Shown: positions 1 to 64,000 of the stretch, in pieces
How the letters are laid out: each line of letters begins with the position of its first letter
How positions within the stretch are numbered: the stretch's first letter is position 1
NCBI GenBank assembly: GCA_003116975.1
Contig: BGKB01000130.1
Coordinates: 119,075-183,074, forward strand
Source: Aurantiochytrium sp. KH105
Lineage: Eukaryota > Sar > Bigyra > Thraustochytrida > Thraustochytriidae
DNA length: 64,000 nucleotides
Direction: 5' to 3'
Program-made: the position numbers and the translations under genes
Notes under the pieces: generated by a model
Seen by the model: only the letters and a program-made list of their open reading frames with translations
What the model was told of the DNA's origin: nothing
Databases searched by the model: none

Positions 1-1219
1 GCTTCCTTCAAGCATTCGCTCGTCCTCATGTCGTGCCTCTTCGGTTGGCCTTAATCGCACGGCACCCTCAATTGGATGCAGCAGGGGTGAGGTCCAGGCA
101 TACTGTCGCAGAGTTACAAGAAGGCACGAAAAGTAGTATGTGGCAATAACGCTCATCAGAGTTGCGATCAGCTTGGGATATGATTCGAGCTCGAGCGGTA
201 GGAAATGCGCGTCACTGTACACGAGATAGGCTTTGCCCTTTAGCTTCTCGATGACAAGCATGGCAAAAAGGTACGCTGTGCACAAATAGGAGACCCACAT
301 CCACCGCGAGCTATGCAAGACAATTCGGTTCATCGACCACTCGATGAGCATAAGTGCCGCGTTGAGCGAGGCAAAAATACGCATCAGAGGTCGGTGAGGG
401 CTTGGAAAATCAAAGTGCGTGCCGCGGTCCAAAAAGATCCAATAGGTAAAACAGAGAAAGAGCGACATGGGAAAGGCAACCTCGTAAAGACACACCATAA
501 CGACCTCGTAGCGGGCAACAGTCCCATCACGACGGGGATTCTTGATGGAGACAAAGGTCGCCATTACAAAGTACAGCGTGTATAACACAAAGGTCCATGG
601 CTCAATATATTCCAGATCGTCGCAACATGACTTGTCGCGGAAAAAGTATACCCACATGGCTATGCGTTGACGTTGAGAAGCGATGATATGCAAACGAGCG
701 AGCAGATGAGCAAGCAGGCAAGGCAAACAGTCAAGGGAGAGAGAGAGAGAGAGAGAGAATTGTCAGCGAATATTCAAGCGTTTGCGCCACCATTAGCTCG
801 ACAAACCAAAACGTACTGATACAGTATGCGACTACCCCGAGTCGATAGAGTCCCAAGGTGAACCTCGAAATTACGCCCACATGCGAGCCATGGCGCAGAT
901 CGAGTGGTGACACGGTGCTCCAAAAATCGCACTCGAGCTGATTCTGCCTCTTGCGCGCTGCCAGCATTTCTGCGTGCGAGTCATCGGGGTCGCTTGATAG
1001 ACCTTCGTCACGAGACATTGCGCTCGCTGGTGTCTTGAAGCCGACGTTCTCTACGCCCTCTGGATCTTGCGCTGCCGCCTGGTGCGCACGCGAAGCCATG
1101 TGCCAATGATATGCTCCCGTCAGGAGCATGAGGAAGGCCAGCACGCCGAGCAGCTCGCCTGCCGCGTCCTTGTCCTCCAGCGCGCCCGACGGGTCGAAGC
1201 CGTCACCAAGACCCATCAT
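1..1219 (-). CDS. Multi-pass membrane protein, rolling-stone-like (partial, spliced)
   Basis: Exon 1 is 817-1219 (134 codons plus one base) and exon 2 runs from 659 past the left edge. The intron 660-816 has donor GTACGT and acceptor CATAG and restores one frame, joining an aromatic hydrophobic helix (..LYRLGVVAYCI) to MWVYFF. The first ATG in frame is at 1219. One hydrophobic segment lies near residues 23-37. Exon 2 then carries at least four more, including EPWTFVLYTLYFVMATF, VAFPMSLFFCFTYWIF and WMWVSYLCTAYLFAML. The order of a Trp-rich first helix, a W-T-F helix and a Y-W helix followed by H-x-D/N resembles the rolling-stone family of integral membrane proteins, whose biochemical role is poorly known. 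The family call rests on memory of the pattern and is tentative; a multi-pass membrane protein is secure. The C-terminus lies outside the window. It is divergent from HslV. Confidence 0.55.
660..816 (-). other. Intron of rolling-stone-like gene
   Basis: Minus-strand intron of 157 bp with donor GTACGT and acceptor CATAG. It contains a (CT)n run on the sense strand (about 735-759) and a CTGAC sequence. Splicing keeps phase 1 and removes an in-frame stop that otherwise follows the low-complexity SLSLSLP read-through. Confidence 0.65.
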
Positions 1220-2249
1220 CGGCTGCTGCTCGCGCTCGTTCGCAGGTCTTCGTTCTGCGTCTGTGCGCGCGCGGGGCACCAGAGCACGGGCAAGCCAGCG
1301 AGCAAGCTACAGCGCCTACCTGATGGCCACCTCTGGTAGGCAGAGCAGGATCGCGACTGCGCGGCAGCTCTGGTCTGTGCAGCAACTGCAAACGAACTTT
1401 GGATTTAGCACAACTGGGCTACGTCCACATGCCACTAGAAGGGAAGGGGAGTCCGCCGTCAGACCTTCCATGGACGAAGTACGAACTGACTACCTGTCAG
1501 AGTCGGAGGTCGTCAACGGGAGCGCAAAGAACGTGACTTTGTAGCCTGCCAATTCGAGGGATTTCGAATCGAGCAGCACGAAGACCGCGGCGACGCCAGT
1601 GCGTCAACATGAAAGTCAGGATTTCAAGTGGCCTCGTGCTTTCACAATTTACTAACATCTCCGTTATGCTCTCGCCAAATCTTGACGTGATTGGTTCTGC
1701 CAACAATTGGTTCCAGTCTTCTCGTACGAAGGCTTGTCCGAAAGTCCTGAGATAAAATCAGATGAAAGCCACGATTCCGCGGCTTTAGAATTAACCCAGC
1801 CTCGCAGGACCGAATGCGTCACGGTCTTCTGCATCAGAGGAGCATCATCACTCTTCCCGACGCCACCACCAGGCTCTCTTGCTCACGCATTAGACCTTGT
1901 TTCGCATGGCAATGCCTGCATTCCTCCCTTCCTTCCTCCGGCCGCGAGCTCGACAAAAGCTACACGGCTCGGAAGTAGACGCGGGAGATCCATCGTGCGC
2001 ACGCAAAGACCACATTTGAGTGATCTACAGGCCCGGCGGCGGCTGCTCAGAAAAGGCGCGCGGCGGCAGAGCCCGATTGATCTTGCGATAGAAAGCGAGC
2101 GAGCGAGCGCGCGTAGGCTGCAGCGTGCACGCGGCCCGAACAGGCACTGCCTCGGGCAAGAGCTCCAACGCAGCGTCGCGCGTCCAAAGCAGTAGCACCT
2201 AGCACCTAGCAGCAGCAGCAGCAGCAGCGGAGCTGCGAAGGAATCTAGG
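1220..2249. other. Divergent intergenic region
   Basis: About 1 kb between the head-to-head starts of the rolling-stone-like gene and HslV. Open frames here are unconvincing in composition. A short CAG-rich run (2210-2228) lies just upstream of the HslV ATG. I see no RNA gene or mobile element; it presumably holds both promoters. Confidence 0.5.
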
Positions 2250-2966
2250 ATGTTGGCAGCAGTATCCAGAATGGCAGCGCCTCGGCTCTCGACCGTGAGC
2301 CGCGGCGCAGCCATGGCAACGCCGCTGCGCAGCGTCGGCGTGGCCCGGGCCATGAGCTCCAGTGCCTTCTCCAACGAAATGCACGGAACCACCATCCTGT
2401 CTGTGCGTCGGGGAGGCAAGGTTGTCGTCATTGGCGATGGGCAGATCTCGCAGGGCAACTCTGTTGTCAAAGGCAATGCTATCAAAGTACGGCGTCTGGG
2501 AGGCAGCAGCGACAAGAATGGTGGAGAAAATGTCGTGCTGGCAGGCTTTGCCGGCGCCACTGCTGACGCGCTGACCCTGCTGGACCGCCTCGAGAAGAAG
2601 CTCGAGCAGTACCCTGGCCAGCTCACTCGCTCTTGTGTTGAGCTCGCCAAGCTCTGGCGTACCGACAAGTACCTGCGGCGTCTGGAAGCCATCATGATCG
2701 TCGTGGACAAGGACGTTTCTCTTACTCTTACTGGCAACGGCGACGTTCTGCACTCACCAGATGGAGTCATTGCTGTCGGCTCGGGCGGTCTTTTCGCGCT
2801 CTCTGCAGCGCGCGCACTCTCTGGCCTCGACGCCCCGGATCTCTCTGCTGAAGAGATTGCCAAGCGTTCAATGGACGTGGCTTCTGAACTCTGCGTCTTC
2901 ACCAACAGCAACTACACGATGGAAACGATTGAAGCCAGCAGCGAGTCCAAGGTCCCTAGCGCCTAA
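2250..2966 (+). CDS. hslV: HslV/ClpQ threonine peptidase, mitochondrial
   Basis: A 238-residue protein. Residues 1-46 are an Arg/Ser/Ala-rich presequence of mitochondrial type ending in MHG. Thr47 starts [10 protein letters not shown], the mature N-terminus of HslV, where the exposed Thr is the nucleophile. GDGQ, [48 protein letters not shown] and AVGSGG follow in the canonical order. HslV forms a double-hexamer peptidase that works with the HslU ATPase; in eukaryotes it is a bacterial-type protease kept in the mitochondria of some protists. Mature length (about 190 residues) fits the family. No HslU gene lies in this window. Activation presumably needs removal of residues 1-46. Confidence 0.95.
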
Positions 2967-3540
2967 CTTTGCTTCTTTTTCTTTTTTTCTTTTGCAAAAG
3001 AAAGAGTGCGGCGTTGGCCACTAGATTAGAACCGTATGCCCTTAGCATCATCGCAGTGCCCATGGCGCTCGAAACAAGCCGGGCAATCTTTTACTGGACA
3101 CAGCGCGCGACCGCTCCAAGGTCCAGCTCTGTATGTACTCCGGAGAAGAGAAACATTGTTTTCGCCCTACTTTATTCTCTCATCACCAAAGAAACAACCA
3201 AGAAAGTATGAGATGCCCAAGGCGATTCTTGCGTAGACTTTCGGCTGACTTGCGTGCTCTATGCGTCCTGTGCTTTGTAGGGTAACCCAAAATGACTGTC
3301 AACAAATGATCCTCATGTGCAAGCAGGTTTTTCATTAAAATACATTTTCCAGACTTGTAAGCAGATCAAGGCTTTCTTGGTCGAAAGACAAGATCGACAT
3401 GTCTTGTTACTCCTACATTCTCCAGGGGTCTCAGGCGCTTCACCTTTTGTAATGTATTTATTTTTGTAAAAGGTACAAGGTGCTTGCGACTTTTGAGAGC
3501 AAAATGACAAAAATGAAAATGAAAGAGCAATAGCGATATC
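2967..3540. other. Convergent intergenic region, 3' ends of hslV and kinase
   Basis: AT-rich relative to the flanking coding DNA, with no convincing ORF. It is consistent with two 3' untranslated regions meeting tail to tail. No repeat or RNA gene seen. Confidence 0.5.
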
Positions 3541-6153
3541 TCAGGTTTTTTTCGAAGCGCTTGATAAGCCATCAGGTGCTACAGGTGCCGCAGGTGCTGC
3601 AGGTGCCGCAGGTGCTGCAGATGGCTGGTTCTGCTTTTTTGCGGCTGTGACTGCATCTGTCCGACGCTCCATCATCTGACGCAGCGGTTCGGGACGCAGC
3701 TGCCGGGTTGGCAGCGAAAGCGGTCGGGTTTCAGGCCGTTCTGACCTAACGCCCATGCTCGTGTCAAGACGCAACCCAAAATCTGGCAGAGGCACGACCA
3801 TGTCACCACCGTCACTCCCAGCGCCGATGCTGCTTCCGGTCTCATTGCGGCCAAGGCGACTCGACGATGGACTTGCCTGCTCAGCGAAACGACTCAAGTT
3901 TCCAGCGGCAGCGGCGCTGTTCGGGGTCTTCGAGGGAGTAACTGCTGCAAAAGGGCTATTTGTACCCTCGCTGAGATTCGATGCAGCAAAAGTAGTTCCG
4001 GCAGTGCCATCGCTGTCGTGAATCCGGTCATTGGTGGTTGTGGTAGTGGTGGTGACCACCTTTGGTTGTATGCGCTCCGGGGCCGGGGAGGTTAGCGCAT
4101 TCATGAAAGCAGAAGTTGTCCATGATTTGCTGCGCACCATTGGCGTAATGCCAACAGACAGATCAACCTCTGTGACGGCTGCGTTAACTTCGTCTTGCGT
4201 GGGAACAATAAAGTCGCGGTAGGCCTGAGAGAGCTGAGCAAGCTTGGCGCCCTGGCGGACCCAATCGCTCGATTTGATGCCTGGAATATCCAGACGCTCA
4301 TAAGACCGTTTGGCTAGCATACGGTCCAAGAGTTGCATGGCTTCTGGGCTCACATGAGAAACCAAGGTGTCAGGAAACCTCAGTGGCATTGCACGAATGA
4401 GCTTAAAGATTCCCTCTCTTGTATCCGCGAGGAAGGGGACGCATCCAAAGAGCATCATGTAGAGCGTAATGCCGGCGGCCCAAAGATCAGCAAGCTTGCC
4501 TTTGTACTGTACATCATTGAAGTTGTCAAAGTTGCAGGCTTCAGGAGGGAAAAACGCATACGTTCCGATAGGTGGCGAATTCATGTCATCGTTGTGCTGC
4601 ACTTTCTCAATTCCACTCGGTGTTGGCGGGTAGAGAATACCACGCAACCGCCGCATCTCTTCAGAGTCCGGATTAAGTCGCTCGGCGGCAGCGGCGGCGC
4701 GGGGCGTAATGAACGGAATTGCACCCATGCGCGGCGTCTCCACCTGCGAAAGCATGGTGAGCAGACCGCTTGCCTCACTGCGCCGACTTTCGCGCTGACT
4801 TTCACTTGCCAGTCCGCGGCGCTCATGATGATATGAACCCCCATCGTCATCCTCCTCTTCTTCGTTGAGGCCTTCACTTATTGCGTCGTTCAAGATCTCG
4901 TCACCAAGATGAAATTGCATCGATGGAGACTCGAGATTTTCCGTTGTAAGCGTCAGTTTCGGCAAGTCTACCTCCAGCTGCAGCGACGAGGGCGCGAGAG
5001 AACTCTTCTCGCTTTTCTCCGACTCCATCTCCTCTTCGTGCTGCTGCGGCTGCCGTTGCCCTCCTATTGAAAGCGGGGGAGGCGGGGGCTCAGGGATGGG
5101 GGCGCTGGCCTCCCCGTCGTCGTCGAGCCGCTCGTCTTCAGACCCCCCGGCGGGAATGAGGCCAACGAGAGCGCCGTTGCCGGGTCCGAATGCCGCGGAG
5201 CGATCGACTCGCGTCAGATCATCGCACGCATCGGAGCTGTTCCCAATATCGGTGTCTCCATTAAAGACATGGGTAGAGTCGGCATCATACTCGTCGTCCT
5301 CATCGTCCTCATTGTCGCTAATCTCGTCTTCTAGCTCCACGGGCTCGCAAATAGCAGAGACGCCAAAGTCGTTGATTTTGAGTAGTCCCGTCTGCGTCAC
5401 GAGCAAATTGGAAGGCTTGATGTCACGGTGAACAATGCCGTGAAAGTGAAGATACTCGATACCTTTGATGAGCTGTCCAAAGAGGTCGCGTGCGCGCGCC
5501 TCCTCGAGTGGTTTGTTACCTTCGAGTTGGTCGCCCATTATGGGCCCACCATTTACGTACTGCATGACAAGGAAGATACGGTTGTGCTGCGGGAGATCAA
5601 GAATCTCGTGCAGTTGTACAATATTCGGGTGTTGTAGCTTCTTCATGATGGCAATTTCGCGGGCAATGGGCGCTGCGGCGCTGGCGAGGAGGCCAGAGCT
5701 TCGCGCGCGGCCTCGTCGCAGTGTAAGCCTTTTGCGGATGATCTTGACAGCCCATTGGTTGTTGCTCGCGTCCACTGCGAGCCGCACTTGGGCTTGTGAT
5801 CCCTGGCCGAGGATCTTGGTCAGCGTGTATTGGTTTACAACGAGCTCGCCCGTCTCAGGCATGCCTTCGAGGCCTGTTTCCAGCTGCTCATTGGGCGGGT
5901 GAAGGTTGTGATTGCTTTTGTTGTGAGGATGAACGGGGTGGCGATGATTATGCAGCGCGTGAGCGGGCTGCCCTAGCTGCTGCTGCTGCTGCGGCATCTG
6001 TTGAAAGCCTTGCGTCTGCGCGCCCGGCACGCCGGCGAGCCGCTGGCCCGTCAGCGGCTCGGGTGCAGGTGTTGCGTCCGGGGGCAAGGCCTTCCCGTCA
6101 TCCTTCTTGTAAGCGTCCGCCTCTCGCGACGGCGAAGACGACACGCACCCCAT
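3541..6153 (-). CDS. CaMKK/SNF1-activating-kinase-like Ser/Thr kinase with giant activation-segment insert
   Basis: An 870-residue protein from the ATG at 6153; the frame stays open upstream but that part is low-complexity leader. MGCVSSS at the N-terminus is a classic myristoylation/palmitoylation signal, implying membrane attachment. A Gln/His-rich linker precedes the kinase domain, with glycine loop GQGSQAQ, Lys137 in AVKII, HRDIKPSNLL (Asp244) and DFG (Asp262). The substrate-binding end GTYAFFPPEA (Glu538) comes about 276 residues after DFG instead of about 25-30. The insert is acidic and Ser-rich, with a DNEDDEDDEYD run. After it the C-lobe is normal (DLWAAGITLYMMLFGCVPF). The C-tail is low complexity with an AAP repeat. 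GVSAICE after DFG and the C-lobe resemble CaMKK/Elm1-type upstream kinases of AMPK. It should be active, since all catalytic residues are present. It is divergent from glutathione synthetase. Confidence 0.85.
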   Translation of the reverse strand: MGCVSSSPSREADAYKKDDGKALPPDATPAPEPLTGQRLAGVPGAQTQGFQQMPQQQQQLGQPAHALHNHRHPVHPHNKSNHNLHPPNEQLETGLEGMPETGELVVNQYTLTKILGQGSQAQVRLAVDASNNQWAVKIIRKRLTLRRGRARSSGLLASAAAPIAREIAIMKKLQHPNIVQLHEILDLPQHNRIFLVMQYVNGGPIMGDQLEGNKPLEEARARDLFGQLIKGIEYLHFHGIVHRDIKPSNLLVTQTGLLKINDFGVSAICEPVELEDEISDNEDDEDDEYDADSTHVFNGDTDIGNSSDACDDLTRVDRSAAFGPGNGALVGLIPAGGSEDERLDDDGEASAPIPEPPPPPLSIGGQRQPQQHEEEMESEKSEKSSLAPSSLQLEVDLPKLTLTTENLESPSMQFHLGDEILNDAISEGLNEEEEDDDGGSYHHERRGLASESQRESRRSEASGLLTMLSQVETPRMGAIPFITPRAAAAAERLNPDSEEMRRLRGILYPPTPSGIEKVQHNDDMNSPPIGTYAFFPPEACNFDNFNDVQYKGKLADLWAAGITLYMMLFGCVPFLADTREGIFKLIRAMPLRFPDTLVSHVSPEAMQLLDRMLAKRSYERLDIPGIKSSDWVRQGAKLAQLSQAYRDFIVPTQDEVNAAVTEVDLSVGITPMVRSKSWTTSAFMNALTSPAPERIQPKVVTTTTTTTNDRIHDSDGTAGTTFAASNLSEGTNSPFAAVTPSKTPNSAAAAGNLSRFAEQASPSSSRLGRNETGSSIGAGSDGGDMVVPLPDFGLRLDTSMGVRSERPETRPLSLPTRQLRPEPLRQMMERRTDAVTAAKKQNQPSAAPAAPAAPAAPVAPDGLSSASKKT

Positions 6154-6262
6154 CTTCGACCTCTGCTCGAGCGCCCGCGCAGCGCCCGCGCAGCGCCTGC
6201 CAGCGCCCGCGCAGCTTGCGCAGCTTGCGCAGCCCGCGGCGCCGTGACCGATTTTGGCAGCT

Positions 6263-6286
6263 GAGAGAGAGAGAGAGAGAGAGAGA
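6263..6286. repeat. (GA)n run, (CT)n in kinase leader
   Basis: About 12 GA units 110 bp upstream of the kinase ATG; CT on its sense strand. Confidence 0.9.
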
Positions 6287-6722
6287 AGAAAAAGAGGCAG
6301 TGACCCCAAATCTGCTTTAGGGGCCGTGATTCGGGCCTCCTTTTCTGCCCGGCTCGTCGTCTTGTCGGCTGGCTGGCTGCTGCCGCTGCTCCTGCGTGCA
6401 GAACGATGATGAAAATGATGCACTTTCTTGGCAACCTGAAATGGTGAACCTCGAGGCGCTTGCCTTTCGTAGGTTGTACTCCATGGTTCCAGCTTTGCTT
6501 GCAGCAGCTTGCTCGACAAACCTAGGGCGAGGATGTGATGATCGTTTTGTTATGATCGCTAGCCTACGGAAAGAATGCAACGATGGCGAGTGTGCCAACA
6601 TTCGCTGCCCTATGGTCGCCCCGTCCTGCACTTCGTTGATGGCAGTAAGGTGGCCAATGTCCTCGTTGTTCGCTGTCGCGCACATCATGCTTGTTTGCGT
6701 CCCTCTTCACTCTGCATCCATG

Positions 6723-6723
6723 A

Positions 6724-6755
<32 letters not shown>

Positions 6756-6757
6756 GC
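6723..6757. repeat. (GCTT)n microsatellite
   Basis: About seven GCTT units, one with a substitution, upstream of the glutathione synthetase start. A similar run lies at about 30089-30142. Confidence 0.85.
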
Positions 6758-7052
6758 AAAATCGCCGTCCAAGGGTAAGCTCGTTACGCTCGCTCGATCC
6801 CTCGTTCAACACTGCAATCGTCGCGGCCACGACGCTTCTATGCATAGCCTTCAGGTCGGTCGATGCAAGCTGTGAAAAGGTCCGAGGCGCTTGGATCCTG
6901 TGGTGATCCGGCCTCTCTGCTTTCTGACGTCGTTCTATGCTTCGGCTTCGGGAGGCCGGGACTTCGAGCGCCAAAGCCCGAACGAAGGAGCAGCAGGCGG
7001 CACAGAGAGCGGGCGAGGCGAGGCCGAGAGCCACGGAGGGCGCGCGGAGAGA

Positions 7053-8483
7053 ATGCAGGGGCTCACGGACGAGGCGGTGGCCTGGGCCACGGCGCACGGG
7101 CTGCAGATGATGGACGTGGAGCACTCAGCGCTGTGCAAGGCCGCGCCCGTCACGCTGCTGCCGACGCCGCTGTCCAGGAAGGCCTTTGAACACGCAGTGC
7201 ACCTGGCGCAGCCCTTCAACGTGCTGGTCGACAAGGTGGCGCGCGATCTCGACTGGGTGTACAAGACGCTCGACGGCGTTCTGGAGCACGACGAGTTCAC
7301 GGCCCAACTCGTCAAGATCTGCCGCGCCGTCGAGGAAAAGGGCGACGTACAGAGAATCTACCTGGGCATCAACCGCTCCGACTACATGCTGGACCAAGGC
7401 AAAGACCTCTTGCAGGTGGAGCTCAACACAATTGCGTCCTCTTTTGGGTGCTTGTCGGCTCGCGTCGCGCGAATGCATAGATTCCTCATGGATCGCTACC
7501 CCGAGCACGAGACGGTGCAGGAGCGCTGCCCGGACGCGCAGGACGCCACGCGCACGCCTCCAAACCATGCCGACACAGAGATCCCTCGTGCTCTTGCGGA
7601 AGCAGCTCGCATCCATCTCCAGTCGCGCGGCAAGGAGGAGACGACCAAAGCTCCTCCCACGGTCCTCTTTGTGGTCCAAGAGGGCGAGAGGAATTCGTTC
7701 GACCAGCGTTGGCTCGAGTACGAGCTCTGGGATGCCCACAAGGTCGCCTGCATGCGCCGATCCCTGAGCCAGATTAAAGAGCAGGCCTCTGTGAACGACG
7801 CTAACGGTCGCGATCTCATCGTTGACGGCCAGCTCATTTCGGTGGTTTACTTTCGCGCGGGCTACACTCCCAATGACTACCCTAGCGACGTGCAGTGGGA
7901 CGCGCGTCTTCTCATGGAGACATCCAACGCCATCAAGTGCCCGAGCATTGCTTACCAGCTTGTGGGCACGAAGAAGGTGCAGCAGGAGCTCGCGCGCCCC
8001 GGCCAGGTGGAGCGATTTATGGGCGAAGGTCCCGGCGCTGCGCTGCGCACAGGTTTCGCAGGTCTCTGGTCTCTTGACGCCAAGGAACAGGATGAAAGTG
8101 CCAAGGATGCCATCAAGGACGCCATTGCGAATCCGGGCAACTACGTCGTCAAGCCGCAGCGAGAGGGCGGTGGAAACAACATTTACGGCGAGGACGTCAA
8201 AAAGGCGCTCGAGTCCATGTCATCGACCGAACTTGCCTCGTACATTCTCATGCAGCGCATCTTTCCTGAGGAGGTCGATGCCATTCTTGTCAAGGCCGGC
8301 GAGCCCCATTCTGCAAAGGCGCTGCAGGAGCTTGGCGTTTACGGCGTTTATCTCTCGGACGGCTCGAAAGAGCACTTTAATGCATATGCGGGTCAGCTTC
8401 TGCGGACCAAGATGGTTGGCGTTGACGAAGGCGGCGTGGCCACTGGGTTTTCTTGTCTGGACTCTCCGCTTCTTGTCGACTAA
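7053..8483 (+). CDS. GSS: Glutathione synthetase, eukaryotic type
   Basis: A 476-residue protein from the ATG at 7053, close to the usual ~474 of animal GSS; the longer frame from 6891 adds a non-homologous leader. It catalyses ATP-dependent joining of gamma-glutamylcysteine and glycine, the second step of glutathione synthesis, in the cytosol. Family signatures are LGINRSDYML, QVELNTIASSFG (substrate and metal site), VQEGERN..DQRWLEYELW, YFRAGYTPNDYPSDVQWDAR and the glycine-rich ATP lid VVKPQREGGGNNIYGED near residues 364-380. It ends in a GVATGF-containing tail typical of the C-terminal ATP-grasp part. No truncation or missing motif was seen. Head-to-head with the kinase gene and tail-to-tail with the MYB gene. 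Confidence 0.97.
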   Translation: MQGLTDEAVAWATAHGLQMMDVEHSALCKAAPVTLLPTPLSRKAFEHAVHLAQPFNVLVDKVARDLDWVYKTLDGVLEHDEFTAQLVKICRAVEEKGDVQRIYLGINRSDYMLDQGKDLLQVELNTIASSFGCLSARVARMHRFLMDRYPEHETVQERCPDAQDATRTPPNHADTEIPRALAEAARIHLQSRGKEETTKAPPTVLFVVQEGERNSFDQRWLEYELWDAHKVACMRRSLSQIKEQASVNDANGRDLIVDGQLISVVYFRAGYTPNDYPSDVQWDARLLMETSNAIKCPSIAYQLVGTKKVQQELARPGQVERFMGEGPGAALRTGFAGLWSLDAKEQDESAKDAIKDAIANPGNYVVKPQREGGGNNIYGEDVKKALESMSSTELASYILMQRIFPEEVDAILVKAGEPHSAKALQELGVYGVYLSDGSKEHFNAYAGQLLRTKMVGVDEGGVATGFSCLDSPLLVD

Positions 8484-9032
8484 TTATAAGGAGTCTGCAG
8501 GTAGGTAGGTAGGAAGGCCTCTTTACAATCAAGACCCAATAATTTTCTCTCCTTTTTTTGTCTCTCCTGCAGTGCCAATTATTAACTTCTACTTCTTTGT
8601 AAAAGGGTTTGTGCTCTTATATTTGTGACAGCTACTTGCGGAGCGGGAAGACTGTAGCCTACCCCCAATTATTTTGGTATAAATAAAAGTGGTATTACAG
8701 CTCTACCGTGGATTGAGAAAAAAGACGGCCGCGGCCAGCTGCTAGGTTTTCTTCGTCATCCATCGATCGAAAAAATGCGGACATTCCGGAATACAAATCG
8801 GGCAAGATTGGAGGAGTGAGCGAGAAACGAAGGAAGGAAACAAACGAGAGAGACAGAAAGAAAAAGAAAAGAAAAAAGAAAAAAGGGTGCCATTTCTATT
8901 TTATGTTATGCAACTTTCGTAGCGATGTAGAAAATTGCAGATGGTATACGTATACATACACAACAACGTGCAAGACATTTCAGAGTCATTCAAAGCAAAA
9001 TCAATGCTACAGTAAAATGAATCCCTCACGTG
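8484..9032. other. Convergent 3' region, GSS and MYB
   Basis: AT-rich, with TATAAATAAA at about 8680 as a possible polyadenylation signal for GSS and A-rich stretches at 8855-8885. No gene recognised. Confidence 0.45.
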
Positions 9033-11066
9033 CTACGATGAAGCGTTCAAGCCGGGAGGTTCATCTGTGCCAGCTGCAAAGGCTGAAAAAGCTGTTGGGA
9101 CTTCGGCATTCGCTTGAATAGGAGCAGGCGGAGGCGCAGCTCCTGATGCAGGTGCGCTGGCCGCGTCGTCCCCGTTACGCCGATTTTTGGCAGACTGGCG
9201 TCTCTCGCGACGCTTCGAAGCGTAAAAGTGATTCTTTACATCATTGGCGCTGCGGCCTGGCAGCTCTCGCGCAATGGCAGCCCAGTGATTTCCATTTTCC
9301 TTGTGCAGCACTCGAAACTTTTCGATCTCCGCCTCCGTCCATTCGCCTCGACGGAGATTGGGCTGAAGCGAATTGAACCAACGCTCGCGACACTGCTTAC
9401 CAATGCGTCCCGGGAGATATGGAGCGATCTGAATGGTCCACTTCGTTGGTCCATACTTTTCCACAAGAGAGCGCAGCTTGGCGTCCTCGGCAGGTGTCCA
9501 AGATCCACGTCCCTTCACGATGCTTGGATTAAGAACGTTGTTCCAGTGTCGGGCACACTGCAGCGCGGTGCGACGCGGCATGTCCTTGGCGATAAGATTC
9601 CAGTCTCCTGTTCCATGAGTCGTCACAAGGTCGAGGAGCACTGCGCCTTCTGCGGCGTCCCAGCGCAAGTCTTGCTCTGCATCCTCTTCCTCCTCTTGGC
9701 CGAGGGCGCTTTCCCCTGGCGGAGGGGGGGTAAAGGCGGCAAAGGCGGTGGTGTTTCCAGCCGCTTCCTGGCCTTGGTCCTTGTCTCCACTCTCGTCCGC
9801 AGTCACGCCACTTCTCTTGCCACGTGCTGCATGCGTCTGCGTATCCGCAGTAGTGCCCGTCTTTTGTGCCTTACGAGAGCCCGGGGGCGGAGGCGGCCCT
9901 GCGTCTGCCCCATCGTCGCCATCTTTTCGTGCACGCTTCCCCAAAGATGTCGCTGCTCCAGCTGCAAAGGAAGAACCAGGAGCATAAGTATCCTCGCCAT
10001 CGCCATGGCTGGCGTACACACCACTGACCACTTGCATGCGGGTCTTCAGCCGTCGTTGCGAAGCGTACCAGTGGTTTTTTACATCGTTATCACTACGCCC
10101 GGGCAGCTTCCTCGCGATGAGCGACCAGCGGTTCCCCACGCGCTGATGCATTTCAATAAGAGTGCGTTCCTCCTCTGGAGACCATGGGCCACGCTTGAGG
10201 TCTGGGTCAAGATGGTTACGCCAGCGCTCGCGACACTGTTTCCCTGTGCGGTTAGGAAAGTGGTTTGCGATAAAACTTGACCAGTTCTGAGGCCCATGCA
10301 TGCCAACAACCTTGCGCAAATTCGCATCCTCGGCTGCGGTCCACGAGCCTTTTGTCACCGGTGGAATCGCGGACATTTTCCTCCAATGTGCTCTGCACTC
10401 AGCCTCTGTGCGTTCCGGCAAGAAGCGAGCAATCTTATCCCATTCCTTGCCTTCATAGTGATTAACGGTTGTGCGCAGCACCTGCTCTTCGATGTCGGCC
10501 CAAGGAGGTCTTCCCGAAGCGATGGCTTCGGCTTCTTGAAGGGTCAGGCCAGTTGACTCCCCGTCAATCATGGCCCTGTTCTCATTTCCCTCGCCGTCGA
10601 GCTGATCGTCGTCTTCCCCTGTCGGGGTTCTCCTGTTGTTTTGGGACTCTGCATCTTTTGTGTTGTTATTGTCATCATCATCATCATCATCGTCTTCGTC
10701 GTTGTCGTCGTTTTCATCATTGTCGACGTCTCCATTCTGACCAGCGATATTATCGAGACGTGAATTTTCAGCGTCTTTCTCCCCCTCGTCTTGGTTTTCG
10801 TTGTCAGCGTCTTGTTGCGCGCCTCCTTGCGTGTCCTCTGGCAACAGAGCTGCGTCCGCACTCGCGTCCACGTCCCCGTCGCCGCCCTCTGCGTGCGCAG
10901 TCTCGTACGCTCGGCTTCGCTTTTGCGTGCCGTTTTGCTTCTGCTGCTGTCCTCCTCGCACCTTTTGCGTCTGCGTCTGCGTCTGCGCCCCGCCGTCGCC
11001 GTCGCCGTCGCCGTCCTCGGCCCTGGCCTTCGCCCTGGTCCTCGCGTCCTGCGCGCTCGTCATCAT
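9033..11066 (-). CDS. MYB transcription factor with two R1R2R3 blocks (six repeats)
   Basis: A 677-residue protein from the first ATG at 11066. Residues 1-185 are disordered, Gln-rich then strongly acidic (Asp/Asn runs near 112-134). The first three-repeat MYB block is about 189-340: a degenerate R1 (DIEEQVLRTTVNHYEGKEW), then R2 and R3 with canonical Trp spacing, KQCRERWRNHLDPDLKRGPW and SDNDVKNHWYASQRR. A 125-residue Pro/Gly/Lys linker follows. A second block is about 468-622 (WDAAEGAVLLDLV..W; GSWTPAEDAKL; KQCRERWFNSLQPNLRRGEW; SANDVKNHFYASKRR). Three-repeat MYBs bind AACNG-type sites and in many eukaryotes control G2/M or nucleolar genes. Two full blocks in one chain are unusual. The two share the third-repeat ending N-D-V-K-N-H-x-Y-A-S, pointing to an internal duplication. 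Confidence 0.93.
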   Translation of the reverse strand: MMTSAQDARTRAKARAEDGDGDGDGGAQTQTQTQKVRGGQQQKQNGTQKRSRAYETAHAEGGDGDVDASADAALLPEDTQGGAQQDADNENQDEGEKDAENSRLDNIAGQNGDVDNDENDDNDEDDDDDDDDNNNTKDAESQNNRRTPTGEDDDQLDGEGNENRAMIDGESTGLTLQEAEAIASGRPPWADIEEQVLRTTVNHYEGKEWDKIARFLPERTEAECRAHWRKMSAIPPVTKGSWTAAEDANLRKVVGMHGPQNWSSFIANHFPNRTGKQCRERWRNHLDPDLKRGPWSPEEERTLIEMHQRVGNRWSLIARKLPGRSDNDVKNHWYASQRRLKTRMQVVSGVYASHGDGEDTYAPGSSFAAGAATSLGKRARKDGDDGADAGPPPPPGSRKAQKTGTTADTQTHAARGKRSGVTADESGDKDQGQEAAGNTTAFAAFTPPPPGESALGQEEEEDAEQDLRWDAAEGAVLLDLVTTHGTGDWNLIAKDMPRRTALQCARHWNNVLNPSIVKGRGSWTPAEDAKLRSLVEKYGPTKWTIQIAPYLPGRIGKQCRERWFNSLQPNLRRGEWTEAEIEKFRVLHKENGNHWAAIARELPGRSANDVKNHFYASKRRERRQSAKNRRNGDDAASAPASGAAPPPAPIQANAEVPTAFSAFAAGTDEPPGLNASS

Positions 11067-11862
11067 GCGTCTGCGTTCGCGTCCGCCGCCCGCCGGCGCT
11101 TCCGGCGTCCTGCGCGCGCGCGTCCGAGAGCGCCGGGCGCTCTGCGGTCTCGCCCGGACCTCGCGCCCGGACCTCGCGCTGCCGCGCCTCGCGCTGCTTT
11201 GCTTCGCTCTGGGCGCCGTGCGGGCTTGCTTCGCTTCGCTTTGCCGCTCTGCCCGTCCTCTTTTTTCCACGCCTGCCTGCCTGCCTGCCTCTGCCGCGAA
11301 ACCGACGCCGTCGTTGCGTCGGTTAGCCCTGCCCACCCGTTCTTTCCTCTCACTTGCTTTCTTTCTTTTGTAAGCCCAATGGTTTTTTTTTCCCTCGCGT
11401 CAGGCTTCGTCGACCCGCGAGGGCGAGACGAGCTGCCGCTGGTGCGGTGAGAGTAGGCGCGTCTGAGCCCGCTCGAGCGCGTGGGCGGCGACGCCGGGGA
11501 AGGAAAGGCGAGGCTCGCCGCTGTTGAAAGGACGGATCTCCGTGTGACGCAAATTGGCAACCTCGACGTGATCTTTAAGGTTCGGGACGCCGCTGCCGGG
11601 AGCCGAGGCTCGAAACGGCCATAACGGCCACCGTTCTACGTTACTACTATCGGTCATCATTCTCTTTTCTTTGATCCAGAGAGCTTGCTTGCCTACGTGC
11701 TGGTAAATCAGATGATGCGATGCTTTCCATGGAATTTCCGTTCCACATCAAGGCGTTCATACGACGTATCAGTTTACGTAGGGCCCCTTGATTTTTTGGA
11801 GATAAAATGTCGTCAGTAGTGGTGGCGCTCAGAAAAGACAATCTTGTTTGCTTTTAGATTTT
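11067..11862. other. MYB 5' leader and intergenic DNA
   Basis: A GC-rich leader with a (CAGG)n run on the MYB sense strand (11272-11290), then ordinary intergenic DNA up to the stop of the epimerase-like gene. The MYB frame is open up to about 11336, but that part starts from a non-ATG codon and is low-complexity Arg/Ala. Confidence 0.45.
11272..11290. repeat. (CCTG)n run, (CAGG)n in MYB leader
   Basis: Nearly five tetranucleotide units about 210 bp upstream of the MYB ATG, reading CAGG on the sense strand. Confidence 0.88.
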
Positions 11863-12888
11863 CTAGTGCGAAGACACGGTCTCCGAAACCCACTTGTTGG
11901 TAATTTGCATAGCTTCCTCGAGAGGCGTAGACTTGAATTCGGGGAAACGAGCCTCAAAGTCGGCAGCACTAACAGTGAAATCTTCCTTCCACATGTACAT
12001 GGTGTCGCGGAGACCGTCGACTGTCTCTGAGAAGAATGATAGCATCCTCAAAAGTGCGCCGTCCGAAAGAGCCATATACTTGAGCTTGCCTTCGTGCGGT
12101 TTGTCATTGATCCGATAAATGTCACGCAACCAGTCGAGAACACTCCTGTCGGGCAGTGTTGGCGGCGCGTGCCAGGCGCGGCCCCAGGTATCAGGGTTTT
12201 CCGCCACCAGCACGATAGCCCGGGCGATATCCGGGACAAAGGTTTGCGAGTGGATCGTCGTCGGATCGCCGAGGAGAGACGGCTTTTTTCCTTTGACGAC
12301 ATCCGTCCAGATGAGATTGAGCACGCTGGCGTTGACGCGGGGCCCAAAGAAATCAGAGGCACGCACAAGAGCCAGCTTGGCGTCGCCGGCGTCGCTTGCA
12401 GCTAGAAATTGGCGCTCGATGGCCGCGCGCACCTCCGGCTTTGAGTTTGTTCCGCCGGCCAAAAATTCTGTATCTTGCTCGCGAAGCGGCATGCGCGCCA
12501 TGCCAGGCTGGCCAAACATGTAAAGGTTGTCCATGAATATGAGGGGCACACTTGTCTGCTTGCACGCGAGCAGCAGTCGGTCAGCGATTTTTGGCCACCC
12601 AGGTCCCCAGGACTTGACATGGTAGCGCGGAAGGCCAATGCAAGAGAAGAGAATGTCCGGTTTGACGTTCTCGCAGATCTTGGCCAGATCGTCTTCTTTG
12701 CCCTTGACCATGTCCAGCGGGACCACTTCGATCGAGCTCGAATTGCTTGTCGGCAAGCCCGCAAGGCGGCCGCTACGGCTCGTCAGCACGATGCGCGACG
12801 ATTTCGCTCCCGCGAGAATTTCGTCAAGGACGGCCCGTCCAATGGCGCCTCCAGCGCCCACAATGACAACGACATTCCAGGCCGGCAT
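11863..12888 (-). CDS. Atypical/extended SDR, NAD(P)-dependent epimerase/dehydratase-like
   Basis: A 341-residue protein from the ATG at 12888; upstream in frame is only an Arg run encoded by a TCT/TTC microsatellite in the leader. The N-terminal Rossmann motif GAGGAIGRAV binds NAD(P). Further features are a beta strand before LTSRSGR, PLDMVKGKEDD, the FSCIG strand, DNLYMFGQP at the usual site of the SDR active-site Tyr, LVRASDFFGPRVN, and a C-terminal half with FVPDIARAIVLVAE typical of extended SDRs acting on nucleotide sugars or related substrates. The classic YxxxK is not obvious: DNLYMFGQP lacks a Lys four residues after Tyr. Substrate cannot be named. It starts about 1.2 kb from the divergent SUFU-domain gene. 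Confidence 0.8.
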   Translation of the reverse strand: MPAWNVVVIVGAGGAIGRAVLDEILAGAKSSRIVLTSRSGRLAGLPTSNSSSIEVVPLDMVKGKEDDLAKICENVKPDILFSCIGLPRYHVKSWGPGWPKIADRLLLACKQTSVPLIFMDNLYMFGQPGMARMPLREQDTEFLAGGTNSKPEVRAAIERQFLAASDAGDAKLALVRASDFFGPRVNASVLNLIWTDVVKGKKPSLLGDPTTIHSQTFVPDIARAIVLVAENPDTWGRAWHAPPTLPDRSVLDWLRDIYRINDKPHEGKLKYMALSDGALLRMLSFFSETVDGLRDTMYMWKEDFTVSAADFEARFPEFKSTPLEEAMQITNKWVSETVSSH

Positions 12889-14100
12889 CTTTCGTCTTCT
12901 TCTTCTTCTTCTTCTTCTTCTTCTTTCTCTCTGCTTTGTCAGCGCGTCTTTTCTCTCAAGCTTGCTAGCAGTCGAGCGAGCTGCCTTGCCGTAGCCGTCC
13001 ACGACCTTTCCAATTCAGGTTTTGCTTTGGATGTACATTCAGGTTCTGCTGCGGACATCCACGCGTCCCGGACTAGGCCTGCAGACTGAATCTTGCTCAG
13101 CTTTACCAGCATCGCAGATGGGCGCCGTGACGCCGCAGTGCAGCCGTGGCCGGCGAGATTCGCTTGATTAGCTTTTGTTCTACGATGCCCACGTCTTCGC
13201 AACAAGAACTTTTCGGCCATGCTTCCTCCCGGACCCTGGACCTCCGACCCTGGTCTGTCTGACGGCTTGCAGGCCGCAGCCGCGGCCGTTCCCGCCGCGC
13301 ACACCGTGCGAGTCGGGGCAGTGCGCGCGCACCCCTGGGAACAGCTCCGACACGCGCGTCCGGGCGCCTCCCGGGTCTCCCGTGCATAAGTTTTAGTTCT
13401 CGACCATAAACACGATCTGTATGGGAAACTAGTTTTGCACTACGAGACGCGGCTCCTTCCGCTCGACGTGTGCACCGTGCACGCGCCGCTGCTCGGAGAT
13501 CGTTGCAGCCCTGCCGGGCTGCGACCGCGACACCGTGCAGAGTAATACTAGTAACCAGGTAGTAAATCTTGAGTGCCTGCACACTCCTCGCGTCCGATCG
13601 GCGGCGGCAGCAACAGCAGTTTGGGGCACGCACGGTCGTCCGCGAGCGGCCTGCGCTTGTGCGAGGTCTCGCACGAGTACGAGTGCACGCACAGCCGCCC
13701 CGAGGCGCGCACGAGCGCACGCAGTCCCGGAAAGTCGCGACCGAGGGTGGCCGTCAACACGCACGTGTTCGCAGGTCGACAACCAGCCTCTCGCACCAGA
13801 CCAGGCCGCGCAGCAGAGTCAGCCATCGACTGACATTCGGACGAGGAAAAGCTTGCTGTCCCGGCAGGCAAAACGCCAAGGCGGCTCTGACGCGCACGCG
13901 TGCTGTGCGCAAGAGGCAAGAGGCGGTGGACCCCACTCCCCGCGCGGCCACGCTCGCTCGCACGTACGCTCGCACGTACATACGCACGCACGCTCGAATC
14001 GCTTGGAGGCGCGAACGGAAGCGCGGAAGCCCGGAAGCGCGTAAGCACGGAAGCGCTGCACGCGACCCGAGCGAGAGACGGAACAGCAAAAGCAAAGAGG
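12889..14100. other. Divergent region between SDR and SUFU genes
   Basis: A TTC/TCT trinucleotide run (12895-12925) sits next to the SDR start. The rest is GC-rich with long but compositionally poor overlapping open frames on both strands, none recognisable. Confidence 0.45.
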
Positions 14101-14955
14101 ATGGGCTCGTCGAAGTCGAAGTCTGCGACAGCGCGTGGGCCAAGTGTCGCCGCGCTCCATGTCGAGAATACCAAAGACGCCTCCGACTGGAGGTTCTCGA
14201 CGCCGGTTATCAGGTTCTACGAGGATAACTTTGACGTTATCAAGGAAAAGCCTCTCGGAGAGGAGTTTGAGGAGTTTGATGTCGGATCGACCACGTGCAG
14301 CATCGGCGTCATGATCATGCGCTCAGAAGACGAGTTCGTCTATGCGACGACAGGCTTCGGAAACATGGTCCTTCTCGAAGAGAAGGAACAAGGGATTCCC
14401 CGCGAAAAGCGCAATCACGGCTTTGAGCTCGTGTTTCGCTTGCCCATTCCCGAGGAGCAAAAGAACGCCGGAAGCAATATGGTCCTTCCCGCGTGGCCCG
14501 TAGATCTTCTGCTGCGAATCTGTGCGGAGAAAGTCGATGACCCCATGCCCCCTGTCGAGCCGACGCAGCGCGTACTCATCAATCAAGAGCAGATCCCGGA
14601 AAGCCACGAGCAATTTGATCAAATTACCACACGCCATTTCTTTTACGCTCTCGCAGACAAGGAGGAAGACGCTCCATTCAATCGTACGCTTGAAGACGCG
14701 CACGGCAAGGTCCGCTTTCTTTTCCTCTGTGGACTCACGGCGCAAGAGCGATTCTGGGCCAAGAACCATGGCCTTTCAGCGCTAGAAACCAAGATGCGTG
14801 AAGTTTCAGCCGCCTGTAACGAAGCTGCTGACGACGCCGAAGACACAGAAGCTTCATTCACCTTTGGTCTGAACGACCTTTACAGAGAGAGCGTCGTGCA
14901 GCGCCGGACCATCTTTCGCAGCGTTCGTTTGAACAAGGCCTCCGAAGTTCAGTGA
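14101..14955 (+). CDS. Suppressor-of-fused (SUFU) domain protein, predicted myristoylated
   Basis: A 284-residue protein from the ATG at 14101; earlier in-frame codons encode low-complexity leader. The N-terminus MGSSKSKS is a strong myristoylation plus polybasic motif, nearly the same as that of Src-type kinases. The SUFU-fold signature is seen in order: an Y-A-T-T-G-F-G strand, NHGFELVFRLP, LPAWPVDLLLRI (compare the GFEL-FRL and TWPAELM elements of metazoan SUFU), and later VRFLFLCGLTAQERFWAKNHGLSALE. In animals SUFU sequesters Gli factors; in microbes SUFU domains occur as protein-binding or immunity modules. No Hedgehog component is present here, so the partner is unknown. Membrane anchoring is inferred from the N-terminus alone. 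Confidence 0.8.
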   Translation: MGSSKSKSATARGPSVAALHVENTKDASDWRFSTPVIRFYEDNFDVIKEKPLGEEFEEFDVGSTTCSIGVMIMRSEDEFVYATTGFGNMVLLEEKEQGIPREKRNHGFELVFRLPIPEEQKNAGSNMVLPAWPVDLLLRICAEKVDDPMPPVEPTQRVLINQEQIPESHEQFDQITTRHFFYALADKEEDAPFNRTLEDAHGKVRFLFLCGLTAQERFWAKNHGLSALETKMREVSAACNEAADDAEDTEASFTFGLNDLYRESVVQRRTIFRSVRLNKASEVQ

Positions 14956-15102
14956 AGCAGCTAAATTCTTCCTCTTCCTATCCGTCCGCCTCCTTTTCTG
15001 TTGTTTTTCTGTTGACTGTGTAAACAGGTGGTGCGCCACAATTCTTTCACTCAATCAATCGGTCAATTTTCATCTTTTCGTTCTCTTTTCTTTTGTCTTC
15101 TT
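14956..15102. other. 3' region of SUFU-domain gene
   Basis: Pyrimidine-rich tail after the stop, up to the left end of the inverted-repeat element. No gene seen. Confidence 0.4.
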
Positions 15103-15501
15103 AGGGGTGCACTTAGTCGGGCCACCTCATAGCACTTCTGTGAGTCCCCCATGTATCTTTGATATTCGATAACTCGCACCATCTTGCAAAAAGTCAAACC
15201 CTCACCCAGAGGCTATTAGGGAGGCCTACCTCAAACACTCCAAAGGAAAAAGGAGAATCCCGCGAAACAGGGATGGTTGGGCTTAGAGTGTCGGCGCCAA
15301 TCTCCATTGCGAGTTGCGTCGATTTTTAGAGAGTCTGGAGCGAGCGGGCAAGCGGTAAAGTTCGGATCCATACAAGCCCGAAGAGCCCCGAATGGCTACT
15401 TTATTATTGTTTTTATGTGGTGGACTTACTCATGTCTCCTATGGAGACTGAGCAACCCTCGTAATGGTGATATGAGGTAGACCGACTAGGTGCACCCCTA
15501 A
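15102..15501. mobile_element. MITE-like inverted-repeat element, ~400 bp
   Basis: The left end reads TTAGGGGTGCACTTAGTCGG (from 15101) and the right end reads CCGACTAGGTGCACCCCTAA (15483-15502), a near-perfect inverted repeat of about 20 bp with one mismatch. If the repeat proper begins at GGGG, both sides are flanked by TA, as expected for a TA target-site duplication. The interior has no convincing protein, so this looks like a non-autonomous (MITE) element, possibly of the Tc1/mariner group. It sits at the edge of the repeat-rich 15-18 kb zone. Confidence 0.6.
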
Positions 15502-16159
15502 GTATATCTGGTTCGTTTTTGACAAGCAACTTGCCTCGCGCCTTCATTCATCAATGCAAATCCAATCCAGTCTCTCTACCTCGTTAGTAGCTTTAAGGTG
15601 GCAGGCAAGCGCACAGGCCAAGGCATGAGTTTGTCCAGAGCTACCGATTGGGCACGCATACTAACAGTCAAAATAAATCTGCTCCACGCCATCACGCCGG
15701 CTTTCACGACCCACTGCTTGGCATCGCCCGATGCTCTTGCAAGATCGCAGGGGAGCAAGCTCCCCGACCGGCTCGACGGGAGCGATCTTGGCCGCGTCCT
15801 CGCAGAGCCCCGGAAGGAGCATTGATCAGGATTCTTTCTTTTGACTGTGACCGTGCAAGGTATGGATGGACGAACTTGTGCATGGAAGGGGCGAACATCA
15901 TCAAAGTCCAGCGTCCGTTCTCCTGGCGCGATTTGGGTGCAAGACCCACTGCCGAGGCTCGATTGAAGGAGAACGCGGGGCGAACGAGGATAGGAAGCCA
16001 ATGGCACAAGAAGATTAACCACGCAGAAAAGCCGGTCGTAAAAATTTCTTTGGCGCGCCTCGACTCACCTCGTCTCGCCCGAGGTGGAGACCTCACCTCG
16101 TCCGAAGTAGACACCTCGCCTTACCTCGGCCGTGCTGGACAGGTGAATAGATGGCCAAG
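15502..16159. other. Intergenic, no gene recognised
   Basis: Open frames on both strands look random in composition. CACCTCG-type short repeats at about 16065-16130 lead into the tandem array. No RNA gene recognised. Confidence 0.4.
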
Positions 16160-17690
16160 AGCCGTATTCGTCCGGACGCCGTTCGTCCGGACCCCGTTCG
16201 TCTGCACCCCGTTCGTTCGGTTCCGAGGTGCTCTCCTTGCTACTAGCCAGGTGCAGGTCGTACTAACAAATGTATGTAAGGATCCCTGGCAGGGAGAGCG
16301 ATACAGACTTGCTCGTCATCATTATGATGGTATAGCTGCTCAGTGAACGGCTCGCACGATGCACACATCTCTTTTCTTCTCTTCTTCTTTTCTCTGTCTC
16401 GTTGTTGGGCTGAGCAGCTCCCGGGCACCTCCGCATGTCATTCGCCGTGCGTACTTCGAGAGCCACCAAGAGCCAGATTCGGACGCGTATACCAAAACAG
16501 ATGGCGATCTTGTCAATTGAGGGAGTTGAAGGCGAAGAGAGAACCCGTTCGTCCGGACGCCGTTCGCCCGGACCCCGTTCGTCTGGACCCCGTTCGTCCG
16601 GTTCCGAGGTGCTCTCCTTGCTGCAGGTCTTACTAAGGATCCGTGGCAGGGGGAGCGATACAGACTTGCTCGTTATCATTATGATGGTATAGCTCCACAG
16701 TGAACGGCTCGCGCGATGCACACATCTTCTTTTTTTCTCTTCTTTTCTCTGTCTCGTTGTAGGGCAGAACAGCTCCGGGGCACCTCCGCATGTCCTTCGC
16801 CGTGCGTACTTCGAGACCCACCAAGAGCCACCAGATTCGGACGCGTATACCAAAACAGATGGCGATCTTGTCAATTGAGGAATTTGAAGGCCGTTCGTCT
16901 GGACGCCGTTCGTCCGGACGCCGTTCGTCTGGACCCCGTTCGTCCGGTTCCGAGGTGCTCTCATTGCTGCCAGCCAGGATCAGGTCTTACTAAAAGGATC
17001 CGTGGCAGGGAGAGCGATACAGACTTGCTCGTCATGATGATAGCTCCTCAGTGAACGACTCGCGCGATGCAGACATCTGTTTTCCCCCTCCTTTTCTCTG
17101 CTTCTTTTGGTCAAAGTTCACGGTGTCTTTTCTCTCTAAAACTATTTTTCTTGCCTCAATTCCTTGCTCTTTGAAGCATTGAACCAGCCAAATGATGAGG
17201 TCTGGACAGGTCCGGGGCACCTCAGCATGTTCTTCGCCATGCGTACTTCGAGACCCACCAAGAGCCACCAGATTCGGACGCGTAGTATACCAAAACAGAT
17301 GGCGATCTTGTCAATTGAGGGAGTTGAAAGCAAAGAGAGACCTCGTTCGTCTGGACGCCGTTCTTCCGGACGCCGTTCGTCCGAACCCCGTTCGTCTGGA
17401 CCCCGTTCGTTCGGTTCCGAGGTGCTCTCCTTGCTACCAGCCAGGTGCAGGTCTTACTAAGGATCCGTGGCAGGGGGAGCGATACAGACTTGCTCGTCAT
17501 CATTTTGATGGTATAGCTCCTCAGTGAACGGCTCGCGCGATACACACATCTTCTTTTTTTCTCTTCTTCTCTTCTCTGTCTCGCTGTAGGGCTGGACAGC
17601 CCCGGGGCACCTCCGCATGTCATTCGCCGTCCGTACTTCGAGAGCGACCAGACTCGGACGCGTATACAGAAATGGATGGCAGTTTGTAGT
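16160..17690. repeat. Tandem array of ~357-bp complex units with embedded 15-bp minisatellite
   Basis: At least four units. GATCC followed by (G/C)TGGCAGGG lies at 16281, 16638, 16997 and 17462 (spacings 357, 359 and 465). ATGGCGATCTTGTCAATTGA lies at 16501, 16859 and 17299, with a diverged version near 17672. The third unit has about 100 bp extra. Each unit contains, in order: a block of 15-bp repeats (consensus CCGTTCGTCCGGACG), a TCTTACTAA segment, the GATCC anchor, a conserved AGTGAACGGCTCG-type segment, a long pyrimidine tract usually ending in AG, and a conserved CGCATGTC..CGTACTTCGAGA segment. Frames stay open through it on both strands but are not maintained the same way in all units. 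It ends about 170 bp upstream of the secreted-protein ATG. Confidence 0.85.
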
Positions 17691-17862
17691 GGGCCGGGAA
17701 CTGGAGATGCTCGCGGGCAATCGGGCATGCATGGAGCGAGCGAGCGAGCGAGCGAAGCAAACCCGAATTGCCAGAAAACCCTCTAAAGAAAGCGAGCTCG
17801 ACACCGCAAGGCGTGGCACTGCAAGACACGAATCAGCGGCCGCTCCTTGGCGGCACAGGACC

Positions 17863-19599
17863 ATGAGAATGCAATTCTGGGCAGCCATCCTTTTTGTGCT
17901 GGCCGTGGTGAGCTTGCAAGAAGCCGAAGGCAGTGCGAAATGCGGCAGGTTTACCGAAGGTCACATCGAGACAAAATGCAATACTTTCTCTGAAGGAGCT
18001 AGAAAGGACAAATGCAAGAATTGGGCAGCCAAGGTTCTCGTGAAAGAGAATCCGGCTTGGCCCGATAAAAAGTACATGATTCGCGAGTACGAGAGGTGCG
18101 CGAACAAGGATTTTACAAAGTACCGCTGCTGCTGGGGAAAATCAGGCGTGAGTGAACAATCCAGAAGTGGCAGAAGACTCCAAGAATATTACGAGTATTC
18201 GCCTGACAATTTTACCGAGGATTCGTCTGGCAATTTTGCCTGCATGGATCCTGTACAACACGAGAATGGAACTTGGACGGACATCCAGTTCTATGTTGAT
18301 GGCGATATTGCAACGGGCGTACAGCTGGAGCCTGGAACTTATTCGGTTCCTTTCGTTCCTCTCGTTCAAATGGTCGATCCACCTTCCGCTTGCAACTTTC
18401 TCCTCTCGTATCTCAAGTACGACTCCGAACCTGGAACATTCGACGACAAGCCCAAGTTCGACGTCGTGGATCTCACCCAGCCGTCCTCTGGTTCGTGCTC
18501 ACTCACCCCGGACGCTGAGAAATGCACCTGCTCGTCTCTTCAAGAGGATCCCAACTGCCCCAACTATTGTCTCGAGCTCGAGCGTTTTCACCGTTGCTCA
18601 GACTGCTCGCTTCAGCAATGTGCAGCAATCTGCACTAGCGTTGCAACATGCGCGGGAATTGAATACCACAACAATACAGAAGCCTGCAAGCTCATGCTTC
18701 GACCCTCATTTTCGATTACGCCTGACCTGACGGTTTTTGGCCAATCAAATGAGGAGTCGTATCCTAGCTTCTCCATTGGCCTTTCCTATGATGCACCTCC
18801 GCCGGTGGAGGAAAATTCTGCCGACGGGTCGGCTACATGTTACGGGCGGTCGAACAAAACTGCGCTCAATTCCCAAGCCGTCGAGCTTAAGTCGGCTGCG
18901 GGCAAAGGCGGTAAGTGTGCAGTTTCGAACCATACCAATCGTGTGCAGCAGTGCGGGCCGGCCGGCTTTGGAGGTGTCGGTCTTTGCGGAGCGGCGGAGT
19001 GCTCCACAATGTGCACGCAGAATCCCAATTGTACGGCGTATGATGTCGATATCGATGTGGACAAGGGGAGATGCTTTTTGGTCTTTAACGAAACCCCGTC
19101 GGATGTGGACGAGGACACCTCGGATACGTATCGTTGCTTCGGAATCAAACGAGATGTCGAAGCGAGGTCGAGCGACTGGTTCAACATCTTTCTGCACGTT
19201 GGCTTTCGTGACGTGGCAACCGAGCCCAACGGAACCGCTATCAACCTTCAAAATCTCACCAGTCTCATTCCCCCGGGCCCCGAAATTGAGACGTGCGGCA
19301 CGGATGGATGCTCGATGAATTGTAACACAACAGATTGCTGCAAGACACTTCGTGACCATGCAACCTTTGATGAAAAGCGTTGTTGCACGGGTACCAGGTA
19401 TTCGGAGAAAGGACGTACTTGCTGCACTTTTGACGATCATTACTATTACGAAACACTTCACCAGTGCTGTACACGAATTGGCGACGAGCCGATGACGTGT
19501 GTAACGGTCACTGATGAAGGGAACATCACCTCCTCTTCTGATTACGGACAACATTATTCGAGTGACGACGACTTCACCGAGGAGGAAATCTACACGTGA
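17863..19599 (+). CDS. Secreted Cys-rich protein with PAN/apple-like modules
   Basis: A 578-residue protein from the ATG at 17863, chosen because MRMQFWAAILFVLAVVSLQEAEG is a good signal peptide; the frame is open further upstream into the repeat array. The mature chain is rich in Cys and N-x-S/T sequons. One PAN/apple-like unit lies near residues 225-290 (C..CSDCSLQQCAAIC..CAGIEYHNNTEACKLM) and another near 325-430 (CYGRS..CSTMCTQNPNCTAYDVDIDVDKGRCFLV). A C-terminal segment (about 485-560) has paired cysteines: CNTTDCCK, KRCCTG, RTCCTF, QCCTR. PAN modules bind protein or carbohydrate, so an extracellular matrix, cell-wall or surface role is likely. No membrane anchor at the C-terminus, which is acidic. 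Exact family unknown. Confidence 0.75.
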   Translation: MRMQFWAAILFVLAVVSLQEAEGSAKCGRFTEGHIETKCNTFSEGARKDKCKNWAAKVLVKENPAWPDKKYMIREYERCANKDFTKYRCCWGKSGVSEQSRSGRRLQEYYEYSPDNFTEDSSGNFACMDPVQHENGTWTDIQFYVDGDIATGVQLEPGTYSVPFVPLVQMVDPPSACNFLLSYLKYDSEPGTFDDKPKFDVVDLTQPSSGSCSLTPDAEKCTCSSLQEDPNCPNYCLELERFHRCSDCSLQQCAAICTSVATCAGIEYHNNTEACKLMLRPSFSITPDLTVFGQSNEESYPSFSIGLSYDAPPPVEENSADGSATCYGRSNKTALNSQAVELKSAAGKGGKCAVSNHTNRVQQCGPAGFGGVGLCGAAECSTMCTQNPNCTAYDVDIDVDKGRCFLVFNETPSDVDEDTSDTYRCFGIKRDVEARSSDWFNIFLHVGFRDVATEPNGTAINLQNLTSLIPPGPEIETCGTDGCSMNCNTTDCCKTLRDHATFDEKRCCTGTRYSEKGRTCCTFDDHYYYETLHQCCTRIGDEPMTCVTVTDEGNITSSSDYGQHYSSDDDFTEEEIYT

Positions 19600-21427
19600 T
19601 GAAACTGATTCAGGAGACGCTTCAAAATGTCCTGCTAAAGAACTTCAATTTCAATCTTTCTTTCCCACGTCGCGTTTCACTTTGTGCCATCTTTAACGGT
19701 GTTTCGGCAATTGAAAAGAGTCTTCTTGAAAAAGCAAGGTACGGGGCGTCTCCGCCTATGAACGATTTCTCTTTTCTCCCTGTCCGCGCCCGGCAAAATG
19801 TACGGACACGGGTCCTCTTCTCTCCGCTCGGCGCTGCTGTGCCTGCTCTTGCTGCAACTCGCACCGGTGACCGGCCGTCCGTTTGCCACGGTGGAAGCGG
19901 CCCGAAAACGCGATCGGCTACGACCACTTTTACCGTCGCTGCCATGGACGCCGCGGCGGCTCGCCACTGGCGGCCAACCAAGACGGGCGGCGCCCCAGCG
20001 TGAGCCCGCAACAGCCACTGCCGCCGGGGCCGTTTTCTCCAAACAACCGCGCGTGGCAGTGGACGCCGACTGTGGGAAGAGTCTAAATGTCGAGCAGATC
20101 CCACTTAACTCTGATCAGAGTCAAGGGGAAGAAAGAAGGAAGTAGGTCTCAGTTTCATTATGAACGTATTGAAAAAAGCTGGAGTCAAATCGATTAGGGT
20201 AAGGCTATGTACGCAAGGATCGCCAACGTCGATTCGGGTCTGCTCAAACGAGAAGCATTTGACTTGAGACTAAACTTCGGTTTCAACTTAGTCCGCCTCG
20301 AAGTGAAGACATGGTCGGCACTTCTTGCCGAGTCTCCGAGCCTCTGCTTGCCCACGCCACCTGCAGAGTTTGACTAACCTCCAAGTTAGCGTGAGAATAA
20401 AAATACGCTGCCCAGTAAATATGAGTTCATTGGAAACTCCCCATGGGTGCAAGGTTGACCTCATTGCTCTTGTGGCGCTGATGTCTGCTCACGTTATTTC
20501 CATTCTCCACGAGTACGCTAAAGGAGCATAGGTTTATTTGGTTCCTTTCCCAAGTGTGGATGTACTCACGATTCGTTTTATCATTCTTGTTGCTGCGTCT
20601 CGCAAAAGCGTAATTCAGGTTGCGAGGATCTTCGGAGATCCAGGTTCACTTGAAATGGGCTAATGCCCACTTTGGTCGCGATGCTTCGTTGTAGCATGTT
20701 GCTACACATTTTTGGTCTTGACAAGGGACAACGCAGACCGTTCCTGAAAATAAAGGTTCTCAATAGCATTCGTGTCACCGCCCCTTCTCCGCTCGCGCAA
20801 ATTCCAGAGACCTCAGGCAGCTCGCTTGAGCCAAGTCGTTGCGTTATTCAGCGTTAAGCCGGGCGGCGCTGATTCTGTTCTGCCTAGGGGTCTTATTTTT
20901 GTCGGCAATCCCCTGGATTACCGCGAAGATGTTGACGATCTTTCAGAAGAGTATCCATTGAGAACGCGTACTCTTGGCGAGACAGTTTGTGCACAGCATT
21001 GGTCTGCCTGCCTTGCGACGCCTCGAGAGGCCTCTAGATGCCATGGAATACTATGTGCCATCCATGCCATGCCAACGTCGCGCCGCGCTGTGCCGCTCGC
21101 GCTCGCTCGTCAGTCCCGCGCGCGCGCTGGCCAGGCCCCAGCCGGCGAGCCGCCATGCGCGCGCGAGCTGTCTGCAGCCGGGAGTTGCGGCCCCGCGGCG
21201 ACTTGACGAAAAGTTCATGACCGCCGCGAATTGCACATCTAGCATACGTGCACATGCCTAGGAAAAGATGAGCTCGCCCATAACGGCGAATCAAAGAAAA
21301 AAAGGTGTGTACTGTACTCGAACGGTGTGTACCTTTAAAGGTTGGGCGAACTTGAACTTGATCAGAAGGTCCCTCGCTCAAGTTCAGGTTCGTTGTCGCC
21401 AGACAGACCAGAATCACTGCTGCACGC
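19600..21427. other. Intergenic with possible gene remnant
   Basis: About 1.8 kb with lower GC than its neighbours. Apart from the secreted-leader-like ORF at 19798-20145 described separately, I see no gene, RNA or repeat. Confidence 0.4.
19798..20145 (+). pseudogene. Possible secreted-protein remnant with frame break
   Basis: Frame 1 starts with ATG and a convincing signal peptide (LRSALLCLLLLQLAPVTG), then turns into Arg/Pro-rich nonsense-like sequence. In frame 2 the overlapping stretch (about 19883-20086) reads like real protein, with GYDHFYRRCHGRRGG and NNRAWQWTP segments, then stops. That combination suggests one short secreted protein broken by an indel near 19860-19910, or an unrecognised splice. 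It could also be chance in GC-rich DNA. I do not recognise a family. Confidence 0.25.
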
Positions 21428-23347
21428 ATGCAAAGCCCGGGCAGCCCGGTTCGCAAGGGGCCGGCCAGCCTCGCCACGGGACGTGGCTGGCTTGAGGCTC
21501 CAACGCCTCCTGGCGCTGGTCTCAGCGCGGACCCTGGTCCCGGCACGAAACGGAAAGGGAGGCGTGCGAGCCTGAGTAAAGGTGGCTCCGGCGCAACCAA
21601 TCACTCGCGCAGCGGCCCTCGCTTCAAAGTACTGTCGTATAATGTTCTCGCGCAGCGCAAGCTGAATGGTCCAAAGTACGGATATTGTGACGGCGGCGAT
21701 ATCAATTGGCATCAACGCAAGAAAAGACTACTCGATGAGGTTCTTGCGCACAAGCCAGACGTCCTTTGTCTGCAGGAAGTAGACAATTTTGATCTCTGGT
21801 GGCAGCCCAGGCTCGCTGAGGCCGGGTACGATGGGATCTACTGCCAGCGTGGCAGGCGCCACAAGGATGGCGTGGCAACTTTCTTCTCTCGCAGCAAGTT
21901 CCAGCTCTTTCGATCCGAGACAATCGACTTTAATGATGCCGGTCGTTTTTTAGGAGAGGCAAAGCCGAGTTCACGCCTTCAACAAGACAATGTCGGCGTC
22001 ATTGTCGCTATTCAGCCCTGGGAAGACTCGGATCACCCTTCTGCTCTGCTGGTTTCAAACGTGCAGCTAGTCACTCCAACCGACCCTGACCTCGAAGCCG
22101 TCCAAAGAAAGCAGGTTCTCATGCTGCTGCGAACCGTCGAGCGCTTCAATGCTGACTTCCAGCTTCCTGTTCTCATGTGCGGCTCGTTCAACTTCTTGCA
22201 GCAGTCGGATTTGTACACGATTGTGACTCGTGGCAAATTTCCTTTTCAGCTGACACGACCTGGCACAATCGACGAGCGACCTGAAGCAAAGGTACTTGCG
22301 CACTCGCACGTTCGAGTTCGCTGGAAGGCCCCTTCCTCTGGCGATGCTGCAATTCAAGGTTATGTCATACGGAGACGTTGCGGCGGAAATACCTCTCGCG
22401 GTTTCGACGATCCCGCCTTTTTCCCGCTCTCAGCGGTCGAACACGACGGTCTCGTTTGGCGCGAGGCCAACGTGTCGGGGCTCAGTGCTGGGCTCACGTA
22501 TGAGTTTGTTGTTGCTGCCGTCAGCGCTGTTGGCCAAGGTGACTTTAGCCAGCCAACGCCGCCGGTCACCACACGTGTCAACGCGCAATTGCCGCCCATC
22601 AACGACATTTTGAAACATCCTACCGTCCCAGCCGTCGATTTGCTCGACAAGCCTATCGAGACGCTCGATCAATGGGTCGACTCTTCTCTTTGGCTCTCCT
22701 CTGAGGATGACGATGAGACAAAGGATTGCAGAAATGGACCTTGTGGTACAAAGACTCTCGCGGCACGCGCGGCTGCGCGGGATGCCTTTGAGATCGACGT
22801 GTCTCTGACGCCCAAGTATGAGGATCGTGAGCTTAATATGGACATCAATCCAACGCGAAGTCAGATCGGGGGCACCAGACATGCAGGTCTCGTTCATACA
22901 TTGGGTCTTCAGTCGGCCTACGGAACTCTCCAAGGAGACTATGAGCCGCCATTTACGCTCAACACGGAACAGTTTCGCGGGTGTGTCGACTACATCTTCT
23001 TTTCGGACGAGCAACTTATTCCGGAGCGCGTGCTCGAAATTAGCCTCAAGCCAGAGCTCGTGTCTCCAAAGGCAGATCCGCGCCGCCCACAAAAAGTTGG
23101 TGACATTCACGATCATGTGCCTGTACGCTGGCACCCGCAGCACATGCTTACAGGAATTGACTACGAGCGTGGCGAACTTAGCGAGTTTCCGAATCGCGCG
23201 TTCGCAGGTGAGTGGGAGCCCCGATTGCGTCCAAACGAAAACTTGACGCACTCGTGGTTTCCTAACGCGCGGCATCCGTCAGACCATATTTCCCTCCTCT
23301 GCGAATTCGCCTTTTGCACCGCTCAGCTTGCAACGCGCTGGAGCTAG
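21428..23347 (+). CDS. CCR4/nocturnin-type EEP fold with inserted FN3 domain, catalytic residues altered
   Basis: A 639-residue protein. A basic Pro/Gly-rich N-tail (1-60) is followed by an endonuclease/exonuclease/phosphatase fold: FKVLSYNVLAQ, HKPDVLCLQEVDNFD, KDGVATFFSRSKF. The next two motifs are altered. The usual N-T-H-L strand is SNVQL, and the usual GDFN is GSFN (Ser253 for the catalytic Asp). Between GSFN and the last motifs, a fibronectin type III domain (about 284-385, with VRVRWKAPSSGDAAIQGYVI and LTYEFVVAAVSAVGQGDFS) is inserted. The fold then resumes with GCVDYIFFS (about 520) and HPSDHISLLCEF (about 617). Active relatives are mRNA deadenylases or NADPH phosphatases. Loss of His and Asp suggests reduced or no catalysis, hence perhaps a binding protein; activity is not tested. 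Confidence 0.85.
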   Translation: MQSPGSPVRKGPASLATGRGWLEAPTPPGAGLSADPGPGTKRKGRRASLSKGGSGATNHSRSGPRFKVLSYNVLAQRKLNGPKYGYCDGGDINWHQRKKRLLDEVLAHKPDVLCLQEVDNFDLWWQPRLAEAGYDGIYCQRGRRHKDGVATFFSRSKFQLFRSETIDFNDAGRFLGEAKPSSRLQQDNVGVIVAIQPWEDSDHPSALLVSNVQLVTPTDPDLEAVQRKQVLMLLRTVERFNADFQLPVLMCGSFNFLQQSDLYTIVTRGKFPFQLTRPGTIDERPEAKVLAHSHVRVRWKAPSSGDAAIQGYVIRRRCGGNTSRGFDDPAFFPLSAVEHDGLVWREANVSGLSAGLTYEFVVAAVSAVGQGDFSQPTPPVTTRVNAQLPPINDILKHPTVPAVDLLDKPIETLDQWVDSSLWLSSEDDDETKDCRNGPCGTKTLAARAAARDAFEIDVSLTPKYEDRELNMDINPTRSQIGGTRHAGLVHTLGLQSAYGTLQGDYEPPFTLNTEQFRGCVDYIFFSDEQLIPERVLEISLKPELVSPKADPRRPQKVGDIHDHVPVRWHPQHMLTGIDYERGELSEFPNRAFAGEWEPRLRPNENLTHSWFPNARHPSDHISLLCEFAFCTAQLATRWS

Positions 23348-24089
23348 CCTAGGTTATAAAATAGAGATGAAAAAGAGATTTGGATTTTTTTTTAATTGTG
23401 GCGTTGAGCTGCATGCAATAACAAAATGGCCTCGAATATACAATTAAGGTTGCGGCGGGGGCGACAAATTGGCCCTATATGCGTCACATGTTCTGCTTTT
23501 ATGCTTTTGGAATCGCTGGCTTCCGGACAAGATTTCTGCATGGGTATAAACCAAAAGGGGGGAGAGATTTCCTTGTGTGACGTCAGTCTAAGAGTAAGTT
23601 TGCTTCACGCCGCTCACTACGGAGCAGGCTAGCGTACGAAGGCAGGGAGATGAGTGAGAGCTCCACACTTTCCTGGATGTGACGAGTAAGATTTCGCCCA
23701 ACTCCACGATTTCAGAAATAAAAAATTCGATGTAAAGAGGGAGCGAGGTTGCTGAGCTGCGCAAGCCCATTTTCGTCCCTAGAGAGAACCCTAATCACTT
23801 CATCTTGTCAGCTTTTCTTCTTACCTAAAAGGCCGCCCTGCACTCACCGTCAGCGGGTGAGCCCATCGCACTGGACTCACAGTCAGGAGCTCAGCCGGGC
23901 CTTAGCTGACTTATCGCCTGAGGAAGGCCGCCTCAACGGCTATAGAGAGAAGCATGGGCATTCTTCTTCAATAAATTGTGGGTAGACTCGGAGTGGAGGA
24001 GTGCATGCGGCTTGCAGCTGCAAGCAACATAGCCTTCGAGAGGAAAGCGGGCGTGCTGCGCGCAAGGTGGTGGCGAGTCGTTAAAAGCT
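23348..24089. other. Intergenic, EEP 3' to CEP19-like 5'
   Basis: AT-rich just after the EEP stop, then ordinary sequence. Small open frames here are not convincing. No RNA gene seen. Confidence 0.4.
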
Positions 24090-24677
24090 ATGGCGCAGGT
24101 GACTCGCTTCGGAGTGCATTACGAGCCTCCCAAGCTCGTGGCGGAGGTGCACCGCGAGAACGGGGCACGAGACTTGGTTCGCTTTGAGTTCAAGGAAAGC
24201 TGGGCCATCTTTGAGCGAAGGAAACTTCGTAGCATCACGCAAGAGCTGCACGAGAGGCTCGAGGTGCATCAAGATGCACAAGTGACGGGCAAGGCACGTC
24301 GTGCACTTTCTGACGCTGTGCAGGCTTTGCTCGATCGACATCGTGCCAAACAAGCTCTTGAGCGCGGAGATGATCTGAATAAAGCTTCTACGTCGGTGCT
24401 TCAGCAGGCCAAGGCGGAAATGAATTCCACCTTTTCTCAGAATGTCTTACGTCCTGGAGACCCTGGCTATGTCTATAACCGTAAAGTTGACTTTTCTACA
24501 GAAAACGATGACGACCTGAGCGCAGCGTCTTGGGATGACGATGACATGGAAAGCCAGCAGCAGGCGGAGGAGGAGGACGAGAAGGAGGACGAGAGGGTGA
24601 GCAGGAATCAAGATTCCGACAAAGACGACGACGACGACGACGACGAACCAAGCAATGCGAGTGATGATGACTTTTGA
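24090..24677 (+). CDS. CEP19: CEP19-like centrosomal/basal-body protein
   Basis: A 195-residue protein. It begins FGVHYEPPKL, matching the G-(I/V)-x-(F/Y)-x-PP-x-(I/L) start of CEP19, then a leucine-rich helical middle (SITQELHERLEVHQ) where CEP19 has its LEKL repeats. It ends with the second conserved block: EDLNK-like GDDLNKA, then DPGYVYNRKVDFS and SWDDDD, equivalent to DPNFVYDIEVEF and GWD in animal CEP19. The tail is longer and very acidic (runs of Asp and Glu) than the ~165-residue animal protein. CEP19 sits at mother centrioles/basal bodies and recruits RABL2 and IFT-B to start ciliogenesis, so its presence implies a flagellated stage. Tail-to-tail with ribokinase, only 99 bp apart. 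Confidence 0.85.
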   Translation: MAQVTRFGVHYEPPKLVAEVHRENGARDLVRFEFKESWAIFERRKLRSITQELHERLEVHQDAQVTGKARRALSDAVQALLDRHRAKQALERGDDLNKASTSVLQQAKAEMNSTFSQNVLRPGDPGYVYNRKVDFSTENDDDLSAASWDDDDMESQQQAEEEDEKEDERVSRNQDSDKDDDDDDDEPSNASDDDF

Positions 24678-24776
24678 TAGGAACTTTTCCATACAAAGAT
24701 AAAAAATTATTACACGTTAGCCCGGGCAGTTGGACAATTCTCGGGTCGCTCAAATGATTTCGTTAGCTGAAGACAT

Positions 24777-26008
24777 TCATGGTGGCGCCGAGTCGCGGCC
24801 TTGCGTGCCTTGTGTCGATGCACGAGCCGAAAATACATCCAGCGCTGCATAATACGAAGCCTGTGTCCCAGGAAACTGCACGCTCAGTCCTGCGATTTGC
24901 GTGGCGAAACTTGCAGCATCGCGCATTGTCTCACCACGGAAAAGAGCGACAGCGAGAGCCCCGAGAAAACTATCGCCCGCGCCAACTGTATCCTTTGCCT
25001 CGCAGGACACCGCTGCGAGCGTAACAGTTTCTGAGACTTGACCAGACAGGACGTCGCGCTCAATGAGACAGACACCTCGCTCACCTAGTGTGAGAACCAC
25101 GCTGCTCGTCCGAGGAAATATGCCCAAAAGAGCACTTGCAGCTTCTCTTCCCATGCCAGACAGCACACGAAAAGACTCCCAGCCAAGAAGTTGTGCAGCT
25201 TCGATTTCGTTCACGCAGAGAACATCACAAGCATGGCAGAGCTCCTGCAGACGCTCATCGTGCGGGTCCGTAGGGATGGGAGCCGCGTTGAGGATCTTGA
25301 GCGCTCCATCTGGCCGGTTTTTGCCCGCAAGTGTGAAAGCCGCGAGCGAGGCGTCCATGCTGGCTTCAAGCTGGCACATAACAATGCTCGCGTCTTGAAG
25401 AAGTGGCGCGGCGTTTTGAACGTCTGATGCGGAGATCATTGCATTGGCGCCAGGTGCAACTACAATCGCATTGGCACCATGAGGATCCACCATTACCGCA
25501 GCGAAGCCAGTTGGCAGTACGGGGTCCAAGGCAAGGTGCGAGCAGTCTATCCCGGCGGCCTCAAGAGCAGCGCGAGTGGCGCGCCCGCGAGCATCGTCGC
25601 CGATGCTGCTAACAAAAGAAACCTGTTGCGACCCCAAAAGCAAACTTGCCTGCACGGCTTGATTTGCGCCTTTGCCTCCAAAGTCTTCGCTCGTGCTGGT
25701 ACTCAAAACGGTTTCACCTTTAATTGGCAGGCTCGGGACGTCTAGCTTGCAATCAACGACATTCTGTGCGTAATCGATCCACGAGGCGTTAGACCAGCCG
25801 ATCAAGCGAACCCCAAAGCACCACCACCGCCACCACCACGACTCCCTCCTTCGATGGAGAAACTCACAATGCCCAGGACCACAATCGGAGGTTTCCCGGC
25901 AAGATTGGCGTCGCTTAGACCGCGTCTCGATCCACCACAGCCCTCGCGCGCTCGCCTTATCGCTGCTGCGACGCGTCTCCGCGTCTCCCGTTGGACCAGT
26001 GCTCGCAT
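24777..26008 (-). CDS. RBKS: Ribokinase (PfkB family), two exons
   Basis: Exon 1 25868-26008, intron 25764-25867, exon 2 24777-25763; spliced length 375 residues. Exon 1 ends KPPIVVLGI and exon 2 starts NVVDCKLDVPSLPIKGETV, together rebuilding the ribokinase N-terminal strand and substrate loop that neither frame has alone. Then come GGKGANQAVQA (PfkB signature 1), IGDDARG, GVNT-like LPTGFAAV, VNEIEAAQLLG and DTVGAGDSFLGALAVAL (signature 2 with the catalytic Asp and anion hole). It phosphorylates D-ribose at O5 to feed the pentose phosphate pathway or salvage. An Arg/Ala-rich N-terminal extension (about 38 residues) could be an organelle-targeting signal. The start at 26008 is the first ATG in the exon 1 frame. 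Confidence 0.9.
25764..25867 (-). other. Ribokinase intron
   Basis: A 104-bp minus-strand intron with donor GTGAGT (25867 downwards) and acceptor CACAG. It is phase 0. Without splicing, the ribokinase N-terminus is lost and translation reads a Trp/Arg-rich stretch instead. Confidence 0.85.
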
Positions 26009-26942
26009 CTCGGCCGCCGCGTTCGTTCTCTTGCAGGCACTCAGTCAGTCTCGAGCCCACCAGCCAGAAAAGAGACCCCGCACAGGCGCGCTGCTCCCCC
26101 GCTTTTCCCCTTCGCGCGAGTCCCCGCGCTCTCTCGCTCTCCCCGACGCTCTTCCTCGCCCGCCAAGTTCTGGCTCATGCAATATGAATCATGATGATCG
26201 CCCTCGCCCTCTCCCGCGCTCCGAGTTTGCGCTGCGCAAAACTAAATTGCGTTGCGCAAACTAGACCGCGATGCACGCACAAGAAATCGCGTTGCGCAGA
26301 GGAAATCGCGTTGCGCGAATCCCTTGCGAACTCTCTCTCTCTCTCCCTCGTCTCGTATACCAAGTTCTCGTGCCGCTGGCTCATTCACTGATTCATTCAT
26401 TCATTCCTTCATTCGCTCATTCCATCCAAGCCTTGCTCGCCCTCCGCGCTCCGGGTTTGCGTTGCGCAAAATTAAATTGCGTTGCGCACACGAGATCGCG
26501 TTGCGCAGAGGAAATCGCGTTGCGCAAGTCTCTTGCGATCTCTCCTTCGTCTCGTACCAAGTTCTCGTGCCGCTGGCTCGCGCCGCGCCGCGCCGCGCGG
26601 GCAGACGGCGGTCGCGGCGAGCCCTCGCGGCGCGCCCTCGCGGCGCGCGCGGTCCGGCGTGGCGCCGCGAGGCGTAGCGCAGAGCAGCGCAGCGCAGCGC
26701 AGCCCGGCGCAGAGCAGAGCAGACCGAGACGGAGCGCGCGGAGCCGAAGGGCAGAACGCCAACGCGGGAGACCAGGCTGGCGCGCGCGGACCCCGGGCGA
26801 CGCGCCTGCCTGCGAGCGGGCCTCGCCTCTCCGACGCGCGGGCGCCGGGCGGCGCGGCCTCTCTCCTCGTCTCTCCCACGCTCTCTCCCCCTGTCTCTCT
26901 CTCGCGGCGCGCGGAGCGGCCCGAGATCGACGCCCAGGGGCG
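26009..26942. other. Divergent region with duplicated TTGCGCA-rich segment
   Basis: Between ribokinase and the DUF3818-like gene. It holds the 231-bp-offset duplication described separately, (CT)n runs on the + strand, and a very GC-rich 350-bp leader. The + frame is open from 26271, but its composition before the 26943 ATG is low-complexity Arg/Ala. Confidence 0.5.
26200..26583. repeat. Direct duplication rich in GTTGCGCA palindromic motifs
   Basis: Copy 1 (about 26205-26384) and copy 2 (about 26436-26583), offset 231 bp. Both contain a TTTGCG(C/T)TGCGCAAAA core, two GCGTTGCGCAGAGGAAATCG-type pieces, and end in CCAAGTTCTCGTGCCGCTGG. The TGCGCA core recurs about ten times. It lies in the leader/promoter zone of the + strand gene. 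Confidence 0.8.
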
Positions 26943-26999
26943 ATGAGCGCGAACGAAGAGAAACCGAAGACTGCCGCGGACACGGCCGAGTCTGTCTCG

Positions 27000-27050
<51 letters not shown>

Positions 27051-29858
27051 CAAGTCGAGGATGTCGAGACGCGCATGGGCCAGCTCTCCGTCGGCGTAGA
27101 CCCGCCTGGCGCGCTGGAGACCCCGGAGCAACTGCAGCAACAGCAACAGGCTCAAGCGGATATAAGATCGGAGAGCTCCAGCCCTGTGATGCGACAGGTC
27201 AAGTGCGCCTGTGGCGTGTCTCTAGAAGTCCCTTCGGACATCTTTGTGTTCAAGTGCAGTGCCTGTGATCAACTGATGCAAATTCCCAAGCCTCTCTCGG
27301 ACGCTGAAAGAAGCCTGCTTGCCCAGCGCGCGCTACAGAAATGGATCGCGCGCGAAGCCGTGAGCAAAGAACTCGACAGCTGGCTCGATGGGAAAGAAAC
27401 CTTTGCTCCAGACTCGCAGGCCCTGGTGGCTCGTCTGTACCGTAAAATGACCGAGTTCCCGCTCTTCAAGGACAAGAGTAGTGGAATTGATGAGGCGCTC
27501 CTACAGCTTTTCAAGTTTCTACCGACCCTTGAAGACAAACTCAAGCGCATGGCAGAGTCTCGGGCGAGTATTCGGAAACGCTTTGTCAACTACATCGCTG
27601 GCCCTGTGTTCTATGCCACCTTTGGCGATGAGTATCTTTCGGTTGTCTTTGGGGACTCGCGAGGCGAAAAGAATGACGCCTTCAAGACGGAGATTATCCA
27701 GCTTCTTCAGGAAATCGAAAAACCCGATGGCGTCTCGACGCTGATGGAGGCTCTCGAATCCGCTCACAGCATCTCGGAGCTGCCCGGCAGCTTTCAGCGC
27801 ATGGTGAACGCGCACGTCGAGTCCGCCGTTGCCAATTTGGAGCACTCGTTGGCTAAACCACGCTCGCGCTCGCGCCTCAAGAGTCTTTACCGCCTTGTCC
27901 CGCGACAGGCTTTGCTGAAACTCATGAAAATGAATGTCGGCGGCGCCGGGCTCGTGTCTTCAGCCATCAACCTCTTCATGGTGCGGCCCTTTGGTCATCG
28001 CAGTCTCATGCAGCGTATGGCCAGCACCTCGCTCGGGATCAACGAGTCGGAAGACCTGGCCGCTCTCGCGTCCTCAAAGCTGAGCGCAGAAGTGCGTGCC
28101 CGCTGCCTCGCGTACATTTCGCACTACGACGGAGAACATCTTATCGACATGTGGTTCGCCACCGACGAAGAAATTCTGAATTTCCTGTCTGATCCCGAGC
28201 TCACGAAACGCTGGGGGTGCCCGAGCGTGCCTACAGAGCAAATCGAAGCGCTGCGTGAGAGCTGCAAAGCTTACCAAGCGGCCGTAGCCAGCAAGGCAGC
28301 CCAAGACAAGCGAAACAACTTTCGGGCATCGAGCTCTGAGTTCTACAGCGGCATGGACGACGACGCCGAATCGCTTGCGTCGTCGTGCGCAGACGACCTC
28401 GACGACCTTGACGCCGCGAACGTTGACGACGAAATGGCACGCAATGAACTCGAACTCAATGAGGACGGGTCTGTGCGCGAGTCCACTTCGTCCTCGTCTC
28501 TGTCAAGCGCCGCCGCCGCAGCGGCGTCGGCGTCGGCGTCCTCGTCATCATCTCCGGCAAAGCGCGGGTCTCAACCCAAGACGCGACCCACCGGCTTTTT
28601 CCGAAAAAAGAGTCAGCGTCTCACCGAGGATGCCGACAAACACCCTCTCCAGTACATTCGCATGTTCTGCTACGAGGAAATGAACGTTCAAATTGGCGAC
28701 ATGGCCATCGAGCTTCTCGGCGACCCGGCACTGGAAAAATTCATTCGTATTGTGCTTCCCGTCGTGCAAAAGCACATGATCCAGAGCGTGACGAGCCGTG
28801 GAAGCGGTCTTATTCCACTCATGGAAGGCCTCTTTGACGCTTGGAAACGGGTGCTCAAGGTGCATAGCGATCGAGGAATTTTAACGAAAAACAGACGCAA
28901 GGCGTACGCAGATGTGGTTGTAAAGATTCACGAGCTCATCTTCACGCTTGTGCACAATCTTGTGCGCAGCGACAAGTCGAACACGTGGCATGAACTTGGG
29001 TACTGGCTCGTGGACTTTTACAATGCTTCGCGTCTGGATCTCGACATGGACTCGATGCTCAAGGCTCTTCCAAAGGGGCAACGGGAAGAGATCATGCAAG
29101 AGTCAGAGCTTCTTCGTGATCATCAATTGCAAAACGCAACGCGCCCACTCGGAAGCGCAAGCTTGCCACCCCCGGATGTGAGTGCCTCGCAGGTACTAGT
29201 GGACCGCTTCAGAGAGCGCATCGTGGATGGACTTTTCCAGGCGCAGACGGAGCGAAGCCAACTCTCCAAAGCGGCGGGAGGTCTTGGCGCCGATCACCTT
29301 TTGCCCAAGCGACTGCGCACCACCGACTCGATGGTTCACCGCTCCAAGGATCTACAGCTAACTCATTTGGAGGTAATTTACTCCTACGAGGACTTTTCGG
29401 GAATGGCTAAGCGAGGATACGAGTGTGTGCAAGTGGACTTTAATATTTCTGGAAAGAGCGACACCAAGTCAGCGCTTTGGGCCCGTCGCTCGCTTCCGCA
29501 TCATTCTACGACGGCTGACGGGACCGAGCTTGCTTGGATGAAACCCATCACCGCCATTCGCATTGTCGAAGGCGCGAATCCCGAGACCGAGGCTGTCCTT
29601 CGGACGCAAGGGTTCTCCAAGGTTGCCAAGGCTCTCGACAAGCGCGAGGTCTATCTGTGGTACTCGCGCTCGACGCAGGACAAGCCGATTCGCAACTTGA
29701 CGGCTATCCGTATGGACGATCCGAATGCGAAACTACGCCAACAAGCGCTCATTGCTTCAGAGTACATTTTGCTTGCGCCAATTATTCGCTCACAAAAGAC
29801 AGGAGGATTCTTTTCCTCTGCATCGAAGGCCGCCATTGGAATTTATATTCAGCGGTGA
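26943..29858 (+). CDS. LSD1-type zinc finger, DUF3818-like helical region and MABP-like C-terminus
   Basis: A 971-residue protein from the ATG at 26943. A polyQ run (about 21-36) is followed by a compact zinc finger (about 83-105, KCACG..LEVPSD..FKCSACDQLMQIP) of the LSD1 type. A long helical region contains ALLKLMKMNVGGAGLVSSAINLFMVRPFGHRSLMQRM, which resembles the PX-associated DUF3818 motif (..LFLAQPFG-RSL-Q..) of fungal Lec1/Ypr097w-type lipid-linked proteins. An acidic/Ser/Ala-rich spacer lies near 460-555. A second helical segment (LQYIRMFCYEEMNVQIGDMAIELL) follows. The C-terminal beta-rich part (about 805-971: GYECVQVDFNISG..., ITAIRIVEG, VYLWYSRSTQDKPIRNLTAIRM) looks like a MABP beta-prism, a membrane-binding fold. 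No PX domain is visible. A peripheral membrane or lipid-trafficking role is inferred; domain names are from pattern memory. Confidence 0.6.
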
Positions 29859-30159
29859 GTGAGCTGGCTAGCTGGCACAGTAGCTGGTCTGGTTGACGAG
29901 GAAGCTATCCTTTCTCAACCTCCTTGCCATCCATACGAGAGACCGGCCCATGGTGGTTGATAGCGATTTTAGGCTATCTATCCCGACGTAAAGAAACATC
30001 TGAAAGAAAAAAATAAGAGCATTCACATGATTAGGAGGGGTGCTATACATTACCATACCATACCAGACTAGCCTTTGGGGGGTTCGGCTGCCTGCCTGCT
30101 TGCTTGCTTGCTTACTCGCGTGCTTGCTTGCTTGCTTGCTTGCAACGAGAGAGCAACTG
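29859..30159. other. Convergent 3' region with (GCCT/GCTT)n run
   Basis: Tail-to-tail gap. A CCTG/GCTT tetranucleotide microsatellite occupies about 30089-30142, immediately before the stop of the coiled-coil gene. Nothing else seen. Confidence 0.55.
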
Positions 30160-31343
30160 CTAAATGTTGTTGGTCAGATTTGCAAGCGGCGCGTGACCCT
30201 GACTATCAATTGCACTTTCATAGCCAGCCTTCATCATGAACTGCCGTTGGAGAGCTACCTTTTCTTGCAAGTTGGAAACCTTTTCCATCCAGCGTTCGAC
30301 CTCAAGTTTGCGTTCGTTCACACCTTGCTCAAGATGGATTTCCAGATCCTGCACTTGAGATTCAAGCCGCGCAATTTCCCTTTGCGCAGCAACAAGGTCG
30401 CGGCTTCCTGATGCTTCCGCGCTCTCTGCCCATTTCCGATTCTTTTCAGCACGAGACTTCCACTCGTCGATCTCTTGCTTGAGAATCTCACCATCTGATT
30501 TCGCCTTCTCAGCAGCCTTGGCAGCCTCGGCAGCCTCGGACCGAGCAGCTCGAATAGCCTCAGCAGCCTCCTGCTTGCTCTCTTTGAGGACTTGTGCAGC
30601 CTCCGCCTTGGCAGCCTCCACAGCTTGTGCGATCTTCGTTGCGATTTCCTCCTCGGTCCATCGTGGTGAAGAAGGCGACGGTGACGGCGACGATGCCGAC
30701 GAAGAGATCTTTGTCCTTCCTGTCGGTGAGGAATAAGTCTGTGTGAACGAAGGTGACTGTGCGTTCTCGTTCCCGAGCGCACTCAGTCTCGAGGGCGACG
30801 ACGACTCGTTCAGACGAGCCGCAGATAACTCCTTCAGCTCGCGAGCGAGCGAATCTTTTCCGGCCGTCTCGACTTCGAGCATATGCTCGAGATCAGCCAA
30901 GATTTCCAAAGTTGCGCTGCGCTCAAGGCTGTAGAACTCGCGGTCCTCCTCCTGTACGACGCAACGCATAAGAACACATCAGGGTAAGAAGATTGCGTCA
31001 GTTGTGCATGCACACAGATCGTCGACCAATTTTTTCCTGCCCCTCAAAGGCATTGGCTTGTCAAGATACTCAAATTGTGCAGGATGGCCGTGATTTGAAA
31101 TGAAAACCTTGACGTGATATTCCCTTCCCCCCCCCCCCCCCCCCTAAAAAAAAGAATGGTCGCCTCCGAACTTACATAGACTTTGATGAGCTGCTCGTTA
31201 TCCTTGCGCAGCATCTCCATTCGCGCAGCTGCAGCAGCGAGTGCACGGGCTCCAGGGCCTGCCTCCGCTGCGGCGTCGTCGTCACCGCCGCTGCCGCCGC
31301 CGCCGCCACCATCATGCCGCCTCGAAGACGAGGCTTCAGCCAT
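30160..31343 (-). CDS. Coiled-coil protein, two exons, function unknown
   Basis: Exon 1 31176-31343 and exon 2 30160-30951, spliced to 319 residues; the 224-bp intron has donor GTAAGT and acceptor TACAG in phase 0. Splicing joins LRKDNEQLIKVY to EEDREFYSLERSATLEILADLEHMLE, giving one continuous amphipathic helix. Residues 1-30 are Gly/Asp/Ala-rich and disordered. The helix at about 42-110 is followed by a Ser/Pro-rich linker (about 113-155) with SPS-type sites. A long Ala/Glu/Lys coiled coil (about 158-300, EEIATKIAQAVEAAKAEAAQVL onward) follows. No catalytic motif, signal or membrane segment was found. It could be a cytoskeletal or scaffold protein. It shares a 492-bp divergent region with BRX1, which might mean co-regulation but says little about function. 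Confidence 0.7.
30952..31175 (-). other. Intron of coiled-coil gene
   Basis: 224 bp, donor GTAAGT, acceptor TACAG. It contains an 18-base C run on the + strand (31127-31144), that is poly-G in the pre-mRNA. Confidence 0.8.
31127..31144. repeat. Poly-C run of 18 inside an intron
   Basis: Uninterrupted C run, poly-G on the transcribed sense strand, 32 bp inside the donor end of the coiled-coil gene intron. Confidence 0.85.
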
Positions 31344-31835
31344 GGCGAAAGCCTCCTGCCTCCAAAGACCGGTGTTTCCTGCGCGTAGATCCTCTCCCTG
31401 TCCGTCTTGGCCTCGCACGGCGTGAAGTGCAGCACGCTCCGTCGCGGCCTCGTGCCGCGCGCGCGCGCACAAACAAGGTTATTGTCCTTCTCCGCCCCGT
31501 CTAGCCGAGCAGTCTCCGCTACGGTTAGACGCCTTTGCTCAAGTTGCTCGGCCAGCCCTGAAACGGCGCGAGGTTTCACCGTTGGGGAAACGCAAAAGCG
31601 AAAAAGGGCGCAAGCGGGCCTGTTGCGGGAGGGACGGGCGGCAAAAGTAGCGGGTGGCTTTGCTCGCCAGCGAGGGCCGCGCAGAACCAGTCGGCAGCGG
31701 GCACGGTCGTGCGGCGCAGGCGGAGCAGCAAAGCCGTGGCCGGGGAGACTTGCGCGGCGCGCAAACGGAGAGCAAGGCCGAGGTCAAGGTCGAGGCCGAG
31801 GTCGTGGACACGCCCGCAAAAACTCGGGCAGGAAG
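31344..31835. other. Bidirectional promoter region, coiled-coil gene / BRX1
   Basis: 492 bp between divergent starts, GC-rich. The BRX1 frame is open back to 31407, but the residues before 31836 are Arg/Gly/Ala leader with no Brix homology. Confidence 0.5.
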
Positions 31836-33002
31836 ATGAAGCGAAAGCTCTCCAAGGGCGCCGCGACGGAGCGCAGGAGGTCGCGACGCGTGGACCTCGA
31901 GGACATGGTCCGTCTGGACGGCGTCAAGGGCGAGCGCAAGGCGCGCGCTGCGGCCAAGAAGACCCGCGAGGAACTGGACCAAGCCAAGGCCGAGGCCGAT
32001 GCCGAAGCCGAGGCGTATGCCAAGGCCGGCGAGGAAGACCTCGCGAGCTCCGAGGACTCTGAGAGCGAGGCCGAGGGCGAGGACTTGGAGGCCGACGAGT
32101 CCGAGGAGAAAGTAAAGGGCTCCCTGTCAAAGCGCGACCAGGAGGTCATGCGCGAGCGTAACGCAGAGCTCGACAGAGTGGCAAACATCGTTCCGTACCG
32201 CAACAAGCAGCGCGTGCTCATCTTTTGCAGCCGTGGCATCACCTCGCGCTTTCGGCACCTGATGGATGACATGCGAAGTCTGCTGCCACACCACCGGCGG
32301 GAAATCAAGCACGACACGAAGCGCAACTTGCACGAAATTAACGAAGTTTGCGAGCTCAAGGGCTGCAACAACTGCCTCTTCTTTGAGGCGCGCAAGCGAA
32401 AAGATCTTTACATGTGGCTGAGTAAGACACCCAACGGGCCCTCGGTCAAGTTTCATGTGCTTAATATTCATACCATGGACGAGTTGCGTTTGAGCGGCAA
32501 CTGTCTCAAGGGAGCGCGCCCTTTGCTCTCTTTTGCAAATGAGTTTGATGTGGACCCGACGCTGCAACTCATCAAGGAGCTCTTTACGCAGATCTTTGGC
32601 ACCCCCCGTGGTCATCCGAAGAGCAAACCGTTTGTCGACCATGTGATGAACTTTAGCCTTTTGGACGGCAAGATCTGGTTCCGCCACTTTCAGATTGTTG
32701 ACACGACCCAGGACGCCAAAGAAATTCGCCGTGCGCTCAAGCGTGGCGAGGAGACTGTCAAGCTTGTGGAGATTGGACCCCGTTTCGTGTTGGATCTCAT
32801 CAAGGTTTTTGACGGAAGTTTCGGCGGCCGCACGCTTGTGGAGAACCCGGCGTACGTGACGCCCTCGGCTGAGCGCAGTGAGATCATGAAGGGCCGCGGA
32901 TCAAAGTACGCGGCGCGTGTCCAGGACAAGGTCGATCGCGCGGCCCGTTCCGAGGTCAACGTGCTTCCCCACGACCCCGTCCGCGAAGTCTTCCGTTCAT
33001 GA
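31836..33002 (+). CDS. BRX1: Ribosome biogenesis protein BRX1 (Brix domain)
   Basis: A 388-residue protein from the ATG at 31836. A basic N-terminus and an acidic/Ala-rich coiled segment (about 45-105) precede the Brix domain (about 125-325): RVLIFCSRGITSRFRHLMDDMRSLLPHHRREIKHD, LHEINEVCELKGCNNCLFFEARKRKDLYMWLSKTPNGPSVKFHVLN, HTMDELRLSGNCLKGARPLLSF, then DHVMNFSLLDGKIWFRHFQI and LVEIGPRFVLDLIKVFDGSFGG. These match yeast/human BRX1 block for block. It acts in the nucleolus in early 60S assembly with EBP2 and the 5.8S/25S domain I precursor. The acidic insertion before the Brix domain is longer than in yeast. Confidence 0.96.
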   Translation: MKRKLSKGAATERRRSRRVDLEDMVRLDGVKGERKARAAAKKTREELDQAKAEADAEAEAYAKAGEEDLASSEDSESEAEGEDLEADESEEKVKGSLSKRDQEVMRERNAELDRVANIVPYRNKQRVLIFCSRGITSRFRHLMDDMRSLLPHHRREIKHDTKRNLHEINEVCELKGCNNCLFFEARKRKDLYMWLSKTPNGPSVKFHVLNIHTMDELRLSGNCLKGARPLLSFANEFDVDPTLQLIKELFTQIFGTPRGHPKSKPFVDHVMNFSLLDGKIWFRHFQIVDTTQDAKEIRRALKRGEETVKLVEIGPRFVLDLIKVFDGSFGGRTLVENPAYVTPSAERSEIMKGRGSKYAARVQDKVDRAARSEVNVLPHDPVREVFRS

Positions 33003-34359
33003 TTGTGATCTCGCCGAGTCGTCGTGCGAGCTGACAAGAGATTTGCTTTTGTTCGCAAAGCGACCTTTCTCGCCCGGCGCCACTTCCTTTATCTTCCCTT
33101 CCCGCAACACATCCCTCTTTCTTTTACAGTCATAGCCGTGGCTCGACCAGGTCGACTTTGCCCGGCTGACTTGATGAGAGGACCGATTCGATCGGCGTCG
33201 ATCGGACAGCAGTGTAAAACTTGGTATACCACTACCGTAAGCAATCAGAGATATCACGATAAAACCTTTTGGATTTTAACAAGAACAGCCTCGTTGAACA
33301 TTCCTGATCTGGGCAACTTTCGAAAACCTGGGTCAGGCACTGTGGTTATTTGGTTTTAGGCCTAGTCTTTCTTCTGATTCAATTGATCAGGGCTTCTTGT
33401 ACGCATTGTCTGGCCGGGCAGGAAAGGTACTGCAACCGGAACAAAAACGATTCGACCCTGCATGTAACAAAAGGGTTCCGCGTCACACTTGAGGGCTTGC
33501 CTGGAGTGTGGGTGTGATATTAGGTCGGGCCAGATAATGCTTGACAGCATGTACCACGATTATCGGCTGGTTGTGTGCACAGATAAGTCGAGCGCATGAT
33601 GACCTACCCGCACAAAGTCAGGATTACGTTAAAAACGGGAGAGAATACATAAGTTCGTTCGCATCTTTGGATGGGGTCATCCTTGTAAACACATCGTATA
33701 TGAAAGGAAAACAGAGAAAAAGTAACAAGGAGATGCCAGCTGAAATCCCACCATTGTCTTTCTTCTTTTGTCGGATTGATCAAAACAATTACAACAACAG
33801 CCCCTCCTTCGCTGGCCTTCAGGGAATTTTTCGCAGGGTCACACAGCAAGCTCTTTTGGTTTTGGTATTTCTAACGAACTAGCAAGTGGAGAAGAAGAAA
33901 AAAAAAAGGAAAAAAGGAAAAAAAGCGGCCAAGCCGGCTTCAGCTCCTTAGTAAACGCACAGACGCACGCACGCACGGAAAGTTGAGCATAACAAGCCAT
34001 TGACGCGGCATAAAGCGCCATCGGATGCATTGCAGACGTGACGTGACGTGAGCGTTGCGTGAGTGTGTGCGAAAAAGGGTAAGATGAAGGACGTCGAAGG
34101 GTAGAAGGACTACCAGTGCGTGTGAATGTTTGTGTGCCGGCGCGGGGAAGCGCCCTCCTCTCTCCCGCACTGAAACCTAAGCGCTCTCCGCTCCGCTAAT
34201 TCTCTTCGCAAGCACGCAAGCGCGCAAGGAAGTGTACAAGATTTGGGGTGAGCACCGAGGAGGAAAGAGACGGTAAAGAAGAGCGCAGACGCGCACCTCT
34301 CAGGTGTAGAGTGGTAGGGAATCAATAGGAACAAAAAAGAGCTAGCTCATTGAAGCGTC
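33003..34359. other. Convergent intergenic region, no gene recognised
   Basis: 1.36 kb between the BRX1 and NDUFB2 stops, AT-richer than coding DNA, with A-rich runs near 33895-33925. Small open frames (for example 33541-33882) look random in composition. No tRNA or repeat recognised. Confidence 0.45.
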
Positions 34360-34728
34360 CTAATGCTCCTGGAGCTCGGGCTTCATGCCAGGCTCCTTGG
34401 TCCAGGAGAGCTTGTGGCCGTGGCCGTGGTCATCATGGCCATGGTCATCATGGCCGTGGTCACCATGGCCGCCCTCGAACGGGTTCTGAAGGCCCAGCAG
34501 GTAGACACCATCCTGTTTTGCCCTGTAGAAAATCCACAGCCACGTCATGCATCCGAGGGCCTCGCCAAGAAGCTGGTGGTTCTTCTCCACATGAGGGACC
34601 TTGAAATGGTTGTACTCGGGGCCCGCGCTCGTGCCGGCGTTCCGCACCTGGCCCTGCTGCTGCTGCTGCATACGCCACGTCGGCGCCGCGCGGCGGCCAG
34701 CCGCCCTGCGTGCGATCGCGCCCAGCAT
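34360..34728 (-). CDS. NDUFB2: Complex I accessory subunit NDUFB2-like
   Basis: A 122-residue protein. The N-terminus MLGAIARRAAGRRAAPTWR is a typical mitochondrial presequence. A single membrane helix includes LGCMTWLWIFYRAKQDGVYLLG, which matches the plant/animal NDUFB2 core (..MWFWIFYRAKQDG..). It is followed by NPFE and a His/Gly/Asp repeat HGDHGHDDHGHDDHGHGH, as in plant NDUFB2 tails. It is a small structural subunit of the membrane arm of NADH:ubiquinone oxidoreductase in the inner mitochondrial membrane. The short His-rich repeat could bind metal, but this is not established. It is divergent from ATG3, with a (CAGG)n leader at 34801-34827. Confidence 0.88.
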   Translation of the reverse strand: MLGAIARRAAGRRAAPTWRMQQQQQGQVRNAGTSAGPEYNHFKVPHVEKNHQLLGEALGCMTWLWIFYRAKQDGVYLLGLQNPFEGGHGDHGHDDHGHDDHGHGHKLSWTKEPGMKPELQEH

Positions 34729-35543
34729 CTTCTTTTATTTCCCCTCCGCCGGGCCGAGTGGACCCGCGCTGCCGCTGTCTCGAGCTTCGCCGACGCGGAG
34801 CCTGCCTGCCTGCCTGCCTGCCTGCCTCGCTGCTGCCCTGCCCGCGCGCAAGGCTTGCCTCGTACGTCTCCTCCCTCTGGATGGCCTTCTGCCAGTCTCC
34901 ACGGCCGGCCGTCTGCGCTGCAGGCCAGGCCGCCTTAACTTCTCCGGCATTTCTCCACTTTTCTTTCCCCAACTTTCACTTGCCGCGGTCTCCATATCCA
35001 CCTTATCACTCCACTATCCTAGTCCATCGCGCCTTCGCAGGCACCTTACTGTTCTAACGCAACATTTGTGGACTGTAAGGCGGCGCATTTGTGCTGTTTG
35101 AGAGTTCTGCGAGGGTTCCGGGAGAGGTCCGCGAGGGAACTCAACTCGGTTATCCAGACCCAAACGACAAGTCCGCCCGACCTGCTCCGCCCGCCCGCCC
35201 GCCCGCCCGCCCGCCCGTGCGGAGAGGGGAGTCTGGTTTGCCTGCCTACGTTGAGCGCGCGAGCGGATCGACTGCGCTCTGCGTGCGCAGCGGAGGCGAG
35301 AGAGGTCTGCTGAGGAGCTTTCGCCAGAGAGCGCGGACAGCTTTTCTGTCATCTTTGGTTTCTCCAATTTCCTGGAGAGATATCCGCGCGCGCGCCGCGC
35401 GTACCACTAAAGCGCGATCGAGCCCCGCTCGCAGTCGTGTGAACGTCCGCTTAACGCCTCGGGCTGCGCTGCCTGGCCGAGGTAAACGAGATAAGAGCTT
35501 TCGATTGCGTTGAGAAAGAGCGAAGTCGCAAAGGCCCCCGACG
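34729..35543. other. Bidirectional region, NDUFB2 / ATG3
   Basis: It contains a (CCTG)n run at 34801-34827 (CAGG on the NDUFB2 sense strand) and a CCCG tetranucleotide run at about 35190-35217. Overlapping open frames are composition shadows. No other element recognised. Confidence 0.5.
34801..34827. repeat. (CCTG)n microsatellite in NDUFB2 leader
   Basis: Nearly seven CCTG units about 75 bp upstream of the NDUFB2 start; on the sense strand it reads (CAGG)n. Similar runs are at 11272-11290 and 42919-42938. Confidence 0.9.
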
Positions 35544-36590
35544 ATGAGCTTCCTGCACAAGCTCCACAACGTGGCGCATGCCGTCGGGGAATACGTCACT
35601 CCCGTACTGAACGAGTCTGCTTTCGAAGAGCGTGGAGTCTTAACGCCCGAGGAATTTGTACGTGCCGGAGATCAGCTTGTGCGTATGTGCCCGACGTGGC
35701 AGTGGGCTTCGGGCGATCCGAGCAAGAAGCGTGGCTTCCTTCCGGATGACAAACAGTTCCTCATTACGCGAGGTGTGGCCTGTGAGCACCGCGTGCGCGA
35801 TCTCGAGGCGACGTACAGCGCAGAGCTCGAGGTCGAGGGTGTCGAGGGCGAGGACGAGTCATGGCTCGCCACGCACAACAACTCCGCTGCCGACAATGGA
35901 TCTGCGAGGAAGAAGGAGCAGCAGCCGCTCGATTTGCGCTCAGTCGAGGCCGCGTTGCCCAAGGAGAATGAGCCCACGCCTTCTCCTGCGCCAGCGCCCG
36001 CGCCCGCGCCTGCGTCGAAGGCTTCTACGGAGGCCGCGAGCAGCAAGCCTGAACCCACAGAGAACGAAGACGGCTTTATCGATCTGGATGATTTTGTTGA
36101 GGAAGGTCTCGACTCCACGAACGCGGGTTCGACTGAGAATTCCAACGCCAAGGAGCAAGGCAAGGCGCAGAATGGGGACTCTTTGGTGGAGGGGTCGGGA
36201 GAAGCAGACGATGGACTCGTGAAGATGCGCACATATGACTTGAGCATCACGTACGACAAGTACTACCAGACGCCGCGCGTGTGGCTGCACGGCTACGACG
36301 AGCAGCAACAGCCTCTGTCTGGCGAGGCTGTGCTGGAGGACATCATGCAAGACTATGCGAACAAGACAGTAACGATTGAACCGCACCCTCAACTAGCTGG
36401 CGGCGTCCGGTACGCGTCGATTCACCCCTGCAAACATGCGGACGTGATGAAAAAGATCGTCGCTCAGCTTAACGAGGGCGGCAAGAAAGCTGATCCAAGT
36501 CAGTACCTCTTCATCTTTCTCAAGTTCATCCAGTCGGTCATTCCGACAATCAACTACGACAACACCATTGAAGTCGCTGCGCAAATGTAA
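35544..36590 (+). CDS. ATG3: Autophagy E2 enzyme ATG3
   Basis: A 348-residue protein. The N-terminal amphipathic helix region MSFLHKLHNVAHAVGEYVTPVL is followed by ESAFEERGVLTPEEFVRAGDQLVRMCPTWQWASGDPSKKRGFLPDDKQFLITRGVAC, all ATG3-typical. A low-complexity acidic and Ala/Pro linker (about 100-225, including DGFIDLDDFVEE, a possible ATG8-interacting segment) leads to the E2 core: TYDLSITYDKYYQTPRVWLHGYDE, then the catalytic HPC with Cys296 in SIHPCKHADVM, and QYLFIFLKFIQSVIPTINYDNTIEV. It transfers activated ATG8 to phosphatidylethanolamine during autophagosome formation in the cytosol and at membranes. No motif is missing. Tail-to-tail with the FtsH gene. Confidence 0.97.
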   Translation: MSFLHKLHNVAHAVGEYVTPVLNESAFEERGVLTPEEFVRAGDQLVRMCPTWQWASGDPSKKRGFLPDDKQFLITRGVACEHRVRDLEATYSAELEVEGVEGEDESWLATHNNSAADNGSARKKEQQPLDLRSVEAALPKENEPTPSPAPAPAPAPASKASTEAASSKPEPTENEDGFIDLDDFVEEGLDSTNAGSTENSNAKEQGKAQNGDSLVEGSGEADDGLVKMRTYDLSITYDKYYQTPRVWLHGYDEQQQPLSGEAVLEDIMQDYANKTVTIEPHPQLAGGVRYASIHPCKHADVMKKIVAQLNEGGKKADPSQYLFIFLKFIQSVIPTINYDNTIEVAAQM

Positions 36591-37132
36591 GTAGGAATTA
36601 GGAGCCGGAGACGCCTCTGTTGGCACGGTCAGTGTGTATGACGAACGAAGCAAACCGGTAGTCGCGGGCGAAGAGACCAATAAAATAAAAAGTTAAAAAA
36701 TGATCATTTTTTTGCCCCTGGGTCTCTGGCATGTTTTTTTTCTTCCGTCATTGTCGAAGGAAACATGTGTCTGTGTCGTAAGTCGTCGCTTCCTTTTCCC
36801 TTCATGTGGAGAATGATCACATCACCATGGCCGTGACCGAGGCAATAAGAAAAATACAAAATCAGAAAACGACGAGGTAAATCTTGCAACGTGCGAACAT
36901 TCGTCCGCCATACAACTCTCTTTCTCATTTCCGGTAAGGTAAACAAAGGACAACAACAACAACAACAACAAGCAACCTTGCGAGTGCAGTACATGCACAT
37001 CAAGACAATGTGGTATAGGAGAAAAGAAAGATGCCGGTGGTAAAAGTAAAAGTGGTAGTAGGAGGAGTAGGTAATGAAGAAAAGAAAATAGCCGGATGTA
37101 CAAGATTCTAGAGCCAGATGTGCACCCAAAAA
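36591..37132. other. Convergent 3' region, ATG3 and FtsH
   Basis: AT-rich, with AATAAAATAAAAAG near 36679 as a possible ATG3 polyadenylation signal and a CAA trinucleotide run near 36952-36970. No gene recognised. Confidence 0.5.
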
Positions 37133-39907
37133 CTACAAGGCCGGCGCAGGCGTAGGCCCCGAACCGTGCGTCTCCTTGCCTTCTTCGTTGTCACTGCCAG
37201 TGTCGCCGTCCTCAGACGTCTTGGACGCGCCAGGTCCGCGGACCTCCTTCAAGAAGTCGCGGTACGTGGAGGTGGGCTCAAAGGGGCGCGGTCCAATAAG
37301 ACGCTCGATGTCGTGCTGGTTGATGGTCTCCTTCTCAAGGAGATACTCAGCAACTTGCCCAAGCTGCGTCTTCTTGGAGATGAGAAGATCCTTGGTACGC
37401 GCGTAGGCCTCAGTCACAAGCTTGTTGACCTCTTCGTCAATAATCTTTGCCGTAGCCTCACTGTACTTCTTCTGAGGCACCATTTGGTTTTCATCCTCCG
37501 GGTACGAGATCGTACCAATACGCTGCGACATGCCGAAACGCGTGACCATGTTGGTCGCGATCTGCGTGACCTTGTTCAAATCGTCCGCGGCACCGGTAGT
37601 GATGCTGCGCTCACCAAAGGTGATTTCCTCGGCAACACGACCGCCTAATGCCATGGCCATCCGATCGAGCAGCTGATCCTGCGAGTGCAGCGCAAGCTCG
37701 CGCGGAAGGTACTGCGCAAAGCCGAGCGCACCGCTGGCGCGGGGGATGATGGTCACCTTGAGGAGCGGGTCGCAGTCCTTGAGGAACCAGCCGACAAGAG
37801 CATGGCCAGCTTCGTGGTAGGCGACCGTGCGGAGCTCCTCGCGGGTCATGACAGAGTTGCGCTTCTCGAGACCGCCAATGACGCGATCCACGGCGCCCTC
37901 AAAGCACTCCATATCGACAGCGTCCTTGTTCTTGCGGGCGGCGAGGATGGCGGCTTCGTTGGCAATGTTTGCGATTTGCGCACCGGAAAATCCAGGCGTC
38001 AGCGCAGCAAGACGCTGCGCGACCTCGTCAATGTCACCGGCCACATTCACCTTGCCAAGATGGATCTTAAAGATCGACTTGCGTCCCTCGATATCCGGAA
38101 GATCGACGTTGATAGTCCGATCGAAGCGACCGGGACGGAGGATTGCCGGGTCGAGAATGTCAACACGGTTGGTGCCGGCCAAGACGACAACACCCTCCTT
38201 GGAGGTGAAGCCATCCATCTCAACGAGCAGCTGATTCAGGGTGTTCTCACGCTCGTCGTTGCCGCCACTGAAGCCACCCTTTCCGCGGGCGCGCGCGACG
38301 GCATCAATTTCATCGATAAAGACAATGCACGGGGCATTCTTGCGCGCCTGGCCAAAGAGATCGCGCACGCGCGATGGACCAACACCGACGAACATCTCGA
38401 TAAAGTCACTGCCAGAAATGGAAAAGAATGGCACGCTGGCCTCGCCGGCAGTAGCCTTGGCCAAGAGCGTCTTACCCGTACCGGGTGGGCCTGCCAACAA
38501 GGCACCCTTGGGAATTTTGGCGCCAAGCTTGGTAAAGCGCTTGGGGTCCTTGAGGAACTCGACAAACTCCATGATTTCCACCTTGGCCTCGTCACAGCCA
38601 GCCACGTCCTTGAACGTGACACCGACGTTCTTGTCCTTGCCAAGCATCTGCGCGGGGGACTTGCCCACTTTGAAAATGTTGGACATGCCGCCACCGCCGC
38701 CGACGCCACCGCCGCCCATGCTGCGCATCATAAAGAGCCAGGCTGCGATAATGAGAAAGGTGGGTGCAAGCTTGGAGAGCTCCGACAGCCAGTTGGTCTC
38801 GTTCACATACTGCACGGGAACAAAGTTGGTCGATCGAATGCCCAGCTCGCGTTGCGCCATCTCGAGCTTGCGCTCGAAGCTGTCGATGCTACCAATCGTA
38901 AAGTAGTATTGCGAGTTGGCGTTGTTGAGATTGTGCAGGCGGTTAGGGTATCCCGCGGCGCCTCCAGTGGATCCGTTGCGCGCGTTGCCTTCACTCTCGT
39001 TCGAGTTGGCATACTTGTCTTCATCCGGAACGAACTGGCCCGACGATCCGGACATGGACGAGGAGCCAACGGAACGAAAGTTCATGCTGTTGTCGGCCTC
39101 GGAACTGCTGAGCCCGCTGTTGTTGCTGCTACCGTTGCCGCCACCGATCCCAATAATGTCATTGGCTGCCGAGCGGCCGCGCACATAGACCTTGGCCACT
39201 TGCTTGTTGACCACGACGATGCGTTCGACCTCGCCGGCGGCAAGCAGGTGGGTCTTGAACTCTTGCCAGTTGATCTCCCTGCCAATGCTCTGCTCCGAGT
39301 TGCTGCTCATAAGGCTGTAGATGAGAAAGAGAGCCAAAGCCCCGGTGAGCATCTGGTTGGCGCCCATGTTGGGTCCCTCGTCTTCGGGTCCGCCATTGCC
39401 GCCGGCGCCGTGTCGCTTCCGGTTGTTGTCGGAATCATGTTCCTTTTTGGAGTTGAAGGAGGACGCAGACCCGGCCCCAGGTCCAGCTCCGTTCGATTCC
39501 GCGCTTCCCTCGGCTCCGGTCTTGGCATCCTTCTTCTCGGCTCCGGCCTGGGCATCTGTTCCGCTCTGGCCGCTCTCGCTGTTTTTGGCATCGCCCTTGT
39601 TGGAGTTTCCCTGACCATCGTCGCTGTCCGGGAAAAACTTGCCGAATCCACGCGGTACCTTGCCGGACGAGAAGGCGGCCTGGAAGAGCTCGACGAGGTC
39701 GCGCGCCTTGGGCGACCCGAGCGCCGCGAGGGTCCGCGAGCCGCCCAGAAGCGCGCCAGGGGCCCGCGCCGCCAGCGTCCACCCTTGAGCGTCGAGTCCG
39801 CCGCGGCTCGGGCCGTTCCCGGCCAGGCCTCCCTGGCGTCCGAGCGCGCGCCTCGAGGCCGCGCCCAGGGCGTGGCGCCCTCCGCCGCGCGTCGTCAGCC
39901 TCAGCAT
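37133..39907 (-). CDS. AFG3L2: Mitochondrial m-AAA protease, FtsH/AFG3L2 type
   Basis: A 924-residue protein from the first ATG (39907). The Arg/Ala-rich presequence is followed by a Ser/Gly/Asn-rich linker. Two membrane helices ([15 protein letters not shown] and [11 protein letters not shown]) bracket an intermembrane domain expanded by Asn/Gly/Ser-rich repeats. The AAA+ module has Walker A GPPGTGKT (near residue 473), Walker [11 protein letters not shown] and arginine-finger region LRPGRFDR. The M41 zinc protease motif HEAGH has metal ligands His698 and His702 and catalytic Glu699. Membrane topology with two helices means an m-AAA enzyme facing the matrix, which degrades inner-membrane proteins and matures ribosomal protein L32. 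A Gly-rich patch ([10 protein letters not shown]) follows helix 2. The intermembrane insertion is longer than in yeast Yta10/Yta12. Confidence 0.96.
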
Positions 39908-40477
39908 CTTGATCCTCGGCAGCAACTCGCGCACTCGCTCCTTGTTCCCCGTAGTAGTCTCCCCGTCAAATAACCTGCCGGACGCCTCGCGCCTTCACTC
40001 TCTCGCGCGGTACCGCTCGACGGGCGGACGGAAGGCCGAACGTGCGTGCGCGCGGACGTTCGCGCAGGCGCCCCGCGGGTGCCTGCCTGCCTCGTGCGCG
40101 TCCTCGCGCCGCTGCTCCTCGCGTCCGCGCGGAGAAGGCGCTGCCCGTCGCGCGCGCTGATCCGGATTTCCCGCCTGCTTTTTTCAAAAATCAGATCCCG
40201 GGAAGGCCTCGCCGCCGCTCGCTCCGGCCTGCCTGACGGCCGGCCTGCCTGCCCGCGTGCGCCTCGCTCGCGCGCGCCCACGCCCTCGCGCTCGCGCTCG
40301 CCCGCCCCGCCGCCTCGCGTCCCCGCTCGCCCGCGCGCGCTCGCCTCCGCGGCTCGTCAGTCTCGGATTTGGATTGGGCCTCCTTTGCGCGTAGTAGCAT
40401 CGTGCAGCAGCGGCGCAAGCAGCAGGAGAAATTACTAGTGTAGCTAGCTAGTAGAGCAGTTTATACTGTTAGATAGA

Positions 40478-40524
40478 AAGCGCGGCGCCTAGCTGGCGCC
40501 TAGGGGGGGCTATGCGCCGCGCTT
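40478..40524. repeat. Inverted repeat/hairpin, 11-bp arms
   Basis: AAGCGCGGCGC at 40478-40488 pairs exactly with GCGCCGCGCTT at 40514-40524. The 25-base loop carries CTGGCGCCTAG, repeating the GGCGCCTAG formed at the left arm. Function unknown. Confidence 0.6.
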
Positions 40525-40677
40525 GCGCGCCTCATCTTCCGCGAGCTTTCGGCCGACTGCTCAGGATGGGTAGAACAGAGATTAGTGGGGACTAGTGCGA
40601 ACTAGTTATGCAAAACCGGGGTGCGCAGCGGCGCCGCGCGAGGAGCCTCAAGAAGGAAGGAGGTCACGTTTTTATAA

Positions 40678-40696
40678 GGGGGGGGGGGGGGGGGGG
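40678..40696. repeat. Poly-G run of 19
   Basis: An uninterrupted G run in the intergenic DNA; a likely slippage or assembly-error site. Confidence 0.85.
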
Positions 40697-42918
40697 TTCT
40701 TGGCGTGTGAAGGATGGATGATCACGCGCCGCGGCGAAGGCAAGTGGCTGGACCCGCACTTGAGCAACCTTGGACCTACCATTTGAGCCTGGAGAAGTGA
40801 AAGTCGATCGTTTCCATCCATGAGGAGATGTGATAAATGGATGTAGCTTCATTTGTTCCGAACAAAAGGGCGCATCTTTGACTCTCTCGCGCTTGATCCA
40901 TCGAAAGAGGATGCACATTCGTTCTTGGACCCAATTGGAATCAAGACAGTCTTGCATGCATGCATGCATGCATTCTCAAAATTGATCCAGGCCTGGAGAA
41001 TGTCTGTCTACTGTCTACTCTCTCATGACCGATCCATTTTCTCTAGGAGTATAGAGCAGTTCAGTATCGAGCGCTGCGTCCAATCCTCTGATATGGACCC
41101 CCCCTCTCCCTTCTCCATCTCTATCCCTTTCTCTCCCGACCTCCCAACTGGCGCTCCACCTTTTCCGACAATCGTTCACATCACAAGAAAAAAAAGTACA
41201 ACCTAGCCTACGGTAGCATGAATCCATTCCTAGAAGCTGCCCTTCTAACAGTATACAACCATATCTTTGGCCACCCCTACCCCTGGCTGCACAGTGTGGT
41301 GAGTGGTATTCGTTGTTGTTTCTGGTTCAAAAAGAGGTCTTGTCGCCTTACCTAGTGCCTCAGTGCGTCTTCCTCGCTAGCCTGTTTCTTGTGCCCCTCC
41401 CACGCAGCAAGTACATTTCTCCAGAGGCAATTTCCCCGTGCTCTTGCTTCTTGCTTCTTGCTTCTGCAGGCCTTCTTAGTAGCTGCTCTTGCTGTTTCGT
41501 TGCTGCTCTTGTTTGGACGCCTGCTCCAGGCAGACATTGACATTCGTTTCAGTCAGCAGTCGACTGACTGGTAGCAAGCTTAATAATGTCAACTTTCCTC
41601 GCATGGTGCTCGCAGTCGCCCTTGAGGCCTACTGCTCCAACCTAATGCCAGTATATACCGTTACGCTATCACTGATAGCTTGCCTGCGCACTCTTTGGCC
41701 ACCGACGGAACGGAAAAGGGACGGAGACATACATGGAGTGCCAGGTGTGGTGCCCACAGTGGATTGCGCTTCCTCACGGGCAAAGTTCCGGAGAAGGAGT
41801 CGTTTGGAAAGCTAGCAGCTTACCTCAGCAAAGCTAGCCCCCAGCTGTAGAGGGCCACCGTGCCCACTGTGGGACGTGGACTTGCCTCGCTCGTCATATG
41901 TATGCAGCCTTTTTGTTTTCGCATGGACACCCATTGGCTGTGGGAGGCGGGGAAGGTGCCTGCCTGCCTGACAGTCACACTCTCCGAGGAACAAGCCACC
42001 ACACTCTGTGTGTCAAGTCCGTATACGCGCTTCTGAATGGCCGGGTGGCCGGTAAGAATGGATGGCCGCGCTACCCCTAGATAGATCGAGTTCGATCTGC
42101 GCAGCGCCGACCAGCCCGGCCAGCCTCCGCGTGCCCGCCCGGGTTTGTCCATTCGCTGCGGCGCGCAGCACATTTCCTTTTCGCGCTCTCCCTCTCTTCC
42201 TCGCTCCCCCTCTCTCGCTCCCTCTCCACCAGCTAGCCTCCTCAGCCTGTAGTAGCAGCCTGCAAGCAAGAAAACAAGCGAAGCGTCCCAGGTTCTACAG
42301 ACGTAGGTTGGCCGGAGAAGCTACACCTTCAATCACAGGCTTCGCCAGGTTCCTTCACCGTGCTGCTCTACCCCCTCACTAGTCACCGCAGCGAAGCCAA
42401 CCATTGCACCACAGCTGTGTCACACTGTGGAACCTGAGGGCCTGGCCAATCCATCGAGTCCATGCGCGCCGGCCTGCGCTCGAGCTTCCGCGCCGCCTCC
42501 TCGCGCCCGCCAGCCTGGGCCCCCCTCTCCCCCTGCGTCCCGCGCCTGTCCATGCGGCGCTGGTCCGCGCGGCGCGCAGGCCCTCGCCGCGTCCAGCCCG
42601 GAGGCCGCCCTGCTTTTTCCCCCTTCCCTCCCTTCCCTCCGCACCCGATCCTTTCATTCCTCCTCCTTCTCTCCCGTACGGCGCGCCTGCCTCCCGAGGA
42701 GCCAGGCCGCGCCTGCTTAAACTCGTAGCAGCCGGCGCGCGCAGCCCACGCCGCGGCGCTGCGCCGGCGAGCAAACTCGCAACGAAGCCGCGGCGGCACC
42801 CGAAGAACTCGACGCGCGCGACCGCCCCGCGCCCAGCGCAGCGCAGCGGCACCGGCGGCGGAGGGCGGCGACGGCGAGGAGCGCGCGGCCGGCCTCTGCA
42901 GGCAGGCGCGCAGGCGCG

Positions 42919-42938
42919 CAGGCAGGCAGGCAGGCAGG
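42919..42938. repeat. (CAGG)n run in phytochrome leader
   Basis: Five CAGG units on the sense strand about 210 bp upstream of the phytochrome ATG. Confidence 0.85.
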
Positions 42939-43146
42939 CCCGCGGCAGCGGCAGCGAGCGGCCTCGGCCGGTCCGAGCGAGCGCCGTCACGCAGGCACGC
43001 GACCGGTAGGAGACCGCTAGGGGTCCCTACGGCCGCGACCCTGCGCTCGAGGCACACGGCGCGAGCTTGCGCTTGCTTTACACAGTGGAGGAGCGCGGCG
43101 CCCGCGTCTGCAGGGCCGCGCGAGGGAGCGCAGCAGCGGAGGCAAG

Positions 43147-46100
43147 ATGGCGCACAACAGGTGGAAGGACCTGGAGGGCACGGCGACCAAGACCGGCCTC
43201 ACGGCATGCGACACGGAGCCCGTGCATCTGGTGCCCCTGATTCAGGAGGGCATGGGCGCCGTCGTTGTGGTCCACGTGAGCGGCGAGGACAAGGACAAGG
43301 CCATCGTCAAGCAGGTCTCGTCCAACATTGAAGAGTGGACCAAGCTTGGCCCGGATGGGATGGTCAACCGCCCCATGCAAGATGTCCTTCCCGAGGGCAT
43401 CTGCGAGCTCGTGCAGGAGGCCGTCAACTTTGACCTGCTCCCCATTGAGTGCAGCACCAACCTGCCCGCACGCTTCAAAGAGCAGGTGCTGGGCCAGGAC
43501 ATGTGCGACTGGTGGAAGGACATTTACACCATGGACGAGGCCCAACGCTTCCTCAAGTCCAACTCTACCGTGCCTCCACTCGCCGCAAGAGACATGACGC
43601 GTCGCCTCGCAATTGGTGACAAACCTCACGTCCACGTCTCGGCAGCAGCTTCGCGCCGGCCCGCAGAGGGAAATCAAGCAAAGAATATGCCCGGGGAGGA
43701 CTTCCGCCCCGTCTGGTCCGTCATCATCACGCTTGAGGAGTCTGATGCCGATACCGATACCTTCTCGAATGACTACGCTGCCGTGGAGAAGCTCGATCGG
43801 CAAAATTGGCAGCTTGAGCTCGCCCGCGACGAACAAGAGCTTGCCACCCTTCTCACCGAGTATGTGGCCGATTTCTGCAAGTTTGACCGCGTCATGTACG
43901 TCAACTTTCTTCCCGGCGGTCACTGCGAGGTTGTTGCGGAAAAGACAACACCGGGAACCCCGACATTTATGAACTTTCGTTTCCCTGCCACCGACATTCC
44001 CATGCAGGCTCGTGCTTTGCTCAAACGAAACCGCGTGCGCCACATCATGGACACCGGCTCTCCTGGCGCTGAGCTTGTTCCATGCCATGTTGACGGCAAG
44101 CTCACCGATCTCAGCAACTGCCATCTGCGTCAGTGCGGACCCATCCATCGACAATATCTCAACAACATGAAGGTTTTCTCGAGCTGCACGGCTGGTGTCA
44201 TGGTCGACGACATGCTCGTCGGTATGCTTTCCTGCCACCACAAGGCCAAGCCCCTGACCATGGGGCCTGCCAAGCGCATGCTGCTTCGTCAGCTCTGCAA
44301 GTCAGCCAGTTCCGTGCTGCAGGCCATCCGTGCTCGCCGTGGCCGGCGCCTTGCGGCCAAGATCCAGCGCGTACTCCTCCCTCGCTTCGAGTCCGTCACT
44401 CAGGCCGTCGAGTGTCTCTCCGAGTCCGAGGGCATTCTTCGCGACACGGCCGAGGCCGATGCGCTCGTAATCGTCAGCTACGACTTGGACGCAGAGGAGA
44501 ATGTGCGCACCGTGCGGCAGGCGCTCACCTTTGGAGCGAGCGTCGATAGCGACGCCATCATCGCCGCCACACATGAGCTCTCCGATGCCCAGGACAAGGA
44601 ACTCATCCCGAACACGCCCTGCCTGCGCACAGAGTGCCCGAACGCCTACGAGGCCCACAAAGCGGCCTTCGAGCGCGATCGCGCCTCTGGTCTCGCCGTC
44701 ATCCGTCTCGTGCTGTGTGACATTGTTCTTGTGCGTCTGGGCGTCAAGCAGAACGTTCGCTGGGCAGGCAAGAAGGCCACTACGGGCGCAGACCTCACCA
44801 CGAACTCTCGGCTTGGGCCACGCGGCTCCTTTCAGGCCTTTGACGAGCGCCTCGAAGGCGTTGCCTTCGACTGGAGCGACGTCCAGCTCGACGCGCTCAG
44901 CTCCTTCCGTGCTCACGCCCACGTGTCCTTCTGCGATGTTCTCGCCGCTGACGAACGTAGGCGCACGACCAAGCTCACCAAGCGCTTCCTTGCCAGCGTC
45001 AGCCACGAGCTGCGTACACCTTTCAACGGTATCGTCGGTCTTCTCTCTGCCCTGCAAGAGGAGAGCATGCCTGATAGCGCCAAGGATCTTGTTGGCACCG
45101 CCGGCCGCTCTGCGGACGCCATGCTTGGCATTCTCGACGACCTGCTCACCGCTGCCAAGCTTGACGAGCACAAGGTGGAGCTCATGTCCACCCCGGTCGA
45201 CATTCCGCTGCTGGTCAACTCTGTCTACCTTCTCTTCGAGCGCGCCGTGTCGAAGGCGGATCTATCCCTCGTAGAAAAGGTATCCGACCATGCCAATCTA
45301 GTCAACAAGAACATGCTTGGTGATACCGGACGCATTCGCCAGATTCTTCTCAACCTTCTCGGAAACGCGCTCAAGTTCTCCTCACAGGGCGATGGCAAAG
45401 CCTCCAAGATCAAGGTCGAGGCTAGTATCTACAAAGACCCCGCTGCCCTTCACGAAGGCATCATGCGCGTCGTGGAGCAGTATGATGGTCTCAGCCAACC
45501 TCTGGAGAACCTCGAGCTGTCGCTGCCAGTGGATACTGAGACGAAGAGCGTCGACGAGTCGAAGGCTTCGCAGAGTAGCACCAAGGAGGCTACGAACGCC
45601 GGCACTACTGCCGGTTCGGGCAGCGAAGATGAAAAGTCTGTTTCCCTCGATCCTAGCGAAGCCGTATACGCGCTCTTCACTGTCACCGACGAAGGTATCG
45701 GCATTGAGGAGGCTGCGATGCGCTCCAAGCTCTTCCAGAAGTTTGCCCAGCTCCACTCTTCCGGTATCCGCAAGAAGTACCAAGGCACGGGTCTTGGGCT
45801 TTCCATCTGCGCAGACCTTGCTGAGCTCATGGGCGGCAATATCTGGTGCGCATCTACTCCCGGCAAGGGTTCGGCGTTCCAGTTCTTCGTCCCGCTCCAA
45901 ATCGTCGAAAAGGAAGAGGACGAGCTTGATGAGGCTTCCTCTCCCGAGGAGGAGGAGACCTCGACCTTTCGCATGCTTGCCAGCCGCTGTGGTGCTCTCG
46001 GCTCGTGCTCCGCGTCCGCCGACAGCCCTCGCTCGCTGTCGAGCCTGGTCACGGAAGAGGACGAGGACCTCGACGCTTTCGTCCGCGAAGTTGCTGCTTC

Positions 46101-46548
46101 GCAGCGGGCCGTCATCATCGCCGCCGATGACAATGACGTGAATAGGCTCGTCATCAACCGCACGCTCAAGAGCGCCTTTCCTCAGTTCCCCAACAAGGTG
46201 GTGGATGGTGGCGTACCTCTCGTCACCCTTGCCAAGAAGCTCACGCTGGCCTCGTGCCCGATCTTCGCCGTTGTCGTCGACTTCCACATGCCGGACCAGG
46301 ATGGCCTTAGCGCCTCGACTGAGATCCTCAAAGCGGACCCAACCATCGGCATCTGGCTGTACACGGCTGACACATCGCCGGATCTTCAGAAGCAGATCGA
46401 AGGTATTGGACTCGAGGGCGTCATCATTAAGCCGAGCAACCTCAAGACATTCAAGACTCTGCTTTCTGCGCCTCGCAAGAACCTAGACATGGATGGCGCC
46501 ACCGCCGCTGCCTCTCCTCCCGAGAGTCCTGCCATTCCAACCAAGTAA
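43147..46548 (+). CDS. Phytochrome hybrid histidine kinase (PAS-GAF-PHY-HK-REC)
   Basis: An 1133-residue protein with a clear start in GCAAGATGGCG. The PAS domain (about 18-150) begins T-A-C21-D-T-E-P-V-H, aligning with the chromophore-cysteine block of bacterial and fungal phytochromes (N-C-E-R-E-P-I-H). The GAF domain (about 205-375) has FDRVMYVNF, FPATDIPMQARALLKRNRVR (the PxSDIPxxAR motif, Asp283), LRQCGPIHRQYLNNMKV (His334) and GMLSCHH. The PHY domain (about 385-600) includes the tongue motif PRGSF (558-562) and a WSDVQLDALSSFR helix. The histidine kinase has SVSHELRTPFNG (His620), Asn740 in LLGNALKFS, DEGIGI and GTGLGLS; an acidic Ser/Thr-rich insert of about 80 residues splits the ATPase domain. 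The receiver has Asp994/Asp995, phosphoacceptor Asp1045 in VVVDFHMPDQDG and Lys1095. The plant-type GAF Cys is absent (Ile333 there), so biliverdin on Cys21 is predicted, giving a red/far-red sensor. Cytosolic; no membrane segment. Confidence 0.95.
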   Translation: MAHNRWKDLEGTATKTGLTACDTEPVHLVPLIQEGMGAVVVVHVSGEDKDKAIVKQVSSNIEEWTKLGPDGMVNRPMQDVLPEGICELVQEAVNFDLLPIECSTNLPARFKEQVLGQDMCDWWKDIYTMDEAQRFLKSNSTVPPLAARDMTRRLAIGDKPHVHVSAAASRRPAEGNQAKNMPGEDFRPVWSVIITLEESDADTDTFSNDYAAVEKLDRQNWQLELARDEQELATLLTEYVADFCKFDRVMYVNFLPGGHCEVVAEKTTPGTPTFMNFRFPATDIPMQARALLKRNRVRHIMDTGSPGAELVPCHVDGKLTDLSNCHLRQCGPIHRQYLNNMKVFSSCTAGVMVDDMLVGMLSCHHKAKPLTMGPAKRMLLRQLCKSASSVLQAIRARRGRRLAAKIQRVLLPRFESVTQAVECLSESEGILRDTAEADALVIVSYDLDAEENVRTVRQALTFGASVDSDAIIAATHELSDAQDKELIPNTPCLRTECPNAYEAHKAAFERDRASGLAVIRLVLCDIVLVRLGVKQNVRWAGKKATTGADLTTNSRLGPRGSFQAFDERLEGVAFDWSDVQLDALSSFRAHAHVSFCDVLAADERRRTTKLTKRFLASVSHELRTPFNGIVGLLSALQEESMPDSAKDLVGTAGRSADAMLGILDDLLTAAKLDEHKVELMSTPVDIPLLVNSVYLLFERAVSKADLSLVEKVSDHANLVNKNMLGDTGRIRQILLNLLGNALKFSSQGDGKASKIKVEASIYKDPAALHEGIMRVVEQYDGLSQPLENLELSLPVDTETKSVDESKASQSSTKEATNAGTTAGSGSEDEKSVSLDPSEAVYALFTVTDEGIGIEEAAMRSKLFQKFAQLHSSGIRKKYQGTGLGLSICADLAELMGGNIWCASTPGKGSAFQFFVPLQIVEKEEDELDEASSPEEEETSTFRMLASRCGALGSCSASADSPRSLSSLVTEEDEDLDAFVREVAASQRAVIIAADDNDVNRLVINRTLKSAFPQFPNKVVDGGVPLVTLAKKLTLASCPIFAVVVDFHMPDQDGLSASTEILKADPTIGIWLYTADTSPDLQKQIEGIGLEGVIIKPSNLKTFKTLLSAPRKNLDMDGATAAASPPESPAIPTK

Positions 46549-47174
46549 AGGCAAGCCAGAGACAGCTCTCGAAAACCTCGTAATCTAAGCTAGAGAGAAA
46601 AGAATCAGGGATATGCTCAGAGCAAGCAGCAAGCAGCAAGCCAAGCCAAAAGACAAAAGTGCCTTGCACGCCCCAGCTCAAAGAATAAATAAACAAAGAA
46701 TCCATCCTCTTACCTTTATTTTCAATTCCTATTATACCCTCGCGCTGTGGTTGGCAAACCTGACGATACCTTCGATCCTCTCTCCCCACTCTTTTTCTTT
46801 CTCTTGCGCACGCGCGATTATTAGCTGGCGTCTGCTTCTGTGCGAATCACGAAGACCGTCCGCAAGATTTTGCAGACAGGCATTGCAAATAATCGGCTCT
46901 CAAGTGGGGAGAGTTGCAAATTTCATGGCCTTTTTTGGAAACAAGTGAGTCACTTGGTCGACGAGAAAAACGGGGAAGGATTTATGACAAGAAAAGAAAA
47001 GAAATAAGAAAGTGAGCCTCTTCGCACGATCTACACAATTATGTAGTATCCACCCGTAGGCCTCTGGAAAGAAGGCTAGGCCTTCACGTACACAAAAGAA
47101 AAGAAAAAAAAGAAGGGGAATCATCCGATAGCGTAAAAAAAATCATGGGTTTGTCATGGCGCGGAAGTGCAGCC
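46549..47174. other. Convergent 3' region, phytochrome and GTPBP1-like
   Basis: AT-richer, with AATAAATAAAC near 46685 as a possible phytochrome polyadenylation signal. No gene or repeat recognised. Confidence 0.5.
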
Positions 47175-48845
47175 TTATGAAATTTTCACCTCATCGCCAT
47201 TCTCGCGAAAGAGACGCGTGATGCGGCCGCAGCCCTTGGCATTTCCCTCACGGAAGATCAAAGGCCGTCCAATCTCAAGGTACTCGGCGCAATGCAAAAA
47301 CCTAAAGCGAACAAACACCTGCGAACCTGTACGCGCCAGCACTTCTTCGCCCTTGTCAGAAAGAATCTGTACAATGCGCGCCGACTGGCGCACGCCCGCA
47401 AGGTGAATGAAGGGGGAGTATCCGCGATCGATGGTTGTCGAGTGATGCAATACCTTGACATCCGCTTCGAACTCCCAGACCGTTTGTGCTAGAGCGGCGG
47501 CATGGTCAGGTTCGCCGACGCCCACCATGCCCTTGCGAAAAGAGTCGCGCTTGAGCGTAGTACGCCCCACCGACTTGACCGCAAGCGTAGCGTGCTGGCC
47601 CTCAAAGGCAGCCTGCGAAGGCACACACTGACGATGGATCGAACGAATCACAACCTGCCGAAAACTACCCGCCTTGTCAGGCCCAATCCAGATGCGTTGG
47701 CCCAAATGCGCCTCGCCGCGCGCCACTGTGCCGCCGACAACAATGCCAACGCCGGGAACGTTGAAAACATCGTCGAGCATAAAGTTGAGCGAGGTCGCCG
47801 CCGACTGCGCCGCCGAAATAGCCACACCATTTGCTGCAGCCGGGGTCTGGGGGGTCATTGCAACGCCGTCATCGCCAAGCGGAGACACAACAATGGCGCC
47901 GCCCTCGCCGTCGGCAGGACCAGCTTTGGCCTCCTCGTCATCGTCGTCGGCGTTTCGGGCAAGATCGTCCTTCTTTCCAGTCGTCTTCGTGTCCCCGTCA
48001 CCCTCGAGTGAGGGCGTTGGCTTCCCCAAAGAGGGCGAAGTTCGAGACTTGCGAAGAGCCATACGTTTGATGAACTCGCGCAAAAGGTCCATGTGTTGGC
48101 CCGTCACGCTCGACACCTCGAAAACCGGGGCCAGAGCGACCTGATTGGTGTCCATGCACTTGATGGCACCGTCCAAGTCGCTCTCCTCACGGACGTAGAA
48201 CCCTCGTCGCCCGGCACGCTTCAGTATGCGTCTAATTCGCATCTGCGTCTCGCGAAGAACATTCTCCGGGACCATATCAATCTTGGTCTCGACAATGAAG
48301 AAGGGAATGCGAAGTGCGCAGCAAAGGCCAACGTGTTCGCGAGTCATGCGCTGAATGCCGCGCTCCGCGCCGATAACGACCATGGCACAGTCCGGATTCA
48401 TGGCTGTGAGCCCGTAGATCGACGACTTGAGGTACTTTTCGTGTCCGCACAGGTCTACGAGCGTCACGCGATGGGTTGCCTTGGAGGCTACTTCGTAGAA
48501 ATCCTTATTATGGCTCTTGCGCGCAGCTTCGACGGACTGGCTCGCCGGCATGATCTGTTCACCCTCACGGTATCCAAGCAAGGCCAGCGCTACTGACGAT
48601 GTCTGGCCTCGCTTCAGCTCATGCTGATGGCGGAGCACAAAGGACCGCGCTTTGCCGCGTCCATCGTCGAGCATGCCTCGCGTCAGGCACCCCACGAGCG
48701 TCGACTTGCCCGCATCTACGTTGCCGAGCATCGCCGCGCGAAAGTCCCTCGTTTCCGCGAAACCCCGCTGCGCAGCCGCTCCTCCCGCCGCCGTTTTGCC
48801 CGCTGCTGCCTTCGCCTCCGTCGTCGTCGTCGTCGCCGCCGCCGC

Positions 48846-48892
<47 letters not shown>

Positions 48893-48941
48893 CCGCAGCC
48901 TCGCCACTCTCGGCCGCCGCCGCCGCCGCGAGCGACGCCAT
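47175..48941 (-). CDS. GTPBP1/GTPBP2-like translational GTPase
   Basis: A 588-residue protein from the first ATG at 48941. An N-terminal low-complexity tail (1-58) contains a (Thr-Ala)n dipeptide run encoded by a GCCGTC hexanucleotide repeat. The G domain has G1 GNVDAGKST (73-81), a switch region with RHQHELKRGQTSSVALALLGY (typical of GTPBP1/2), G3 DLCGHEKYLK and G4 TKID in FFIVETKIDMV. A Gly/Asp-rich insert (near 325-390) precedes the domain II beta-barrel with FNVPGVGIVVGGTVARGEAHLGQRIWIGPD and the domain III end. GTPBP1/2 are EF-Tu/eEF1A-like factors linked to ribosome rescue and mRNA exosome decay in animals. All four G motifs are intact. It is followed, same strand, by COG1 upstream. Confidence 0.92.
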
Positions 48942-49883
48942 GCTCGACGGCCTCGCGGTCTCCTGCGCTCGCGCCGCTCGCGCTCTGCCTCGCGCTGCGC
49001 TCTGCTGCGCTCTGCTCCGCTCTGCTCTGCTCTTTTCTGCTCTGCCTCGATGTTGCCGCGCTCGAAGATCCGCTTCGAGTCCTCCTCCGGATCGGGGTTT
49101 GCAATTCCGCGCACGCACCTCGCCGCGCGCGCCGCTCCCACCCGACGCAGGATCATTTCCAATATTATCCAAATATATAGGCCCCTGGGTCCGGTACCGC
49201 TGGAGACGACGGCCTCGGGTTCCGGAACGGTTTTGGAACGGGTCCGGGAGTTTTATGCCGTGGTTCTTCGACACTTCTTCGCTGCGTGTGTGGCGCTGAT
49301 GTGGGGGGCTTTTGGCCGTGGCGGCGACGCGGTGAGTTGCGGGAATGGGGAGAGGGGACGAGAGAGAGAACTGGCCAGAGGCTGGGTGACTGGTGGCTGG
49401 CAGAGATCTCGGTCGCGGAACTGTTCCTTCTGGCAGGCTGGACTACGGATGGCTAGCAGTTATGTTTCAATGAATCAAAAACTGTCATTCTGATTTATGT
49501 TAGGGCCTAACGTTGTTCTACATCGCCACTGCCATTTGTCAGCGTTGGTGAGAGGACATAGCAGGTATGATGGTCCTACTGTGACACATCATACCCAAAA
49601 AGAAAGGCGTCGCGCGGCGCGTGTTCGTTTGAGGGCGCTTCCCGTTTTCCAATTCGTGCTAACTTGGCGACTTGTTTCGGTGATGCGTTGGAAGGAACCA
49701 AGGTTTTTACGACATGGAACAAGGCAGTACCACGATCCATTGTTGCATGGACAGAACAGCGCGGCACCGAGCTTGCCCTCTGGAAGAATTTTCCAGCCAA
49801 AAGAAAGCTTCTGAGACGCGGCCAATATTTACTCCTTTCTCTTCCTTCGCTGCCAGCCCGAGGGCGAACTTTGACTTATGTGC
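48942..49883. other. GTPBP1-like leader and COG1 3' region
   Basis: GTPBP1-like leader with CTCTGCTCCG-type short repeats near 49000-49050, then intergenic DNA. The GTPBP frame is open upstream from a non-ATG codon at 49274. No gene recognised. Confidence 0.45.
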
Positions 49884-52800
49884 TCAACGGTTCAGCCACG
49901 AAGAGGCCTGCGAGAAGAGATTGCTGCCGACCTGCCCAATGGACTTGAGCGCAGCGGCAGCTTCCACAGAAGCTGTCGTGGATGAACCTGGAGAAGAGCC
50001 CGACGAGGAAGTTCCCGAGCCCTGTGCGGTCGGAGAAGCCAGCGTACGAGACGATGTTCGCTTGCGATGCGACGCTAGACGGCTGTGCATGGAGCGGATG
50101 TTTGAGGGGATCGGAAGCAGCGGAATGCGCGGCAGTGTTTGCGTTGGAAGATAACCGAGATGCAGCAAGTTGTTGGTGTCGTACACAGAGGTGGCCGGGG
50201 AATCCTGAGGATCGCCAGCACTCTCAAAGGCATACTCTGAAGTCGCTGTCCATGTTTTCGCAGCCCGCGCCTTCACCATGAGACTCGGTCCAAAGAGAAG
50301 CGCATTGCGTTCCCGATACACCTTGATGCGCGCCAAGAGTTGTGACTCCTGCAAGGTCCAATTCACCGTGTCCACATGGATATCCACCAGTCGCTCCATG
50401 AGACTTGGAAGCGCGTTGGATTCTTCCTGGTCCTGGTCGACGAGAAGGAGCCACTCGAACCAGTGAAGGTCAAAGATTGTCTGGAGAGCCGCCGGCTCGT
50501 TCTCGCTGCTCGCCGTACGATCGACATGCGTCTCATAAGCCTCCTGAACAAGCTTCAGAGCACCATGCGCAAGTCGAAGCACAGCGCGCTCACTCGACGC
50601 GCAAAACTTTTCCGCCGCCGCATCAAGGTACTCACGTCGGGGCGAGGCCATTTCCAGGAGACCCACAAGGTCGTCAATGCTCTGTGCCAGCACCGAGCCC
50701 GACGAGACGAAGCGCGAATCGCCAACAAGCCGGATTTGTTTCGACAGTAGAAACGAAAAGAGCGCCACACCAGGTGAAACGGCGCCAGGAAGATCGATGG
50801 TGTCTTCGTCGTCCAAATCGAAGTCATCGTCTCCCACGCCATCCTCTTCCTCTTCGTCGTCGTCCTTGAAGTGCACGGGAATGCGCTCCCAGCCACTGTG
50901 CAGCACGGCCCAGTCGCGAGCGTTGCTCCAATCCTGCGCGTCGAGGGAAGCACGGAGCACTCCACAGCTCATTGACAGAGAAGCGTCTGCCCACACCTGG
51001 TGCACATTCGACGTCAGTGTGGCCAGCTCCTCTGCAAGCCGCGTTTGTGCGTCTACATCGAGCAAGCCTGCCAAAGCATCGCCCACGAGGAGACCCTCTG
51101 CGATACGAGCGAGAAAGAGTGTGCGTTTGAGAGCGGCAAAGACGGCCTCATTGTGCGAGTCCTGGGCGTTGTTCTCTCCCAAAGCGCTCACTGTTGTGCC
51201 AAACACGTTCACGGAGTCAGCCAGTTCCTTACGCAGACCATCAATGAGCCCCGCGAGAGTTAGCTTGGCGAGGCCATTCAGCTTGGTCTCAATTTTGGTC
51301 GTGTCAACGACCAGCGCCGCCCGACGTTCGAGCAGTTCGGTCACACTCGAGCTGAAAACGTGGAGGAGGACAACAGCAGCGCCAGCTCGATCCACAGCAT
51401 TTTCTGACATTATGCGTTCGCCAAGTTTTTGATACAGCCTCTCATCCTCGTCAAGGTCATCTTCGTCATCTACAGTCTCGCCATCACCGTCGCCCATCTC
51501 GTTTGACTCTGGTCCCGAGATGGACTGCTTCGACCCCGATCGAACGTAGGTGCCTTCCGGACCTTGGTCCGAAGCGACGCGAACGTCCGTGATGAGGTCA
51601 TTTTCTGCAGAGGCGAGGAGTGTCCGGTGCGTCCCGCGCTCAAGCGTAGCGCATATGGATGAGAATTCAACCTCGAGGAGATCCGCGGCCCGATCAACAA
51701 TGGCTTCGCCGAACATCATGGGGTACAGAAAGAGGTCCTTTGATGCATCTGACCATAGCGTGGCGTCAATGCAAGCGTGGGCAGCGGCGCGCCAGGTGTC
51801 CACATCGAGCTCCGACGCAGCGTCCGTAGAGGCCCCACCGCTCACTTCAATGTCAATTACGCGCTTCTGCACCTGTGCCAGAGCCTGAATGTCGTGCACA
51901 CGCGCGAGAATCTTGCCAGCAGCACGCGCCACCTCCTCGCCTCTTGCCTGAACCCACGCCGTTACGGATTTCTGCACGAGTTCCGGGTCCACTTGACCCA
52001 CCAAGCGCGATCCAGAAATGTAAAGGTCTGCCATGTCTACGATTGTCTGCTGCATGATGGTGAGGCTGCGCTCCAACGCCGCAGGCGCCTTATCTTGGAG
52101 CGTACGCAGGAGAGCCCTCTTTCTTGCATCGAGAAGACGGCCCACGCTCTGCGCAGCAGTTGCATCTCCAAGAACGATTACAGCACGAATTGCACCACAT
52201 GTCGTGTCCAAGTTTAGATCCTCGCTCTCGAGGAGTGCTCGTGCCTCGAGGAGGATGCGCTGACGCGCCTCCTGCACGAGCGACCAATGCGAGCGTAGAA
52301 AGGGGTAAATTTCCCAGACGGATCGAAGCGCTCCGTTTGCCACAGTTTCGCTTCCTCGGGCTTGCGCTGCTGTAGAGCGAAGATCTGAAAACTGAGCGGG
52401 GTCGAGACCGAGGGCAGCAAATGCATTGTCGTCTGCGGCGTGATTGAGCGCATGCGACGCTCCCGCGTCGTCCGCTGCAGGGGGCTTGGGAAGGCTGTGA
52501 TATGCTTGTTCCGCCGCGACAAAGGTATCGCAGGCTTTCCAGAGATGCTGAGAGTCGATCGACTCCCAGATATTTACAGCAGCCAGAGTCAGGATGTCGG
52601 CGGCTGCAAGTTGCGCATCAAGCGCGTCACCTTCCTCTGGTCCCGTTTCCCCCTCGCTTGCGCCTTGCTCTGATGCGCTGTGATTTGCTGCTGGGGTCGA
52701 CGCGCCTACCTGGTCGGCTCCCGCGGACTCGAGCATGCTGCCCTGCACGAGGGCCCGGCTTGTGTCTTCGACATGGGCGACGATGCTCTTGAACTCTTCC

Positions 52801-53006
52801 ACGGTCCTGTCCATGCCCACGATGGCGTCAGCAGAGTCGATCAGGTCATGGTACCTGTCGCTGATCAGGCTGCGCAGCTCGCCTCGTTTTTCGTCCACGC
52901 GGCCCTGCACATCCTCGAGCGCGACCCACACGCGGTCTGCGCCCCAGTTTTCGTACAGGTAGCCCACGCCGCGGTATTCGTGCACGGTCGTGCCCGACGA
53001 CGCCAT
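49884..53006 (-). CDS. COG1: Conserved oligomeric Golgi complex subunit 1
   Basis: A 1040-residue protein from the ATG at 53006 (human COG1 is 980). The frame is open further upstream through a 9-bp repeat that encodes RQA units, judged to be leader. The N-terminal helix-rich signature ALEDVQGRVDEKRGELRSLISDRYHDLIDSADAIVGMDRTVEEFKSIVAHVE is that of COG1/Vps51-family subunits. The rest is helical, as expected of CATCHR-type tethers, with acidic linkers (DDEDDLDEDE near 590-600; DDDEEEEDGVGDDDFDLDDED). LLEARALLES, DARKRALLRTLQDKAPAALERSLTIMQQTIVDMADLYI and the C-terminal FNLHWFEWLL-like segment fit. COG1 organises lobe A/B contacts in the complex that tethers intra-Golgi retrograde vesicles. 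A Ser-rich C-tail follows. Head-to-head with the V-ATPase c-like gene. Confidence 0.85.
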   Translation of the reverse strand: MASSGTTVHEYRGVGYLYENWGADRVWVALEDVQGRVDEKRGELRSLISDRYHDLIDSADAIVGMDRTVEEFKSIVAHVEDTSRALVQGSMLESAGADQVGASTPAANHSASEQGASEGETGPEEGDALDAQLAAADILTLAAVNIWESIDSQHLWKACDTFVAAEQAYHSLPKPPAADDAGASHALNHAADDNAFAALGLDPAQFSDLRSTAAQARGSETVANGALRSVWEIYPFLRSHWSLVQEARQRILLEARALLESEDLNLDTTCGAIRAVIVLGDATAAQSVGRLLDARKRALLRTLQDKAPAALERSLTIMQQTIVDMADLYISGSRLVGQVDPELVQKSVTAWVQARGEEVARAAGKILARVHDIQALAQVQKRVIDIEVSGGASTDAASELDVDTWRAAAHACIDATLWSDASKDLFLYPMMFGEAIVDRAADLLEVEFSSICATLERGTHRTLLASAENDLITDVRVASDQGPEGTYVRSGSKQSISGPESNEMGDGDGETVDDEDDLDEDERLYQKLGERIMSENAVDRAGAAVVLLHVFSSSVTELLERRAALVVDTTKIETKLNGLAKLTLAGLIDGLRKELADSVNVFGTTVSALGENNAQDSHNEAVFAALKRTLFLARIAEGLLVGDALAGLLDVDAQTRLAEELATLTSNVHQVWADASLSMSCGVLRASLDAQDWSNARDWAVLHSGWERIPVHFKDDDEEEEDGVGDDDFDLDDEDTIDLPGAVSPGVALFSFLLSKQIRLVGDSRFVSSGSVLAQSIDDLVGLLEMASPRREYLDAAAEKFCASSERAVLRLAHGALKLVQEAYETHVDRTASSENEPAALQTIFDLHWFEWLLLVDQDQEESNALPSLMERLVDIHVDTVNWTLQESQLLARIKVYRERNALLFGPSLMVKARAAKTWTATSEYAFESAGDPQDSPATSVYDTNNLLHLGYLPTQTLPRIPLLPIPSNIRSMHSRLASHRKRTSSRTLASPTAQGSGTSSSGSSPGSSTTASVEAAAALKSIGQVGSNLFSQASSWLNR

Positions 53007-53499
53007 CTCGCCGCGCCCGCCGCCCGCCTGCCGCGCCTGCCGCGCCTGCCGCGCCTGCCGCGCCTGCCGCGTCTCGAGCTCCTTGGTTTCTTCTTCTTCG
53101 TTTGCTTCGTGCCAGCCTGCCTCCTTTACCTGCTCGCCCGAAACGTCCAAAACGTCTAACTTCTCGTAACCGATAGATCCTGGGTCTATGTAGGAGATCT
53201 TTCTTGCAAAACGCGAACGCGAGGGCTGACTTGGGTCGTGCGTGTTGAGGCGCGGCGTCCAGCTTCGCGCGTCCTGCACCAGGCTCGCGCGAGGTTTTGC
53301 GAGGAGAAGCAGAGCAGAGCATTTGAAGCTGCTTCGCTGAACTCGCGGTGACAACCCGCGGGAGACTCTACTCGACTCGACTCGACTCGGAACTTGCACG
53401 CACGACGCAAAGCGAAGCCAAGGTTTGGCTGGCCCTTCTGCTTCTTCGGAACCTCGTCTGCCCCGAGCAGTAGGTGTGTTGGAAAAGGATAACAGAATC
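53007..53499. other. Bidirectional region, COG1 / V-ATPase c-like
   Basis: 493 bp between divergent ATGs. It holds a 9-bp tandem repeat (CTGCCGCGC, about five copies, 53028-53072) in the COG1 leader and an ACTCG pentanucleotide run near 53370-53390. No other gene. Confidence 0.5.
53028..53072. repeat. 9-bp tandem repeat in COG1 leader
   Basis: About five copies of CTGCCGCGC ending about 22 bp upstream of the COG1 start codon. Confidence 0.8.
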
Positions 53500-54039
53500 A
53501 TGAGTGCGGCGATTGGAGCAGCGTTGGCCATTGCGCTTTCAGCGACAGGTTCCGCGGTGGGCTCCGCTTTTGGAGGCCAGGTTGCCATTGTGCAGAGATC
53601 AAGCGGGGGTTCCATGAGTGCTTTTATTCCCATTGTCATGGCAGGCGTAGTTGGCATCTACGGACTCATCACCTCCGTTTGCATTGCTGCGCAAGCTGCC
53701 TGCACAACGCACGATGAGGAAGCCGGGAGCCGTCTCTTGGGTGCTGGGCTGGCCATGGGAATTCCAGGACTCGTCTCGGGATGTGCTATTGGTCTCTTTT
53801 GCCGCTATCTGCTTGCAAATATCAACACTGGCGCGGGAGGCCCCACTCCGCCGGGCTATGCTCGAGTTCAAGACTCGGATGAGGGCGTAGAGAGTTCAAG
53901 CACGATTCGCAAGCCACAGATTGGACTTGACCCTCAAGCTCTTGTAAGCACGCCTGTGATTCTCGTGCTCATTTTCATCGAGGCTCTTGCCCTGTATGGC
54001 CTCATCGCATCGCTCGTCCTTACAGGCAAAAGTTGCTAA
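53500..54039 (+). CDS. V-ATPase proteolipid subunit c-like protein with extended TM3-TM4 loop
   Basis: A 179-residue, four-helix hairpin protein from the first ATG in frame (53500). TM1 is residues 3-25 (ALSATGSAVGSAFGG, compare the GAAYGTA-K-S-G motif), TM2 is 41-66 (IPIVMAGVVGIYGLITSV, the canonical IPVVMAGI-AIYGL), and TM3 is 78-104. A hydrophilic loop, 105-149, contains Gly/Pro, Asp/Glu and Ser. TM4 is 151-175 with the proton-carrying Glu161 in FIEALALYGLIASLVL. In ordinary subunit c the TM3-TM4 loop is about 15 residues, so there are roughly 30 extra here and the usual GDAGVR sequence is lost. The N-terminus is also short. It may be a diverged paralogue rather than the main c subunit. 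Convergent with the H+-pyrophosphatase gene, another vacuolar proton pump. Confidence 0.88.
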   Translation: MSAAIGAALAIALSATGSAVGSAFGGQVAIVQRSSGGSMSAFIPIVMAGVVGIYGLITSVCIAAQAACTTHDEEAGSRLLGAGLAMGIPGLVSGCAIGLFCRYLLANINTGAGGPTPPGYARVQDSDEGVESSSTIRKPQIGLDPQALVSTPVILVLIFIEALALYGLIASLVLTGKSC

Positions 54040-54380
54040 GATGTCTCGCGTGCAGACAGAAACCCATCGTGCGATCAGATTTCCATCGCTGCAACTTTTT
54101 TTCCTATGCAGCTCGCACAATTTCACAGACACAATGTCAGAAAATTTCGTACAAATTATTTTCAGTTTTTCACTCGAACGTCTACATACCGTCGACACAA
54201 CTTCTGCAAAGACAAAAAAGGAAAAGAGAAAGAGAAAAAAAAGAAGAAGGAACTTCTCCTTCGATGCAATTGAGAGGTTCTTTCATGTCGTTTGCCAGTC
54301 ATTGCTGCTTACATCAGCCCAAGCACAAGACGTCTACAACTAGGCTACTTACTACACTGTGAAGGTTTGAATTACTGTCT
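54040..54380. other. Convergent 3' region
   Basis: 341 bp between the proteolipid and pyrophosphatase stops, A-rich near 54210-54255. No gene seen. Confidence 0.45.
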
Positions 54381-56954
54381 TTAGCCGGTAAAAAGAGGAA
54401 TGAGGACGAGCGTGATCGTAGAGACCAACTTGATAAGCACGTGCAGAGCAGGTCCAGCCGTATCTTTGCAGGGATCGCCAACGGTATCGCCCGTGACAGC
54501 GGCCTTGTGAGCCTCGGAACCCTTGGAGTGCTGGAGCTCCAAAAGCTTCTTCGTGTTGTCCCAGGCACCACCTCCATTGTTGAGAAAGAGGGCCATGACA
54601 ATCCCCACAATGGTTGTGATCATGAGAAAGCCACCGAGCGCCTGGGCACCAAGCAAAGGCCTATCCATGTACCCTCCAACGATACGAAAGCCGACACCAA
54701 CGCCAATGGGCATGAGCGTCGTGAGCAAGCCGGGCTTGATCATCTTGCTGAGAGCCGCCTTGGACACGACATCAACGCAAACGCCGTACTGCGGCTTCTC
54801 CGTTCCGTCCAAAATGCCAGGGCGATCGCGGAACTGGCGACGGACCTCCTCCACAACCGTCTGCGCAGCAGAGCCCACAGCAGACATGGCCATGGCGGAG
54901 AAGCGAAAGACCATGGCTGCACCAAGAAAGCCTCCACAAAAGACCTCCGGTGTGGCAATGTCGACCACCTTGAACTCCAGACCGGTGTAGATTTCAACCT
55001 CATCCATGAAGGCTCGGAAGAGCAAAAAGGATGCCAGGGCAGCAGAGCCAACGGCAAAGCCCTTGGTCGTAGCCTTGGTGGTGTTGCCCGCCGAATCGAG
55101 GCGATCTGTGACGTCGCGCACACTCTCCGGCTGCCCACTCATCTCCACGATGCCGCCAGCATTATCGGCAATGGGTCCAAAGATATCCATGGCGAGAATG
55201 TACACCGCCGAAGAAAGCATGCCCATGGTCGCGACGGCGCTGCCAAAGAGACCGCCAATCGGCTCTCCCGCAGAGTTGACAAGACCCGAGGCGCTGCCGA
55301 GCCAAAAGGAAGCCAGAATGCTGGCGCACATGACGAGGGTGGGGAACATGACCGATTCCATACCGATGGCAAGTCCCGCAATCACATTCGTGGCGTGCCC
55401 TGCGTTGCTGGCAGCCGCAATGGACTTGACTGGACGGTATTCAAAATCCGTGTAGTACTGCGTGATGAGCACTTGTAAGTAGGCGCTCAGCATGCCCACG
55501 AGGCCGCAGAGAAAGAAGGAGAACCATGCCGAGGGCGCGGCCGCCGTGTAGAGCATCCAGCGCGTCGCGACAAAGAAACCAATCACGGCGAACGCCATGG
55601 CCACGTGGTAGCCCCTCTTCAAGATGGCGATGGGGTCTTCGAGGTTTCGCGCCGATGTCACCATCGTGTCTCCTTGGTCCGAAATGGTAAGAACGCCCAA
55701 GGTGCTAACGATGAGGTCAAAGGCGTGAATGAGCAGCGGGAAAAGCACAAAGCCGCGCGTCTCAGTGGCCGTCATGTCGCAGTCCATGGCAAGCGTGCCG
55801 CCCAGAACCATGGCCGAAATAATCTCGGCAGAGATACTCTCAAAGAGGTCAGCACCGCGGGCCGAGCAATCGCCAACGTTGTCACCGACCAAATCAGCAA
55901 TGACGGCAGGGTTACGTGGGTCATCTTCCGGGATGCCCTGCTCCACCTTGCCGACCAGATCGGCACCAACATCCGCAGCCTTTGTGAAGATACCGCCGCC
56001 CAGCTGCGAGAAGATTGCGACAAAGGAGCCGCCAAAACCAAAACCAATGAGCAAAACGGGCAGACGCGCGAAGGGAATGGCGCCGGGTTCTCCATCGACA
56101 CCCTCATAGACTGACGAGAGCATGATGAAGAGAAGAGAAATGCCGAGAACGACCAAAAGCACCACAATGAGGGCCGCGACGGCGCCAGAACGCAAGGCGA
56201 GCTGAATGGTGGCGTGGTACGAGCGCATTGCTGCGGCGGAGACACGCACATTGGCGCGAACAGAGGTCCAAAGGCCGACGTAGCCGGCGCAGGCCGAGCA
56301 CGCGGCGCCCAGCAAAAAGGAAACGCCCGTGAGCACCGCCAGGAGACTCTGATTCAGGGACTCCTGTCCCTTGGCAGGCCTGCGAAAGGCGTAGACGCCG
56401 AAAAGTAAAAAGGCCATGGGAAAGGCAAGCTTGAAGATGGTGCCGTAGACGCGCGCAAAGAAGCTGTCAGAGCCCTCGCGGATTGCCGAGGCGATGGAGC
56501 GCATTTCGGCCGGGCCCTCGTCCTGCAGCATCATCCAGTGAATCAGACTCCACACGACCACGATGGCACCAAGGCAGATGATCAAAATGGATCCCATGAC
56601 CATACCCTGAAAGAGTGCCACAAAGACAAGCGCGAAGCCGAGAACGCCCACGATGCTCCTGAGCAAGCCGGAGCGGGGCACCATGTCGAGGTTCAGGAGG
56701 ATGCTCTGGAGCGACTTGCGGCTTCGCGTCGATCCGCCGGACCTCCGCAAGTGCATGTGGGGCGCGAACTGTGCAGCGGCAGCATTGTTCGCCGAGGGTC
56801 CTCTGCTGCTCAGGCTGTTGCTGTTGCTCCCGCTGGAGCCGGCCGCGCCGGTGGGCGGCATCATGACCTCCACGTCATCGCCCACGGCCGAGCCTCCCGC
56901 GCCGGCGGCCCCGGCGGCGCCCTGCGCAGGCTTGCCGCCTCCGCCGGACAGCAT
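54381..56954 (-). CDS. Membrane H+-translocating pyrophosphatase, K+-independent type
   Basis: An 857-residue protein from the ATG at 56954. A Gly/Ala/Ser-rich hydrophilic N-tail of about 100 residues (longer than in plants) is followed by some 16 membrane helices. The pyrophosphate-site motifs are present: GGGIFTKAADVGADLVGKVEQGIPEDDPRNPAVIADLVGDNVGD, DNAGGIVEMSGQ and GDTVGDPCKDTAGPALHVLIKLVST. The selectivity position reads GNTTKATTKGFAVGSA; Lys there (instead of Ala) marks the K+-independent (type II) class. It hydrolyses cytosolic PPi to pump H+ into acidic compartments such as vacuoles or acidocalcisomes. A DC pair in DNVGDCSARGADLFES also fits type II enzymes. No loss of key Asp/Lys residues was noted. 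Confidence 0.95.
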   Translation of the reverse strand: MLSGGGGKPAQGAAGAAGAGGSAVGDDVEVMMPPTGAAGSSGSNSNSLSSRGPSANNAAAAQFAPHMHLRRSGGSTRSRKSLQSILLNLDMVPRSGLLRSIVGVLGFALVFVALFQGMVMGSILIICLGAIVVVWSLIHWMMLQDEGPAEMRSIASAIREGSDSFFARVYGTIFKLAFPMAFLLFGVYAFRRPAKGQESLNQSLLAVLTGVSFLLGAACSACAGYVGLWTSVRANVRVSAAAMRSYHATIQLALRSGAVAALIVVLLVVLGISLLFIMLSSVYEGVDGEPGAIPFARLPVLLIGFGFGGSFVAIFSQLGGGIFTKAADVGADLVGKVEQGIPEDDPRNPAVIADLVGDNVGDCSARGADLFESISAEIISAMVLGGTLAMDCDMTATETRGFVLFPLLIHAFDLIVSTLGVLTISDQGDTMVTSARNLEDPIAILKRGYHVAMAFAVIGFFVATRWMLYTAAAPSAWFSFFLCGLVGMLSAYLQVLITQYYTDFEYRPVKSIAAASNAGHATNVIAGLAIGMESVMFPTLVMCASILASFWLGSASGLVNSAGEPIGGLFGSAVATMGMLSSAVYILAMDIFGPIADNAGGIVEMSGQPESVRDVTDRLDSAGNTTKATTKGFAVGSAALASFLLFRAFMDEVEIYTGLEFKVVDIATPEVFCGGFLGAAMVFRFSAMAMSAVGSAAQTVVEEVRRQFRDRPGILDGTEKPQYGVCVDVVSKAALSKMIKPGLLTTLMPIGVGVGFRIVGGYMDRPLLGAQALGGFLMITTIVGIVMALFLNNGGGAWDNTKKLLELQHSKGSEAHKAAVTGDTVGDPCKDTAGPALHVLIKLVSTITLVLIPLFTG

Positions 56955-57970
56955 CTTCCGCTCCCTCTTTTCTCCCGCGCCGGAGCTCCTCGCCCCTCGC
57001 GCGCACGAGCGCCGCGCTTACGTGCTCCCGCGTCGCCGCTCGCGGGGCCACGTCAGGTCGCGCGGGATTTTCAAATCCCGGGATGCAGATCGGCTCGGAT
57101 TCCGCGCCCCGGGGCTGCCCGCGCGCCCGCCTGCCGGCGGCCGCCGCGAAGGAGTGCGCGCGCGCGCGCGCGAGCGGACCCGGCGCTCGCTCGCGCTCTC
57201 GCTCGCGCTCCCGCTCGCTCGCTCGCTCGCTCGCTGCCGGCGCCGTAGTCTCTCTGCTGCCCGCCGCGGCGCCTCCGTCTCTGGGATCTGGCTTCTGCGC
57301 TCGCTGCTTGGGCCGCCTTCTAACCGCCCTAGCCTCCCGCTACCGCTTCCGGTAGCACCCGCGGCGCCGGCTCGATGAGCTGGCGCGAGGATATCCTGGG
57401 GTATAGAGGATATCCGCGTCTGTAACAGGCAAATGGGCTACCGTAGCGACGCGCTAGCGGAGGCCTAGCGGGGGGCCGTGTGTGAAACGGCTGGGCTTTT
57501 TTTTTTTTTTTTTTTTTCTGTCACGGTCGCGCTGCGATGCGAAGGAGGCCTAGGGCATGCGATCGATGCACGTGCGCGCATCTTGCGAGCGGGGACGAAG
57601 GCCTCGAGGCTTTGTTGGTCTCTGACGTCGGTCTTCATTCGTTCATTCATCCATCCAAAGGTGGCTTCGATTCGGGTTTGTCTTCGGGCAGGGAGCTAGC
57701 TAGCTGCCTGCTTGCCTTCAAGCTGCTTTTGTGGGCCACGAAACACGAAAACGTGAAGAATTTGAAAAGCACTGCACTGCGCAACAAATCAAAACCGCTA
57801 AAGATCGTCGGCGCCCGGCGCAGGACGAGCCCGGGCCAGGAGCGAGTGTGTGCAGGCAGGTGCTGCCGGCTGCGAGGAGCGCCGAGACCGCGTCGCCCCG
57901 CTGCAGCTGCTTACAAACAACCGTCGCTAAGGCGCGCCTGGCCGCCACGCCGGTTTTCCGAGAAGGAAAA
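56955..57970. other. Divergent region, pyrophosphatase / BRCT-kinase
   Basis: GC-rich leader with CGCT runs near 57185-57235, a pair of GGATATCC palindromes at about 57390-57415, and a 21-base T run at 57497-57517. The BRCT-kinase frame is open upstream from a non-ATG codon at 57731. No other gene. Confidence 0.5.
57497..57517. repeat. Poly-T run of 21
   Basis: Uninterrupted T run about 450 bp upstream of the BRCT-kinase ATG and far from both coding regions; a possible slippage site or the end of an old retrotransposed A-tail. Confidence 0.85.
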
Positions 57971-60712
57971 ATGTCATGGGCGGCGGCGACGGGACTTAAG
58001 GACTCGCGACCCAAAGCCAAGCCCGTCAAGGCATACGGGCGCAAGAACCGCGTGGGCGGCGCGACGGGCCGGCTACGCAAAGACACCGAAAAGTGGACCG
58101 AGGCGCTACGCGCAGGCTCTGTGGATGTAATCGAAAACGACGTCCAGGTCGCCGCCGCGAGGAAGAACCGAACATCTGTCGTCGGTGCGACGCAAGGAAC
58201 GGGCAAGTCGTCCCATGTCTTGGCATCTCGCGACGTGAACACGGAGGCCGCCCATCCAGCCTCCTCCTCCACCACAAAACGAAAGGAGTCGAAGAAACCC
58301 AAGGCACGTTCAAATGCCCAAAGACAGGATGAAACTTTCGCGGAGCCCGCCCCACCGACCAAACCAACAGCTCTAGTGACGACCTCCCGGCTAGGACATA
58401 AGGCACGCCAGAGCGCGAAGCGAACCGTCGCCAAACTTGGCCCAAGTCTTGCATGGGCAGCGGATTCAAACGATGCGACCCACGTTATTGTTTCAAACAA
58501 AGACGACGCCCCAGCCGGCCTGACGGTCCTGCTCGCGCTCGCACGCGGAGCCTACATTGTTGGCGAGTCCTGGCTCGACGCTTGCAAATCCGGGCAAACT
58601 ATAGCCAGCCCCGAAGGTCATGAGGCCGAGCAACAGTGTCCTGGAGCAAGCAAGCTGCGCATTGCCAAAGCAGAGGGTAAACTTGAGAAGTGCCTCTTGG
58701 CAGGGCTCTCGTGCTTTTGCGAAGACCGTTGCGGCATGAGCAACGACAAGGATTGCGAGTCTAATGTGGTTGCTGATTCAAAACTAAGCCTTCTCGTCAA
58801 GGCTTGCAACGGAACAATCGCTTCGACAAGGGCCAAAGCAGACCTGTGCATCTGCGCTGATGAGACCATTGACGACGATCTCTGGGACGCCAGCGGCGTG
58901 CTTCAGTGTTCTCGAGCTTGGCTTGCGGAGCGCTTACGCCACGGAGATCTAGTGCGTGATCACCTCGGTGACCTCCGAGAGAAGCAAAATGAGTGGTGGC
59001 GATCAAGACTGCGAACGCGCACCTTTGCGTCGGATTCCATCCTCGAAAAGGTGCTGTCGTATCTCTCTGAAAGTCAGTTGCTTGGCGACACTGTTGCGGT
59101 GAGTAAACGATGGGCACGAGCATCGCGCGTCTGCGCAATGCGGACAAGCGTACGCGCTGTGAGGCGCATGTGCGAGCTTCTTGACTCCAACGACGAAATA
59201 CTCGATCTTGTGGGCCATGCGGATCGCAAAAAAAGGAACGAGTTGCCGATTTGGCAATGCGCTGCGGGCCTCGCTCGCAACTTCCCAAGGGGCAAGTTTC
59301 TATCGCAGGGAAGCTACAAAAAGGTGTTCAAGGTGTGGTGCGCGTCTGCCCAGCGCGAAGAAGCCCTAAGCGTGATGGAGTATGGCTCGATTCTGAGAAA
59401 CGCCAGCGTCGCCGTCGTGGCGCAGGAAGTTGATGTTGCCGTGCAGGTATCGGAACTCGTGTCGCGCGGAATCTGTGCCAACTTTATCGAGACGTATCAG
59501 GTGTTTCAGACGGAGACGCCGCCACTTGAAACAATCTGGGGCAGCTCAGCGAGTCGTGATGATGCCACAGATGACGTCAAGAGCGTCGCTTCCCTGGAGA
59601 GCGAGAGTGAAGGTCGCTATTGCATCTTTCAGTACATTCGTATGGAGCTTTGCGCTCACGGCGACTGTGAGGAGTACTTGAAGACCTGCCCGGATGCACT
59701 TTTGGCCGTGGACGCAACGCTTGGTCTTTTTTCACAGATGGTGTTTGCCTTGCTGATCGGTCATCGCGAGCTTGGACTCCGGCACTATGATATCAAACTG
59801 CTCAACTACTTTATTTCGGATGGAGCCACGGACAGCACATCGTATTGCATGCGTGTGAATGACGGCTTGACGCTGGAAGATGCTAGCTCGGGTCTGGTGG
59901 CGAAGCTTGCTGACTACGGCACGGCGTACACGGGTCCGAGCGCCGCGCAGTCGCTCTGTGTCGATCATTTTACCACCTTGGAGAATGCCCCACCAGAGTT
60001 TATGATGCTTGGAGATGCTGCATCTCCCGAATGCGCCGATGCCTTTGCGCTAGGTCTGTGCATGCTTCATCTATTTACGGGCGCTTGTCCATATGAAGAA
60101 ATGATGGCTTCAGTGCGCTGTCCCATCGGCGTGAAGCGCGTTCTCAAGCGTATCTGGGCAAATTCACCAGCAGTCGAAGAGACTGAGAGCGAATCTGGGG
60201 AGACGAGCTCGAAGGTCTCAAGATCAACCAGTGGCACTCACGAGGAGTCCGAAGAAGAGGCAGAAAAGGAAACGAGGAAAATGGACGAGAAGGACAATGA
60301 AACAAACACAAGGGCGAGTTGGTCGATTCTGCAACAGGTCTGCTGTGACGACCCAGAGGACACCCTTCACGACACGCTGTACAGATATGTCGTGCTCCTT
60401 GGCTTGCCGGAGCAATACTCGACTCTTGGTTCATCCGAGGTAGGCCAGGCACTCCACAGTCTTCTTGCGCCCAAGGGATCCAAGCGAACAACAAAGGCTA
60501 TGGAGCAGTTTGAGCTGGACCGCGCGCAGTTTGCGCTTGAGTCTGGGGAGCATCCGCTCATTGCCCGAGCTGCATCGCGACTGGCGTCTGTCCCAGGCAG
60601 TTTGAAGCTTTTGCAAGGTTTGATGGCATGGAACCCTGAGGATCGGTTTTCAGACTACGAGCAGGTCCTCAAACACGAGGCACTTGAAAGGCTTGAACTT
60701 CAAGTCCAATGA
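57971..60712 (+). CDS. BRCT-BRCT-F-box-protein kinase-fold fusion, probable pseudokinase
   Basis: A 913-residue protein from the first ATG (57971). The basic N-tail includes KAYGRKNR. A BRCT domain (about 155-215) has DATHVIVSNKD, LARGAYIVGESWLDAC; a second BRCT-like unit (about 265-330) has LLVKACNGTIASTRAKADLCICAD and VLQCSRAWLAERL. Near 352-390 comes an F-box-like helix pair (DSILEKVLSYLSESQLLGDTVAVSKRWARASR). From about 438 a kinase fold follows: GKFLSQGSYKKVFKVW, an ICANFIETYQVF segment, YIRMELCAHGDCEEYL and GLRHYDIKLLNYFI (Asp607 kept, Arg changed to Tyr). ADYGTAY keeps Asp648, and ENAPPEF stands for APE. The beta-3 Lys is not evident (ALSVMEYG). An acidic/Ser-rich insert lies near 740-780. 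BRCT units usually bind phosphopeptides and F-boxes bind SKP1, so a ubiquitin or DNA-damage adaptor is an inference. Confidence 0.75.
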   Translation: MSWAAATGLKDSRPKAKPVKAYGRKNRVGGATGRLRKDTEKWTEALRAGSVDVIENDVQVAAARKNRTSVVGATQGTGKSSHVLASRDVNTEAAHPASSSTTKRKESKKPKARSNAQRQDETFAEPAPPTKPTALVTTSRLGHKARQSAKRTVAKLGPSLAWAADSNDATHVIVSNKDDAPAGLTVLLALARGAYIVGESWLDACKSGQTIASPEGHEAEQQCPGASKLRIAKAEGKLEKCLLAGLSCFCEDRCGMSNDKDCESNVVADSKLSLLVKACNGTIASTRAKADLCICADETIDDDLWDASGVLQCSRAWLAERLRHGDLVRDHLGDLREKQNEWWRSRLRTRTFASDSILEKVLSYLSESQLLGDTVAVSKRWARASRVCAMRTSVRAVRRMCELLDSNDEILDLVGHADRKKRNELPIWQCAAGLARNFPRGKFLSQGSYKKVFKVWCASAQREEALSVMEYGSILRNASVAVVAQEVDVAVQVSELVSRGICANFIETYQVFQTETPPLETIWGSSASRDDATDDVKSVASLESESEGRYCIFQYIRMELCAHGDCEEYLKTCPDALLAVDATLGLFSQMVFALLIGHRELGLRHYDIKLLNYFISDGATDSTSYCMRVNDGLTLEDASSGLVAKLADYGTAYTGPSAAQSLCVDHFTTLENAPPEFMMLGDAASPECADAFALGLCMLHLFTGACPYEEMMASVRCPIGVKRVLKRIWANSPAVEETESESGETSSKVSRSTSGTHEESEEEAEKETRKMDEKDNETNTRASWSILQQVCCDDPEDTLHDTLYRYVVLLGLPEQYSTLGSSEVGQALHSLLAPKGSKRTTKAMEQFELDRAQFALESGEHPLIARAASRLASVPGSLKLLQGLMAWNPEDRFSDYEQVLKHEALERLELQVQ

Positions 60713-61043
60713 AACGGAAAAAGAAACGAAACTTGAAGCTTTTCTACTTCTCAGATCGATTGGGAATCAGGCAAACACGCAATAAATTGAATCGGAAACG
60801 AGCAAATGAATGTTCACGTGAAATGACGGACTTGCTTTGCATTGCTTCATTCTTTACACTCATTCTTGTTGTTTTTGGTTATCCTCCCCTTCCCCCTTTC
60901 GCCTTCTCTACCACGATGTTGGGGAATCGAAGCAATGTGTGAGGCCAAATATTGGGAGGAGAAAGACACGTGTAGCTGCACACGTGCCCTTGAATTCCCT
61001 CTTCAGCAGCCTGCTGTTACTCCACGGATATCTTGCTTGCAAA
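60713..61043. other. Convergent 3' region
   Basis: 331 bp between BRCT-kinase and acyltransferase stops, with AATAAATTGAA near 60781 as a possible polyadenylation signal. No gene seen. Confidence 0.5.
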
Positions 61044-63287
61044 CTACATGGAGCTTGTCTTGCGCAGACGCGTTTTTGACTGCGAGTGGTCGTCTTGATC
61101 GTCGTCGGGACCCTCCGAACCGCTGTGGAGACCCGGCGTAGATCCGCGATCTGGAAGATGAATGCGGCGAAGCTTGTCGGCGATGATCTCCTGACGAGCA
61201 TGCAAGTAGCGTGCTGATGGTTTCCAGTACTTCATGTAGCCATCCCAGTTGACGTTTTTGAGCCCGGACTTGTCGGCAATGGACTTCTTCACACGAGCAG
61301 CAAACTGTGTGGAAGATTCGCCTGGACGGCGAACGTGCGGTTTCAAATACCATACGTCGCAGATGAGGCAAAATGACGTCATGAGCTCGACGAGATGCAT
61401 GGGAAAGGACTGCTGGCGGGAATTCCAAAACGGATCGACAAAGAGCTTGTTGTACTTGATGGCGACGGGCACGACGGGGACGCCAATCTCGAAGATGCCC
61501 TTTTTGAACTGGATAATGTACTCGTTGTTGACGCATGTTCCCTCGGGGAAGACGAGAAGAGGATTTTGGTCCGGGTCAAGGGCGTGTTCCTTGAGCTTTT
61601 GCGCAACGACAGCCCGATCCTTGATCTCGCCACGGTCAAACCACACGCACTGAAGCGTGCCGAGAACGACTTCTTGCAAAAAGCGCACAATACCTTTGTG
61701 GCGCTGACCAACAAGGGAAAAGCAGCGCATCTGCTGCAAAATGATGACGTCGATCATTGAGGTATGGTTCGCGACGTAGACCGGATGGCACTGTCCGGGC
61801 TTTGGCTTGACGTACGAGCCGTGGTAACGGATGACTGCGCCCCATGTGATACAGAAGATGCCGCACATCATCATGATGAGGCGGTGCTCGAGGTTTGTGC
61901 GCTGTTCGCCTTTGCTGAAGAACGTCTGCACAACGAACATACCAATGCCAAAGAGCACCCAGCCAAGCACGAAGATTACAATGCGCAGAGGGAAGAGCAC
62001 AAAGTAGCGCACCAGGACACCGAGGCCCCACATGGGCCAAAGATACGCGTTCCAGTTCCAAGGACGCGGCTTTTTGCTTTCGAAACACTTCCAAAAGTTG
62101 TCGTCAACAATGGAGGTGATGCCCTCCATGTAGACATCAGCAGCGGCGCCAAAGATTTCAGCAGCCAGCTTGGATTCGGGTTTCCTGTGTCGCGGCGTGG
62201 ACGGCGCAGACTCGGCGGGCTGTTCTGGAGTTGCAGAGGCGCCGCCAATGACTTTGGTCTTCATGTCCGGAGAGGCGACAGAGTCGTGGAAAACGGGCGA
62301 TGCAGGCGAGGCCGCAGTAGGGGATGTGGGCGGGCTCGTGCCGGCGCCACTCTTGGACTCTTGACCGAATTGGCCCGCCGCCCCGCGTCCCGGGGAAGCA
62401 GCGGCGTCTTCAGTGTCGCTCATATCCTCGTCGCCCTCGGGGACGGAATCAGCACCGGTTTCGTGAACGCGACGGCGACGACGACGTGCGGTCAGGCTCT
62501 CGTTGGCAATGACTGAGAGACGACCGGGAAAGTTTCGTCGCGCCATTTCGTCGTCAATGTACGAGAGGAGAAAATCTTGGGTAGATTGACTCTTTTTCAA
62601 GTCGTAGTCACCAAAGACCGCGTTCTCCATGCCGACGCGACGCGGGTCGAAACCAGCATTGTCGTCTTCGTCGGTGCCCAGGCTCATGAGCGAAGCGAAG
62701 GAGGACTGCGTGTCTCTGCGCGCCTTGCTAAGGAACGCGTGATTGGCGCCGCTCAAAGGTGACTTGAGCTCATTTTCGCCGCTGTCGTCGTCATCGTCAT
62801 TTTCATCGTCGACATGGTCGACATTGTATCCGGTCGCATAGTGGCCATCGTGCCCGTCTTGGTCGCGGTCGCCGTCGCCACCGATATCGACATCGTAGCC
62901 GACTTCTTCGCTGGTTGTGCGGCTGAGGGCTTCGCGAAAGTCGTGTTGGCGTTCGTCTCCCTCGGCTCCTTCGGAGGAGGACGCGGTGCTGCCGGCCGAG
63001 CTCCTGGCAGCAGGGAGGCTTCGCGGGTCCGAGGGTAGCCCAGGGCGCGAGAAAAGGTAGGCTGCAGTGAGCGGCGAGACGGTGTCTCCGTTTTCATCTT
63101 CTTCCGCAACAGCATCTTCATCTTCAGCTTCGGCTTTGGCTTTTGCATCTGCCTCGGCTTCTGCATTCTGGTCGGTCTCGGCGGCGTTGGCGTCAAGCTT
63201 GGTCTCGGCATTTTCGTCTTGGTCGACAGCGGCGTCCACTGCGCCGTTCATCTCGGGAATGTCGTCGTTGTTGTTTTGGTCGCTCAT
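61044..63287 (-). CDS. Glycerol-3-phosphate acyltransferase, GPAT9/GPAT3-4 type
   Basis: A 747-residue protein from the ATG at 63287, about twice the usual length for this family (~370-460) because of a long acidic, disordered N-terminal half (Asp/Glu/Ala runs; serine-rich region; residues 1-390). The catalytic half has membrane segments LGVLVRYFVLFPLRIVIFVLGWVLFGIGMFVV and MMMCGIFCITWGAVI. The acyltransferase motif is NHTSMID (His near 508, Asp four residues later), with QEVVLGTLQCVWFDRGE, FPEGTCVNNEYIIQFKKG and VPVVPVAIKYNKLFVDPFWNSRQQSFPMHLVELMTSFCLICDVWYL after it. The last three blocks match plant GPAT9 and animal GPAT3/4 closely. It acylates sn-1 of glycerol-3-phosphate at the ER, the first step to phospholipid and triacylglycerol. 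Residues like SPxxSP in the N-half could be phosphosites. Confidence 0.93.
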   Translation of the reverse strand: MSDQNNNDDIPEMNGAVDAAVDQDENAETKLDANAAETDQNAEAEADAKAKAEAEDEDAVAEEDENGDTVSPLTAAYLFSRPGLPSDPRSLPAARSSAGSTASSSEGAEGDERQHDFREALSRTTSEEVGYDVDIGGDGDRDQDGHDGHYATGYNVDHVDDENDDDDDSGENELKSPLSGANHAFLSKARRDTQSSFASLMSLGTDEDDNAGFDPRRVGMENAVFGDYDLKKSQSTQDFLLSYIDDEMARRNFPGRLSVIANESLTARRRRRRVHETGADSVPEGDEDMSDTEDAAASPGRGAAGQFGQESKSGAGTSPPTSPTAASPASPVFHDSVASPDMKTKVIGGASATPEQPAESAPSTPRHRKPESKLAAEIFGAAADVYMEGITSIVDDNFWKCFESKKPRPWNWNAYLWPMWGLGVLVRYFVLFPLRIVIFVLGWVLFGIGMFVVQTFFSKGEQRTNLEHRLIMMMCGIFCITWGAVIRYHGSYVKPKPGQCHPVYVANHTSMIDVIILQQMRCFSLVGQRHKGIVRFLQEVVLGTLQCVWFDRGEIKDRAVVAQKLKEHALDPDQNPLLVFPEGTCVNNEYIIQFKKGIFEIGVPVVPVAIKYNKLFVDPFWNSRQQSFPMHLVELMTSFCLICDVWYLKPHVRRPGESSTQFAARVKKSIADKSGLKNVNWDGYMKYWKPSARYLHARQEIIADKLRRIHLPDRGSTPGLHSGSEGPDDDQDDHSQSKTRLRKTSSM

Positions 63288-64000
63288 CTTCGTTCTCTTC
63301 TATTATTTTCAAGGGATTTCGCCGCGAAACAACCTAGATTCTCTCCCCGCGTGCGTGTAAAAAAAAATGCACGAGACTTATGCGCACCGCGCCGGCGCCG
63401 CGGCCTCGCTCGCTCGTTCGTTTGTTCGCCTTCTCCGCTCGATAGCGCGAGAGAGCGAGAGAGAGAGAGAGGGAGCGAGTAAAAGACGGGCTCGCTCGCT
63501 TGCTTGCTTGCGCCCTTGCGCGCAGGAATTCTCGATCTCCGCCTGGATGCCTTCGTCCGGCCTCGCGACTCCGCAGCACGCTCTCGCGCACGAAAGCTTG
63601 CAACACGCCGCGCCTCTCCGCGTCCCCGCTCCGCGTCCCCGCGCCGCCCGCGCCGTGCCGCGCCCGAGCCCTCTGCACGCGCGCCGCCGCGCCCGCTTCT
63701 GGATTCGCTTTTCCGCTTTTGGCCCGAAGCCGCCCCATCCGGCCTTCGTAGACTCTATCGTATACACACGCGCCCCGTTACATTATCTATGCGATCACTC
63801 GATCGATCACTCGATCGATCACTCGACCGGCCGTCGGTCCTCTTTCGTCATTCCACTCTTCTCGCCTTCGATCGGTCGATCACGAAGGCATCGTCGTCAT
63901 CCGCCCCAGCACGCAGGGCGGCTTGCCCTTACTTTCTCGCTTTCTTGCCTGCAGCGGCTCGCCACCCCTGCCACGGCTCACGAGCTTTTGGAGCTAGTTA
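63288..64000. other. Upstream region of GPAT, no gene recognised
   Basis: A GC-rich leader with (GA)n at about 63449-63473 (CT on the GPAT sense strand), a GCTT-type run at 63490-63510, then a CGATCGATCACT repeat at 63789-63825. Nothing else recognised to the right edge. Confidence 0.5.

Follow-up and report, generated by a model that had tools for sequence, protein, structure and literature searches.

In a colourless marine thraustochytrid we find what looks like an intact gene for a phytochrome-type light-sensor kinase, as read from one 64,000-nucleotide stretch of DNA (the window) that forms the end of contig C130 in an assembly of 76.0 Mb and 367 contigs. We consider it likely that this gene encodes a light-responsive, biliverdin-binding sensor kinase. 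Since a near-invariant tyrosine of the bilin pocket is Val or Ile in this family, its sequence leads us to expect a photocycle that is atypical in its bands, its photoproduct yield or its coupling to the tongue, and not the standard red/far-red switch. The available part of a 2026 review presents the phytochrome-bearing stramenopiles as photosynthetic ochrophytes (PMC13150293); if a colourless marine decomposer has one too, such light sensing would be decoupled from photosynthesis among stramenopiles. Thraustochytrids are grown for lipids, and a light input to their signalling could have practical use. The sequence-only reading suggested, too, that the sensor might connect light with zoospore behaviour or with the making of lipids or carotenoids.

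The gene, its copies and its relatives

The sequence-only reading had placed a whole phytochrome hybrid kinase in a single frame, and this is borne out: the ATG frame stays open for 1133 codons with no intron needed (Table 1), and PATDIPMQAR, PIHRQYLNNM, PRGSF, His620 and Asp1045 are all found in its translation and in the alignment. At sequence level a chance origin of the frame is excluded, because it recurs on a second contig with 13 residue changes and the orthologue P0002 keeps 770 of the 1133 residues. Pfam places GAF (residues 228-389), PHY (457-589), HisKA (613-674), HATPase_c (825-918) and Response_reg (990-1103) above cut-off, and together with the alignment this gives a complete hybrid-kinase set, with the His in HisKA and the Asp in the receiver. 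The PAS domain claimed alongside them holds less directly: PAS_2 scores 17.6 bits over residues 1-207 of the window protein, under the cut-off of 21.4, but it reaches 23.6 bits, over the cut-off, in P0002, and a predicted structure aligns with bacteriophytochromes. This model (pLDDT 80.8, pTM 0.81) superposes on bacteriophytochrome structures of the DrBphP type over residues 4-601 and points to a PAS-GAF-PHY photosensory module; its confidence is low near residues 1-18, 97-120, 139-144, 178-180, 202-207 and 545-561, the last stretch, in the tongue, having pLDDT <50.

Table 1. Features of the phytochrome-type gene, in window positions
Feature	Position	Strand	Basis
Whole gene: phytochrome-type hybrid histidine kinase, 1133 aa	43147..46548	+	Open frame, Pfam, protein matches, second contig
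N-terminal PAS domain, about residues 19-200	43201..43746	+	PAS_2 in P0002; structure model
Cys21 codon (TGC), likely covalent biliverdin ligand	43207..43209	+	Aligned with N-terminal Cys; attachment inferred
Family-specific insert in PAS, near residues 99-150	43441-43596	+	42/52 residues identical to P0002
GAF domain, about residues 215-400, bilin pocket with PATDIPMQAR and PIHRQYLNNM	43789..44346	+	Pfam, alignment, model
Val252 codon, DrBphP/Cph1 Tyr176 position (Ile in P0002)	43900..43902	+	Alignment
PHY domain, about residues 401-590	44347..44916	+	Pfam, alignment, model
Tongue motif PRGSF, residues 558-562	44818-44832	+	Alignment
HisKA domain	44959..45186	+	Pfam; 70/76 residues identical to P0002
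Phospho-acceptor His620 codon	45004-45006	+	Alignment
HATPase_c domain with variable insert (about residues 751-838)	45187..45900	+	Pfam, P0002 comparison
Receiver domain	46102..46476	+	Pfam, P0002 comparison
Phospho-acceptor Asp1045 codon	46279-46281	+	Alignment

The second copy of the frame lies on contig C44 and differs at 98 of 3402 bases (84 of them in synonymous codons) and at 13 residues. Between the copies uncorrected pS is 0.104, pN 0.0054 and pN/pS about 0.05; purifying selection on the gene is evident in these sequences. The gene with its flanks (window 40019-49781) matches the second contig at 91.6-92.7%, the flanking DNA matching at 91.6% across 7057 aligned columns and at 92.7% across 2850. 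All eight families with genome matches occur in even numbers, consistent with two assembled haplotypes. Compared with the partner locus L009, the phytochrome gene in window 40019-49781 shows ~10% synonymous divergence. For a single diploid this is a high value, and the organism may be a hybrid or belong to a very diverse species.

When 5.8 billion proteins were searched twice with the full-length sequence, with ~7990 candidates scored each time, only two orthologues appeared among the matches listed (the best 120 of 714 and the best 120 of 706). The first, P0001, 'Histidine kinase 4' of Hondaea fermentalgiana, is 99% identical over 96% of the query and mixes the states of both copies at the 13 differing sites; by sequence, the host would be H. 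fermentalgiana or a very near relative. With this top match, and a genome search for chlorophyll-binding proteins that came back empty (it reads six frames exon by exon, and an intron-broken gene could escape it), the placing of a full phytochrome hybrid kinase in a non-photosynthetic stramenopile stands. P0001 belongs to the same protein family, but its deposited N-terminus, unlike that of the window protein, is unrelated and lacks Cys21, which may explain why the gene has gone unrecognised. The second orthologue, P0002, is 67% identical over 98% of the query. It retains the kinase His and the receiver Asp, and its identity falls from 92.1% in HisKA, the best-kept part, through 82.8% in GAF, 82.5% in the C-terminal ATPase part, 80.8% in the PAS insert and 74.5% in PHY to 37-50% in the linkers. 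Next among the matches listed are P0003 and P0004, at 29% over 50% and 47% of the query; the others are mostly at 23-34%, with a few short higher ones such as P0061 (38% over 15%) and P0129 (45% over 11%). Named sources beyond the orthologues are, among the matches listed, bacterial, cyanobacterial or fungal. Residues 1-600 as query gave five matches, a scope too narrow to speak for wider absence.

That the next-best matches listed are largely bacterial is what a contaminant, or a decaying copy, might produce. We regard this as extremely improbable, for the frame is open with strongly constrained residues, the gene is present in the Hondaea record, a second contig carries it with matching flanks, and the neighbouring window frames (glutathione synthase, Brix, autophagy-related proteins, H+-pyrophosphatase) are eukaryotic; contamination was rejected on the last two grounds. 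Elsewhere in the window, a frame at 9033-11336 (-) has six Myb-like DNA-binding repeats.

Probable pigment supply and an unusual bilin pocket

The sequence-only reading did not list Cys21 (within LTACDTEPVHL). This residue aligns with an N-terminal Cys present in 48 of 58 other phytochromes, at the position of the biliverdin ligand in the bacterial ones, and P0002 retains it. In the alignment Ile333 occupies the plant-type GAF Cys site. The protein has the Cys arrangement of biliverdin-type phytochromes, with one in its N-terminal PAS region but not at the plant-type site, and biliverdin is the likely chromophore. The objection that the genome might lack a bilin source falls away, as a profile search of its contigs found six heme oxygenase domain matches at four loci, two tandem domains in one frame on each of C3 and C19 and a single domain on each of C92 and C101. 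These frames retain VHREAE and GDLSGG, which we take to be heme-oxygenase motifs, and the predicted enzymes would provide biliverdin. No ferredoxin-dependent bilin reductase was matched in the genome (six frames, exon by exon; an intron-broken gene could escape); this search and that for chlorophyll-binding proteins were each positive in one of 14 control genomes, Synechococcus elongatus.

The tandem heme-oxygenase frame at L010 3540-5945 (-), with a partner in L012, has by eye a hydrophobic C-terminus, and the single-domain frame at L011 4396-5130 has a terminal CCIVM that resembles a prenylation signal. C3 and C19 each carry an Hpt gene and a cryptochrome/photolyase-type gene besides the tandem heme oxygenase, all within ~156 kb on C3.

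For the pocket we use what we take to be DrBphP numbering. Compared with 58 other phytochromes, the family retains the equivalents of Cys24, Phe203 (Phe in 14 of them, Tyr in 44), Asp207, Arg222, Arg254, His260, Tyr263, Ser272, His290, Trp451, Arg466 and Ser468; the pocket core (the DIP Asp, His260, Tyr263, His290) and the tongue PRxSF are thus in place. Val replaces Tyr176 (Ile does so in P0002), Leu replaces Tyr216, Cys Val256, Gly Ser257 and Lys Gly268, and Phe565 stands in for the usual Trp of the tongue motif.

The change at 176 stands out. It is Val in both gene copies, and both listed orthologues have Val or Ile there. Tyr is kept in 111 of 111 other proteins, a sample collected through words shared with the query (of 123 rows, 10 were not aligned at Asp-Ile and were dropped; P0125-P0137 were left out), and in 78 of 79 bacterial loci, drawn partly with a pattern containing that Tyr (80 of at least 584 kept, one of the 80 dropped for want of a usable frame); both counts are biased by this sampling, and many rows are close relatives. 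The one bacterial exception, L090 (Actinomycetospora chibensis), has Asp. Neither Cys256 nor Gly257 is seen in any of the same 111 proteins and 79 loci. A register shift at this position seems unlikely, given that the rows shown align without gaps between FDRVM and the following Phe, and the neighbouring Tyr251 should face the opposite side of the strand. We treat Tyr176 as near-invariant in the sample, not as defining for canonical phytochromes; it is absent here. In the portion available, PMC8980088 describes this Tyr as conserved across plant, cyanobacterial and bacterial phytochromes. With a residue missing that nearly all compared phytochromes keep, which light the sensor reads cannot be assumed, and the earlier description of the protein as a red/far-red sensor goes beyond the evidence. 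The 2026 review, in its available part, likewise holds protein sequence alone insufficient to infer light-sensing abilities (PMC13150293).

Precedents for the change at 176 point in two directions. As far as the available text of these papers goes, Cph1 Y176H loses photoconversion (PMC8980088) and becomes more fluorescent, with a Pfr-like tongue and a Pr-type pigment, and its plant equivalent signals without light (PMC11924222). The thraustochytrid protein might likewise bind bilin without photoconverting and serve as a light-independent kinase, constitutively active or otherwise regulated. This we find unlikely: the precedents concern His, not Val or Ile, in phytobilin-type phytochromes, the effect in biliverdin types is milder, and the pocket and tongue residues are conserved more strongly than one would expect had the sensor stopped working. 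In biliverdin bacteriophytochromes the equivalent change leaves Pfr formation unblocked, by the accessible part of PMC8980088, and on this ground a light response is still our best reading, its bands and yield not being fixed by sequence.

Whether such a response would be that of an ordinary red/far-red biliverdin phytochrome tolerating Val or Ile, a sub-case of our preferred explanation with which its odds overlap, is a nearer question. The unblocked Pfr and the retention of all the remaining main pocket residues fit it, as does the binding of biliverdin without spectral tuning by diatom phytochromes (PMC13150293, available part). Against it, the change comes with the rare Cys256 and Gly257 and persists in both copies and P0002, a pattern suggestive of selection for a different property; we give this sub-case somewhat less than an even chance, and formation of a normal Pr/Pfr pair is similarly somewhat doubtful. 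As a tentative proposal, a selectively maintained phytochrome lineage of colourless stramenopiles may have dropped the Tyr credited with coupling bilin isomerisation to tongue refolding and may signal through an unconventional photocycle, perhaps using other light bands or an alternative coupling via the pocket Cys, Gly and Lys replacements. A natural Val/Ile at 176 offers a ready-made test of why other phytochromes retain the tyrosine.

The divergent pocket, its extra Cys at 256 and the multiplied heme oxygenase genes would also suit a GAF domain that takes heme, bilin level or redox state, not light, as input. Cys21, the DIP motif, His260, His290 and PRGSF are nevertheless the set of a bilin photosensor, and we judge such an input improbable.

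Proposed relay and other sensors

For the preferred light-responsive kinase we infer the following order of events. Heme oxygenases would convert heme to biliverdin, which would attach to Cys21 and sit in the GAF pocket; light would isomerise it, and the PHY tongue and helical spine would relay the change to the HisKA-HATPase dimer, altering phosphorylation of His620. The phosphate would then be transferred to Asp1045 in the fused receiver, from there to the Hpt protein that the genome encodes and finally to a separate response regulator. An Hpt protein would be the natural next step since the kinase bears its own receiver. In profile searches the genome has 16 HisKA matches in 8 pairs (a lower bound), at least 36 receiver matches and at least one pair of Hpt matches; at four receiver-bearing loci (L038, L046, L050, L052) Pfam indicated no response-regulator partner.

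Other light-sensor families gave six rhodopsin-type, four cryptochrome/photolyase-type and two BLUF matches. At L026 1279-3270 a frame of 664 residues carries a rhodopsin-type domain and, after it, a long extension that Pfam does not match, and contigs C29 and C39 (L138, L139) each hold a BLUF blue-light domain in a 179-residue frame. Two hybrid histidine kinases (L020 1012-3180, L022 625-2856) have an ETR1_N ethylene-receptor-type N-terminal domain; the accessible part of PMC6944256 mentions receptors of this type for Labyrinthulomycetes.

Ancestry and likeness to known phytochromes

No title or abstract among the open-licence papers listed describes a phytochrome from a thraustochytrid, which is not proof that none has been reported. 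Non-photosynthetic organisms with phytochromes include fungi and amoebae (PMC6944256, available part). In a quick-method tree of 115 rows no sister of the three thraustochytrid rows is supported, and the stem leading to them is 2.92 changes per column long. In later trees of 88 rows, with long branches and close duplicates left out, a tree holding the fungal rows together lies 36.15 log units above the free quick tree (p-AU 0.892), the free search not being optimal, and one holding an unrelated bacterial trio instead lies 36.46 above it (p-AU 0.876). As both constrained trees beat the free search about equally, the data do not choose between a fungal and a bacterial link. Phytochromes occur in some macroalgal viruses, according to the part available of PMC13150293, and a viral route to the thraustochytrid gene may be considered; viral contigs scanned with P0002 gave no relative, and with alignment A1 four loci at 28-31% identity.

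Among solved bacteriophytochromes DrBphP is the best counterpart, sharing the PAS-GAF-PHY fold, the N-terminal Cys and the tongue PRxSF at about 23-27% identity in structural alignments across the whole module. In contrast to bacteriophytochromes, the window protein has a fused receiver and has Tyr176, Tyr216 and Ser257 replaced. The same domain order is known in fungal and diatom phytochromes, as described in the portions available of PMC4422448 and PMC13150293. Fungal Fph proteins (P0018, P0038, P0050) share the PAS-GAF-PHY-HisKA-HATPase-receiver order and also have colourless hosts, so the Fph-like architecture noted earlier holds as domain order; as ancestry, the trees neither support nor reject it. 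Unlike the window protein, the fungal ones keep Tyr176, and P0018 has a much longer N-terminus before the Cys. Diatom DPH, compared here by published descriptions, is a receiver-bearing classical kinase with a biliverdin chromophore in stramenopile hosts (available parts of PMC4422448 and PMC13150293), but those hosts, unlike the thraustochytrid, are photosynthetic.
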